From Oscillospiraceae bacterium (GTDB taxonomy: Bacteria > Bacillota > Clostridia > UMGS1810): a DNA stretch of 37,483 nucleotides. Shown piece after piece: positions 1 to 37,483 of the stretch. How positions within the stretch are numbered: position 1 is the stretch's first letter; each line of letters begins with the position of its first letter. Both the position numbers and the translations under genes were made by a program. The stretch covers positions 1-37,483 of the forward strand of contig SVJH01000020.1 in assembly GCA_015069095.1 (NCBI GenBank), read 5' to 3'. The notes beneath the pieces were generated by a model. It made no database searches, had not been told where the DNA came from, and saw only the letters and a list, made by a program, of their open reading frames with translations.

Positions 1-1
1 T

Positions 2-1786
2 TCTGAAGACATAAACATTGCAATAAAATATATTTTTGGTTTCAAAGCAAATTTTTATAATTCTTTTGCTTTAGTTATTTTTATTTTCGCAGTTGTTTTT
101 TATATAATGCGCTTATACAGAAATATGTGGATTTATGCTACCATCATCGATTATATAAAACTGTCATTTGCATGTATTATTTCAATGATGCTTATATTTT
201 CTTTAGGTAAATTTTTAGTGTTAACTTTTAATGCAGAATTATTTAGAATAAAAGAAATGTTTGTTGCTGTAATGGTTTCTGCATTATGCATAATATCATT
301 TAGAATTTTTGTGCGAGTTGTTTCTATGGTAGCCATTAACAACACAAAAAAGAAAAACAACAAAAATATAAGTGTTCTTATTATTGGTGCTGGTCTTGCA
401 GGAAAAAGAATAGTGAATGCTATAAATTCAACTACTGATGTGTTTTATGATGTAGTAGGTTTTATAGATGATAATCCTGTAAAGTACAATGCTATTTTAT
501 CCGGACACAGAGTTCTTGGAAATAGAGATGACATAGTTAATATATGTGCAAAAAATGACATTGATGAAATTATTGTTGCAATTCCTTCAGCAACAAATGA
601 ACAACTTAGAGAGATTCTTTCAATTTGTTCGAAAACTGATTGTAAAGTAAGAATACTTCCTGAAGTTTCTGATACGCTTGTTTCAACAGATAATTACTTA
701 AAACGAACACGTGAAGTTCAGATTGAGGACTTATTACCAAGAGATCCTATTGTACTTGATACTCGTGGAATTTCAGATGTTATAGAAAATAAATGTGTTC
801 TTGTAAGCGGTGGCGGTGGTTCTATCGGTAGTGAACTTTGCAGACAAATAGCAACATTCAATCCAAAAACTCTTATTGTTGTTGATATTTACGAAAATAA
901 TGCATATGATTTACAAATGGAAATGAAAATGAAATATCCATTTTTAAATCTTGTAGTTTTAATTGCATCTGTTAGAGATAAAGAACGATTAGATAACATT
1001 TTTTCAAAATATAAACCAAACGTAGTTTTCCATGCTGCTGCCCATAAACATGTGCCGCTTATGGAAGATAGTCCAAGCGAAGCAATAAAAAATAATGTTT
1101 TTGGTACTTACAATATCGTAAGGACTGCCTCGGAACATAATGTTGAAAAATTTATTATGATTTCAACAGATAAGGCGGTAAACCCAACAAATGTAATGGG
1201 GGCAACAAAACGTATTTGTGAAATGATTGTGCAGTCATATAATACAATCAGTAAAACAGAATTTGTTGCAGTAAGATTTGGTAATGTTCTTGGAAGTAAC
1301 GGCTCTGTTATTCCGCTATTTAAACGTCAAATTCAGGAAGGTGGACCTGTAACTGTTACACATAAGGAAGTAACAAGATTTTTTATGACAATTCCTGAGG
1401 CTGCTCAACTTGTACTTCAGGCATCTGCGTTTGCAAAGGGCGGAGAAATATTTGTTCTTGATATGGGAGAACCGGTTAAAATTTATGATCTTGCAGTAAA
1501 ATTAGTAAGACTTTCAGGATTCAGACCTGGTGTTGATATTGAAATTAAAGTTACCGGACTTCGTCCTGGAGAAAAACTTTATGAAGAACTTTTGATGAGT
1601 GAAGAAGGGCTTTCAAAGACTTCACACAGCAAAATTTTTGTTGGTCAGCCTACTTTCTTAAATATTGATGAGTTATCAGAGAAACTTAACATTTTAACTG
1701 ATGCACTAAAAACGAATGATAATAAAGAAATTGTTGATGCAATTAAGCAAACAGTGCCAACATATATTTCGGCATCAGATGAATAG
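2..1786 (+). CDS. Membrane-bound NDP-sugar 4,6-dehydratase/epimerase (CapD/WbpM/EpsC-like), 5' truncated
   Basis: Probably converts UDP-N-acetylglucosamine or a related nucleotide sugar to a 4-keto-6-deoxy form for surface polysaccharide or glycan synthesis at the inner face of the membrane. The frame is open from base 2, so the start lies outside the window and 594 codons are visible. The first ~100 residues are hydrophobic membrane segments. A first Rossmann motif (GAGLAGKR) lies near 386-409 and the catalytic Rossmann motif (GGGGSIGSE) near 805-834. The segment STDKAVNPTNVMGATK near 1168-1215 has Met where most SDR enzymes have Tyr, as is known for WbpM/PglF 4,6-dehydratases. LRPGEKLYEELL lies near the end. 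It is followed 22 bp later by ispD. The exact sugar substrate cannot be read from sequence. Confidence 0.88.
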   Translation, partial: SEDINIAIKYIFGFKANFYNSFALVIFIFAVVFYIMRLYRNMWIYATIIDYIKLSFACIISMMLIFSLGKFLVLTFNAELFRIKEMFVAVMVSALCIISFRIFVRVVSMVAINNTKKKNNKNISVLIIGAGLAGKRIVNAINSTTDVFYDVVGFIDDNPVKYNAILSGHRVLGNRDDIVNICAKNDIDEIIVAIPSATNEQLREILSICSKTDCKVRILPEVSDTLVSTDNYLKRTREVQIEDLLPRDPIVLDTRGISDVIENKCVLVSGGGGSIGSELCRQIATFNPKTLIVVDIYENNAYDLQMEMKMKYPFLNLVVLIASVRDKERLDNIFSKYKPNVVFHAAAHKHVPLMEDSPSEAIKNNVFGTYNIVRTASEHNVEKFIMISTDKAVNPTNVMGATKRICEMIVQSYNTISKTEFVAVRFGNVLGSNGSVIPLFKRQIQEGGPVTVTHKEVTRFFMTIPEAAQLVLQASAFAKGGEIFVLDMGEPVKIYDLAVKLVRLSGFRPGVDIEIKVTGLRPGEKLYEELLMSEEGLSKTSHSKIFVGQPTFLNIDELSEKLNILTDALKTNDNKEIVDAIKQTVPTYISASDE

Positions 1787-1808
1787 AATTTAGTTTTGGG
1801 GGATTTTG

Positions 1809-2495
1809 ATGAGTACTAATAAAAAAATTTCTGTCATTATTCCGGCAGGTGGTGTTGGTAAGCGAATGAAATACAACACACCAAAACAATTTATTTGTGT
1901 AAATGACAAACCGATCATTGCATATACTATCGAAAATCTTTCAAAAGTAAAATGTATTGATGAAATTATCGTTGCTGTACCGAAGGATTATATTGCTTAT
2001 TTTAATAATATTATAAAAGAGTTTTCTTTAAAAAAAGTAAAAAAAGTGATTATCGGTGGTGCGACAAGACAGGACACTGTGTATAAATGTTTAATTGATG
2101 GTGTAAAAAATGAATTTGTTTTGATACACGATGCAGTAAGACCTTTAATTGACACAAATATTGTAAAAGCATCAATTGATGAAGCGTATAAATACGGCGC
2201 CAGCGCAGTAGGAAAAATGTCCACTGATACGATAAAAATAGCAGATGAAAATGGCTTTATTTCAGAAACTATTGATAGAAATAAAGTGTGGCTTATTGAA
2301 ACACCTCAAATTTTCAAAACAGATCTTTTAGTTAGTGCTCACGAAAGTGCAATTAAAGAAAATTACGTAGGCACTGATGACTGTGCTCTTGTGGAAAGAT
2401 TGGGGCATAGAATCAAACTTGTATTAAATGATAGCATAAATACAAAAATTACGTACAGAGATGATTTAAAAGTATTGGAGGCATTTAATAAATGA
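1809..2495 (+). CDS. ispD: 2-C-methyl-D-erythritol 4-phosphate cytidylyltransferase IspD
   Basis: Transfers CMP from CTP to methylerythritol phosphate, the third step of the non-mevalonate (MEP) isoprenoid pathway, in the cytosol. The 228-residue length is typical. Visible family motifs are the N-terminal nucleotide loop [10 protein letters not shown] followed by [22 protein letters not shown] and ETPQIF. The ATG at 1809 is chosen over the TTG at 1806 because the GGGGGA ribosome binding site at 1798-1803 is better spaced from it. The stop overlaps the ispF start as ATGA, so the two genes are translationally coupled. Confidence 0.95.
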
Positions 2496-2964
2496 AATTC
2501 CGTATAGGAACAGGTTATGATGTTCATCGCTTAGAATTTTTTAGAAAACTTATCCTTGGCGGAGTAGAAATTCCATATGAAAAAGGTCTTATGGTCATTC
2601 TGATGCGGATGTTTTAATTCATGCGATTATAGATGCATTATTGGGTGCTGCTGCTATTGGAGATATAGGTAAATTATTTCCGGACAATGATATGTCATTT
2701 AAAGATATAGATAGCAGAGTGTTGCTTAGAAAAGTAAATGATATATTAAATGAAAATGGTTATAAGGTCAATAATGTTGATGCAACAGTTGTTGCACAAG
2801 CACCTAAACTTAGAGAATATATAGATTTAATGAGAAAAAATATTGCAGAAGATTTATGCGTTGATATATCTTGTGTCAGTGTTAAAGCAACGACAACAGA
2901 AAAATTAGGTTTTGAAGGCGAAGGCCTTGGAATTTCTGCACAGGCGGTGTGCTCGATATGTTAA
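2492..2964 (+). pseudogene. ispF: 2-C-methyl-D-erythritol 2,4-cyclodiphosphate synthase IspF, interrupted by a frameshift
   Basis: IspF forms the cyclic diphosphate intermediate of the MEP pathway and normally follows ispD. From 2492 the frame reads [17 protein letters not shown] and [12 protein letters not shown], the metal-binding start of IspF, then goes out of frame and stops at 2617. The remainder ([19 protein letters not shown] onward to QAVCSIC) continues in another frame from about 2593 to 2964. Exactly one base appears to be missing near 2590-2593; there is no long homopolymer there. All other family blocks are intact, so this is either a recent one-base loss or a sequence error. The gene is essential in organisms that rely on the MEP pathway, which makes an error or an unusual rescue worth considering. 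The 3' end overlaps tsaE. Confidence 0.85.
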
Positions 2965-3395
2965 AAGAATACTATTCAAATAGTTATGAAGATACTTTCA
3001 ATATTGCTTCCGATTTTGCAAAAACACTAAAAAAGGGAGATATTATTACTTTTGATGGTGATTTAGGAGCAGGTAAAACTGCTTTTGTATCGGGGTTAGC
3101 GAAAGGGCTTGGGATTAGTGATATTGTTCAAAGTCCTACTTTTACAATTGTAAATGAATACAGAAGTGGCAAAATTCCGCTTTTTCATTTTGATGTGTAC
3201 AGAATTTGCGATAGCGAAGAAATGTATGATATAGGATTTGATGAATATCTTTTTGGCGAAGGTATATGTGCAATTGAATGGGCTGGTAATATAAGTGAAC
3301 TATTTGATATGTCGCATTATGAAATAACAATTTATAAAGACCTTGATATAAGTGATGATTTTCGTAAAATTGTAATTACAAGGAGAAACTCATGA
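2958..3395 (+). CDS. tsaE: tRNA threonylcarbamoyladenosine biosynthesis ATPase TsaE
   Basis: P-loop ATPase that works with TsaB and TsaD to place threonylcarbamoyl on A37 of ANN-decoding tRNAs. The 145-residue protein shows a Walker A loop ([10 protein letters not shown]), [15 protein letters not shown] and the family signature CAIEWAGN. The ATG at 2958 is chosen because a GGCGGTG ribosome binding site lies about 8 nt upstream; an in-frame GTG at 2949 has none. It overlaps the end of ispF by 7 bp and the tsaB start by 4 bp. Confidence 0.95.
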
Positions 3396-4087
3396 ACATA
3401 CTTGCAATAGATACTTCATCTCAGAATGCAACAGTTGCCTTGCTTTCTGAGGAAAGACTTATTGGCGAATTTACAATAAACAATAAAAAAACGCATTCGC
3501 AAATAATCATGCCGCTTATAGATGATATGATTTCAAAAAGCGGATTGGATATAAAGGATATCGATGTTTTTGCATGTGGTGTTGGTCCTGGGTCCTTTAC
3601 TGGATTGAGGATTGGTATTGCTACTGCGAAAGCGTTGGCTCAGGCAGTAAATAAAAAAGTTGTTGGTGTTTCATCACTATCAGTTTTAGCAAACAGTATT
3701 TCTTTTTCAGAAAAATTAGTTTGTCCTATAATTGATGCGCGAAGAAATGATGTTTATAATGCTTTGTACAAAGATGGTAAATGCATAAAAGAAGACAGAG
3801 CTATAAACATAGAAGATTTAATTAAAGAGTTAAATGGTAATGAAACTGTATTTGTTGGTGATGGAATTATACCGCACAAAGATTTAATAATTAGTAAAAT
3901 GGGGGACAAAGCATATTTTGCGCCTCAAAGTATTATGATGGCTAAAGCAAGTGCGGTGGCACAAATTGCTCTTGAAAGAGCATTAAACAATAGTTTTGAT
4001 GATATATATAACTTAGAACCTGTGTATCTTAGAAGTTCACAGGCAGAAAGAGAATATAACAATAGAGTGAAGGAGAATTTAGAATGA
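3392..4087 (+). CDS. tsaB: tRNA threonylcarbamoyladenosine biosynthesis protein TsaB
   Basis: Non-catalytic, ASKHA-fold scaffold partner of TsaD in t6A37 tRNA modification. The 231-residue protein opens with [17 protein letters not shown] and carries VGPGSFTGLRIGIATAKALA, the standard TsaB signature. It is preceded by AAGGAG at a good distance and overlaps both tsaE and rpiB by 4 bp. The usual partners rimI and tsaD are not next to it here, so the cluster is shorter than the common tsaE-tsaB-rimI-tsaD arrangement. Confidence 0.95.
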   Translation: MNILAIDTSSQNATVALLSEERLIGEFTINNKKTHSQIIMPLIDDMISKSGLDIKDIDVFACGVGPGSFTGLRIGIATAKALAQAVNKKVVGVSSLSVLANSISFSEKLVCPIIDARRNDVYNALYKDGKCIKEDRAINIEDLIKELNGNETVFVGDGIIPHKDLIISKMGDKAYFAPQSIMMAKASAVAQIALERALNNSFDDIYNLEPVYLRSSQAEREYNNRVKENLE

Positions 4088-4518
4088 TAGCACTTGGAGC
4101 AGACCATGGCGGTTTTGAACTTAAGGAAGAAATAAAAAAATACTTAGATGAAAAAAATGAAAAATATGTAGACTGCGGAACATATTCAACTGATTCAGTT
4201 GATTATCCTGACATAGCAAAATCTACTTGTGACAAAGTAATAAGCGGAGAATGTGATCTTGCAATTTTGTTTTGCGGAACAGGAATTGGAATTTCAATTG
4301 CTGCAAACAAGGTAAAAGGAATAAGATGTTGCGCTTGTTCCGAAGTATTCAGCGCTAAAATGTGCAGAGTGCATAATAATGCAAATGCTTTGGCTCTTGG
4401 CGGTCGTGTTATAGGTGTAGAAACCGCTAAAGAACTTGTTGATGCGTTTTTGTCTAACGAATTCGAAGGCGGAAGACATCAAAAGAGAGTTGACAAAATT
4501 GTTGCTCTTGAAAAGTAA
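4084..4518 (+). CDS. rpiB: Ribose 5-phosphate isomerase B
   Basis: Interconverts ribose 5-phosphate and ribulose 5-phosphate in the pentose phosphate pathway; some RpiB/LacA-family members act on other sugar phosphates. The 144-residue protein has ALGADHGGFELKEEI at the N terminus, the active-site segment FCGTGIGISIAANK with its catalytic Cys, and NNANALALGGR. It overlaps tsaB by an ATGA. A later gene at 21407 encodes the pathway neighbour ribulose-phosphate 3-epimerase. Confidence 0.94.
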   Translation: MIALGADHGGFELKEEIKKYLDEKNEKYVDCGTYSTDSVDYPDIAKSTCDKVISGECDLAILFCGTGIGISIAANKVKGIRCCACSEVFSAKMCRVHNNANALALGGRVIGVETAKELVDAFLSNEFEGGRHQKRVDKIVALEK

Positions 4519-4535
4519 TAAATAAGGAGTATAAT

Positions 4536-5033
4536 ATGACTGAAACTATAATCTCGTGGTTTACGGGAATGAATAAGGAATTAGCGCTCTTTTTTATGTC
4601 GATGATTCCCGTTTTGGAATTAAGGGGTTCTCTTCTTCTTGCACCAACGTTTGGTGTGGAATGGATGAGAGCGTTACCTATATGCATAGTTGGGAATATA
4701 ATTCCTGTACCATTTATTATTCTTTTTTTAAGGCCAATTTTAAATTACTTACAAAAAACAAAATATTTTTCAAAATTTGCTAACTGGTTACATAACCGTT
4801 CAATAGAAAAAGCTGATAAAATAATAAAATATGAAGTGTTAGGGCTGTTTTTATTTGTTGCAATCCCGCTTCCTGGTACAGGGGCATGGACCGGTGCTCT
4901 CATTGCATCGATACTTGATATTAGGTTGAAAAAATCACTTCCGGCAATTATTCTTGGAGTTATTGCTGCAGGACTTATTATGACGCTTGGAAGTTACGGA
5001 ATATTTAATGCTCTAATTAATTTATTTGCATAG
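4536..5033 (+). CDS. COG2426 small multi-spanning membrane protein
   Basis: A 165-residue integral membrane protein of the COG2426 family, labelled small multi-drug export in some databases although transport is not well established. It has about four hydrophobic spans and the family segments SMIPVLELRGS and PLPGTGAWTGALIA, which form re-entrant-like Gly/Pro-rich turns. An AAGGAG ribosome binding site precedes the ATG. It sits 17 bp after rpiB and 12 bp before metK, so it is probably cotranscribed with them, but context gives no clear function. Confidence 0.85.
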   Translation: MTETIISWFTGMNKELALFFMSMIPVLELRGSLLLAPTFGVEWMRALPICIVGNIIPVPFIILFLRPILNYLQKTKYFSKFANWLHNRSIEKADKIIKYEVLGLFLFVAIPLPGTGAWTGALIASILDIRLKKSLPAIILGVIAAGLIMTLGSYGIFNALINLFA

Positions 5034-5045
5034 GAGGAAATTATT

Positions 5046-6227
5046 ATGAATAGAAAATTTTTTACTTCAGAATCAGTAACAGAAGGACATCCAGACAAAA
5101 TTTGCGACCAAATTTCTGATGCTGTTTTGGACGCTATATTAGAAAAAGATCCAATGGCACGTGTGGCTTGCGAAACTGCAGTAACAACTGGGCTTGTTAT
5201 GGTAATGGGAGAAATTACTACAAGTGCAAGTGTAGATATACCAAAAATTGCAAGAAAAACAATCGAAAATATTGGATATGACAGAGCAAAATACGGTTTT
5301 GACTGCGAAACTTGTGCAGTCCTCACTTCAATTGACGAACAGTCGGCTGACATTGCACTTGGTGTTGATAAATCATTTGAATCAAAAAATGGACATGCTG
5401 ATGCACTTGATACTGGTGCAGGAGACCAAGGTATGATGTTTGGTTTTGCTTGTGACGAAACAAAAGAACTTATGCCTCTTCCAATTTCATTGGCACATAG
5501 ACTTGCAAAAAGGCTTACTGATGTTAGAAAAGACGGAACATTATCATATTTAAGACCAGATGGTAAAACTCAGGTAACTGTTGAATATGTTGATGATGTT
5601 CCAAAACGTGTTGATACTATTGTAGTATCATCTCAGCACAGCAATACAGTTGAACTTGCAACAATAAGAGAAGATATAATAAAATATGTAATCAATCCAA
5701 TAGTTGATGAAAATCTTATTGATGATAATACAAAAATTTATGTAAATCCAACTGGCAGATTTGTAATTGGCGGTCCTCAGGGCGATACAGGTCTTACAGG
5801 CAGAAAAATTATAGTTGACACTTACGGTGGATATGGAAGACACGGCGGTGGTGCATTTTCTGGTAAAGACCCAACAAAAGTTGACAGAAGTGCTTGTTAT
5901 GCAGCAAGATATGTAGCAAAAAATATTGTAAAATCCGGTGCTGCAAAAAAATGCGAAGTTCAACTTGCATATGCAATTGGTGTTAGTGCACCGGTTTCTG
6001 TTCTCATTGATACATTTGGTACAAGTGTTGTATCTGATGAAAAAATCGAAAATGTAGTTAAAGAAATTTTTGATTTGCGTCCTGATGCTATCATTAAAAA
6101 CCTTAACTTAAGACAGCCTATATATCATAAGACTGCTGCATATGGTCATTTTGGTAGAGAAGATGTTAATCTACCTTGGGAAAACACTGACAAAGCTGAT
6201 TTGATTAAAGAAAAATTAGGTTTATAA
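5046..6227 (+). CDS. metK: S-adenosylmethionine synthetase MetK
   Basis: Makes S-adenosylmethionine from ATP and methionine. The 393-residue length is standard. Motifs seen: [16 protein letters not shown] with the catalytic His, [12 protein letters not shown], and the glycine-rich loop [20 protein letters not shown] strong AGGAGG precedes the ATG. No SAM riboswitch is visible upstream because the gene follows a coding sequence after 12 bp. Many SAM users lie in the same window (RsmB, RlmN, TrmK, the radical SAM protein and a DNA methyltransferase). Confidence 0.97.
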
Positions 6228-6250
6228 TCTAAACAATATTCACAAAAATT

Positions 6251-6284
6251 ATACCTCTCTGCATACTATACTGCAGAGGGGTGT
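6251..6284 (+). promoter_or_regulatory. Strong hairpin downstream of metK covering the next gene's ribosome binding site
   Basis: A 13-bp stem (arms 6251-6263 and 6272-6284, two G-U pairs) closes an 8-nt loop. It starts 23 bp after the metK stop and lacks a clean T-run on the plus strand, so it is a weak intrinsic terminator at best. The 3' arm contains AGAGGGG, the ribosome binding site of the ATG at 6292, which would be hidden when the hairpin forms. Confidence 0.6.
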
Positions 6285-6291
6285 ATTGCAT

Positions 6292-6645
6292 ATGTTGGAA
6301 AATATTTTTAAAGCTTTTTGCATAGTTACTATTATTTTTTGTGTTGTAACGGTTGTGAAAAAATTTATATATTCATGCAAAAAAACAAACTTTTTTAATC
6401 ATAATTGTTTTGTAATTATTAAAATAAATGATTGTAAAAATGAAATAGAAGGAATAATAAGAAATATTATCTGGAAAAGTTTAAGTATTTCAAACGGTGG
6501 ATTTATTCCTAATATCCTTGTCGTAGACAATGGAATGTGCATTGAAACTTTGGAAATAGTAAGAAAACTTATGAATGACTATTCATTTATATTTTATATT
6601 ACAAATGAGAATTATGAAAAAATAAAGGAAAAAGTAAGAGGTTAA
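6292..6645 (+). CDS. Small single-pass membrane protein of unknown function
   Basis: A 117-residue protein with one N-terminal hydrophobic segment (about residues 4-22), a basic turn (KKFIYSCKK) and a soluble domain. The soluble part contains FVIIKINDCKNEIEGIIR and ILVVDNGMCIETLEIVRKL. The second segment resembles the VVDxGSxDET pattern of short Clostridia proteins in comparable positions, but I know of no assigned function. The ATG at 6292 is preferred over the TTG at 6286 because AGAGGGG lies 10 nt upstream of it. It ends one base before the radical SAM gene, so the two are probably cotranslated. Confidence 0.6.
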   Translation: MLENIFKAFCIVTIIFCVVTVVKKFIYSCKKTNFFNHNCFVIIKINDCKNEIEGIIRNIIWKSLSISNGGFIPNILVVDNGMCIETLEIVRKLMNDYSFIFYITNENYEKIKEKVRG

Positions 6646-6646
6646 A

Positions 6647-7594
6647 ATGGTAAGATATAACACATATTCGGAATATCTAAAAAATAAATACGGAGAAAAA
6701 GTCTACAAATTGCCTGTTAATTTACCGATAACTTGCCCAAATCGTGATGGATGTATTGGCACTGGAGGCTGTATTTTTTGTGGCGAAGTTGGTGCAGCGT
6801 TTGAAAATTTGTCAAATGAACTTAGTGTCAAAGAGCAAATAAGACAAAATATGGAATATATTGGAAAAAAATATAAAGCAGAAAAATTTATTGTGTATTT
6901 CCAAAATTTTACTAATACATATATGAGTTTTGAAAAGTTTAAATCTTATGTTGATGAAGCAATTGTGGAAAATGTTGTTGAAATTGGAATATCAACACGT
7001 CCCGATTGTATTCGCGATGAATATCTTTCGTATCTGAACAACATTTCAAAATCTCATAATATAAATATCAGTATTGAAATGGGGCTTCAAACTGTAAATT
7101 ATAAAACTCTTGCAAAAGTTAATAGGGGACATACACTTGCCGAATTTATTGATGCAGTTTTAATGATAAAAAAATATGACTTTGATATTTGTGCTCATCT
7201 TATTTTAAATCTTCCGTGGGATGATAAAGAAGATGTAATAGAATGTGCAAAAATACTATCAGCACTAAAAGTCAACCAGGTTAAACTTCATTGCCTTTAT
7301 ATTGTTAAAGATACAGAAATGGCAAAACTTTATAGCGAAAAAGCATTTGATATGGGCTCGTATTACGATTATGTAGAAAAAGTAATATTGTTTTTAGAAT
7401 ACCTAAGTCCTGACATTATTATACAACGCCTTATAGGCAGAGCAAAAGAAGAACATACAGTATTTGCGAATTATAATACAAGTTGGTGGAAGATAAAAGA
7501 TAATATTGATGAGCAACTTGAATTTTTAGATACTTATCAGGGTAAAAAATTTGATTATTTAAACGGAAAATGTGTAAAGAAATTTTTCAAATAG
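6647..7594 (+). CDS. TIGR01212 family radical SAM protein (YhcC-like)
   Basis: Radical SAM protein of the TIGR01212/YhcC group. The N-terminal cluster motif is TCPNRDGCIGTGGCIFCGE, whose Cys residues bind the [4Fe-4S] cluster; the Cys spacing differs from the textbook CxxxCxxC, as is usual for this family. Later blocks FQNFTNTY, IGISTRPDC, EMGLQT and HLILNLP match the family. Length is 315 residues. The substrate is not established by sequence; related Elp3-like proteins act on RNA. Confidence 0.88.
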   Translation: MVRYNTYSEYLKNKYGEKVYKLPVNLPITCPNRDGCIGTGGCIFCGEVGAAFENLSNELSVKEQIRQNMEYIGKKYKAEKFIVYFQNFTNTYMSFEKFKSYVDEAIVENVVEIGISTRPDCIRDEYLSYLNNISKSHNINISIEMGLQTVNYKTLAKVNRGHTLAEFIDAVLMIKKYDFDICAHLILNLPWDDKEDVIECAKILSALKVNQVKLHCLYIVKDTEMAKLYSEKAFDMGSYYDYVEKVILFLEYLSPDIIIQRLIGRAKEEHTVFANYNTSWWKIKDNIDEQLEFLDTYQGKKFDYLNGKCVKKFFK

Positions 7595-7596
7595 TC

Positions 7597-7625
7597 TTGT
7601 ATTATCGCGATTTATATGGTATAAT
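7597..7625 (+). promoter_or_regulatory. SigA-type extended -10 promoter for the yicC-thiN operon
   Basis: TTGTAT at 7597-7602, a 17-bp spacer and TATAAT at 7620-7625 preceded by TGG (an extended -10). It lies just after the radical SAM gene and about 34 bp before yicC, and it is the clearest promoter ahead of the long housekeeping operon. Confidence 0.8.
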
Positions 7626-7658
7626 ACAGTTGTAATATTATGCACTTTGGAGGCTTTT

Positions 7659-8537
7659 ATGATTAAAAGTATGACAGGCTATGGGCAAAGTATTTGCCAG
7701 TTTGACGAATACAGAATAAATATCGAACTGAAAACTGTTAATAACAGATATCTTGACACTAATATAAAAGTGTACAAGCAGTATCAGTTTTTAGAAGAAA
7801 TTGTACGCGATATTATTGCTAAAAAAGTAAGTCGTGGTAAACTTGATGTTTCAATTCAGTTTGAAAATGTAAAAAAAGATGACAGAGTTGTTACAATTAA
7901 CGAGGAAGTAGCGCGTGGATACTATACTGCTATGAAACAGATGGCAGAAATTTTTGGTATTGAAGATGATATTTCTGTTTCAAAACTTTCTTCTTTCCAA
8001 GATGTCTTTACTGTCGAAAAGAAAGAACAAGACAAAGAAAGAATTTCAAATGATGTTGTTTCAGTGTTAAATGAAGCGCTTGATAATCTTACACTATCAA
8101 GAAAAAGTGAAGGAGAACGTCTTGTTAAATTTTTTGAAGAAGAAATAGTAATTATGTCAGATATTGTTGATAAAATAGAAAAACGCTCTCCTGTTACTGT
8201 AGAAGAATACAGAAATAAGATTAAAGAAAAAGTGGAAGAGTATCTTGACGGTGTTCAATTTGATGAATCGCGTCTTTTAACAGAAGTTTTAATTTTTTCT
8301 GATAAAATTAACATAACTGAGGAAATAATAAGGTTTAGAAGTCATTTGGAAGAACTAAAGAAACTTCTTATGTCAGATGTTCCTGTTGGTAGAAAACTTG
8401 ATTTTATAATTCAGGAACTTAACAGAGAAACTAATACAATGGGTTCTAAATGCAATGATTTTGAAATCAGTAAAAATGTAGTTGAATTAAAATCGGAAAT
8501 TGAAAAGATAAGAGAACAGGCTCAGAACATTGAGTAG
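7659..8537 (+). CDS. YicC/YloC family endoribonuclease
   Basis: Homologue of YicC (E. coli) and YloC (B. subtilis), for which endoribonuclease activity has been reported. The 292-residue protein starts [10 protein letters not shown] and contains [23 protein letters not shown] and the C-terminal block [20 protein letters not shown], all family hallmarks. The ATG at 7659 has GGAGG five bases upstream; the TTG at 7647 overlaps that site and is rejected. First gene of the yicC-remA-gmk-rpoZ-coaBC-priA order known from Bacillus. Confidence 0.95.
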
Positions 8538-8551
8538 GAAGGTGGAAAATC

Positions 8552-8818
8552 TTGAAACTAATTAACATAGGTTTTGGAAATATAGTTTCGGCAAACAGAC
8601 TTGTAGCAATAGTAAGTCCTGAAGCCGCTCCTATAAAAAGAATTGTACAAGGCGCCAGAGATAAAGGAATGCTTATAGATGCAACAAGTGGAAGAAGGAC
8701 AAGAGCGGTTATTATAATGGATAGCGACCACGTTATTCTTTCGGCTGTTCAACCTGAAACAGTTGCAAGCAGATTAGGAAAAGATGACACCATTTCAGGA
8801 GATGATTTTGTTGAATAG
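8552..8818 (+). CDS. remA: Extracellular matrix regulator RemA (DUF370)
   Basis: Small DNA-binding regulator; in B. subtilis RemA activates biofilm matrix genes. The 88-residue protein matches RemA through [33 protein letters not shown] and [20 protein letters not shown]. It uses a TTG start at 8552 behind GGAAGGTGG; no ATG alternative fits. It overlaps the start of gmk. The polysaccharide-related genes elsewhere in the window (left edge, 24301, 29506, 30264) are possible targets, but this is inference only. Confidence 0.93.
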
Positions 8819-9434
8819 AAAAGGCAGTTTGATAGTTCTTTCAGGTCCGTCAGGTTCAGGAAAAGGAACTGTACTTGGAGAGTTTTTTGAAAAATATGCA
8901 GATGAGAATGTATTTTTGTCAATTTCAGCAACAACAAGAAATCCAAGACCGTCCGATATCGATGGGGTTACATATTACTTTAAAACTGTTGACGAGTTTA
9001 AAAATATGATAAAAAATAACGAACTTTTAGAGTATGCGTCTTTTTGTGATAATTATTACGGAACTCCTAAAAAAGCTGTTGAAGATAAGTTGAATAGTGG
9101 AGTAGATGTAATCCTTGAAATTGAAATACAAGGCGCACTAAAAGTCATGGAAACAACTAAAGATGCAGTGTTTGTATTTATTTGTCCTCCTTCTGTTGAA
9201 GAACTTGAAAAAAGACTTGTAGGAAGAAATACAGAAACTTTGGATGTTATAAAAAAACGTATTGATACAGCAAAATGGGAACTTACAAATATAGAAAAAT
9301 ACGATTATTTAATAGTAAATGAAACAGTTGATGATGCGGCATCGAAACTTAAAGAAATTATTGATGCACAAAGACAATCTGTTAAAAATAATAAAGAATT
9401 TATAAAAACAATTTTAAATGAGGTGGAATTATAA
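8808..9434 (+). CDS. gmk: Guanylate kinase
   Basis: Phosphorylates GMP to GDP. The P-loop is [29 protein letters not shown] and [11 protein letters not shown] are standard GMP-binding and lid segments. The start is uncertain: in-frame ATGs at 8784 and 8802 precede TTGs at 8808 and 8811. AGGAG at 8797-8801 fits the TTG at 8808 best and gives the usual MLNRKG-type N terminus (208 residues). The gene overlaps remA by 11 bp and touches rpoZ. Confidence 0.93.
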
Positions 9435-9709
9435 TGATGATTTATCCGGCAATTACAGATTTAATGGAAAAATTCGACAGTAGATATTCTTTAGTTATTG
9501 CTACTGCAAAAAGAGCAAGAGAAATTTACCAGACAGGTGTTACTTTTACTGAATGTAAATCTAACAAACCTGTAACTATTGCTGTAAATGAAATTGCAGA
9601 AAATAAAGTTTCTTTCAAAAAAGTTGTAGAAAAAAATGCTCCTATGACTCAGGACGAAGAACTAAATAAAATTATTGAAGGACAATATAACGATATTTTA
9701 GGTGAATGA
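9434..9709 (+). CDS. rpoZ: RNA polymerase omega subunit
   Basis: Small subunit that helps assemble RNA polymerase around beta'. The 91-residue protein shows the family segments MIYPAITDLMEKFDSRYSLV and IATAKRAREI. The ATG at 9434 shares a base with the gmk stop (TAATG) and has AGGTGG seven bases upstream; an adjacent ATG at 9437 is also possible. Position between gmk and coaBC is the classical one. Confidence 0.94.
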   Translation: MMIYPAITDLMEKFDSRYSLVIATAKRAREIYQTGVTFTECKSNKPVTIAVNEIAENKVSFKKVVEKNAPMTQDEELNKIIEGQYNDILGE

Positions 9710-9710
9710 T

Positions 9711-10886
9711 ATGTCTAAAAACATTGTTGTTGGTGTAACTGGTGGTATAGCTGCTTATAAAACTGTTGAAGTTGTAAGCAGACTAAAAAAAATGTCATAC
9801 AATGTAGATGTAATAATGACAAAATCTGCTCAGGAGTTTGTTATGCCACTTACTTTTCAAACGTTATCAAAAAACAAAGTTGTGTGTGATATGTTTGAAA
9901 AAACGAATTATTATGAGGTTGAACACATAAGTCTTGCGACAAAGGCTGATGCTTTTTTGGTGTGTCCTGCAACCGCGAATATAATTGGTAAAGTTGCAAA
10001 TGGTATTGCTGATGATTTTTTATCTACAACAATTATGGCAACAAAAGCGCCGGTAATATTTGCGCTTGGAATGAATACAAATATGTACGAAAATCCAATT
10101 GTGCAGGCAAATATAAAAAAACTTAAGGAATATGGCTATTTGTTTGTTGATGCTGATGAGGGCTTTTTAGCCTGTGGGACAAGTGGAAAGGGAAGACTTG
10201 CCGACACTCAGACGATTATTGATTCGTTAGAATATGCGCTATCAAAAAAAGATTTGCAAGGAAAAAAAGTACTTGTAACAGCAGGTCCGACTACTGAATC
10301 AATTGACCCTGTAAGATTTATTACAAATCATTCCAGCGGAAAAATGGGCTATGAAATCGCTAAAGCAGCAAGATTAAGAGGTGCTTCTGTTACGCTTGTA
10401 AGCGGAAAAACAAACTTGTCATGTCCTACAGGTGTAAATGTAGTAAATGTTACTTCTGCTTTGGAAATGAAAGAAGAAGTTATTAAACATTTTGATAATA
10501 GTGATATAGTTATAAAAGCAGCTGCTGTCGCTGATTATAGACCTAAAAGTGTAAGTGATGATAAAATCAAAAAAACTGATGAAAATTTATCTATTGAACT
10601 TGAAAAAAATCCTGATATATTAAAAGAATTAGGACAAAGAAAAAGCAATCAGATTCTGGTTGGATTTTGTATGGAAACAAAAGATCTTATAGAAAACGCT
10701 AAAAAGAAATTAGAATCTAAAAATCTTGATTTTATTGTTGCTAATAATCTAAAAGTTGAAGGTGCAGGATTTGGCACAGATACTAATGTTGTTTCAATAA
10801 TTGAAAGAAATGGCAATAAAACTGATTACGAAAAAATGTCAAAATTTGAGTTGGCAAATATAATTTTAGATAAAACTTTAAAATAG
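9711..10886 (+). CDS. coaBC: Bifunctional phosphopantothenoylcysteine decarboxylase/synthetase CoaBC
   Basis: Carries out two steps of coenzyme A synthesis. The N-terminal CoaC flavoprotein half has GVTGGIAAYKTVEVVSRL, the catalytic His in VEHISLATKADAF, the MNTNMYENP clamp and the catalytic Cys in FLACGTSGKGRL. The C-terminal CoaB half has VTAGPTTESIDPVRF, NHSSGKMGYEIA and AAAVADYRP. The 391-residue length is typical. The ATG at 9711 follows AGGTGA and lies one base after the rpoZ stop; the GTG at 9702 is rejected. Confidence 0.96.
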   Translation: MSKNIVVGVTGGIAAYKTVEVVSRLKKMSYNVDVIMTKSAQEFVMPLTFQTLSKNKVVCDMFEKTNYYEVEHISLATKADAFLVCPATANIIGKVANGIADDFLSTTIMATKAPVIFALGMNTNMYENPIVQANIKKLKEYGYLFVDADEGFLACGTSGKGRLADTQTIIDSLEYALSKKDLQGKKVLVTAGPTTESIDPVRFITNHSSGKMGYEIAKAARLRGASVTLVSGKTNLSCPTGVNVVNVTSALEMKEEVIKHFDNSDIVIKAAAVADYRPKSVSDDKIKKTDENLSIELEKNPDILKELGQRKSNQILVGFCMETKDLIENAKKKLESKNLDFIVANNLKVEGAGFGTDTNVVSIIERNGNKTDYEKMSKFELANIILDKTLK

Positions 10887-10916
10887 GGCAACAAGGTTGC
10901 TCTATTTTGAGTTTTT
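10880..10916 (+). terminator. Hairpin at the end of coaBC, possible partial terminator
   Basis: A 13-bp stem with one G-U pair (arms 10880-10892 and 10896-10908, 3-nt loop) includes the coaBC stop codon and is followed by GAGTTTTT. The T-run is short, so it may only reduce transcription into priA. Confidence 0.55.
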
Positions 10917-10943
10917 AAGGTAGATAAAAAAGGAGGAATTTTG

Positions 10944-13388
10944 ATGATCGCAGAAATTATTATCAATAATATTTCTCGTTTTACAGATAATATTTATCAT
11001 TACATAATTCCTCGAAATATTGATGTATCAGTAGGTTCAAGAGTTATTGTTCCGTTTGGAAAGGGGAACAAAACGTATGAAGGATACGTCTTAGATATAT
11101 TAGATAATACTGATACACCTAATTTAAAAGAAATAGTAAAAACTGTTGATGATATTTCATATTTTAATGAGAATATTTCAAAACTTATAAAATTTATGCA
11201 TCACAGATACTTTTCGCCTTATTGTGATATAGTAAAAGCAATTTTACCAAAAGGTGTATCGACTAAGTTTAAAACATATGTAACTTTAATTGAACTTGAT
11301 GAAGATATTTTAAAAACAAAAACATCGCGTAGTCTTATAAAAGAAAAAATAGTAAGTTATTTAAAAGAAAATGGTTTAAAATGTGAACTCGATAAAATTT
11401 GTGAAAACATCGGCAGAAAAAATATAAATACATCAATAAAATCATTAAAAGAAGATAAAATTATTGATACACATAATGTTGAAATAGAAAATATAACAGA
11501 CAAATATGTTAAATTTGTTTCTCTTATTATAGAAAAAAGCGAAGCATACCAAATAATCGAAAACATTTCAAGAAGAATGCCTGCAAGAGCAAGGGTGCTT
11601 GAAATGCTGTGTGAAACCGATAAAATTATGCTTAGTGAATTATTGGAATTATGTTCAACATCGGTTGAAACAGTAAAATATCTGGTGAATAAAGGTTATG
11701 CACATATATCAGAAGAATTAGTTGAATATGAAGGCGTTTTTTCCTCTTATGAAAGTACAGAAAAAAGAACAGATTTAACTGATGAACAAAAAAATGCCAT
11801 TTCTGTTGTTTCTGAGCACATTGGCACTAACAAAACTTTTTTAGTGCATGGTGTAACGGGAAGTGGAAAAACAGAAGTGTATCTTCAGCTTATTGAAAAA
11901 ACACTTGAAACAAAAAAACGAGCGATTTTTTTAGTTCCTGAAATTTCTTTAACTCCCCAGATGATAAAACAAGTTAGTGAAAGATTTGGGGAAGAAACTG
12001 CTCTTATCCATTCAAAACTTACTATGCGTCAAAGGTATAATGAATGGAAAAGAATAAAAAACGGCGATGCAAAAGTTGTTGTCGGTGCAAGAAGTGCAGT
12101 TTTTGCGCCGGTAGACAATTTGGGATTGATTATTATTGACGAAGAACACGAAACTTCGTACAAATCTGAAACAAGCCCAAGATACAATACAGTTGAAATT
12201 GCAAGATTCAGATGTAAAAACGAAAACGCTACTTTAGTTTTAGCATCTGCAACGCCGTCTGTTGAGAGTTACTATAATGCAAAAAATGGTACTTATAATC
12301 TTATTGAACTAAGATCAAGAATCAACAGTTCAAAATTGCCCACAGTTGAAATTGTCGATATGCGTGATGAAATTTCAAATGGCAACAAATCAATTTTCAG
12401 TGAAAAACTAAAAAGTGAAATTGAAAAGAATTTGTCTGATAAAAAACAAACGATACTGTTTTTAAATAAAAGAGGATATTCAAACTTTTTGTCATGCAGA
12501 AGTTGCGGATATGTTCCTAAATGTCCAAATTGTAATATTTCTCTTACTTATCATAAAGAAGGTAATTATCTTGTATGCCACTATTGTGATTACAAAAGTG
12601 AAGTTTATCATACATGTCCCGAGTGTGAAAGTAAGTATATAAAGCAAATAGGAATGGGTACACAAAAAATTGTTGATGAACTTAAAAACCTGTTTAAAGA
12701 TGCAAAAATACTTCGCATGGATGCTGATACAACAAGTTCAAAAGATGCTCACGAAAATATACTAAAACAATTTAAAGAAAAAGAAGCAGATATTTTAGTC
12801 GGTACGCAAATGATAGCAAAAGGACTTGATTTTCCTGATGTAACTCTTGTTGGCGTAGTTTTAGCAGATATGAGCCTTTATCTTGATGATTTTAGAAGCA
12901 ATGAGAAAACATTTGACATTTTAACGCAGGTTATTGGCAGGGCAGGTCGAGGAAAATATGACGGCAGAGCGATAATTCAAACGTATTATCCTGATGATGA
13001 AGTTTTAATGCTAAGTAGGCATCAGGATTACATAAGTTTTTATCATAATGAAATTTCTGTGAGGAAAGGCATGATGTATCCGCCTTTTTGTGAAATGATA
13101 AATATTACATCCTCGTCAGATAACGAAAAGATGGCGTATGACCATCTTAGAAAATTTAGAAATGAACTTATAAGTAAAGTAAAAGAACTTGACAATTTGA
13201 GTTTTATTAGGATTTATAATGTTACAAAATCTCCAATGCACAAAATTAACGGTAAATACAGATATAGATTTTTAATCAAAACAAATTACAATAGGAGATT
13301 ATATAATCTCATAAATGAAATTCTTGTAAAAAATTATAAAAAAGATATAAGCATTATTGTTGATGTAAATGCAATAAATATGTATTAG
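10944..13388 (+). CDS. priA: Primosomal protein PriA, replication restart helicase
   Basis: 3'-to-5' helicase that reloads the replisome at collapsed forks. The N-terminal DNA-binding domain is followed by the Walker A motif [15 protein letters not shown] near base 11850, the DEAH-like box [11 protein letters not shown], and a zinc-binding insertion with eight Cys (from [13 protein letters not shown] to HTCPECE) near 12495-12630. [12 protein letters not shown] and QVIGRAGRG are the late helicase motifs. The 814-residue length is normal. The ATG at 10944 is preceded by AAGGAGG; the adjacent TTG at 10941 is rejected. Confidence 0.97.
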
Positions 13389-13401
13389 GAGGGATTTTTT
13401 T

Positions 13402-13866
13402 ATGGCAGTCAGAAACATAAGAAAAATTGGCGATGACATTTTAAGAAAAAAATGCAGACCGATTGAAAAAATAGATGACAATTTACTAACTCTTCTTGAC
13501 GATATGGCTGAAACTATGAAAATTGCAAATGGAGTAGGACTTGCAGCACCTCAGGTGGGCGTTTTAAAAAGGGTAGTAGTAATTGATGTCGGCGACGGAC
13601 TTTTAGAACTTATAAATCCTGAAATTGTTAATCTATCAGGAACACAAATTTCTTGTGAAGGGTGTCTAAGCGTTCCTGATAAATATGGCGAAGTTGTAAG
13701 ACCCGAAAAAGTTGTAGTAAGGGCTATGGATAGAAACGGGGAATATTATGAAGTAGTTGGTCAGGAACTGTTAGCTGTCGCGCTATGTCATGAACTTGAC
13801 CATCTTGATGGTGTTTTGTATGTAGACAAAGCACAAAGATTTTTATCAAAAGACGAAATAGAATAG
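13402..13866 (+). CDS. def: Peptide deformylase
   Basis: Metalloenzyme that removes the formyl group from nascent proteins. The 154-residue protein has all three motifs: [18 protein letters not shown] with the metal-binding Cys, and CHELDHLDG with the two His ligands and the catalytic Glu. TAGGAGGG precedes the ATG. It is followed by fmt, its functional counterpart, as in most bacteria. Confidence 0.97.
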
Positions 13867-13885
13867 TTTGAAGGGGATGTCTTTA

Positions 13886-14821
13886 TTGAAGATAATGTTT
13901 ATGGGAACTCCTGAGTTCTCTTTATCAACATTAGATGCATTAAAAGAAGCAGGATATAGTGTTGATGCAATAATTACTCAACCTGATAAACCGAAAAACA
14001 GAGGGCAAAAAATGTCTCATCCACCTGTATATGACTATGCTGTTGAAAACAATATAAATGTTTATCAGCCCGAAAATTTAAAAAAAGAAAATTTTGAAAA
14101 TATTTTAACAGATGTGGATCCTGATATAATTATTGTTACAGCATATGGCAAAATATTACCGGAATATGTTTTAAACTATCCCAAATATGGTTGTATCAAC
14201 GTTCATGCATCGCTTCTTCCAAAATACAGAGGTGCTGCGCCTATACAGTGGTCAATAATAAATGGCGAAAAAGTAACCGGTGTAACAATTATGTATATGG
14301 AAAAAGGTCTTGATACCGGTGATATGATACTAAAAGAAGAAGTTGAAATTACTCCCGTAGACACTTATGAGACTTTGCACGATAAACTTGCTTTAGTTGG
14401 AAAGAAAGCAATAAAAGATGCGCTTGTCCTTATTGAAAATGGCAAGGTAACTGCACAAAAACAAGATGATGCTCTAAGCAATTATGCTCATATGATTGAT
14501 AAAAATACGGCACGTATTGATTGGTCAAAAACTGCAAATGATATAAATAATCTTGTTCGCGGGTTGAATCCTTTTCCAAAAGCGATGACAACGTACAACG
14601 GAAAACTTTTAAAAATTACTGAAACAGAGGTTTTAGATTTAAAATCATCTTGCGAGTGCGGAATTGTTTTTGAAGTTGAAAAAGATGCCATTTGTGTTTC
14701 GTGTGGAAATGCAACTTCACTTAGACTTAAAACAATTCAACTTGAAGGTAAAAAAATGATGAAAGTCAAAGATTTCCTTGTGGGAAATAAAATAGATATC
14801 GGAACAAAATTAGGAGAATAA
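13886..14821 (+). CDS. fmt: Methionyl-tRNA formyltransferase
   Basis: Formylates initiator Met-tRNA. Motifs: MGTPEFSLSTL, VTAYGKILP, the active-site block INVHASLLPKYRGAAPIQW with the catalytic Asn and His, and GLDTGDMI with the catalytic Asp. The TTG at 13886 is preferred: AAGGGG at 13871-13876 lies nine bases upstream and the protein then begins MKIMFMGTPEF like most Fmt (311 residues). A TTG at 13868 and an ATG at 13877 are in frame but poorly placed. Confidence 0.95.
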   Translation: MKIMFMGTPEFSLSTLDALKEAGYSVDAIITQPDKPKNRGQKMSHPPVYDYAVENNINVYQPENLKKENFENILTDVDPDIIIVTAYGKILPEYVLNYPKYGCINVHASLLPKYRGAAPIQWSIINGEKVTGVTIMYMEKGLDTGDMILKEEVEITPVDTYETLHDKLALVGKKAIKDALVLIENGKVTAQKQDDALSNYAHMIDKNTARIDWSKTANDINNLVRGLNPFPKAMTTYNGKLLKITETEVLDLKSSCECGIVFEVEKDAICVSCGNATSLRLKTIQLEGKKMMKVKDFLVGNKIDIGTKLGE

Positions 14822-14832
14822 GGAGAAAAAAT

Positions 14833-15513
14833 ATGTATATAGATTCATATTATATTATTTTGGTTTTACCTGCTGTGCTTTTGTCGATGTATGCACAGTT
14901 CAAAGTAAACAGTACATTTAATAAATTTTCAAAAGTGATGAGCACAAGGGGTGTTACTGCGCGTGATGTTGCACGTATGATACTTGACAGGCATGGATTA
15001 AATTATATTCCTGTTGAGCATATAAGTGGTAATTTATCTGACCATTATGATCCTAAGAGTAAAGTTGTAAGATTGTCAGATTCAGTATACAACAGTTCAA
15101 GTATTGCATCAATTGGTGTTGCAGCCCATGAATGCGGTCATGCCATTCAGCATGCGACTTCATACTCTCCACTTAATATAAGAAATATGATTTTCCCTGT
15201 TGTAAATATTTCATCAACGCTTTCTATGCCGCTTATTATATTGGGATTTATAATGAGTTATGCGCCGCTTGTTGAAATTGGTATAATACTATTTTCTGCA
15301 GTTGTTTTATTTCAGATTATAACACTTCCTGTGGAGTTTAACGCGAGCAGAAGGGCACTTGCGATTCTTGATGAAAATGGGATTTTAGTGTCAAATGAAT
15401 TAAAATCGACAAAAAAAGTTTTATCTGCTGCGGCTCTTACTTATGTTGCTGCTGCTATAGTTGCTATAGCTAACCTTTTAAGACTTATTCTTGTATATAG
15501 AGACAGAGATTAG
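14833..15513 (+). CDS. Membrane zinc metallopeptidase, YugP/COG2738 family
   Basis: Putative neutral zinc protease with its active site near the membrane. The 226-residue protein has an N-terminal span, the metal site AAHECGHAIQHATSYSPL (HExxH pattern) and further hydrophobic segments around residues 125-165 and 190-215. The family is widespread in Firmicutes and its substrates are poorly known. It sits inside the fmt-rsmB interval with good ribosome binding sites on both sides, so it belongs to the operon. Confidence 0.9.
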   Translation: MYIDSYYIILVLPAVLLSMYAQFKVNSTFNKFSKVMSTRGVTARDVARMILDRHGLNYIPVEHISGNLSDHYDPKSKVVRLSDSVYNSSSIASIGVAAHECGHAIQHATSYSPLNIRNMIFPVVNISSTLSMPLIILGFIMSYAPLVEIGIILFSAVVLFQIITLPVEFNASRRALAILDENGILVSNELKSTKKVLSAAALTYVAAAIVAIANLLRLILVYRDRD

Positions 15514-15521
15514 GAGAAAAA

Positions 15522-16826
15522 ATGCAAAATGCGAGAAATATTGCACTTAATGTTTTATATAACATTGATGTAAATGGTGCATATATAAATATTGAACTTA
15601 AAAATTCGCTTGAAAAAAGCAATTTATCGTCTGTTGACAGAAACTTTGTTACAGAACTTGTTCATGGTGTAATTAGATATAAAATCAGACTTGATTATGT
15701 AATAAAACAGTTTTCTAAAATAAAATGGAACAAAATTTCACCGTATGTCGTTAACATATTAAGGCTTGGAATTTACCAAATTTTATTTCTCGATAAAATA
15801 CCAAATAGTGCTGCAATTAACGAAAGTGTTAACCTTGTTAAAAAATACAGTAATCATTCTTCAGGATTTGTAAATGCACTATTGCGAAATGTTACACGGA
15901 ATGAGATAAAATATCCCGAAGAACAAATTGAATATTTGAGCGTATTTTATTCATTTGAAAACTGGATGGTTAAAAAGTTTGTAGATGATTATGGTTATGA
16001 AAAAACGGTTAGTATTTTAAATTCACTAAATAGAAGAAAAAACTTATATATACGTGTCAACACATTGGTAACAGATGTAGATTCACTGATAAAAGAATTT
16101 GAAGATAAAAGCATTATTGCAAAAAAATCTGATATAATTAGTGATGCTTTGTCCGTTAAAGGAATTGGAAATCTAAATACACTTGATGCGTTTGTTGAAG
16201 GAAAGTTTTATGTTCAAAATTTAAGTTCAATGCTTTGTGTAAAGTCGCTTGATGTAAAAGAAAACAATTTAGTTATAGATGTTTGTGCTGCACCAGGCGG
16301 AAAAACTTCGTATATTTCACAGATAATGAACAACACAGGTAAAATAATTGCATTTGATATGTACGAACATAAGATAAAGCTTATGAATGAAAATTTTGAA
16401 AGATTACATATAAAAAACATTGATGTTGAGCTTAACAATTCAGAAAACGTGTGCGAAAAATACGTTGAAAAAGCAGATTGTGTACTTGTTGATGCACCTT
16501 GTTCGGGTCTTGGAATAATTTCTCAGAAACCTGATATCAAATATTCTATAAAAGAAGAAGATATACAAAAACTTTCTAAGCAGTCTTTAAAAATTTTAAA
16601 TACAAGTGCAAAATATGTAAAAAAAGGTGGAACTTTAGTTTTTAGTCTTTGTACATTTACAAACGAGGAAAGTGTACATAATGTAGAAAAATTTCTTGAA
16701 TTGAACAATGATTTTAAACTTGAAAAAATTAACTGTTATGATGAGGATAATAACGGAATGATAACAATTTTTCCGGACGAAACAGATATGGATGGATTTT
16801 TTATCTGTAAATTTAAAAGGGTATAA
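15522..16826 (+). CDS. rsmB: 16S rRNA cytosine-967 C5 methyltransferase RsmB
   Basis: Methylates C967 of 16S rRNA (E. coli numbering) with SAM. An N-terminal NusB-like RNA-binding domain (about residues 1-130) precedes the methyltransferase. SAM motif I is [14 protein letters not shown]; the motif [11 protein letters not shown] and the catalytic Cys in [10 protein letters not shown] are both present. The 434-residue length is typical. It is preceded by TAGGAG, and its end lies 4 bp before the rlmN start. Confidence 0.95.
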
Positions 16827-16830
16827 ATGG

Positions 16831-17862
16831 ATGAAAACTAATTTAAAAGATTTAACTTATGATGAACTTGCAAGTTTAATTGAAAGTCTTGGAGAGAAAA
16901 AATTTAGAACAAAACAGATTTTTTCTTGGCTTCATAAAGGTGTAACGTCGTTTGATGAGATGACGGATATTTCCAAAGATTTAAAGCAAAGACTTTCGGA
17001 AAAAAGTTTTGTAAGTACTCTTAAAATTGAAAGAAAGCTTGTTTCAAAAATCGATAAAACAACTAAATATTTATTCAAACTTGAAGATGGAAATATGGTT
17101 GAAAGTGTTGTTATGTATTATAAACACGGTATTTCAATTTGCATTTCATCGCAGGTTGGTTGCAGAATGGGATGTAAGTTTTGCGCATCTACCATTGGCG
17201 GTTTAGTTAGAAATCTCACACCTGGTGAAATTCTTGATCAGGTTATTTTTGCACAAAAAGATATTGGCGAGAGAATTTCTAATATCGTGATGATGGGAAT
17301 CGGAGAGCCACTTGATAATTACGATAATGTAATCAAGTTTTTAAAAAATGTCAATGATGAAAACGGAATTAACATTGGATATAGACACATCTCGCTTTCT
17401 ACTTGCGGTGTTGTAAAGAATATATATAAACTTATGGAACTTGATATTCCTATAACTTTGTCAATTTCACTTCACGCTCCAAGTAACGAAATAAGAGATA
17501 AAATTATGCCTGTAAATAAGGCGTACGATATAAACGAACTTTTATCTGCGTGTAAAAAATATATTGAAAAAACAAATCGTAGAATTAGTTTTGAATACTC
17601 AATTATAATGGGTGTTAACGACAGTGAAAATCATGCTAAAATGCTTTCTACACTTTTAAAAGGAATGCTATGTCATGTTAATATAATTCCTGTTAATAAA
17701 GTAACAGAAACTGGGTTTGAAAAACCCGATAGAAAAAAGATAGAAAAATTTGTAAATGTACTTTTAAATAACAGAATAAATGCAACGGTAAGAAGAGAAC
17801 TTGGCAGTGATATAAATGCCTCGTGTGGACAACTTAGACGTTCTGTGAAGAGGGGTGAATGA
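16831..17862 (+). CDS. rlmN: Dual-specificity 23S rRNA/tRNA A2503/A37 C2-methyltransferase RlmN
   Basis: Radical SAM enzyme that methylates A2503 of 23S rRNA and A37 of some tRNAs. The cluster motif is GCRMGCKFC (CxxxCxxC); [23 protein letters not shown] and SISLHAP follow, and the second catalytic Cys lies in NASCGQLR near the C terminus. The 343-residue protein starts at the ATG at 16831 behind AAAAGGG; an ATG at 16792 inside rsmB is in frame but has no suitable site and would add unrelated residues. Confidence 0.96.
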
Positions 17863-18594
17863 ATGTTAGTATCTGCATACACCGACGTAGGCTCGGTGAG
17901 AAAAGTAAATGAAGATAATTATTATGTTTCCGATTTTTTAAATGATAACGGATTTATTATTGTTGCAGATGGTATGGGTGGACATAACGGTGGACAAATT
18001 GCAAGCAAAACAGCAATTGATGCAATTAAAAATAATTTATCATTAGAAAGTATGCTATTGATGAGTGAGGATGAAATTGAAAATCATCTTAATGATTGCA
18101 TAGACAATGCAAATAACGAAGTAATTTTAAAATCACTAACTGATGAACATTTAAACGGAATGGGCACAACATTGGTTTTGTGTGTGGTTTTGAATAATAA
18201 GATTTATATCGCAAATATTGGAGATAGCCGATTTTATGCAATAAGGGATAATAAAATTGCTCAGGTTACAAAAGATCATTCTGTTGTACAGATGCTAATA
18301 GATAAAGGCGAAATTTCGGAAATTGAAGCGAAAAACCATCCGAATAAAAATGTTATAACTCGAGCTATTGGAAGTTCTCCAAAGGCTGAAGCGGATATTT
18401 ATTCATATTCGATAAAAAAAGACGATTACATACTTATGTGTACTGATGGTCTTTCTAATATGGTCGACAGCTCTACAATATTGAATTTTTTAATGAGTGA
18501 AAGTAATCTTGATACGGCTGTCAAAAAAATGGGCGATTTAGCAATTAAAAATGGTGGATATGATAATATAACTGTAGTTGCAGTTAGATTTTAA
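17863..18594 (+). CDS. prpC: PP2C-type Ser/Thr protein phosphatase PrpC
   Basis: Dephosphorylates targets of the adjacent kinase PrkC. All PP2C metal motifs are visible: VNEDNY, VADGMGGHNGG, GMGTTLV, IGDSRFYAI, TKDHSVV, TDGLSNMVD and GGYDNITVV. The 243-residue protein is cytosolic with no membrane segment. It starts 1 bp after the rlmN stop with AGGGGTG upstream and is followed 16 bp later by prkC, the universal pairing in Firmicutes. Confidence 0.96.
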   Translation: MLVSAYTDVGSVRKVNEDNYYVSDFLNDNGFIIVADGMGGHNGGQIASKTAIDAIKNNLSLESMLLMSEDEIENHLNDCIDNANNEVILKSLTDEHLNGMGTTLVLCVVLNNKIYIANIGDSRFYAIRDNKIAQVTKDHSVVQMLIDKGEISEIEAKNHPNKNVITRAIGSSPKAEADIYSYSIKKDDYILMCTDGLSNMVDSSTILNFLMSESNLDTAVKKMGDLAIKNGGYDNITVVAVRF

Positions 18595-18610
18595 TAAATG
18601 AGGTGTAATA

Positions 18611-20530
18611 ATGATAGGTAAAATTCTTGGCGGCAGATATGAAATAATAGAAGAAGTCGGTAAGGGTGGAATGGCAGTTGTTTATAAAGCAAAATGCCTT
18701 CTTTTAAATAGAATTGTTGCAGTAAAGGTTTTAAAAAGTGATTTTGAGGAAAGTGAAGAGTTTTTAAAACGTTTTAATACTGAAGCTCAGGCTGCAGCAA
18801 GTCTTTCTAATCAAAACATTGTTTCTATATATGATGTAGGCGAAGAAAACGGCGTTCATTATATTGTAATGGAATATATAGAAGGTTTAACATTAAAAGA
18901 TTATATAAAAAGAATGGGCAAACTTCCGTGGCAGGAAAGTGTTAAAATTGCTATAGAAATCTGCAATGGATTGTCTGCTGCCCATGCAAATAACATTATT
19001 CACAGAGATATCAAACCGCAAAATATTATTGTTACAAATGCCGGGGCAATAAAAGTTGCAGATTTTGGTATAGCACGAGCTGCCTCTTCATCAACAATGA
19101 CTGCTGATAATGATGTTTTAGGTTCTGTGTATTATTTTTCTCCTGAGCAAGCACGTGGTGGATTTGTTGACAAAAAGACTGATATATATTCACTTGGTGT
19201 TGTTTTATATGAAATGCTTACTGGAAATGTGCCATATAATGGAAATTCACCTGTTGCTGTCGCTATGAAACATATCGAAGGAACTCCAAGTTCTATTTGC
19301 ACAGCAGAACCTAACGTTCCTAAAAATATCGAAAACATTGTTTTTAAAGCAATGGAAAAAGATACTTTAAAAAGATATCAGACTATTGATGAAATGCAAC
19401 GTGATTTGATTGAGTCGCTTTCTGTTCCTACTGAACGAGAAATGGAAGAAACTCAAAAAGTTCCTGTTGCTGTTCCAACAAAAACGACAGAAAAAAATGT
19501 TGATGAACCAAAAGAAAGTGATGGTGGTGATAAAAAAGCAATAATTTTTGCTATAATCACTTCTTTGGTTTTAGTTTCTGTGTTTGCATTTTTACTTATA
19601 ACTGGGCTTAATAATGGCGGTAAAACTTTTAAAATGATAGATTTTGTGGATTTATCTATGGAAGAAGCGTTAGAAAAAGCGTTAGATGAAGGCTTCTTAG
19701 AAGAAAATATAAAATTTGTGGAAGAACTTTCAGATGGCGAGGAAAACATTGTATTACGTCAAAAGCCTTCAGCAAATCAAGTAGTAACTGATGATATCGA
19801 AGATGCTGTTATAACATTTTATATCAGTAAAAAGAAAATAACTACTTATGAACTTGAAAATTATGTAAACAAAGATTATGAAGTTGTAAAAAAAGAGTTA
19901 GAAAAAGTTGGAATTAAGGTTGAAATTGAGTACAAAGAAAGTGATGAATACGATGAAGACAGAATAATTTCTCAGTATCCAAAAGCTGGTGAAATAATTA
20001 ATATTGAAAGAGATAAAGTTCTTTTAGAAGTATCGCGAAAAAGTGCTGATGATGAACTTGTTCTCATTCCGTCTGACATTATAGGAAAAGATGAATTAGA
20101 TGCAGTTGATATTCTTGAAGAGTTAGGGTTAGAAGTTGAAACTAAAGAAAAGGAATCTGATAAAGAAAAAGGGACTGTCGTTGAGTATACTCCTGACAGA
20201 CGTGAAGTTAAAAAAGGTTCTAAAATTACTTTATATATAAGTAAAGGTAAAGCCGAAGAAGATGATAACCCTCCAAAACTTCCTGAAAGACCTCAAAATC
20301 CGGATAATTCAAACAAAACTACTAAGACTTTATCAATAGATATTTCAAATTATACTTCAACAGTTACAATAAGAATTGAATCTGGCGGAAAAGTAGTTCA
20401 TGAGTCAACACACGATCCTTCTAAAACACCAATGTTTTCTGCAACTCTTAGTGGTTCTGGCGTCGTAAGTTTTGATATTTATATAAATGGTCAAAAGGTT
20501 GGCAGACGTGATATAAATTTTAATAATTAG
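18611..20530 (+). CDS. prkC: PASTA-domain Ser/Thr kinase PrkC
   Basis: Membrane kinase that senses peptidoglycan fragments and controls growth and envelope functions. The cytosolic Hanks-type kinase domain (residues 1-270) has EVGKGGMAVVYKA, the ATP Lys in AVKVLK, HRDIKPQNI and ADFGIARA. A transmembrane helix (about residues 313-333) leads to three extracellular PASTA repeats spanning about 340-555. After them a Pro/Asn-rich linker and a further ~65-residue beta-rich tail (TLSIDISNYTSTVTIRIE onward) extend the protein to 639 residues. A tail of this kind is not universal and may bind a cell-wall ligand. Confidence 0.95.
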   Translation: MIGKILGGRYEIIEEVGKGGMAVVYKAKCLLLNRIVAVKVLKSDFEESEEFLKRFNTEAQAAASLSNQNIVSIYDVGEENGVHYIVMEYIEGLTLKDYIKRMGKLPWQESVKIAIEICNGLSAAHANNIIHRDIKPQNIIVTNAGAIKVADFGIARAASSSTMTADNDVLGSVYYFSPEQARGGFVDKKTDIYSLGVVLYEMLTGNVPYNGNSPVAVAMKHIEGTPSSICTAEPNVPKNIENIVFKAMEKDTLKRYQTIDEMQRDLIESLSVPTEREMEETQKVPVAVPTKTTEKNVDEPKESDGGDKKAIIFAIITSLVLVSVFAFLLITGLNNGGKTFKMIDFVDLSMEEALEKALDEGFLEENIKFVEELSDGEENIVLRQKPSANQVVTDDIEDAVITFYISKKKITTYELENYVNKDYEVVKKELEKVGIKVEIEYKESDEYDEDRIISQYPKAGEIINIERDKVLLEVSRKSADDELVLIPSDIIGKDELDAVDILEELGLEVETKEKESDKEKGTVVEYTPDRREVKKGSKITLYISKGKAEEDDNPPKLPERPQNPDNSNKTTKTLSIDISNYTSTVTIRIESGGKVVHESTHDPSKTPMFSATLSGSGVVSFDIYINGQKVGRRDINFNN

Positions 20531-20538
20531 GATTAAGT

Positions 20539-21405
20539 ATGGAAAAGGGAATTATTGTTAAAGGAATAGGTGGGTTTTATTATGTTGAAACCCAAAATGG
20601 AATTGTAGAATGCAGAGCACGAGGAAAATTCAGAAATGAATGTATTAAACCAAGTGTGGGCGATTATGTAGAAATAGATGTTGGTCCGGAAAACACTGGA
20701 ACAGTTTTACAAATTATGCCAAGAAAGAATCATTTTATTAGACCGCCTATATCTAATATTGATACTTTGGTGCTTGTGGCATCGTTAAAGAATCCGGAAC
20801 CCGATTTTTTATTTATTGATAAGATTTCTGTGATTGCAAATATGAATAATGTTAATCTTGTTCTGTGTTTTAATAAAGCGGATTTGACAAAGGAAACAGA
20901 TAGTATAACAGAAATCTATAAAAATACCGGTTATGAAGTGGTTTTTACAAGTGCATTAAGTGGCGAGAGCACAGATGAACTCAAAAAAATGTTAATTTCA
21001 AAAACTGGGATAGTTGCGTTTTCAGGATTTTCAGGTGTTGGTAAATCATCGCTTTTAAGTAATCTTACAAATTTACAACTTCAAACAGGAATTGTAAGCG
21101 AAAAGTTGAAACGTGGCAAGCATACAACAAGGCATGTTGAACTTTTTAAGTACAATGATTTATATTTTGCAGATACGCCAGGATTTAGCATGTTGGAACT
21201 GCCTAAAATAGATAAAAATGATTTAGAAAAGTATTTTCCTGAGTTTTCAAAATATTTAGGAGATTGTAAATTTACAGGATGCAGTCATATTAACGAACGT
21301 GATTGTGCTGTAAAAAAAGCCCTTGAAAACGGATTTATTGATAAGTCCAGATACAATAGTTATAAGATATTTTACGATAAATTGAAATCATTTAAGGAGT
21401 GGTAA
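20539..21405 (+). CDS. rsgA: Ribosome small-subunit GTPase RsgA
   Basis: Circularly permuted GTPase that checks late assembly of the 30S subunit. An N-terminal OB-fold (residues 1-65) precedes the GTPase motifs in permuted order: FNKAD, SALSG, GFSGVGKSSLLSNL and DTPGFSMLEL. The C-terminal zinc site is CKFTGCSHINERDC. The 288-residue length is normal. It lies 8 bp after prkC and one base before rpe, in the usual prkC-rsgA-rpe-thiN order. Confidence 0.96.
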   Translation: MEKGIIVKGIGGFYYVETQNGIVECRARGKFRNECIKPSVGDYVEIDVGPENTGTVLQIMPRKNHFIRPPISNIDTLVLVASLKNPEPDFLFIDKISVIANMNNVNLVLCFNKADLTKETDSITEIYKNTGYEVVFTSALSGESTDELKKMLISKTGIVAFSGFSGVGKSSLLSNLTNLQLQTGIVSEKLKRGKHTTRHVELFKYNDLYFADTPGFSMLELPKIDKNDLEKYFPEFSKYLGDCKFTGCSHINERDCAVKKALENGFIDKSRYNSYKIFYDKLKSFKEW

Positions 21406-21406
21406 C

Positions 21407-22042
21407 GTGATTAAACTTGCACCTTCAATACTTGCAGCAGATTTTGCAAAATTAGGAGATGAAATTGCAAAGATAGACAAATGTGGTGCTGATTATGTTC
21501 ACATTGACGTAATGGATGGACATTTTGTACCAAACATTTCTTTTGGTGTGTGTGTAATTGAATCTATAAGAAAATATACTGACATGGTTTTTGATACACA
21601 TCTTATGATTGAAAATCCAGAAAAATATGTTGATGTTTTTTTGAATGCCGGCAGTGATATAATTACTGTTCATATAGAAGCAAATATGGATTACGAATAT
21701 ATTAAAAATGCTGTGAAATCACGTGGTAAAAAACTTTCTATGTCAATAAAACCTAACACCGATGTAAAGGAAATCTTGCCGTATCTTGACGACTTGGATA
21801 TGGTGCTAATAATGAGTGTTGAACCTGGTTTTGGCGGACAAAAGTTTATGCCTGATATGCTAAAAAAAGCAGAATACATAAGAAGTATAAATAAAACTAT
21901 CGATATTCAAATGGATGGCGGTATAGGTCTTAATAATATTGCTGATGTAGTAAAAAGTGGAGTAAATGTTGTTGTGGCAGGATCAAGTGTATTTGGTGCT
22001 GACGATGTTGAAAAAACTATTTGTGAATTCAAAAAGTATTAG
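21407..22042 (+). CDS. rpe: Ribulose-phosphate 3-epimerase
   Basis: Interconverts ribulose 5-phosphate and xylulose 5-phosphate. TIM-barrel motifs are clear: LAPSILAADFAKLGDEI, HIDVMDGHFVPNISFG with catalytic metal ligands, MSVEPGFGGQKF and QMDGGIGLNNI. The 211-residue protein uses a GTG start behind AAGGAG, immediately after rsgA. Confidence 0.96.
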   Translation: MIKLAPSILAADFAKLGDEIAKIDKCGADYVHIDVMDGHFVPNISFGVCVIESIRKYTDMVFDTHLMIENPEKYVDVFLNAGSDIITVHIEANMDYEYIKNAVKSRGKKLSMSIKPNTDVKEILPYLDDLDMVLIMSVEPGFGGQKFMPDMLKKAEYIRSINKTIDIQMDGGIGLNNIADVVKSGVNVVVAGSSVFGADDVEKTICEFKKY

Positions 22043-22050
22043 GAGATATT

Positions 22051-22686
22051 ATGAGAGCAGTTATTATTACAGGTGGAATGATAGACGACTACAATTATTA
22101 TAAAAACTATTTTAATGAAGATGATATTGTCATATGTGCTGATGGTGGTGTAAAACACTTAATAAATCTTGATTTAGATGCATCGTATTTTTTGGGGGAT
22201 TTTGATTCTTGCAATTTTGAAGATGTAAAGAATGATAGTCATTTGAAAAATGCTCAAATTATAAAATTCAATTCAGAAAAAGATGAAACAGATACTGAAA
22301 TTGCTCTTAATTTAGCTCTTGAAAAAGGAGTTAGTAATATTGTAATCTTAGGGGCGATAGGTACAAGGATTGATCATACTTTGGCGAATATCATGCTAAT
22401 GAAAAAAGCCCTAAAACATAATGTAGAATTAAAAATAGTGAATGAAAAAAACGAGATTAGACTTGTTGATAAATCAATAAGTCTAAATCCCGTTAAAAAT
22501 GCCTTTCTATCTGTTATTGCTTTAAAGACGACTACCAATCTAACTCTTAAAAATGTAAAATATGAATTAAACGAATTTACGTTATCTACTGATACTTCTC
22601 TTGGTATAAGTAATGAATTTACTGATAAAAAAGCAATTATTTCGTTTGATGAAGGATTGCTTCTTGTAATAATATCACGAGATTAA
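22051..22686 (+). CDS. thiN: Thiamine pyrophosphokinase
   Basis: Makes thiamine diphosphate from thiamine and ATP. The 211-residue protein has ITGGMIDDYNYYKNYF, CADGGVKHLINL, FLGDFDSC, DETDTEIALNLAL and GAIGTRIDHTLANI, which match the catalytic domain of the family. It is the last gene of the operon and converges on radA, the two 3' ends sharing the 4 bp at 22683-22686. No terminator hairpin is visible between them. Confidence 0.94.
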   Translation: MRAVIITGGMIDDYNYYKNYFNEDDIVICADGGVKHLINLDLDASYFLGDFDSCNFEDVKNDSHLKNAQIIKFNSEKDETDTEIALNLALEKGVSNIVILGAIGTRIDHTLANIMLMKKALKHNVELKIVNEKNEIRLVDKSISLNPVKNAFLSVIALKTTTNLTLKNVKYELNEFTLSTDTSLGISNEFTDKKAIISFDEGLLLVIISRD

Positions 22687-24032
22687 CTAAAGAGTTTAAT
22701 TGCATCAAAAATATTCTTTATGCCATATATTTCAATATCTTTATTTTTTATATCTTTTGCGTTATCAAATGGGATAACGCATTTTTTAAACCCTAATTTT
22801 TTACATTCATTTACCCTTTTTTCAACAAATGAGACACTTCTCACTTCGCCTGTTAGACCAACTTCGCCAATAAAAACAGTATCATTACCAATAGTAAAGT
22901 TCTTGTAATTAGATGCAATTGCCATTATAATTGCAAGGTCGGTTGCCGGTTCGGAAATTTTAAGCCCACCGGCAATATTTAGATAGACATCCTGATTTTG
23001 CATTGTATAGTGAAGTTTTTTCTCTAAAATTGCAACAAGCATAATCGCACGGTTGTAATCAAGTCCTGTTGTCATTCTTCTTGCATTGCCAAATCCGGTA
23101 GGGGATGTAAGTGCTTGAATTTCTGCAAGTACAGGACGTGTTCCTTCGAGCGTACAAACAACAGCAGAGCCAGGTATATTTTCGCTTCGACCACTAAGAA
23201 GCATTTTTGAAGGGTTTTTAACTTCATTAAGACCATTATCTTTCATTTCAAACACACCAATTTCGTTAGTCGAGCCAAAACGATTTTTAACAGTCCTTAA
23301 AATTCTATACGATTGATGTCTTTCACCTTCAAAATAAAGAACACAATCAACCATATGTTCAAGAACTCGAGGTCCTGCAATATTGCCATCTTTAGTTACA
23401 TGGCCAACGATCAGAACTGATGTGTTATTGTCTTTTGCATATCTTAAAAGCGAGTGCGTTGCTTCTCTGACTTGTGATACACTTCCAGGAGCACTTGATA
23501 CTTCGTCGTTGTATATTGTTTGTATTGAATCTATTATCATTATATCAGGGTTAATTTCACTAGCGTAATAGAGAATATTTGTTAATGATGTTTCGCTCAT
23601 AACCGAAAGATTATCTGATTTTACATTTAATCTTTCACTGCGCATTTTAATTTGGTTTAGTGATTCTTCGCCTGATACGTAGAGTATTTTATTTTCTGAT
23701 AAAGATGAACAAATTTGTAAAAGCAGTGTTGATTTACCTATTCCGGGGTCCCCTCCAAAGAGAACGAGAGAACCTTTAACAATTCCGCCACCAAGTACTC
23801 TATCAAGTTCGGTAATATTAGTTTTATGTCGTAATTCGGTTGAAGTGGTAATTTCGCTTAGTAGTGAAGGTTTACTTGATTTAAGACCTTTTGCGTAGGA
23901 TTTGTCATAATTTTTTTTGTTTATTATTTCCTCGCAAAAAGAATTCCATTCTCCGCACGAAGGACATTTTCCAAGCCATTTTGGTGTTTCATATCCGCAC
24001 TCATTACAAACAAATTTAGTTTTTTCAGCCAT
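22683..24032 (-). CDS. radA: DNA repair protein RadA
   Basis: RecA-related ATPase that drives branch migration in recombinational repair. From its N terminus: a zinc finger (CNECGYETPKWLGKCPSCGEW), Walker A GGDPGIGKSTLL, the RadA signature KNRFGSTNEIG and a C-terminal Lon-like domain (VFIGEVGLTGEVRSV). The 449-residue length is standard. The ATG is preceded on the minus strand by AGGAGA. Confidence 0.97.
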   Translation of the reverse strand: MAEKTKFVCNECGYETPKWLGKCPSCGEWNSFCEEIINKKNYDKSYAKGLKSSKPSLLSEITTSTELRHKTNITELDRVLGGGIVKGSLVLFGGDPGIGKSTLLLQICSSLSENKILYVSGEESLNQIKMRSERLNVKSDNLSVMSETSLTNILYYASEINPDIMIIDSIQTIYNDEVSSAPGSVSQVREATHSLLRYAKDNNTSVLIVGHVTKDGNIAGPRVLEHMVDCVLYFEGERHQSYRILRTVKNRFGSTNEIGVFEMKDNGLNEVKNPSKMLLSGRSENIPGSAVVCTLEGTRPVLAEIQALTSPTGFGNARRMTTGLDYNRAIMLVAILEKKLHYTMQNQDVYLNIAGGLKISEPATDLAIIMAIASNYKNFTIGNDTVFIGEVGLTGEVRSVSFVEKRVNECKKLGFKKCVIPFDNAKDIKNKDIEIYGIKNIFDAIKLFS

Positions 24033-24072
24033 TGTTATTCTCCTGTTATTTCCTTTAGATAATTATATAAAT

Positions 24073-24101
24073 ACATTAAACTATTTTAAATAAAATGTCA
24101 A
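24073..24101 (-). promoter_or_regulatory. Possible radA promoter
   Basis: On the minus strand a perfect TTGACA (24096-24101) is followed after 17 bp by TAATGT (24073-24078), about 40 bp before the radA start. The -35 is ideal and the -10 is weak, so the call is tentative. Confidence 0.4.
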
Positions 24102-24222
24102 TATTTCTTTTGAAATCGTAAGAAACATTTAGAAATTAAGAGATTTAATAAGCATTTATGTTAAAAAAATAAAATATAATCGAATATTGTCAAAATTTCA
24201 ACAAAAATCGCGTTAAATCGAC

Positions 24223-24251
24223 TTGATTATTATTGAGTTTTATTATATAAT
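24223..24251 (+). promoter_or_regulatory. SigA-type promoter of the GT2 glycosyltransferase gene
   Basis: TTGATT at 24223-24228, a 17-bp spacer and a perfect TATAAT at 24246-24251, with a leader of about 43 nt to the GTG start. It lies in the 268-bp AT-rich gap between radA and the glycosyltransferase, in which I see no other gene. Confidence 0.75.
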
Positions 24252-24300
24252 GAGTTAGTTGTGTAATGAGGTAAAAATATTTCACGAAGGAGTGTTATGC

Positions 24301-25569
24301 GTGCCGGATTTAAAAGGATTTGAATTAGCGTTGTATTTAATTACTGCATTTATTCAAATTTTTGTATTTGTATTTGGTGGTTATTATATTTTTATTTCTT
24401 TCTTTGGGTGGTCTAATAAAAAGACAAATACTGAACCTAAAGAAACAAAAATGCATAGATTTGCGATGCTTGTTGCTGCCCACAATGAAGAAATGGTTAT
24501 TGCAAATATGGTTAAAAGTTTGCAAAATTTAAACTATCCAAGAGAGTATTACGATATTTTTGTAATTGCTGATAACTGTGATGATGCTACTGCTGAACGT
24601 GCTCGCGAAGCAGGTGCACTTGTATATGAAAGAACAAATGATAAACTACGCGGAAAAGGTTATGCATTAGAATGGATGTTTGAAAAAATATTTGAAATGG
24701 GAGATAAATACGATTCTATTTCAATATTTGACGCCGATAATGTTGTTAATAAGAATTATTTATATGAAATGAACAAAGAACTTAATAAAGGTTATGAAGT
24801 TGTTCAGGGTGTAATTGACAGTAAAAATCCATTTGACTCTTGGATTACTTGTGCATATTCTGTGTCATTTTGGTCAATCTCAAGAATGTTCCAGAATGCC
24901 AGATATAATTTAGGAATGACATGCCAACTTAGTGGTACAGGTTTTGTTGTATCTACTAAACTTTTAAAAGAAATAGGATGGGGCGCTACTTGTCTTACGG
25001 AAGATATGGAGTTTACTGCCAAATTAGCACTAATGGGCAAAAAAGTAGGTTGGGCTCATAAAGCTGTAGTTTACGATGAAAAGCCGCTAACATTTAAACA
25101 GTCATGGCATCAGAGAATAAGATGGATGCAAGGACACGCAGATGTTGCTTCTCGTTTTACACGAAAACTATTTAAGCGTGCTTTTAAAGAAAGAGATTTT
25201 TCAGCATTTGACTGCGCAATATATTTACTTCAACCAGTTAAAGTTGTTGCGTTATTATTTGCTACTATTTTTGGATTTGGTCAGTTGTTTGGAATATTTG
25301 ATATGTTCGATATGAGTCATTTATTTGGTTCTAAAGAATTATGGAGCATAATTGGTGTTATGCAAATGTTCTACATTCCGTTTATAGTAACTTATGAAAA
25401 GAGAATTATAAATGGGCACCTTATCTGGAGTTACTTAATTTATGGTTTTTATTCTTTGACATGGATTCCTATTACTATAATAGGTTGGTGCAAGAAAAAT
25501 CATAAAGAATGGTCTCATACTAAGCACACAAGACAAATTACAATTGATGAACTTGAAAAGATTCAGTAA
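24301..25569 (+). CDS. Membrane glycosyltransferase, family 2
   Basis: Family 2 glycosyltransferase with membrane anchors. An N-terminal span (about residues 6-34) is followed by the catalytic domain: LVAAHNEE, VIADNCDD, a DxD-type site in IFDADN, TEDMEF and the processive-type motif HQRIRWMQGH (QxxRW). The C terminus adds further hydrophobic spans (about residues 305-395). The QxxRW motif is shared with cellulose- and hyaluronan-synthase-like enzymes. The GTG at 24301 is preferred because AAGGAG at 24287-24292 lies eight bases upstream; a TTG at 24259 is also in frame. Monocistronic between its own promoter and terminator. The sugar is unknown. Confidence 0.88.
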   Translation: MPDLKGFELALYLITAFIQIFVFVFGGYYIFISFFGWSNKKTNTEPKETKMHRFAMLVAAHNEEMVIANMVKSLQNLNYPREYYDIFVIADNCDDATAERAREAGALVYERTNDKLRGKGYALEWMFEKIFEMGDKYDSISIFDADNVVNKNYLYEMNKELNKGYEVVQGVIDSKNPFDSWITCAYSVSFWSISRMFQNARYNLGMTCQLSGTGFVVSTKLLKEIGWGATCLTEDMEFTAKLALMGKKVGWAHKAVVYDEKPLTFKQSWHQRIRWMQGHADVASRFTRKLFKRAFKERDFSAFDCAIYLLQPVKVVALLFATIFGFGQLFGIFDMFDMSHLFGSKELWSIIGVMQMFYIPFIVTYEKRIINGHLIWSYLIYGFYSLTWIPITIIGWCKKNHKEWSHTKHTRQITIDELEKIQ

Positions 25570-25596
25570 AAGTCGGTCTTTATGACCGACTTTTTT
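25568..25596 (+). terminator. Intrinsic terminator of the GT2 gene
   Basis: An 11-bp stem AAAAGTCGGTC / GACCGACTTTT with a 5-nt loop and a run of six Ts, overlapping the end of the gene. Confidence 0.92.
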
Positions 25597-25607
25597 GTTA
25601 TATGTAC

Positions 25608-25636
25608 TTGCTTTTTGTAAAAAAATATGGTACAAT
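25608..25636 (+). promoter_or_regulatory. Extended -10 promoter of glyA
   Basis: TTGCTT at 25608-25613, a 17-bp spacer, then TACAAT at 25631-25636 preceded by TGG. The glyA start follows after a leader of about 25 nt, so there is no room for a glycine riboswitch. Confidence 0.8.
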
Positions 25637-25666
25637 ATTCTTGAAATTTTTTTAGGAGGAAATACA

Positions 25667-26905
25667 ATGTATAGTACTGAAGAAATCAAAAAAATTGACA
25701 TTGAAGTTGCAGATGCAATTGAAATGGAAGTTGAAAGACAGAGAAATAAAATTGAACTTATCGCGAGCGAAAACTTTGTAAGCAATGCTGTTATAGAAGC
25801 GATGGGTACACCGCTTACAAATAAATATGCAGAAGGTTATCCTGGTAAAAGATACTATGGCGGATGTGAATGTGTAGATATAGTTGAAAATTTAGCTATT
25901 GAAAGAGCGAAAAAAATCTTTGGCGCAGAACATGCAAATGTTCAGCCACACTCTGGTGCACAGGCTAACATGGCAGTATTTTTTGCTGTACTAAAACCGG
26001 GCGATACTGTAATGGGGATGAATTTATCTCATGGTGGTCATTTATCACACGGAAGTCCTGTGAATATGTCAGGAAGTTATTTTAACATCGTTCCTTATGG
26101 AGTAGATGAAAAAACGCAAGTTCTTGATTATGATGAAGTAAGAAGAATTGCACTTGAATGTAAACCAAAGTTAATAGTTGCGGGCGCAAGTGCATATTCA
26201 AGAACACTTGATTTTGAAAAATTTTCTGCAATAGCAAAAGAAGTTGGAGCATATTTAATGGTAGATATTGCTCACATAGCAGGGTTAGTTGCTGCTGGCC
26301 TTCATCCAAATCCTGTTCCATATGCAGATTTTGTCACTACTACAACTCATAAAACACTAAGAGGTCCTCGTGGTGGTATGATTCTTTGCAAAGAAGAACA
26401 TGCAAAAATGATAAATAAAGCGGTTTTCCCTGGAATTCAAGGTGGTCCGCTTATGCATATAATTGCTGCAAAAGCAGTTTGCTTTAAAGAAGCATTATCG
26501 GATAAATTTAAAGCATATCAGACACAGATAGTAAAAAATGCAGCAGAACTTTGTAAACAACTGCAGGCAAAAGGGATAAAAATAGTTTCTGATGGAACTG
26601 ATAATCATTTAATGCTTGTTGATCTTACATCTTTAGGGTTAACTGGAAAAGAAGCAGAAAAACTTTTAGATGAAGTTGGCATTACAGTTAACAAAAACAC
26701 AATTCCTTTTGAAACAACAAGTCCGTTTATTACAAGCGGTATAAGAATCGGCACACCTGCTGTTACATCAAGAGGATTTAAAGAAGAAGATATGAAAACT
26801 ATTGCAGATTTAATATACCTTACATTAACTGATTTTGAAAACTCAAAAGATGCAGTTAAAGATGGTGTTAAAAATCTTTGCGCAAAATATCCATTATATA
26901 AATAA
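25667..26905 (+). CDS. glyA: Serine hydroxymethyltransferase
   Basis: PLP enzyme that converts serine and tetrahydrofolate to glycine and methylene-tetrahydrofolate. Motifs: [42 protein letters not shown] and the PLP-lysine segment [15 protein letters not shown]. The 412-residue length is typical. The ATG at 25667 has a perfect AGGAGG six bases upstream. Flanked by its own promoter and terminator. Confidence 0.97.
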
Positions 26906-26910
26906 TAAAG

Positions 26911-26942
26911 TGGTGCAGGAATTTATTCTTGCACCAATTTTT
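26911..26942 (+). terminator. Intrinsic terminator of glyA
   Basis: Stem arms 26911-26922 and 26925-26936 (TGGTGCAGGAAT with its near-perfect complement, one G-U pair, tight loop) followed by AATTTTT. rarA starts 16 bp later, so some readthrough is possible. Confidence 0.75.
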
Positions 26943-26958
26943 AAAAGGAGTGATATAA

Positions 26959-28236
26959 GTGGCGGCACCTTTAGCAGAAAGATTAAGACCTGATACATTA
27001 GATGATGTTGTTGGACAGCACCATTTGATAGGCGAAGGAAAGATATTATCCAATATTTTAAAAGTAAATGAAATTCCAAATATGATATTTTATGGTCCTT
27101 CAGGAACAGGCAAAACAACTATAGCTAACATTTGTGCTAAAAGTGCAGGAAAGACTTTTTATAAACTTAATGCCACTACCGCTGCTGTAAAAGACATTAA
27201 AGACATAATATCAACTTTAGATACTTTTGAAAACAGAAATGGTGTACTTTTGTATTTGGATGAAATCCAGAATTTCAATAAAAAACAACAACAGTCATTG
27301 CTTGAATATATTGAAAACGGCAAAATAACTTTAATTGCAAGTACAACTGAAAATCCGTATTTTTATGTTTATAATGCTATTTTGTCTCGATCTACGGTGC
27401 TTGAGTTTAAAAGTGTTGACTGTTCCGATATACAAAGGGCAATTGTAAACGGAATAAAAAGACTAAATGAAGATTATCCTGATATTGAAATTACTATTGA
27501 AAACGATGCATTAGAGCATATAAGTATGTGTTCAAATGGTGATGTTAGAAAGTCATTAAATGCGCTGGAAATGTGTGTAAAATCTCAATTATACAATTAT
27601 TCGGATAAAATAAATATTACTATTGATATTGCAGAAGATTGTACTCAACTTTCGTCGTTTGCACATGACAAAAACGGCGATAACCATTATGATGTAATCA
27701 GTGCATTTCAAAAATCAATAAGAGGTAGTGATGCTGATGCGGCACTTCATTATTTGGCACGACTTATCGAGGGTGGGGATCTTTTAACAGCTTGCAGAAG
27801 ACTTTTAGTTGTAGCTTCTGAAGATATCGGATTAGCAAACCCTAATGCGATTGTTGTTACAAAATCGTGTGTTGACTCAGCTTTACAGTTAGGACTACCT
27901 GAAGCACGTATTCCCCTTAGCGAAGCAGTTATACTGCTTGCAAATTCTCCAAAATCAAATTCCGCAATCTGCGCAATAGATTCTGCATTATCTGATATAA
28001 AAAACACGAATGTTGGCCCTGTACCGAGTCATCTTAAAGATACTCATTATGCAGGTGCACAAAAAATGGGCAGGGGACTTACTTATAAATATCCTCATAA
28101 TTATAAGAATTCTTATGTTTCTCAGCAGTATCTTCCTGATAATATTAGAGACAGAGTTTATTATAAAGCTGGAAATAATAAGACAGAGCAAATGTACAAA
28201 AAATATATTGATGATTTGAAAAATGGTGAAAAGTAA
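26959..28236 (+). CDS. rarA: Replication-associated recombination protein RarA (MgsA)
   Basis: AAA+ ATPase acting at stalled forks. The N terminus PLAERLRPDTLDDVVGQ, Walker A GPSGTGKTTIAN, Walker B LLYLDEIQNF, a sensor region (STTENPYFYV) and the C-terminal family block GGDLLTACRRLLVVASEDIG identify it. It has 425 residues and uses a GTG start behind AAAGGAG. Its stop overlaps the next gene by one base, linking it in one transcript with an adenosyltransferase-like gene. Confidence 0.95.
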   Translation: MAAPLAERLRPDTLDDVVGQHHLIGEGKILSNILKVNEIPNMIFYGPSGTGKTTIANICAKSAGKTFYKLNATTAAVKDIKDIISTLDTFENRNGVLLYLDEIQNFNKKQQQSLLEYIENGKITLIASTTENPYFYVYNAILSRSTVLEFKSVDCSDIQRAIVNGIKRLNEDYPDIEITIENDALEHISMCSNGDVRKSLNALEMCVKSQLYNYSDKINITIDIAEDCTQLSSFAHDKNGDNHYDVISAFQKSIRGSDADAALHYLARLIEGGDLLTACRRLLVVASEDIGLANPNAIVVTKSCVDSALQLGLPEARIPLSEAVILLANSPKSNSAICAIDSALSDIKNTNVGPVPSHLKDTHYAGAQKMGRGLTYKYPHNYKNSYVSQQYLPDNIRDRVYYKAGNNKTEQMYKKYIDDLKNGEK

Positions 28237-28709
28237 TGAGTATTGTTACAAAATGTGGCGATAAAAAAATGACTGATTTAATAGGCGAAAGAGTAAGTAA
28301 AACAGACAAAAGAATTGAACTAATTGGTACTGTTGATGAAGTGATAAGCATTTTGTCAATTGCAAATTCATTTATTGATAGCAAAAAATATACCGAAGAA
28401 TTTACAATTTGCCAAGATGCTTTATATAGATTCAATGGACAGATTGCCGGTGCTGACTTTACAGAGCTTACGAAATATACTGAATATTTTGAAGAATTTA
28501 TTTCATCTAACGAAAGTCGTAATTTTACTTTTAATTATACTGTAACAAAAGTAGGTTCACTAATTGATTATGCAAGAGCAGTAATAAGACGTGCTGAAAG
28601 AATTTTCTGCAATTGTGATAATAAAAGAGAAGATTTATGTAAATTCATTAACAGAATTTCAGATTATTTATATGTGTTTTCACGCAAGGTCGATTCGGAG
28701 GGATTATGA
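28236..28709 (+). CDS. PduO-type corrinoid adenosyltransferase-like protein
   Basis: Resembles PduO-type ATP:cob(I)alamin adenosyltransferases: VTKCGDKKMTDLIGERVSK aligns with their N-terminal nucleotide loop, GTVDEVISILSIA with GTVDELNS, RAVIRRAERIF with the conserved RxxxRRAER block and INRISDYLYVFSR with the last helix. The 157-residue length is slightly short. The loop usually reads TGDKGxT; here it is CGDKKMT, so catalytic activity is not assured. No cobalamin riboswitch or B12-dependent enzyme is nearby. Its start and stop overlap rarA and the SDR gene. Confidence 0.75.
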   Translation: MSIVTKCGDKKMTDLIGERVSKTDKRIELIGTVDEVISILSIANSFIDSKKYTEEFTICQDALYRFNGQIAGADFTELTKYTEYFEEFISSNESRNFTFNYTVTKVGSLIDYARAVIRRAERIFCNCDNKREDLCKFINRISDYLYVFSRKVDSEGL

Positions 28710-29437
28710 TGAAAAAAACTGCCTTGATAACTGGCGCATCTAAAGGAATAGGAAAGGCTATAGCATTAAATCTTTCAAAAGAGTTTAATGTGGTAATTAA
28801 CTATAATAAGAGTTATGATGATGCTTTACTTCTTGCAGATTCAATAAATAAAAATGGTGGTTGTGCAAAAATTTTTAAAGCAGATATTACAAATTTAACT
28901 GAAGTTAAAAATATGATTGAATTTACTATTTCACATTTTAAAAAACTTGATGTTCTTGTGAATAATGCAGGAATAGCTGAACAAAAACTATTTACAGATA
29001 TTACAGAAACTGACTGGAATACAATTATAAATACAAATATGAACGGCACTTACAACGTTACACGCCAAGCATTAAAATATATGATTCATGAAAAAAACGG
29101 AAAAATAATAAATATATCATCCGTTTGGGGACTTGTAGGTGCATCGTGTGAAGTACATTATTCCACTGCTAAAGCAGGAATAATAGGATTTACAAAATCT
29201 CTTGCAAAAGAAGTTGCTCCTTCAAATATAACTGTAAATGCGGTAGCTCCAGGCGTGATAAATACTGATATGTGCAATTTTGATGAAGAAACTATTGAAA
29301 TGTTAAAAAGTGAAATTCCGCTTGGAAGAATCGGCTCACCTGATGATGTTGCGAATGTTGTCGGATTTTTAGCATCTGATTTATCTAACTACATAACCGG
29401 TCAGGTGATAAATGTCAGTGGTGGGTTTGTTGTATAA
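28709..29437 (+). CDS. Short-chain dehydrogenase/reductase, FabG-like
   Basis: NAD(P)-dependent oxidoreductase with a Rossmann fold: cofactor loop TGASKGIGKA, VNNAGIAE, catalytic Ser in NISSVWG and Tyr/Lys in HYSTAKAG, and a C-terminal NVSGGFVV. The 242-residue length and motifs are closest to 3-oxoacyl-ACP reductase FabG, but no fatty-acid genes are adjacent, so the substrate is open. The ATG at 28709 is better spaced from GGAGG (28698-28702) than the overlapping ATG at 28706. Confidence 0.85.
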   Translation: MKKTALITGASKGIGKAIALNLSKEFNVVINYNKSYDDALLLADSINKNGGCAKIFKADITNLTEVKNMIEFTISHFKKLDVLVNNAGIAEQKLFTDITETDWNTIINTNMNGTYNVTRQALKYMIHEKNGKIINISSVWGLVGASCEVHYSTAKAGIIGFTKSLAKEVAPSNITVNAVAPGVINTDMCNFDEETIEMLKSEIPLGRIGSPDDVANVVGFLASDLSNYITGQVINVSGGFVV

Positions 29438-29462
29438 ATAAGTTCTTGCAATAAACTTATTT
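29436..29462 (+). terminator. Hairpin after the SDR gene, overlapping the next promoter
   Basis: A 9-bp stem AAATAAGTT / AACTTATTT (29436-29444, 29454-29462) with a 9-nt loop and no T-run of its own. The -35 of the following promoter lies in its loop. It may be a weak terminator. Confidence 0.4.
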
Positions 29463-29474
29463 ATGTGTTATAAT
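29446..29474 (+). promoter_or_regulatory. Extended -10 promoter of the tyrosine kinase/phosphatase pair
   Basis: TTGCAA at 29446-29451, a 17-bp spacer and TATAAT at 29469-29474 preceded by TGT (extended -10). The leader to the ATG at 29506 is about 25 nt. Confidence 0.82.
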
Positions 29475-29505
29475 ACATATGATTATGAATATAAAAGGTG
29501 AAGTT

Positions 29506-30252
29506 ATGTTTAAAAATTTATTCAAAAAAAGTAAAGTTAATGATCATGCAAGAGATTACTCAAACGTAATAATTACTGACAAATCAGATTTTTCACTTCT
29601 TGAAGCATATAAAACAACTCGTACTAATTTAACATATTCTTTAATGAATTCCGAAGATAAGTGTAAAAAAATTATCTTTACTTCATCAATTCCGTCAGAG
29701 GGTAAAACTGTAAGCTGTATAAATACCGCTATTGCATTTGGAATGGCAGGCAGTAAAGTTCTTGTTATTGATGCCGATCTTAGAAAACCAAAATTACATG
29801 TATGTCTTAATTTATCAAATGAAACAGGTCTTACAAATTACATAGTTGGTATGGAAAAAACAAGTGATGTAATTCAGACTACAGAGTATGGCATAGATTG
29901 TATAACTGCGGGACATATTCCGCCAAATCCTTCGGAATTGTTGGCATCTCCTAAAATGAACGAATTGTTTATAGAAACTTCTGAAAAATACGATTATATA
30001 TTTATTGATATGCCACCGGCTACAATTGTTACTGACCCTGTGTCTTTATCGAAATATGTAACTGGTGTAGTTTTAGTTGTAAGACAGAATTATACAAACA
30101 AGGATTATCTTGATAAAGCGGTTTCTAATTTAAAATTTGCAAATGCTAACATCCTTGGTATTTTGCTTAATGATGTAGAAACTTCTGACAGATATTATTT
30201 GAGCAGATATAGATATAAAAGATATTCATATAAATACAGATATTACGAATAA
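29506..30252 (+). CDS. Bacterial tyrosine kinase, CpsD/CapB/YwqD family
   Basis: Cytosolic BY-kinase that controls polysaccharide polymerisation and autophosphorylates on a C-terminal tyrosine cluster. Motifs: LLEAYKTTRTNL, Walker A SSIPSEGKTVSCINTA, Walker A' VLVIDADLRKP and Walker B YDYIFIDMPP. The last 21 residues contain nine Tyr, interleaved with Arg and Lys. The 248-residue length fits Gram-positive kinases that need a separate membrane activator (CapA/Wzz domain), but none is encoded next to it. The ATG at 29506 follows AAAGGTGA. Confidence 0.93.
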   Translation: MFKNLFKKSKVNDHARDYSNVIITDKSDFSLLEAYKTTRTNLTYSLMNSEDKCKKIIFTSSIPSEGKTVSCINTAIAFGMAGSKVLVIDADLRKPKLHVCLNLSNETGLTNYIVGMEKTSDVIQTTEYGIDCITAGHIPPNPSELLASPKMNELFIETSEKYDYIFIDMPPATIVTDPVSLSKYVTGVVLVVRQNYTNKDYLDKAVSNLKFANANILGILLNDVETSDRYYLSRYRYKRYSYKYRYYE

Positions 30253-30263
30253 GGAGTACTTTT

Positions 30264-30977
30264 GTGATAGATTTTCATACACATATTCTTCCCGGGCTTG
30301 ACGATGGAGCTGAATCTATACAGATATCTCTTGAAATGTTACAAATGGAGCTTTCTCAAGGGGTAAATACTGTAGTAGCGACTCCTCATTTTTCTTTTGA
30401 TAAAATTTCTGTTGATGATTTTTTAGAACTTCGCGATAATTCATACAATACCATAAAAACATATGCACAAGAAAAAAATGTACCTGTACCGGAAATTATT
30501 CTTGGTGCCGAAGTTAAATTATCGCCACACATTAGCAAAAGAGATTCATTAGAAAAGTTGTGTATTGGCTCTACAAATATAATTCTTTTGGAAATGCCAT
30601 ATCATAATTGGCATGAGAGCTGGGTATTTGATGAAATTTTTGCAATAATTGTTTCAAAAAAACTAATACCGGTTATTGCACATGTAGACAGGTATATAGA
30701 AAAAAAGAAAGATTTTGATAAATTCCAAAAACTTTTTAGAATGGATTTAAATCTACAAATTGATTTAGATAGATATCCTTCGCGTCATAGCAAAAAGATT
30801 ATTGACAAACTAATCAAAGAAGAACTTGTTCATATTGTTGCTTCTGATTGCCATGATACGGGTTCTCGTGCTCCGATGTTAAAAGAAAAACTTGATTTGA
30901 TAAGAAAAAAACATGGTATTAAAGTTGTAAATTCCTTTATGGAAAATGCAGTAGTATTATTAAATTCACAAAAATAG
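30264..30977 (+). CDS. PHP-type tyrosine-protein phosphatase, CpsB/CapC/YwqE family
   Basis: Manganese-dependent phosphatase that reverses phosphorylation of the preceding kinase. Metal-binding blocks: DFHTHILPGLDDGA, VVATPHFS, GAEVKL, AHVDRY and VASDCHDTGSRAPM. The 237-residue length is typical. It uses a GTG start behind AAGGAG, 11 bp after the kinase stop, and is closed by a terminator. Confidence 0.94.
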   Translation: MIDFHTHILPGLDDGAESIQISLEMLQMELSQGVNTVVATPHFSFDKISVDDFLELRDNSYNTIKTYAQEKNVPVPEIILGAEVKLSPHISKRDSLEKLCIGSTNIILLEMPYHNWHESWVFDEIFAIIVSKKLIPVIAHVDRYIEKKKDFDKFQKLFRMDLNLQIDLDRYPSRHSKKIIDKLIKEELVHIVASDCHDTGSRAPMLKEKLDLIRKKHGIKVVNSFMENAVVLLNSQK

Positions 30978-31007
30978 CACATATGTCAACACGATATATG
31001 TGTTTTT
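30977..31007 (+). terminator. Intrinsic terminator after the phosphatase gene
   Basis: Stem GCACATAT / ATATGTGT (30977-30984, 30996-31003) with an 11-nt loop, running into TTTTT. It separates the kinase/phosphatase unit from trmK. Confidence 0.7.
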
Positions 31008-31026
31008 ATATAAGGTAGTGTAAAAA

Positions 31027-31716
31027 ATGAAACTTACAAATAGATTGATGACCGTAGCATCATGTGTTGATAAGTGCGATACATTGGTTGATATTGGAAC
31101 AGACCATGCATATATTCCTATTTACTGTTTGGAAAATAATATATGTAATAGGGCGATCGCTTGCGATATAAATCAAGGTCCACTTGATATTGCCGACAAA
31201 AATATAAAAAATTATGGCTTGAAAGATAGAATTATCACTCGTATATCGAACGGTCTTGAAAACTATGTGAAGGGCGAAGCCGAAAACATAATTATCGCTG
31301 GTATGGGTGGCCTTTTAATAAACGAAATATTGATAAGCGGGATTGATAAAATTACCGATGATACAATGCTTGTTTTGCAACCTATGATTGCAGTCTATGA
31401 AGTAAGAAAATTTCTATGTGATAATAATTTTATTATAGTTGACGAAAAACTTGCAAAAGAAGATAATAAAATATATAATATTATTAAATGTAAAAAAGGT
31501 TATGAATGTCTTTCGGAATATGAGATGTATGTTGGAAAGAAACTTTTAGAAAACAATGATAAATTACTAAAAGAACATATGGAAAAGAAAATTTATACAA
31601 TTTCAAAAGTAATTTGTGGACTTGAAAAATCTTTTGATAAAGAAGATGAAATATTGCAAAATAAAAAAATACTTTCTTACTATAAAAGTGCGTGGGAGGG
31701 AAGAAAAAGTGTATAA
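31027..31716 (+). CDS. trmK: tRNA adenine-22 N1-methyltransferase TrmK
   Basis: Methylates A22 in the D-arm region of tRNAs; a Gram-positive family. The SAM motif VDIGTDHAYIPIYCL, the acidic motif AIACDINQGPL and IIAGMGGLLINEIL match TrmK. The 229-residue length is typical. Its 3' end overlaps the NIF3 gene by 8 bp, a pairing that is common in Firmicutes (trmK-yqfO). Confidence 0.93.
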   Translation: MKLTNRLMTVASCVDKCDTLVDIGTDHAYIPIYCLENNICNRAIACDINQGPLDIADKNIKNYGLKDRIITRISNGLENYVKGEAENIIIAGMGGLLINEILISGIDKITDDTMLVLQPMIAVYEVRKFLCDNNFIIVDEKLAKEDNKIYNIIKCKKGYECLSEYEMYVGKKLLENNDKLLKEHMEKKIYTISKVICGLEKSFDKEDEILQNKKILSYYKSAWEGRKSV

Positions 31717-32503
31717 AGTTAGTGATGTGATTTCTGTTATTGAAAATATCGCACCTTTATCTTTTGCATGTGAATGGGACAATGTCGGACTTCTTATTGG
31801 CAACAGGGAAACTACTGTAAAAAATGTTCTTCTTACGCTTGATGTTGATGAATTTGTCGTGGATGAAGCAATCCAAAAAGGTTGTAATTTAATATTATCG
31901 CATCATCCTCTTATATTTCATCCAGTTAAAAGATTAAATGAGGAAAATATATCAGAAAAAGTAATTATGAAGCTAATTAAAAATGATATTAGTTTGTATA
32001 GTGCTCATACAAATCTTGATGTAGCGCCGGGCGGTCTTAATGATTACATGGCGTCAAAACTTGAGTTGAATAACACAAAGATACTTGAAATATCAGGTGT
32101 TAGTGATAAAGGTGAATACGGGTTTGGTCGTTATGCAGTACTTGATGCACCACTTACAATGAATAAGATTATCGAGAAATGTAAATCTGTATTTAATTTA
32201 AATGTTTCAAAATTTGTAGGAAATCCGGATGATTTAATAAGAACCGTTGCAGTTAACTGCGGTGGTGGAGCAGGTAGCATAGACAGTTGTTTTAATAAAA
32301 ACATCGATTTATTTATAAGTGGCGATTTTAAATATAATATTTTGCGAGATGCTTATGAGAACAAACTAAATGTAATTGACGTGGGACATTATAATAGCGA
32401 GCATATTGTAATTGATTTATTTTATGAAATATTATCAAAAAATCTTACTGATATAAACTTAACAAAAAGTGAAAAAAATATTGATTTTATAAAATATTTA
32501 TGA
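31709..32503 (+). CDS. NIF3-like dinuclear metal-center protein (YqfO group)
   Basis: Member of the NIF3/DUF34 family, hexameric proteins with a two-metal site and no firmly agreed substrate. Metal-binding segments: EWDNVGLLIG, LSHHPLIFHPVKRL, YSAHTNLDVAPGGLND, and the C-terminal DVGHYNSE. At 264 residues it is the short form without the central insertion found in B. subtilis YqfO. The GTG at 31709 is chosen because GGAGGGAAG lies just upstream and this places the normal N terminus. Confidence 0.92.
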   Translation: MYKVSDVISVIENIAPLSFACEWDNVGLLIGNRETTVKNVLLTLDVDEFVVDEAIQKGCNLILSHHPLIFHPVKRLNEENISEKVIMKLIKNDISLYSAHTNLDVAPGGLNDYMASKLELNNTKILEISGVSDKGEYGFGRYAVLDAPLTMNKIIEKCKSVFNLNVSKFVGNPDDLIRTVAVNCGGGAGSIDSCFNKNIDLFISGDFKYNILRDAYENKLNVIDVGHYNSEHIVIDLFYEILSKNLTDINLTKSEKNIDFIKYL

Positions 32504-32837
32504 GTAAACTAAATAGTCGCAGATACAATTCGAAAGAATGTATATGAGGAAAGTCCGGGCATCACAGGGCAGGGTGCCGGGTAACTCCCGGTGGAGGCAA
32601 CTCTAAGGAAAGTGCAACAGAAAAGAACCGCCGTAATTACGGTAAGGATGAAAAGGTGAGGTAAGAGCTCACCGCTGATTGGGTAATCAATCTGGCGTGT
32701 AAACCCCACTCGATGCAACACCGCAAAAAGAGAATTATATTTGCCCGATATCTCTAAAGGTGGCTTGAGTTATACAGAGATGTATAACCTAGATAGATGA
32801 CTATTTTAAACGACAGAACCCGGCTTATTGTTTGCTC
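32502..32837 (+). ncRNA. rnpB: RNase P RNA, probably A-type
   Basis: Catalytic RNA that trims the 5' ends of tRNA precursors. Universal core elements are visible: GAGGAAAGTCCGGGC near 32547, GTGCAACAGAAA near 32613, GTGTAAACCCCACTCGATGC near 32697 and GACAGAACCCGGCTTAT near 32812. Helix P1 pairs GAGTAAAC (32502-32509) with GTTTGCTC (32830-32837), and P2 pairs ATAGTC (32513-32518) with GACTAT (32799-32804). The GUAAACCCCAC region looks A-type rather than Bacillus B-type. The 5' end falls inside the NIF3 stop codon, so the RNA either uses a promoter within that gene or is processed from its transcript. Confidence 0.95.
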
Positions 32838-32854
32838 ATTTATATGAATTTATC

Positions 32855-32893
32855 CTCTTAATTAGATTTCTTAAATTTAATTAAGAGTTTTTT
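32855..32893 (+). terminator. Intrinsic terminator of rnpB
   Basis: A 10-bp stem CTCTTAATTA / TAATTAAGAG (32855-32864, 32878-32887) with a 13-nt loop and six Ts. Confidence 0.9.
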
Positions 32894-32950
32894 ATTTGAT
32901 GAATATAAGTAATTTTAGAGAAAATGAAAAACGAAAAGCTAAAAGTACAA

Positions 32951-32994
32951 AAAGAAACGACAATTTTCTTATCGAAAGTTGTCGTTTCTTTTTT
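32951..32994. terminator. Long bidirectional hairpin terminator beside the tRNA-Pro fragment
   Basis: An 18-bp stem (arms 32951-32968 and 32974-32991, one G-U pair) with a 5-nt loop. T-runs follow on both strands. On the minus strand it starts right after the encoded CCA end of the tRNA fragment, so it is most simply the original terminator of that tRNA gene. Confidence 0.85.
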
Positions 32995-33039
32995 GGTCGG
33001 AATGACAGGATTTGAACCTGCGACCTCTGCGTCCCGAAC
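32994..33039 (-). pseudogene. 3' half of a tRNA-Pro(CGG) gene, probable attachment-site remnant
   Basis: Read on the minus strand, this segment contains the anticodon loop TTCGGGA (anticodon CGG), the 3' anticodon strand, an intact T-arm (GCAGG TTCAAAT CCTGT), the 3' acceptor strand and an encoded CCA. Upstream of the loop (above 33039) the D-arm and 5' acceptor strand are absent and the 5' anticodon strand no longer pairs properly. A tRNA cut precisely at the anticodon, with its own terminator still attached, is what remains on the chromosomal side after an element integrates into a tRNA 3' end. It cannot be a working tRNA as it stands. Confidence 0.85.
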
Positions 33040-33249
33040 ACGCTCTAAAGCCTGATATATAGCGGTTTTTGCTTTTTTTAGCCCTTTCCGCTACATTCAA
33101 CATACTCTTTGGACATCTTATCTCCACTGTTTCCATATACTCCAGATCTAACTGTGGGATAACATGTGGTCAAAAACATTATCCGCATTAAGATTTTCCT
33201 AATGGAATTATAACATGTAGTACATGGAATTTCTGGAATTGTCAATAAA
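33040..33249. other. Non-coding accessory stretch between the tRNA remnant and the insertion sequence
   Basis: No convincing gene. On the minus strand there is an extended -10 sequence (TGTTATAAT at 33207-33215), overlapped by the perfect palindrome CATGTAGTACATG (33214-33226), and three copies of GGAATT at 33204, 33226 and 33235. A 55-codon minus-strand frame starts at 33136 and runs through the tRNA remnant to 32969; I do not recognise its product. It is probably the end of the integrated element, later split by the insertion sequence. Confidence 0.5.
33246..33249. repeat. Target-site duplication TAAA, left copy
   Basis: TAAA at 33246-33249 matches TAAA at 34529-34532 immediately outside the other end of the insertion sequence. 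IS3-family elements typically duplicate 3-5 bp. Confidence 0.65.
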
Positions 33250-33288
33250 TGTATAGTCGAGCATCACGCGAAATTTTTGATATCGAGT

Positions 33289-34197
33289 TTATGCAGCTTG
33301 TTTTAAATGCTGTTTGCGATATTCAACCGGAGGTAATCCTGCCGGGTTGAAACTGGTAATTCTTAATGTGTTGTAATAGGCAAATATATATCTGAATACA
33401 ACTCTTTTGACTTGTTCTTTTGTCATTGTATGAGTAGGCAGACGGTATATTTTTTCTTTTTTAAGTGTGGCAAAGAAGCTTTCCATTCTTGCATTATCAA
33501 AGCATTTTCCTGTGCTACTCAGACTTTGTATCATTCCGTACTTTGATAATATAGAACGAAATGCATCACTCGTATATTGACATCCTCTATCACTGTGGAG
33601 TATTACACCCTGAAGATTGCCATATCTTTGCTTTAATTGATTTACGGTATCTATGCACAATTCCTTTTTCATATTATCTCTCATTTCAAGTGCCACAATT
33701 TCTCCGTTGTAGCAATCGAAAATTGGAGATATATACACTTTACCATCGCTGCATTGCACTTCGCTGATATCTGTAAGAAGCTTGGTTATCGGATATTTTG
33801 AAGAAAAATCTCTTTTAATAATATTTTCCTTTTCCTGAACCTCATCGGTTACTTTGGTAATACCATGTGGAGTTCTGCGATAGTGTAGCAAATGACCTTC
33901 TTGCATAGCACGATATACAGTTCTGCGACTGCATTTAATTTCTTTTTGATTTAATGCGGTTTGTATTCTGTCAACACCGTAATTATCATTATCAGGATGT
34001 TCATTAAGTGTATTTTGAATTTCGACCAAAAGAAGTTTGCGCTTGCTTAATTTATCACGGTTCTTTAACCAACGATAATATTCCGATTCATTAGCATTAA
34101 GTACTTTACAAAGCCGTTTTACGGTATATCTATGTTTGTTATTTAAAATATATAAATAACGCTCACTTGCTTTTACTTCTTTCGGTCTTTGGCGAAA
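33289..34197 (-). CDS. IS3-family transposase OrfB (DDE integrase core), made by -1 frameshifting
   Basis: Catalytic half of the transposase. Reading on the minus strand from the slippery site at 34200-34194, the frame is open for 302 residues. An N-terminal HTH_21-like region (RYTVKRLCKVLNANESEYYRW, given here as two blocks RYTVKRLCKVL and NANESEYYRW) leads to YGVDRIQ. The rve/DDE core follows, with catalytic Asp in LLTDISEVQ, Asp in LHSDRGCQYTS and Glu in NARMESFFATLKKE. There is no good independent start, so it is most likely produced only as an OrfAB fusion. Confidence 0.9.
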   Translation of the reverse strand, partial: FRQRPKEVKASERYLYILNNKHRYTVKRLCKVLNANESEYYRWLKNRDKLSKRKLLLVEIQNTLNEHPDNDNYGVDRIQTALNQKEIKCSRRTVYRAMQEGHLLHYRRTPHGITKVTDEVQEKENIIKRDFSSKYPITKLLTDISEVQCSDGKVYISPIFDCYNGEIVALEMRDNMKKELCIDTVNQLKQRYGNLQGVILHSDRGCQYTSDAFRSILSKYGMIQSLSSTGKCFDNARMESFFATLKKEKIYRLPTHTMTKEQVKRVVFRYIFAYYNTLRITSFNPAGLPPVEYRKQHLKQAA

Positions 34198-34466
34198 AAA
34201 CCGAGTGCATCCTTTAGAATTTCATTAGCTTGCTTGAGTTCCATATTTTCTCTTTCAAGCTCACGAATACGTCTTTCTTCAGGAGTTTCAGGTTCTTTAT
34301 GTTTCATAATTGATACGCCTGTTTTACGCTCAATATTGCGTTTGCACCGCCAATTAGAAGGAGTATAGTATGGTAATCCTAATTGATTAGCAGCTTTTCT
34401 TAATCCAATTTCATCGGATAATCGAAGCGCTTCTTCTCTGAATTGATCACTGTAAGTCATCGGCAT
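34173..34466 (-). CDS. IS3-family transposase OrfA (HTH and leucine-zipper subunit)
   Basis: DNA-binding half of the transposase: an HTH_Tnp_1-type helix-turn-helix (YSDQFREEALRL, AANQLGLPYYTPSNWR) and a C-terminal coiled coil (RRIRELERENMELKQANEIL). The ATG at 34466 lies eight bases after AGGTG; an in-frame GTG at 34475 is less well placed. The last codons overlap OrfB, and the run T_TTT_TTC near its end allows the -1 shift that joins the two frames. Confidence 0.9.
   Translation of the reverse strand: MPMTYSDQFREEALRLSDEIGLRKAANQLGLPYYTPSNWRCKRNIERKTGVSIMKHKEPETPEERRIRELERENMELKQANEILKDALGFFAKDRKK
34194..34200 (-). promoter_or_regulatory. Programmed -1 ribosomal frameshift heptamer T_TTT_TTC
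   Basis: On the minus strand the OrfA frame reads GGT TTT TTC GCC; slipping back one base gives TTT CGC CAA, which opens OrfB. The heptamer has the X_XXY_YYZ form used by many IS3-family elements. Confidence 0.8.
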
Positions 34467-34492
34467 TTGATTCACACCTTTCTGATTTTTCT

Positions 34493-34521
34493 ATTATATC
34501 AGAATTTCGTGTCTTTGTCGA
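34493..34521 (-). promoter_or_regulatory. Transposase promoter within the insertion sequence
   Basis: On the minus strand TCGACA (34516-34521, within the terminal repeat), a 17-bp spacer and TATAAT (34493-34498), about 27 bp ahead of the OrfA ATG. Confidence 0.7.
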
Positions 34522-34528
34522 CTGTACT

Positions 34529-34532
34529 TAAA
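34529..34532. repeat. Target-site duplication TAAA, right copy
   Basis: Partner of TAAA at 33246-33249; marks the right outer edge of the insertion sequence. Confidence 0.65.
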
Positions 34533-34618
34533 GTATAACACTCCATTCTTGAGCCAATTACAACAAAGCGAACTATAATAGCTATATCAAAATTTGACGC
34601 ACCTTAAACAAAGAAAAG

Positions 34619-34655
34619 GCGAGATTAAGATTTTCGAATCAATCTCGCTTGTTTT
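34619..34655. terminator. Hairpin terminator with a TTCG loop between the insertion sequence and the restriction genes
   Basis: An 8-bp stem GCGAGATT / AATCTCGC (34619-34626, 34641-34648) is extended by GATT-TTCG-AATC with a 2-nt bulge, followed by TTGTTTTA. No complete gene reads into it on the plus strand, so it insulates the restriction cluster or is left from a lost gene. Confidence 0.75.
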
Positions 34656-34719
34656 ATGTCCAAAATATAGTATTATTAAATTTAAATTTATTCAAAATGG
34701 AGAAAATTGCGTTTTGGTA

Positions 34720-34748
34720 TTGCTTTTGTTCTAGTTTTAGAATATAAT
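34720..34748 (+). promoter_or_regulatory. SigA-type promoter of the methyltransferase with an inverted repeat in the spacer
   Basis: TTGCTT at 34720-34725, a 17-bp spacer and TATAAT at 34743-34748. Inside the spacer TTCTA-gttt-TAGAA (34729-34742) is a perfect inverted repeat, and TAGAAT recurs at 34748-34753, ten bases after the first copy. A protein bound here would block the promoter. Confidence 0.75.
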
Positions 34749-34777
34749 AGAATTATCAAAACAAGGAGAGAAAAACT

Positions 34778-35845
34778 ATGGACTATATGACTGCAAGAGA
34801 AGCAGCTGATAAATGGGGCATATCCCAAAGACGAGTTGCTGTGCTGTGTTCTGAGAATAGAATAGAAAATGCCGCGCGGTTGGGAAATATGTGGATTATC
34901 CCTAATAACGCCGAAAAGCCAATCGACGCAAGAAGCACTCGATACAACATGAGTACCGATAAATGCGTTAAGCCATTTCTAAAATGGGCAGGCGGAAAAG
35001 GTCAGTTGATTAGGGAAATTGAAAAATATTATCCATTCGGATCAACAATAACTAAGTATGCCGAACCCTTCGTAGGCGGAGGTGCTGTTCTCTTCGATAT
35101 ATTAAACAAGCACAAAGTTAATGAAATATATATTAGCGATACAAATGCCGAACTAATAAATGCATATAAAATAGTAAGAGATAGGATTGATGAACTAATC
35201 GAGTTACTTCAAGCATATCAGGCAGAGTATATACCCCTTACTACTGAGGAAAGAAAAGAATACTATATTAGAAAAAGAGAATCATTCAACGAACTAAAGG
35301 TAAATGGGAATGAGAAAACAAACATTGAAAAAGCAGCACTGATGATATTCCTTAATAAGACATGCTTTAATGGATTGTATCGAGTGAATAAAAAGGGATT
35401 ATTCAATGTCCCAATGGGTTCTTATAAAAATCCTATGATATGTGATGAGGATAACCTAAGAAGGGTATCTTGTAAACTTCAAAATGTAACAATAGTGTGT
35501 GGAGATTACAGAGAGTCAAGAGACTTCATTGATGAGAATACATTCGTGTACTTCGATCCGCCATATAGACCGATAACGGATACAGCAAGCTTTACTGCCT
35601 ACACCGAGAACTTGTTTAACGATGAAGAGCAAATAGAACTTGCAAGATTTGTAGATGAAATGCATAAAAAAGGAGCTAAGATAGTCGTAAGTAATTCTGA
35701 TCCTAAAAATTCAAATACAGAAGATGACTTCTTCGATAATATCTATAAAGCACATAAAATCAAAAGGGTTGAAGCTACGAGGATGATAAATTGCAATAGC
35801 GAAGCTCGTGGCAAGATTAGAGAATTGCTAATATCAAACTACTAA
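34778..35845 (+). CDS. Dam-family DNA adenine methyltransferase with fused N-terminal HTH domain
   Basis: Type II N6-adenine methyltransferase, probably GATC-specific. Residues 1-55 form a helix-turn-helix of the MerR/excisionase sort (MTAREAADKWGISQRRVAVL, ARLGNMWIIP). The methyltransferase begins around residue 62: FLKWAGGKGQLI, SAM motif AEPFVGGGAVLFDI, the Dam-like target-recognition stretch RVNKKGLFNVPMGSYKNP, and the catalytic DPPY at about residues 260-263. The 355-residue total equals a Dam protein plus about 65 residues. An AAGGAG precedes the ATG. The HTH may let the enzyme repress its own promoter; that is inference. The next gene is the matching nuclease. Confidence 0.93.
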   Translation: MDYMTAREAADKWGISQRRVAVLCSENRIENAARLGNMWIIPNNAEKPIDARSTRYNMSTDKCVKPFLKWAGGKGQLIREIEKYYPFGSTITKYAEPFVGGGAVLFDILNKHKVNEIYISDTNAELINAYKIVRDRIDELIELLQAYQAEYIPLTTEERKEYYIRKRESFNELKVNGNEKTNIEKAALMIFLNKTCFNGLYRVNKKGLFNVPMGSYKNPMICDEDNLRRVSCKLQNVTIVCGDYRESRDFIDENTFVYFDPPYRPITDTASFTAYTENLFNDEEQIELARFVDEMHKKGAKIVVSNSDPKNSNTEDDFFDNIYKAHKIKRVEATRMINCNSEARGKIRELLISNY

Positions 35846-35868
35846 ACTTAAAATAACAAAATAAAACA

Positions 35869-35894
35869 ACACTGCGGACAAGGCTCTGCAGTGT
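35869..35894 (+). terminator. Short hairpin between methyltransferase and endonuclease genes
   Basis: A 7-bp stem ACACTGC / GCAGTGT (35869-35875, 35888-35894) with a 12-nt loop, then ATACTCTTT and the ribosome binding site of the endonuclease. With its poor T-run it could attenuate transcription so that less nuclease than methylase is made. Confidence 0.45.
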
Positions 35895-35915
35895 ATACTC
35901 TTTGGAGGTATAAAG

Positions 35916-36560
35916 ATGAAATTAAGAGATGCACAAGATAAAATATTAAGAATATGTAATATACCATTCTCGGAATTATTTACTGAGGCGGATTTTGAAA
36001 CTATAATTAAAAACAAGGGTAAAACAGGACAGTTGCTTGAATTAGCTCTTGGCAAGAAATTGGACAGCTTCAATATAGACTTTGAAGACGGAGAGTTAAA
36101 AAGCAATAAATGTGATAGAAACGGAAAGCCATTGGAGACAGTTTTCATTACACAAATAGCAAGCGTAATTGATGAGCTTCTTGAAGAAAGACCATTTCAA
36201 GAAACGCATCTTTATGAGAAAATCTCAAATATGCTCTATGTTCCTGTTTGCAAGGAAGGAAATCCAAGAGATTGGATGTTTTTAGATGCAATACATATTG
36301 ATTTGTCAAAACCGGAATATTCGGAATTTTTGGATATTTGGGAAGAGGATTATTATTCTATTTGCAGACAATTAAAAGAACACATTGAAACAAGTTCGGA
36401 TGGATATATTCATACATCAAATGGAACGCATATTCAAGTGAGAAGTAAGGATTCAAAACCATATCATCCGATATACTCACATAAATACGGTAGATATGTA
36501 TCCAATAAAAATCACGCTTTTTATTTTCAAAAGCAATTTGTTTACGATGTAAGGAAATGA
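35916..36560 (+). CDS. MutH/Sau3AI-family type II restriction endonuclease, probably cutting GATC
   Basis: Cognate nuclease of the preceding methyltransferase. The MutH-type core is visible: KGKTGQLLELALG (catalytic Glu in GQLLE at residue 42), a downstream Asp at 55 or 58 and the ExK pair E60-L-K62, then NGKPLETVFITQI, which corresponds to the ET-rich strand of Sau3AI and MutH. At 214 residues it has one catalytic domain, like MutH and unlike the two-domain Sau3AI, so it would need to act as a dimer. The Asp-to-ExK spacing is shorter than in E. coli MutH. GGAGG precedes the ATG. GATC specificity is inferred from the family and the Dam-like partner. Confidence 0.85.
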   Translation: MKLRDAQDKILRICNIPFSELFTEADFETIIKNKGKTGQLLELALGKKLDSFNIDFEDGELKSNKCDRNGKPLETVFITQIASVIDELLEERPFQETHLYEKISNMLYVPVCKEGNPRDWMFLDAIHIDLSKPEYSEFLDIWEEDYYSICRQLKEHIETSSDGYIHTSNGTHIQVRSKDSKPYHPIYSHKYGRYVSNKNHAFYFQKQFVYDVRK

Positions 36561-36577
36561 AGAAATGAGGTCATTCA

Positions 36578-37483
36578 ATGAGCACTTGTCACTTCTGTAA
36601 AAACGAAATAACCGAATCAAAATTTATGTTATTGAACGATATGATATATAAATCATGTCCTGGTTGTTCAAAGAGCGCAGGGATGCACGTGTTTTATAGT
36701 TGCCCGGAGCTGTTCGGGTGTGCTCCTACTCGTGCTAATAAAAGCAACCCCCTTGGATTACAAAGTCATTGTGCACCTTGTCGTTCAGAGAAACAAGGGC
36801 CTCACGAAAATGCCGTACTGTGTTCGCAGGCCAAAGAACTCAGCGGTTATGTAATAAACGAAGTACGTATTTTGCCTATGAGTACAGATGTGTTTGGCAC
36901 CTATCTGGAGGCCCGCGCGTTCTTGTTGAGTACAATGCCGAGCAGAGGTAATACATATTATTTCAAAACGTCAAAAATGAACTGCCCTGAAAACACACTG
37001 GTATTTTTTCAGTGTGGTGGTTGCTTGATAGGTTATGCAATACACTTAAAAACGGTATTACTCGAAAACCCAGTTACGCTTGAAGACGGAGAAATCTATA
37101 ACGGATACTACCAATTTGCTGAAAATTCGGTGACACTATTTGAAAAACTTATAGGAAAAGAAAAAATGGTGGAGATATACCCTGAATTTAAGACATTCAA
37201 TCAAAGTCATCAATTTCTTCCGGTAGCAGTCTTGCCTGCAATTTTTAGCGAATTAAACGCAAAAAGCGGGTTTGTTAAATCCTATATGCAAAACAACTTA
37301 CCAGAAGAAATTGCTGATGAGGATATACAGAAACTTAAAGAAGGTACAAAAAAGACTATTACAGTTAATGCGTATGAACGAAACGATAAGGCGCGCAGGC
37401 AATGTATCAATTATTATAAGAAGAAAAATGGCGGCGTTGTAAAATGTGAAATATGTGGATTTAATTTTGGAAAGACGTATGGA
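36578..37483 (+). CDS. Zinc-finger protein with a C-terminal HNH nuclease domain, candidate modification-dependent endonuclease (3' truncated)
   Basis: The frame opens with an ATG at 36578, has GAGG nine bases upstream and stays open for 302 codons to the window edge. Residues 1-82 carry paired cysteines (C4/C7, C27/C30, C42/C48, C65/C68) that suggest two zinc sites. Residues 90-185 hold VINEVRILPMS, RGNTYYFKTSKMNCP and NTLVFFQCGGCLIGYAI, a pattern like PUA/EVE-type folds that in other nucleases read modified bases. Residues 264-302 (VNAYERNDKARRQCINYY, VKCEICGFNFGKTYG) are the start of an HNH domain; the His-Asn-His part lies beyond the edge. GC-richer codons near 36660-36920 differ from the core genes. 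Third gene of the defence cluster. The middle domain is the least certain assignment. Confidence 0.8.
   Translation, partial: MSTCHFCKNEITESKFMLLNDMIYKSCPGCSKSAGMHVFYSCPELFGCAPTRANKSNPLGLQSHCAPCRSEKQGPHENAVLCSQAKELSGYVINEVRILPMSTDVFGTYLEARAFLLSTMPSRGNTYYFKTSKMNCPENTLVFFQCGGCLIGYAIHLKTVLLENPVTLEDGEIYNGYYQFAENSVTLFEKLIGKEKMVEIYPEFKTFNQSHQFLPVAVLPAIFSELNAKSGFVKSYMQNNLPEEIADEDIQKLKEGTKKTITVNAYERNDKARRQCINYYKKKNGGVVKCEICGFNFGKTYG

Follow-up and report, generated by a model that had tools for sequence, protein, structure and literature searches.

A tRNA-Pro(CGG) gene cut in its anticodon loop as the probable right end of a mobile defence island in Clostridia

Results

The window, which is the whole stretch of 37,483 nucleotides analysed here, is the entire contig C31 of a draft MAG (G000; 2.06 Mb, 46 contigs, 97.9% complete), and the sequence to the right of position 37483 cannot be read since the contig ends there. 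On the minus strand, positions 33039 to 32994 read GTTCGGGACGCAGAGGTCGCAGGTTCAAATCCTGTCATTCCGACCA, the undamaged 3' half of a tRNA-Pro(CGG) gene from tRNA position 31 to the CCA. This half comprises the anticodon loop TTCGGGA with CGG, the 3' anticodon strand CGCAG, the T arm, the acceptor strand CATTCCG, the discriminator A and an encoded CCA; behind it stands a hairpin terminator (32949-32993, minus strand), just as the initial annotation had described it. The same annotation held the 5' half to be replaced by unrelated DNA, and this too was borne out: the sequence 5' of tRNA position 31 is non-tRNA, ARAGORN found no tRNA gene in the window, and a tRNA-Pro profile aligned with the 3' part only (model positions 23-77 in one run, and 22-77 with E=1.7e-11 in a second). 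The terminator is of a repeated type, near-identical AAGAAACGACAATTTTC...GTTGTCGTTTCTT hairpins being present on contigs C30, C1, C37 and C20 of G000, in some cases next to tRNA genes.

The half gene forms the host side of the right junction (attR). Just outside the junction lies housekeeping DNA, with the class A RNase P RNA gene rnpB (32501-32842, plus strand; RF00010, 285 bits) and then homologues of Nif3 and TrmK, in a gene order common to relatives. A search of the whole MAG returned 38 tRNA genes, among which the sole intact proline tRNA was a TGG gene on contig C21; neither an intact tRNA-Pro(CGG) nor a second copy of the 3' half of about 45 bases was found in assembled G000.

On the other side of the break are an insertion sequence and restriction genes, as had been proposed. 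The IS3-family element (33250-34528, minus strand; orfA 34173-34475, orfB 33289-34029) lies within the island and is present as a single copy in G000, and its ends are approximate, the short terminal repeats GTATAGTCGA and GTACAGTCGA having been read by eye. It is followed on the plus strand by a Dam-family adenine methyltransferase gene of the D12 class (34778-35845; PF02086, E=5e-64; TIGR00571, E=3e-88) and by a gene for a MutH-like endonuclease (35916-36560; NF003458, E=1e-12, below the curated cut-off of the model), which is the probable restriction partner of the methyltransferase. The last cargo gene (36578-37483, plus strand) is cut by the contig end and gave no Pfam match; its product bears a terminal CxxC motif which, read by eye, could begin an HNH domain.

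The DNA that directly adjoins the half gene was observed to be conserved. The sequence just upstream of it (GAGCGTGTTCGGG...) also precedes tRNA-Pro halves in the relatives G004 and G032, and the 21-base word TATATATCAGGCTTTAGAGCG from it was found in seven contigs of MAGs named as Clostridia, Oscillospiraceae or Ruminococcus, several of them from deer and goat guts. In all seven the word adjoins a tRNA-Pro 3' half, each with an acceptor strand and terminator of its own. Alignment with more distant finds delimited a right arm of about 135 bp (33040-33176, minus strand; nhmmer E=1.5e-43) that includes a TTTTTGACCACATGTTATCCCACAG box and in which the boxes TTTTTGACCACAT..nCCACAG and GGAAACAGTGGAGATAAGA (the latter at 33116-33134, minus strand) are near-invariant and keep a constant spacing to the anticodon loop of the tRNA-Pro, be it CGG or TGG. 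A TTTGACCACAT box at 33164-33174 (minus strand) is a candidate arm-type integrase site, and the same motif recurs in the left arm described below and downstream of the element-borne tRNA. One frame of the 135 bp is open, and it was considered as a degraded integrase C-terminus; this reading was rejected because fixed boxes and spacing with variable sequence in between fit a recombination site better.

Among 391 sampled genomes of the class, a sequence-only model detected the right arm in 25 (about 6%), which represent 23 genera. In local scans, nearly every stronger match directly adjoins a tRNA-Pro 3' half that lacks a 5' half, the half being the genome's own split gene (CGG or TGG). That the same end stands at tRNA-Pro halves of other species supports the earlier proposal of an island attachment junction at this site. 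A viral collection gave no match for two arm patterns and one contig that matched the box, and a plasmid collection gave no match for the arm. The TGG-type end was seen on two short contigs of a phage collection. On contig IMGVR_UViG_2924261002_000004 (L107:3298-3467), a TGG-type element end that comes with a PDC-S53 helicase lies directly against the 3' terminus of a gene for a large serine recombinase; another mobile element thus sits beside the tRNA-Pro half there.

Isolated tRNA-Pro 5' halves were likewise detected with the tRNA-Pro model when 20 arm-positive genomes were scanned, and the one in G000 lies at C38:28649-28688, downstream of a gene which reads by eye as prolyl-tRNA synthetase (proS) and about 80 bases from the end of contig C38. 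ARAGORN reports no tRNA at either junction taken alone; when C38:28649-28679 is joined to window positions 33039-32994, it reports a tRNA-Pro(cgg) which is identical at 77/77 positions to the intact gene of G008. Both halves of the host gene, within which attB lies, are thus recovered and together give a perfect tRNA-Pro(CGG), and this match makes mis-binning of C38 unlikely. C38 also supplies, within G000, a junction to match the one in the window. The sole sequence common to the window junction and the junction at C38:28680 is the 9-bp core GTTCGGGAC (33031-33039, minus strand), which contains the anticodon loop TTCGGGA, the presumed 7-bp overlap. Among the nine genomes in which both ends were found, 104 of 108 acceptor and anticodon stem positions are Watson-Crick paired between halves of the same genome. 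Shuffled halves pair on average at 79.6 of 108 positions, and among 362,880 permutations only the true pairing reaches 104. An empty site at the same locus was not found for G000, the fetched flanks of relatives' intact Pro(CGG) genes not being syntenic with C38.

Beyond the core, C38 reads ACGATACTAACCAATTCGCAAGTATCC..., the left arm of the element. The initial annotation had predicted that the 3' part of the gene would be duplicated and the tRNA rebuilt at this end, which is contradicted by the run of C38 from GTTCGGGAC straight into this non-tRNA arm. The left arm is identical at 66/66 positions to that of G004, a member of a different genus, whereas the host 5' halves of the two differ at 6 of 31 positions. 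Left arms that are identical across genera while host halves differ, together with the wide recurrence of the right arm, argue that the element is mobile.

In relatives with longer contigs, the left arm spans about 150 bp, and beyond it comes a whole tRNA-Pro gene with terminator (CGG in G292:C22 and G362:C6; TGG versions in G286, G041, G204 and G006). The anticodon of this element-borne tRNA is that of the split host gene. Apart from the element-borne tRNA, only CGG and GGG proline tRNAs were found in G286, G041 and G204, so that the element supplies the sole TGG found there. A complete tRNA-Pro(CGG) sharing about 45 bases with the half gene had also been expected; assembled G000 holds no such second copy, and what relatives carry is this separate whole tRNA-Pro. 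Since C38 stops 80 bp past the core, before the corresponding point, a spare tRNA-Pro(CGG) is not in assembled G000 and would lie in the assembly gap of the window's own element. A clear promoter was not apparent ahead of the element-borne tRNA, which may therefore be transcribed from the host promoter through the 5' half.

Two copies were recovered on single contigs, each bounded by a host 5' half with the element tRNA and a right arm with the host 3' half: G286:C12 825565-787834 (37.7 kb) and G041:C19 25652-48104 (22.4 kb). Both encode two adjacent tyrosine recombinases of about 400 and 450 aa, with about 40% mutual identity, which read toward the tRNA. The pair is also found on the same contig as a right arm in G318:C7, and part of it lies beside the CGG-type left end in G292:C22. 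In the class sample, four of five genomes that carry a close intA relative are arm-positive, against 25 of 391 overall (p=6e-5). The pair was not found in assembled G000, and 21 of the 25 right-arm genomes lack a close intA relative, which implies that the window's element may be non-autonomous or may use another recombinase. Beside right arms a single recombinase was found, 2.4 kb beyond the half in G318:C61 and related to an int on G000:C43; it was set aside when the tandem pair turned up at left ends.

The G286 copy further encodes a MobP3 relaxase (E=3e-111) along with its two integrases and is a candidate integrative and mobilizable element (IME); no such set is assembled in G000. Among the scanned genes of the two complete copies, which include the recombinases, defence genes and the MobP3 gene, no phage structural match was obtained. 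The other cargo is mostly concerned with defence, with Ssp/Dnd phosphorothioation genes in G286, with pPIWI, a retron-type reverse transcriptase and type II restriction-modification in G041, and with the candidate defence systems PDC-S01 and PDC-S53 in further copies. The reverse transcriptase (L175:4316-5365, equal to G041:C19:38316-39365; PADLOC RT_I-B, E=4e-98) shares its island with the pPIWI gene and the type II set. Separately, a GADYDGD motif resembling the one in RNA polymerases of the RdRp/YonO type was noticed in proteins encoded by cargo genes of G326 and G286 and by related pieces in L076 (L097:1-1521, L147:16386-17735, L076:1-537). A conserved partner of about 280 aa adjoins the gene in L097 and L076. 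Pfam gave no match for the G286 protein, nor did PADLOC or NCBIfam for the L097 protein.

Several loci point to nested insertion. Contig G032:C4 shows a host 5' half, a left arm, a second 5' half interrupted at the same base, and the start of a further left arm; it is this second, element-type 5' half, not the host one, that fully pairs with the 3' half behind the right arm on G032:C12. In G362:C25 a right arm, core, left arm and tRNA follow one another as an element-element joint, and two right-arm junctions without a recombinase between them stand 5.4 kb apart in G204:C108 (with one gene) and 3.9 kb apart in G049:C28. These nested and joined copies indicate that newcomers enter the tRNA gene of an element already in place, with recombinase-free units piling up on the right.

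Discussion

These observations, all of which come from draft MAGs and include a window copy whose middle is missing, point to position 33039/33040 as the attR of a mobile defence island which has split the host tRNA-Pro(CGG) gene at its anticodon loop and is of a type that brings a spare tRNA, a reading to which we assign a probability of about 0.88. The element would integrate into the anticodon loop, probably by means of a tyrosine recombinase, and recombination across TTCGGGA within GTTCGGGAC would split the gene, leaving the 5' half downstream of proS on C38 and the 3' half beside rnpB in the window, with neither junction rebuilding the host tRNA. Inside the left end, past the arm of about 150 bp, a complete tRNA-Pro with the same anticodon would take over the lost function; after it would come the cargo, which in the window is the Dam/MutH-like restriction-modification set, and last the conserved right arm of 135 bp. 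The attB site would be CTGCG-TTCGGGA-CGCAG, i.e. anticodon stem and loop, and the predicted attP would be GCGTG-TTCGGGA-CACGA with the inverted core CGTG/CACG. Motifs of the TTTGACCACAT type in both arms would suit a tyrosine recombinase that binds arm-type sites, and a circular form should carry the joint right arm - TTTAGAGCGTGTTCGGGACACGATACTAACC - left arm. Later copies can enter the anticodon loop of an earlier copy's tRNA and so give rise to nested arrays. Since the islands of relatives carry a complete spare tRNA-Pro, the host would survive the cut and come to depend on the island, whose tRNA would be both transcribed and required.

Compatible with this explanation is the possibility, which we consider somewhat short of even, that the window holds a non-autonomous cassette, mobilised in trans by recombinases that another family member encodes. 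The recombinase-free units between two junctions in G204 and G049 and the lack of a close intA relative in G000 would agree with this. Against it, the place which the recombinases occupy in autonomous copies, next to the element tRNA, is the very part missing from the G000 assembly.

A conventional tRNA-targeting island, in which a 3'-half copy brought by the element rebuilds a complete tRNA at the other end, would also use the anticodon loop, a usual site of tyrosine integrases, and in G293 and G049:C24 an intact tRNA-Pro in a chromosomal tRNA cluster is indeed followed by recombinases, with no left arm. In G000, however, the other junction leads from GTTCGGGAC into the left arm rather than into a 3' half, of which the genome has no second copy, and we consider this alternative improbable for the window. 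Still less probable is a degenerate remnant, i.e. a tRNA-Pro(CGG) pseudogene broken by an unrelated rearrangement or IS, and harmless since tRNA-Pro(TGG) can read CCG. An intact tRNA-Pro(TGG) is present in G000 and the IS3-family element is only 200 bp away, but the IS lies outside the arm, both halves are undamaged and fit perfectly, and a break at the same base with the same 135-bp arm recurs in many species and unrelated genomes. That an assembly or binning artefact fused unrelated sequences is hardly credible, for although the MAG is in 46 contigs that break at both element ends, the same junction occurs in independently assembled MAGs of different projects, on contigs of up to 1.2 Mb, and halves of the same genome match.

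Returning to the split-gene island with a spare tRNA, its closest precedent is tRNA-dependent lysogeny in mycobacteriophages (Fionnbharth and others), in which the core is of about 10 bp, the host tRNA is not rebuilt and the phage tRNA is required (Guerrero-Bustamante and Hatfull 2024, PMC10865867). The copy in the window resembles it in its 9-bp common core GTTCGGGAC and in a tRNA that is rebuilt at neither junction. That precedent, shown for phages of actinobacteria, concerns temperate phages at tRNA-Lys and other tRNA genes, for which the need for the tRNA has been tested, and its authors ask how common it is elsewhere (PMC10865867). The present family, in contrast, consists of Clostridia defence islands (one with a MobP3 relaxase) at tRNA-Pro CGG or TGG genes, has its spare tRNA adjoining the att site, undergoes nested insertion into that tRNA, and is known from sequence. 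Tandem accretion has been described for IMEs and CIMEs, where mobilizable elements at a tRNA gene form tandem arrays with integration-gene-free units between att sites (PMC5704250); there the targets stay intact, whereas here the tRNA is split and only that of the newest element is whole. Islands of the anticodon-loop class share with the present family an overlap region formed by the loop and inverted-repeat core sites formed by the stem, but they rebuild an intact tRNA at one junction, which the window's copy does not (PMC8371274).

The present family hence combines tRNA-dependent integration with tandem accretion, in defence islands. Integron cassette arrays grow at one recipient site, by short units of one or a few genes, and do not hold a recombinase in every unit. 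The likeness of the present family to integrons lies in its working only; each of its units brings a whole tRNA, and neither attC hairpins nor IntI were identified in it. We found no relevant literature on cassette-array or split-tRNA islands.

The wider proposition, whose chances we regard as evenly balanced, is that Clostridia defence islands make themselves indispensable by cutting a host tRNA-Pro gene (CGG, or a sole-copy TGG) and supplying the only working copy, and that their nested arrays grow much as integrons do, every new island splitting the tRNA of the one before it and taking over its role, so that old recombinase-free cassettes become locked behind the newest tRNA. Such islands would persist because a random loss of the island also loses a proline tRNA. 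In the present family tRNA-dependent integration appears outside phages, in defence-carrying islands of about 6% of the sampled genomes of one Clostridia class, and nested insertion into an element tRNA gives a simple rule for array growth. Island finders that rely on a rebuilt tRNA or a long direct repeat are prone to overlook such elements or to misplace their ends; the elements can be located directly by their conserved arms and paired tRNA halves, which also allow contigs to be joined across them.

The conventional appearance of G293 and G049:C24 suggests that the family may mix two modes. The former (L184:6781-9950, G293:C9) combines intact tRNA-Ser and tRNA-Pro(CGG) genes with an arm motif and the recombinase pair; no host 5' half was observed upstream, and the locus may represent a member of the family that rebuilds its tRNA in the conventional way. 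Another variant (L101:7160-9900, G015:C114) is a 2.6-kb unit with an ATPase (PDC-S01) after an intact tRNA-Pro; there the right arm is truncated and runs into another copy of the tRNA terminator hairpin, which looks like the outcome of recombination between terminators.

Follow-up and report, generated by a model that had tools for sequence, protein, structure and literature searches.

The YTH domains that read N6-methyladenine (m6A) do so with an aromatic cage built with tryptophan residues, and the archaeal McrB of Thermococcus reads m6A via a YTH-like domain. HNH enzymes, in turn, may be type II restriction enzymes. Fusions of a PUA-type reader to an HNH nuclease are already known (PMC7897488, PMC7641849). 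The closest to the gene described here are VcaM4I and other EVE-HNH modification-dependent endonucleases, which share with it a PUA-superfamily domain, a linker, and a C-terminal HNH domain; the base pocket of VcaM4I comprises P24, W82, and Y130 (PMC7897488).

The stretch of DNA analysed here (the window) is an entire contig of 37,483 bases from a genome of 2.06 Mb (46 contigs, 97.9% complete). Compared with VcaM4I, its gene of similar layout has an added N-terminal double zinc module, gives no Pfam EVE match, has no tryptophan for W82, and sits in a Dam/MutH-like operon, as does that of its full-length relative (L002, below). The GATC system that the first-pass annotation had placed beside the gene was confirmed on the same strand, with the MutH-like member falling below the equivalog cut-off. 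The features are as follows:

34778-35845, + strand: Dam-type adenine methyltransferase (D12 class), 355 aa (TIGR00571, 2.6e-88, above cut-off)
35916-36560, + strand: MutH-like (presumed GATC) nuclease, 214 aa (PRK05070, 1e-12, below equivalog cut-off)
36578-37483, + strand: predicted zinc-module/PUA-like/HNH nuclease gene, 3' end missing (302 of ~362 residues)
36578-36832, + strand: N-terminal double zinc module, phrog_7682-like
36857-37261, + strand: predicted domain of the PUA superfamily (YTH/EVE/ASCH-like) that presumably reads a modified base
37289-37444, + strand: linker with a conserved TVNAYER motif in the alignments, ahead of the HNH domain
37445-37483, + strand: start of the HNH domain (from the sequence and the L002 alignment), with the first zinc knuckle CEIC, after which the contig ends

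The frame that opens with the ATG at 36578 is free of stop codons through the final base of the window (302 codons). When these bases were shuffled 2000 times, stop-free runs reached 154 codons at most (mean 62), and the alignment to a homologue spans the full 302 residues; the frame running off the edge is thus a genuine gene. Since the window spans the whole contig, it is the assembly that truncates the gene at the contig end. The truncated protein matched no Pfam or PADLOC family, and its PDB sequence matches to Sm-like and odorant-binding proteins were rejected as being at chance level. No relative of the window protein or of the L002 protein was found in viral contigs, nor was any relative found in the phages searched. 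A weak match in genome G461 contains an internal stop and was left out of the counts, and the mixed alignment (A1) held no stretch sufficiently conserved for a pattern search.

Among species-representative genomes a homologue was located at one locus (L002), in a goat-rumen Ruminococcus MAG. This protein of 362 residues is 55-56% identical to the window protein across all 302 residues and continues for 61 residues more. The relative supplies a C terminus with the HNH domain, while the window's own 3' end lies beyond the contig; a search of the same genome for the missing C terminus found none on other contigs, the L002 protein matching the window contig only. In L002, a Dam-type methyltransferase, a MutH-like nuclease, the HNH gene, and a second methyltransferase (MT2) follow one another on one strand, with 3 bases between the MutH-like and HNH genes and with the ATG start of MT2 overlapping the stop codon of the HNH gene. 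Pairwise identity between the window and L002 is 55% for Dam and 78% for the MutH-like nuclease. The Dam-type methyltransferases at both loci (window 34778-35845; L002:4138-5262) give a weak N-terminal HTH match, possibly pointing to self-regulation. The L002 operon is preceded by two large serine recombinases and the window operon by an IS3-type transposase.

All eight MutH-like loci found (the window, L002, and L044-L049) have a Dam relative nearby, and two of them have the HNH gene. The association of the HNH gene with Dam/MutH is real yet rare, and the order is kept in one other genome. In four viral-collection contigs (L044-L047), a single cluster combines MutH-like and DpnII-like nucleases with Dam and an additional methyltransferase. 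GATC was seen 28 times in the window against 97 expected from trinucleotides, a scarcity consistent with a lineage that has faced cutting at GATC. CTAG is scarcer still (3 seen, 40 expected).

The HNH end, as first proposed, stands for the relatives; the window itself carries only the first zinc knuckle of the domain (CEICGFNFGKTYG), and the catalytic residues lie past the contig edge. PF01844 (HNH) matches the C terminus of L002 (E = 8e-5, residues 289-344) and of a second relative, L011 (E = 1e-7), and an HNH domain with its catalytic histidine is present in both. In L002 the motifs are C289xxC292, HIHH (309-312), and CPNCH (335-339). The sole PADLOC match of the L002 protein was to a type IV mREase model (2.5e-4, residues 284-348) and its sole PDB sequence match was to EcoKMcrA (6ghc, 0.004); the likeness to both is limited to the shared C-terminal HNH domain.

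The middle of the protein (about residues 93-228) is predicted, at modest model confidence, to adopt a PUA-superfamily fold. An AlphaFold2 model of the L002 protein, made with two sequences, had a pLDDT of about 46-70 (54-70 for the most part) across residues 91-200; outside the middle it was poor (<50 at residues 1-91 and through most of the HNH region). Searched against the PDB with Foldseek, this model gave 21 matches at E <= 0.001, every one a YTH domain or VcaM4I, with YTH domains the best. VIA-align of residues ~92-226 gave Z scores of 10.4 for ASCH, 9.3 for YTH, 8.4 for EVE (2eve), and 8.2 for VcaM4I. A model of the window segment (pLDDT 53.6) gave weak matches (best E 0.018 in Foldseek, best Z 5.7 in VIA), again with PUA-superfamily proteins at the top. 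The Pfam profiles for EVE, YTH, and ASCH gave no match at E <= 1 to the window and L002 proteins, nor did EVE to the L011 protein, and for this reason we call the middle PUA-like by fold and not a member of the EVE family. The earlier claim of a PUA/EVE-like middle is thus borne out by the predicted fold, weakly so for the window segment, but not by any profile; the presence of VcaM4I among the best fold matches agrees with the likeness suggested to nucleases that cut modified phage DNA. Four relatives contain no tryptophan at all, leaving W82 of VcaM4I without a tryptophan counterpart; GYY[QI]F and KM[NT], both conserved, are candidate pocket motifs.

Relatives sharing the middle and HNH parts also occur with neither Dam nor MutH nearby (L011 and A. 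faecis L004). The former lies near SIR2 and Schlafen-helicase genes, and the A. faecis relative adjoins two GmrSD_N genes. At L037:8137-10055, two distinct HNH genes lie side by side, likely within a defence island where SIR2, Schlafen-helicase, and phage-type integrase genes are also found.

We consider it probable that the gene encodes a modification-dependent (type IV) nuclease of PUA-HNH layout to which a zinc module has been added, acting as an accessory of the GATC restriction system and perhaps directed at modified cytosine, its most likely target. Several lines of evidence lead to this reading: the fold matches to YTH, VcaM4I, ASCH, and EVE, the HNH domain in L002 and L011, the type IV mREase and EcoKMcrA matches, the shared operon order, the relatives among defence genes, the lack of detectable C5 methyltransferases in the host, and the absence of tryptophan. 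Its directly supported elements are the gene, the domain order, the operon order in one other genome, the predicted fold, and the HNH motif in relatives. The PUA-superfamily domain would flip out and hold the modified base, the HNH domain, ending beyond the contig, would cut near it, and the zinc module may help to contact DNA or select the target. DNA without Dam methylation would fall to the MutH-like enzyme, and DNA carrying a modification that blocks the latter would fall to the HNH enzyme. Such a two-layer defence with the Dam-type system, as first proposed, is plausible, and the gene order recurs in one further genome; most MutH-like/Dam loci, however, are without the HNH gene, and relatives of its middle and HNH parts also occur elsewhere.

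The N-terminal module matches phrog_7682 over residues 1 to ~85 (window 2.3e-7, L002 2.2e-9), a family of small proteins for which we know of no function; here the module is fused to a nuclease. In six relatives 19 residues are invariant, including C4, C7, C27, C30, H37, C65, C68, and C82 (L002 numbering), in agreement with the Cys-rich zinc region that had been described. Judging by these residues, seven cysteines and one histidine would be enough for two zinc sites. L011 has no zinc module, which makes the module separable from the rest of the protein. An alignment of the module searched against 388 genomes of the phylum found only the window's own copy. Stand-alone copies (81-93 residues) were found at the following loci, four of the five near DNA methyltransferase genes:

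L031:3788-4063, L032:4995-5276 and L033:4995-5276, a Klebsiella plasmid and two Salinivibrio records: stand-alone zinc modules immediately ahead of a methyltransferase gene
L034:4983-5228, Aeromonas: stand-alone zinc module with no such neighbour within 5 kb
L035:3693-3953: stand-alone zinc module that follows a Dam-type methyltransferase and a DUF6997 protein

The plasmid records have no annotated gene under the zinc-module matches. A tentative extension of our reading, which we hold to be rather doubtful, is that the module is an undescribed part of restriction-modification systems, mobile between methyltransferase operons either alone or as the front end of a nuclease, and that here it steers a modification-dependent nuclease so that the GATC operon holds both attack layers as one unit.

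It is unlikely that the gene encodes a conventional type II restriction enzyme, with its partner MT2 just past the contig end as in L002 and with the PUA-like domain as a sequence reader. In favour of this alternative, the MT2 of L002, a PF01555 methyltransferase, gives a 1e-153 match to a type II MTase family of PADLOC, and its gene begins on the stop codon of the HNH gene. Copies of MT2 without the HNH gene, however, were found in GATC-type operons with DpnII-like or MutH-like nucleases, at 55-77% identity to the L002 copy:

L003:5995-6729: Fusobacterium Dam-DpnII-Mrr-MT2 operon, 77%
L039:5995-6732: Dam-DpnII-MT2 operon, 76-77%
L040:2401-3141: Dam-DpnII-MT2 operon, 76-77%
L048:5163-5912: GATC-type operon

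MT2 is therefore not a dedicated partner of the HNH gene and belongs to the GATC system. In the window genome no MT2 homologue was found, assembly gaps aside, as one of these could contain it. On both grounds MT2 was rejected as the cognate methyltransferase. In the Fusobacterium operon an Mrr-type nuclease (L003:5169-5987) fills the slot before MT2, which the HNH gene holds in L002; from these few cases, the slot seems to take differing accessory nucleases.

Similarly improbable is a YTH-like reader of m6A, cutting m6A outside GATC contexts or silenced by regulation. YTH domains lead the Foldseek matches, m6A-dependent HNH fusions are known (PMC11037411), and methylation is documented to silence a conflicting HNH enzyme (PMC8989522). 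Conflict can be solved in this way, as for PcaRCII (PMC8989522), or through context, a solution considered for winged-helix fusions (PMC11037411). Yet the protein holds no tryptophan and hence no YTH-type cage, and it differs from the YTH readers, Thermococcus gammatolerans McrB among them, further in its HNH fusion and in having no AAA motor. The host, moreover, has adenine-type methyltransferases, namely Dam and two that PF01555 matches above cut-off, whereas no C5 methyltransferase (PF00145) match was found in the window genome or in genome G255. The L002 genome has one PF00145 match, below cut-off, and 10 of 14 control genomes have matches. With no detectable C5 methyltransferase, several adenine-type ones, and no m6A-reader cage, cytosine reading is favoured: a reader of modified cytosine would be safe in this host and a broad m6A reader would not. 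This argument from the host covers three genomes, with no base rate for the group, and is suggestive only, as silencing or context can also settle such a conflict; the genome is consistent with the constraint, raised at the outset, that host methyladenine must not be attacked. Least likely of all is that the protein serves the GATC system in an accessory or regulatory role (a methylation-state sensor or repair, for example) rather than as a stand-alone restriction enzyme, for although the L002 gene is tightly set between the MutH-like gene and MT2 and the zinc module recurs beside methyltransferases, L011 and the A. faecis relative have no Dam or MutH nearby.

If the modification-dependent nuclease that we favour is the right reading, a single operon would cut unmodified GATC DNA as well as DNA modified against that cut, and both cutting layers would spare the methyladenine of the host itself. 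In that case phrog_7682, a zinc family found beside methyltransferase genes, would also gain a possible role.
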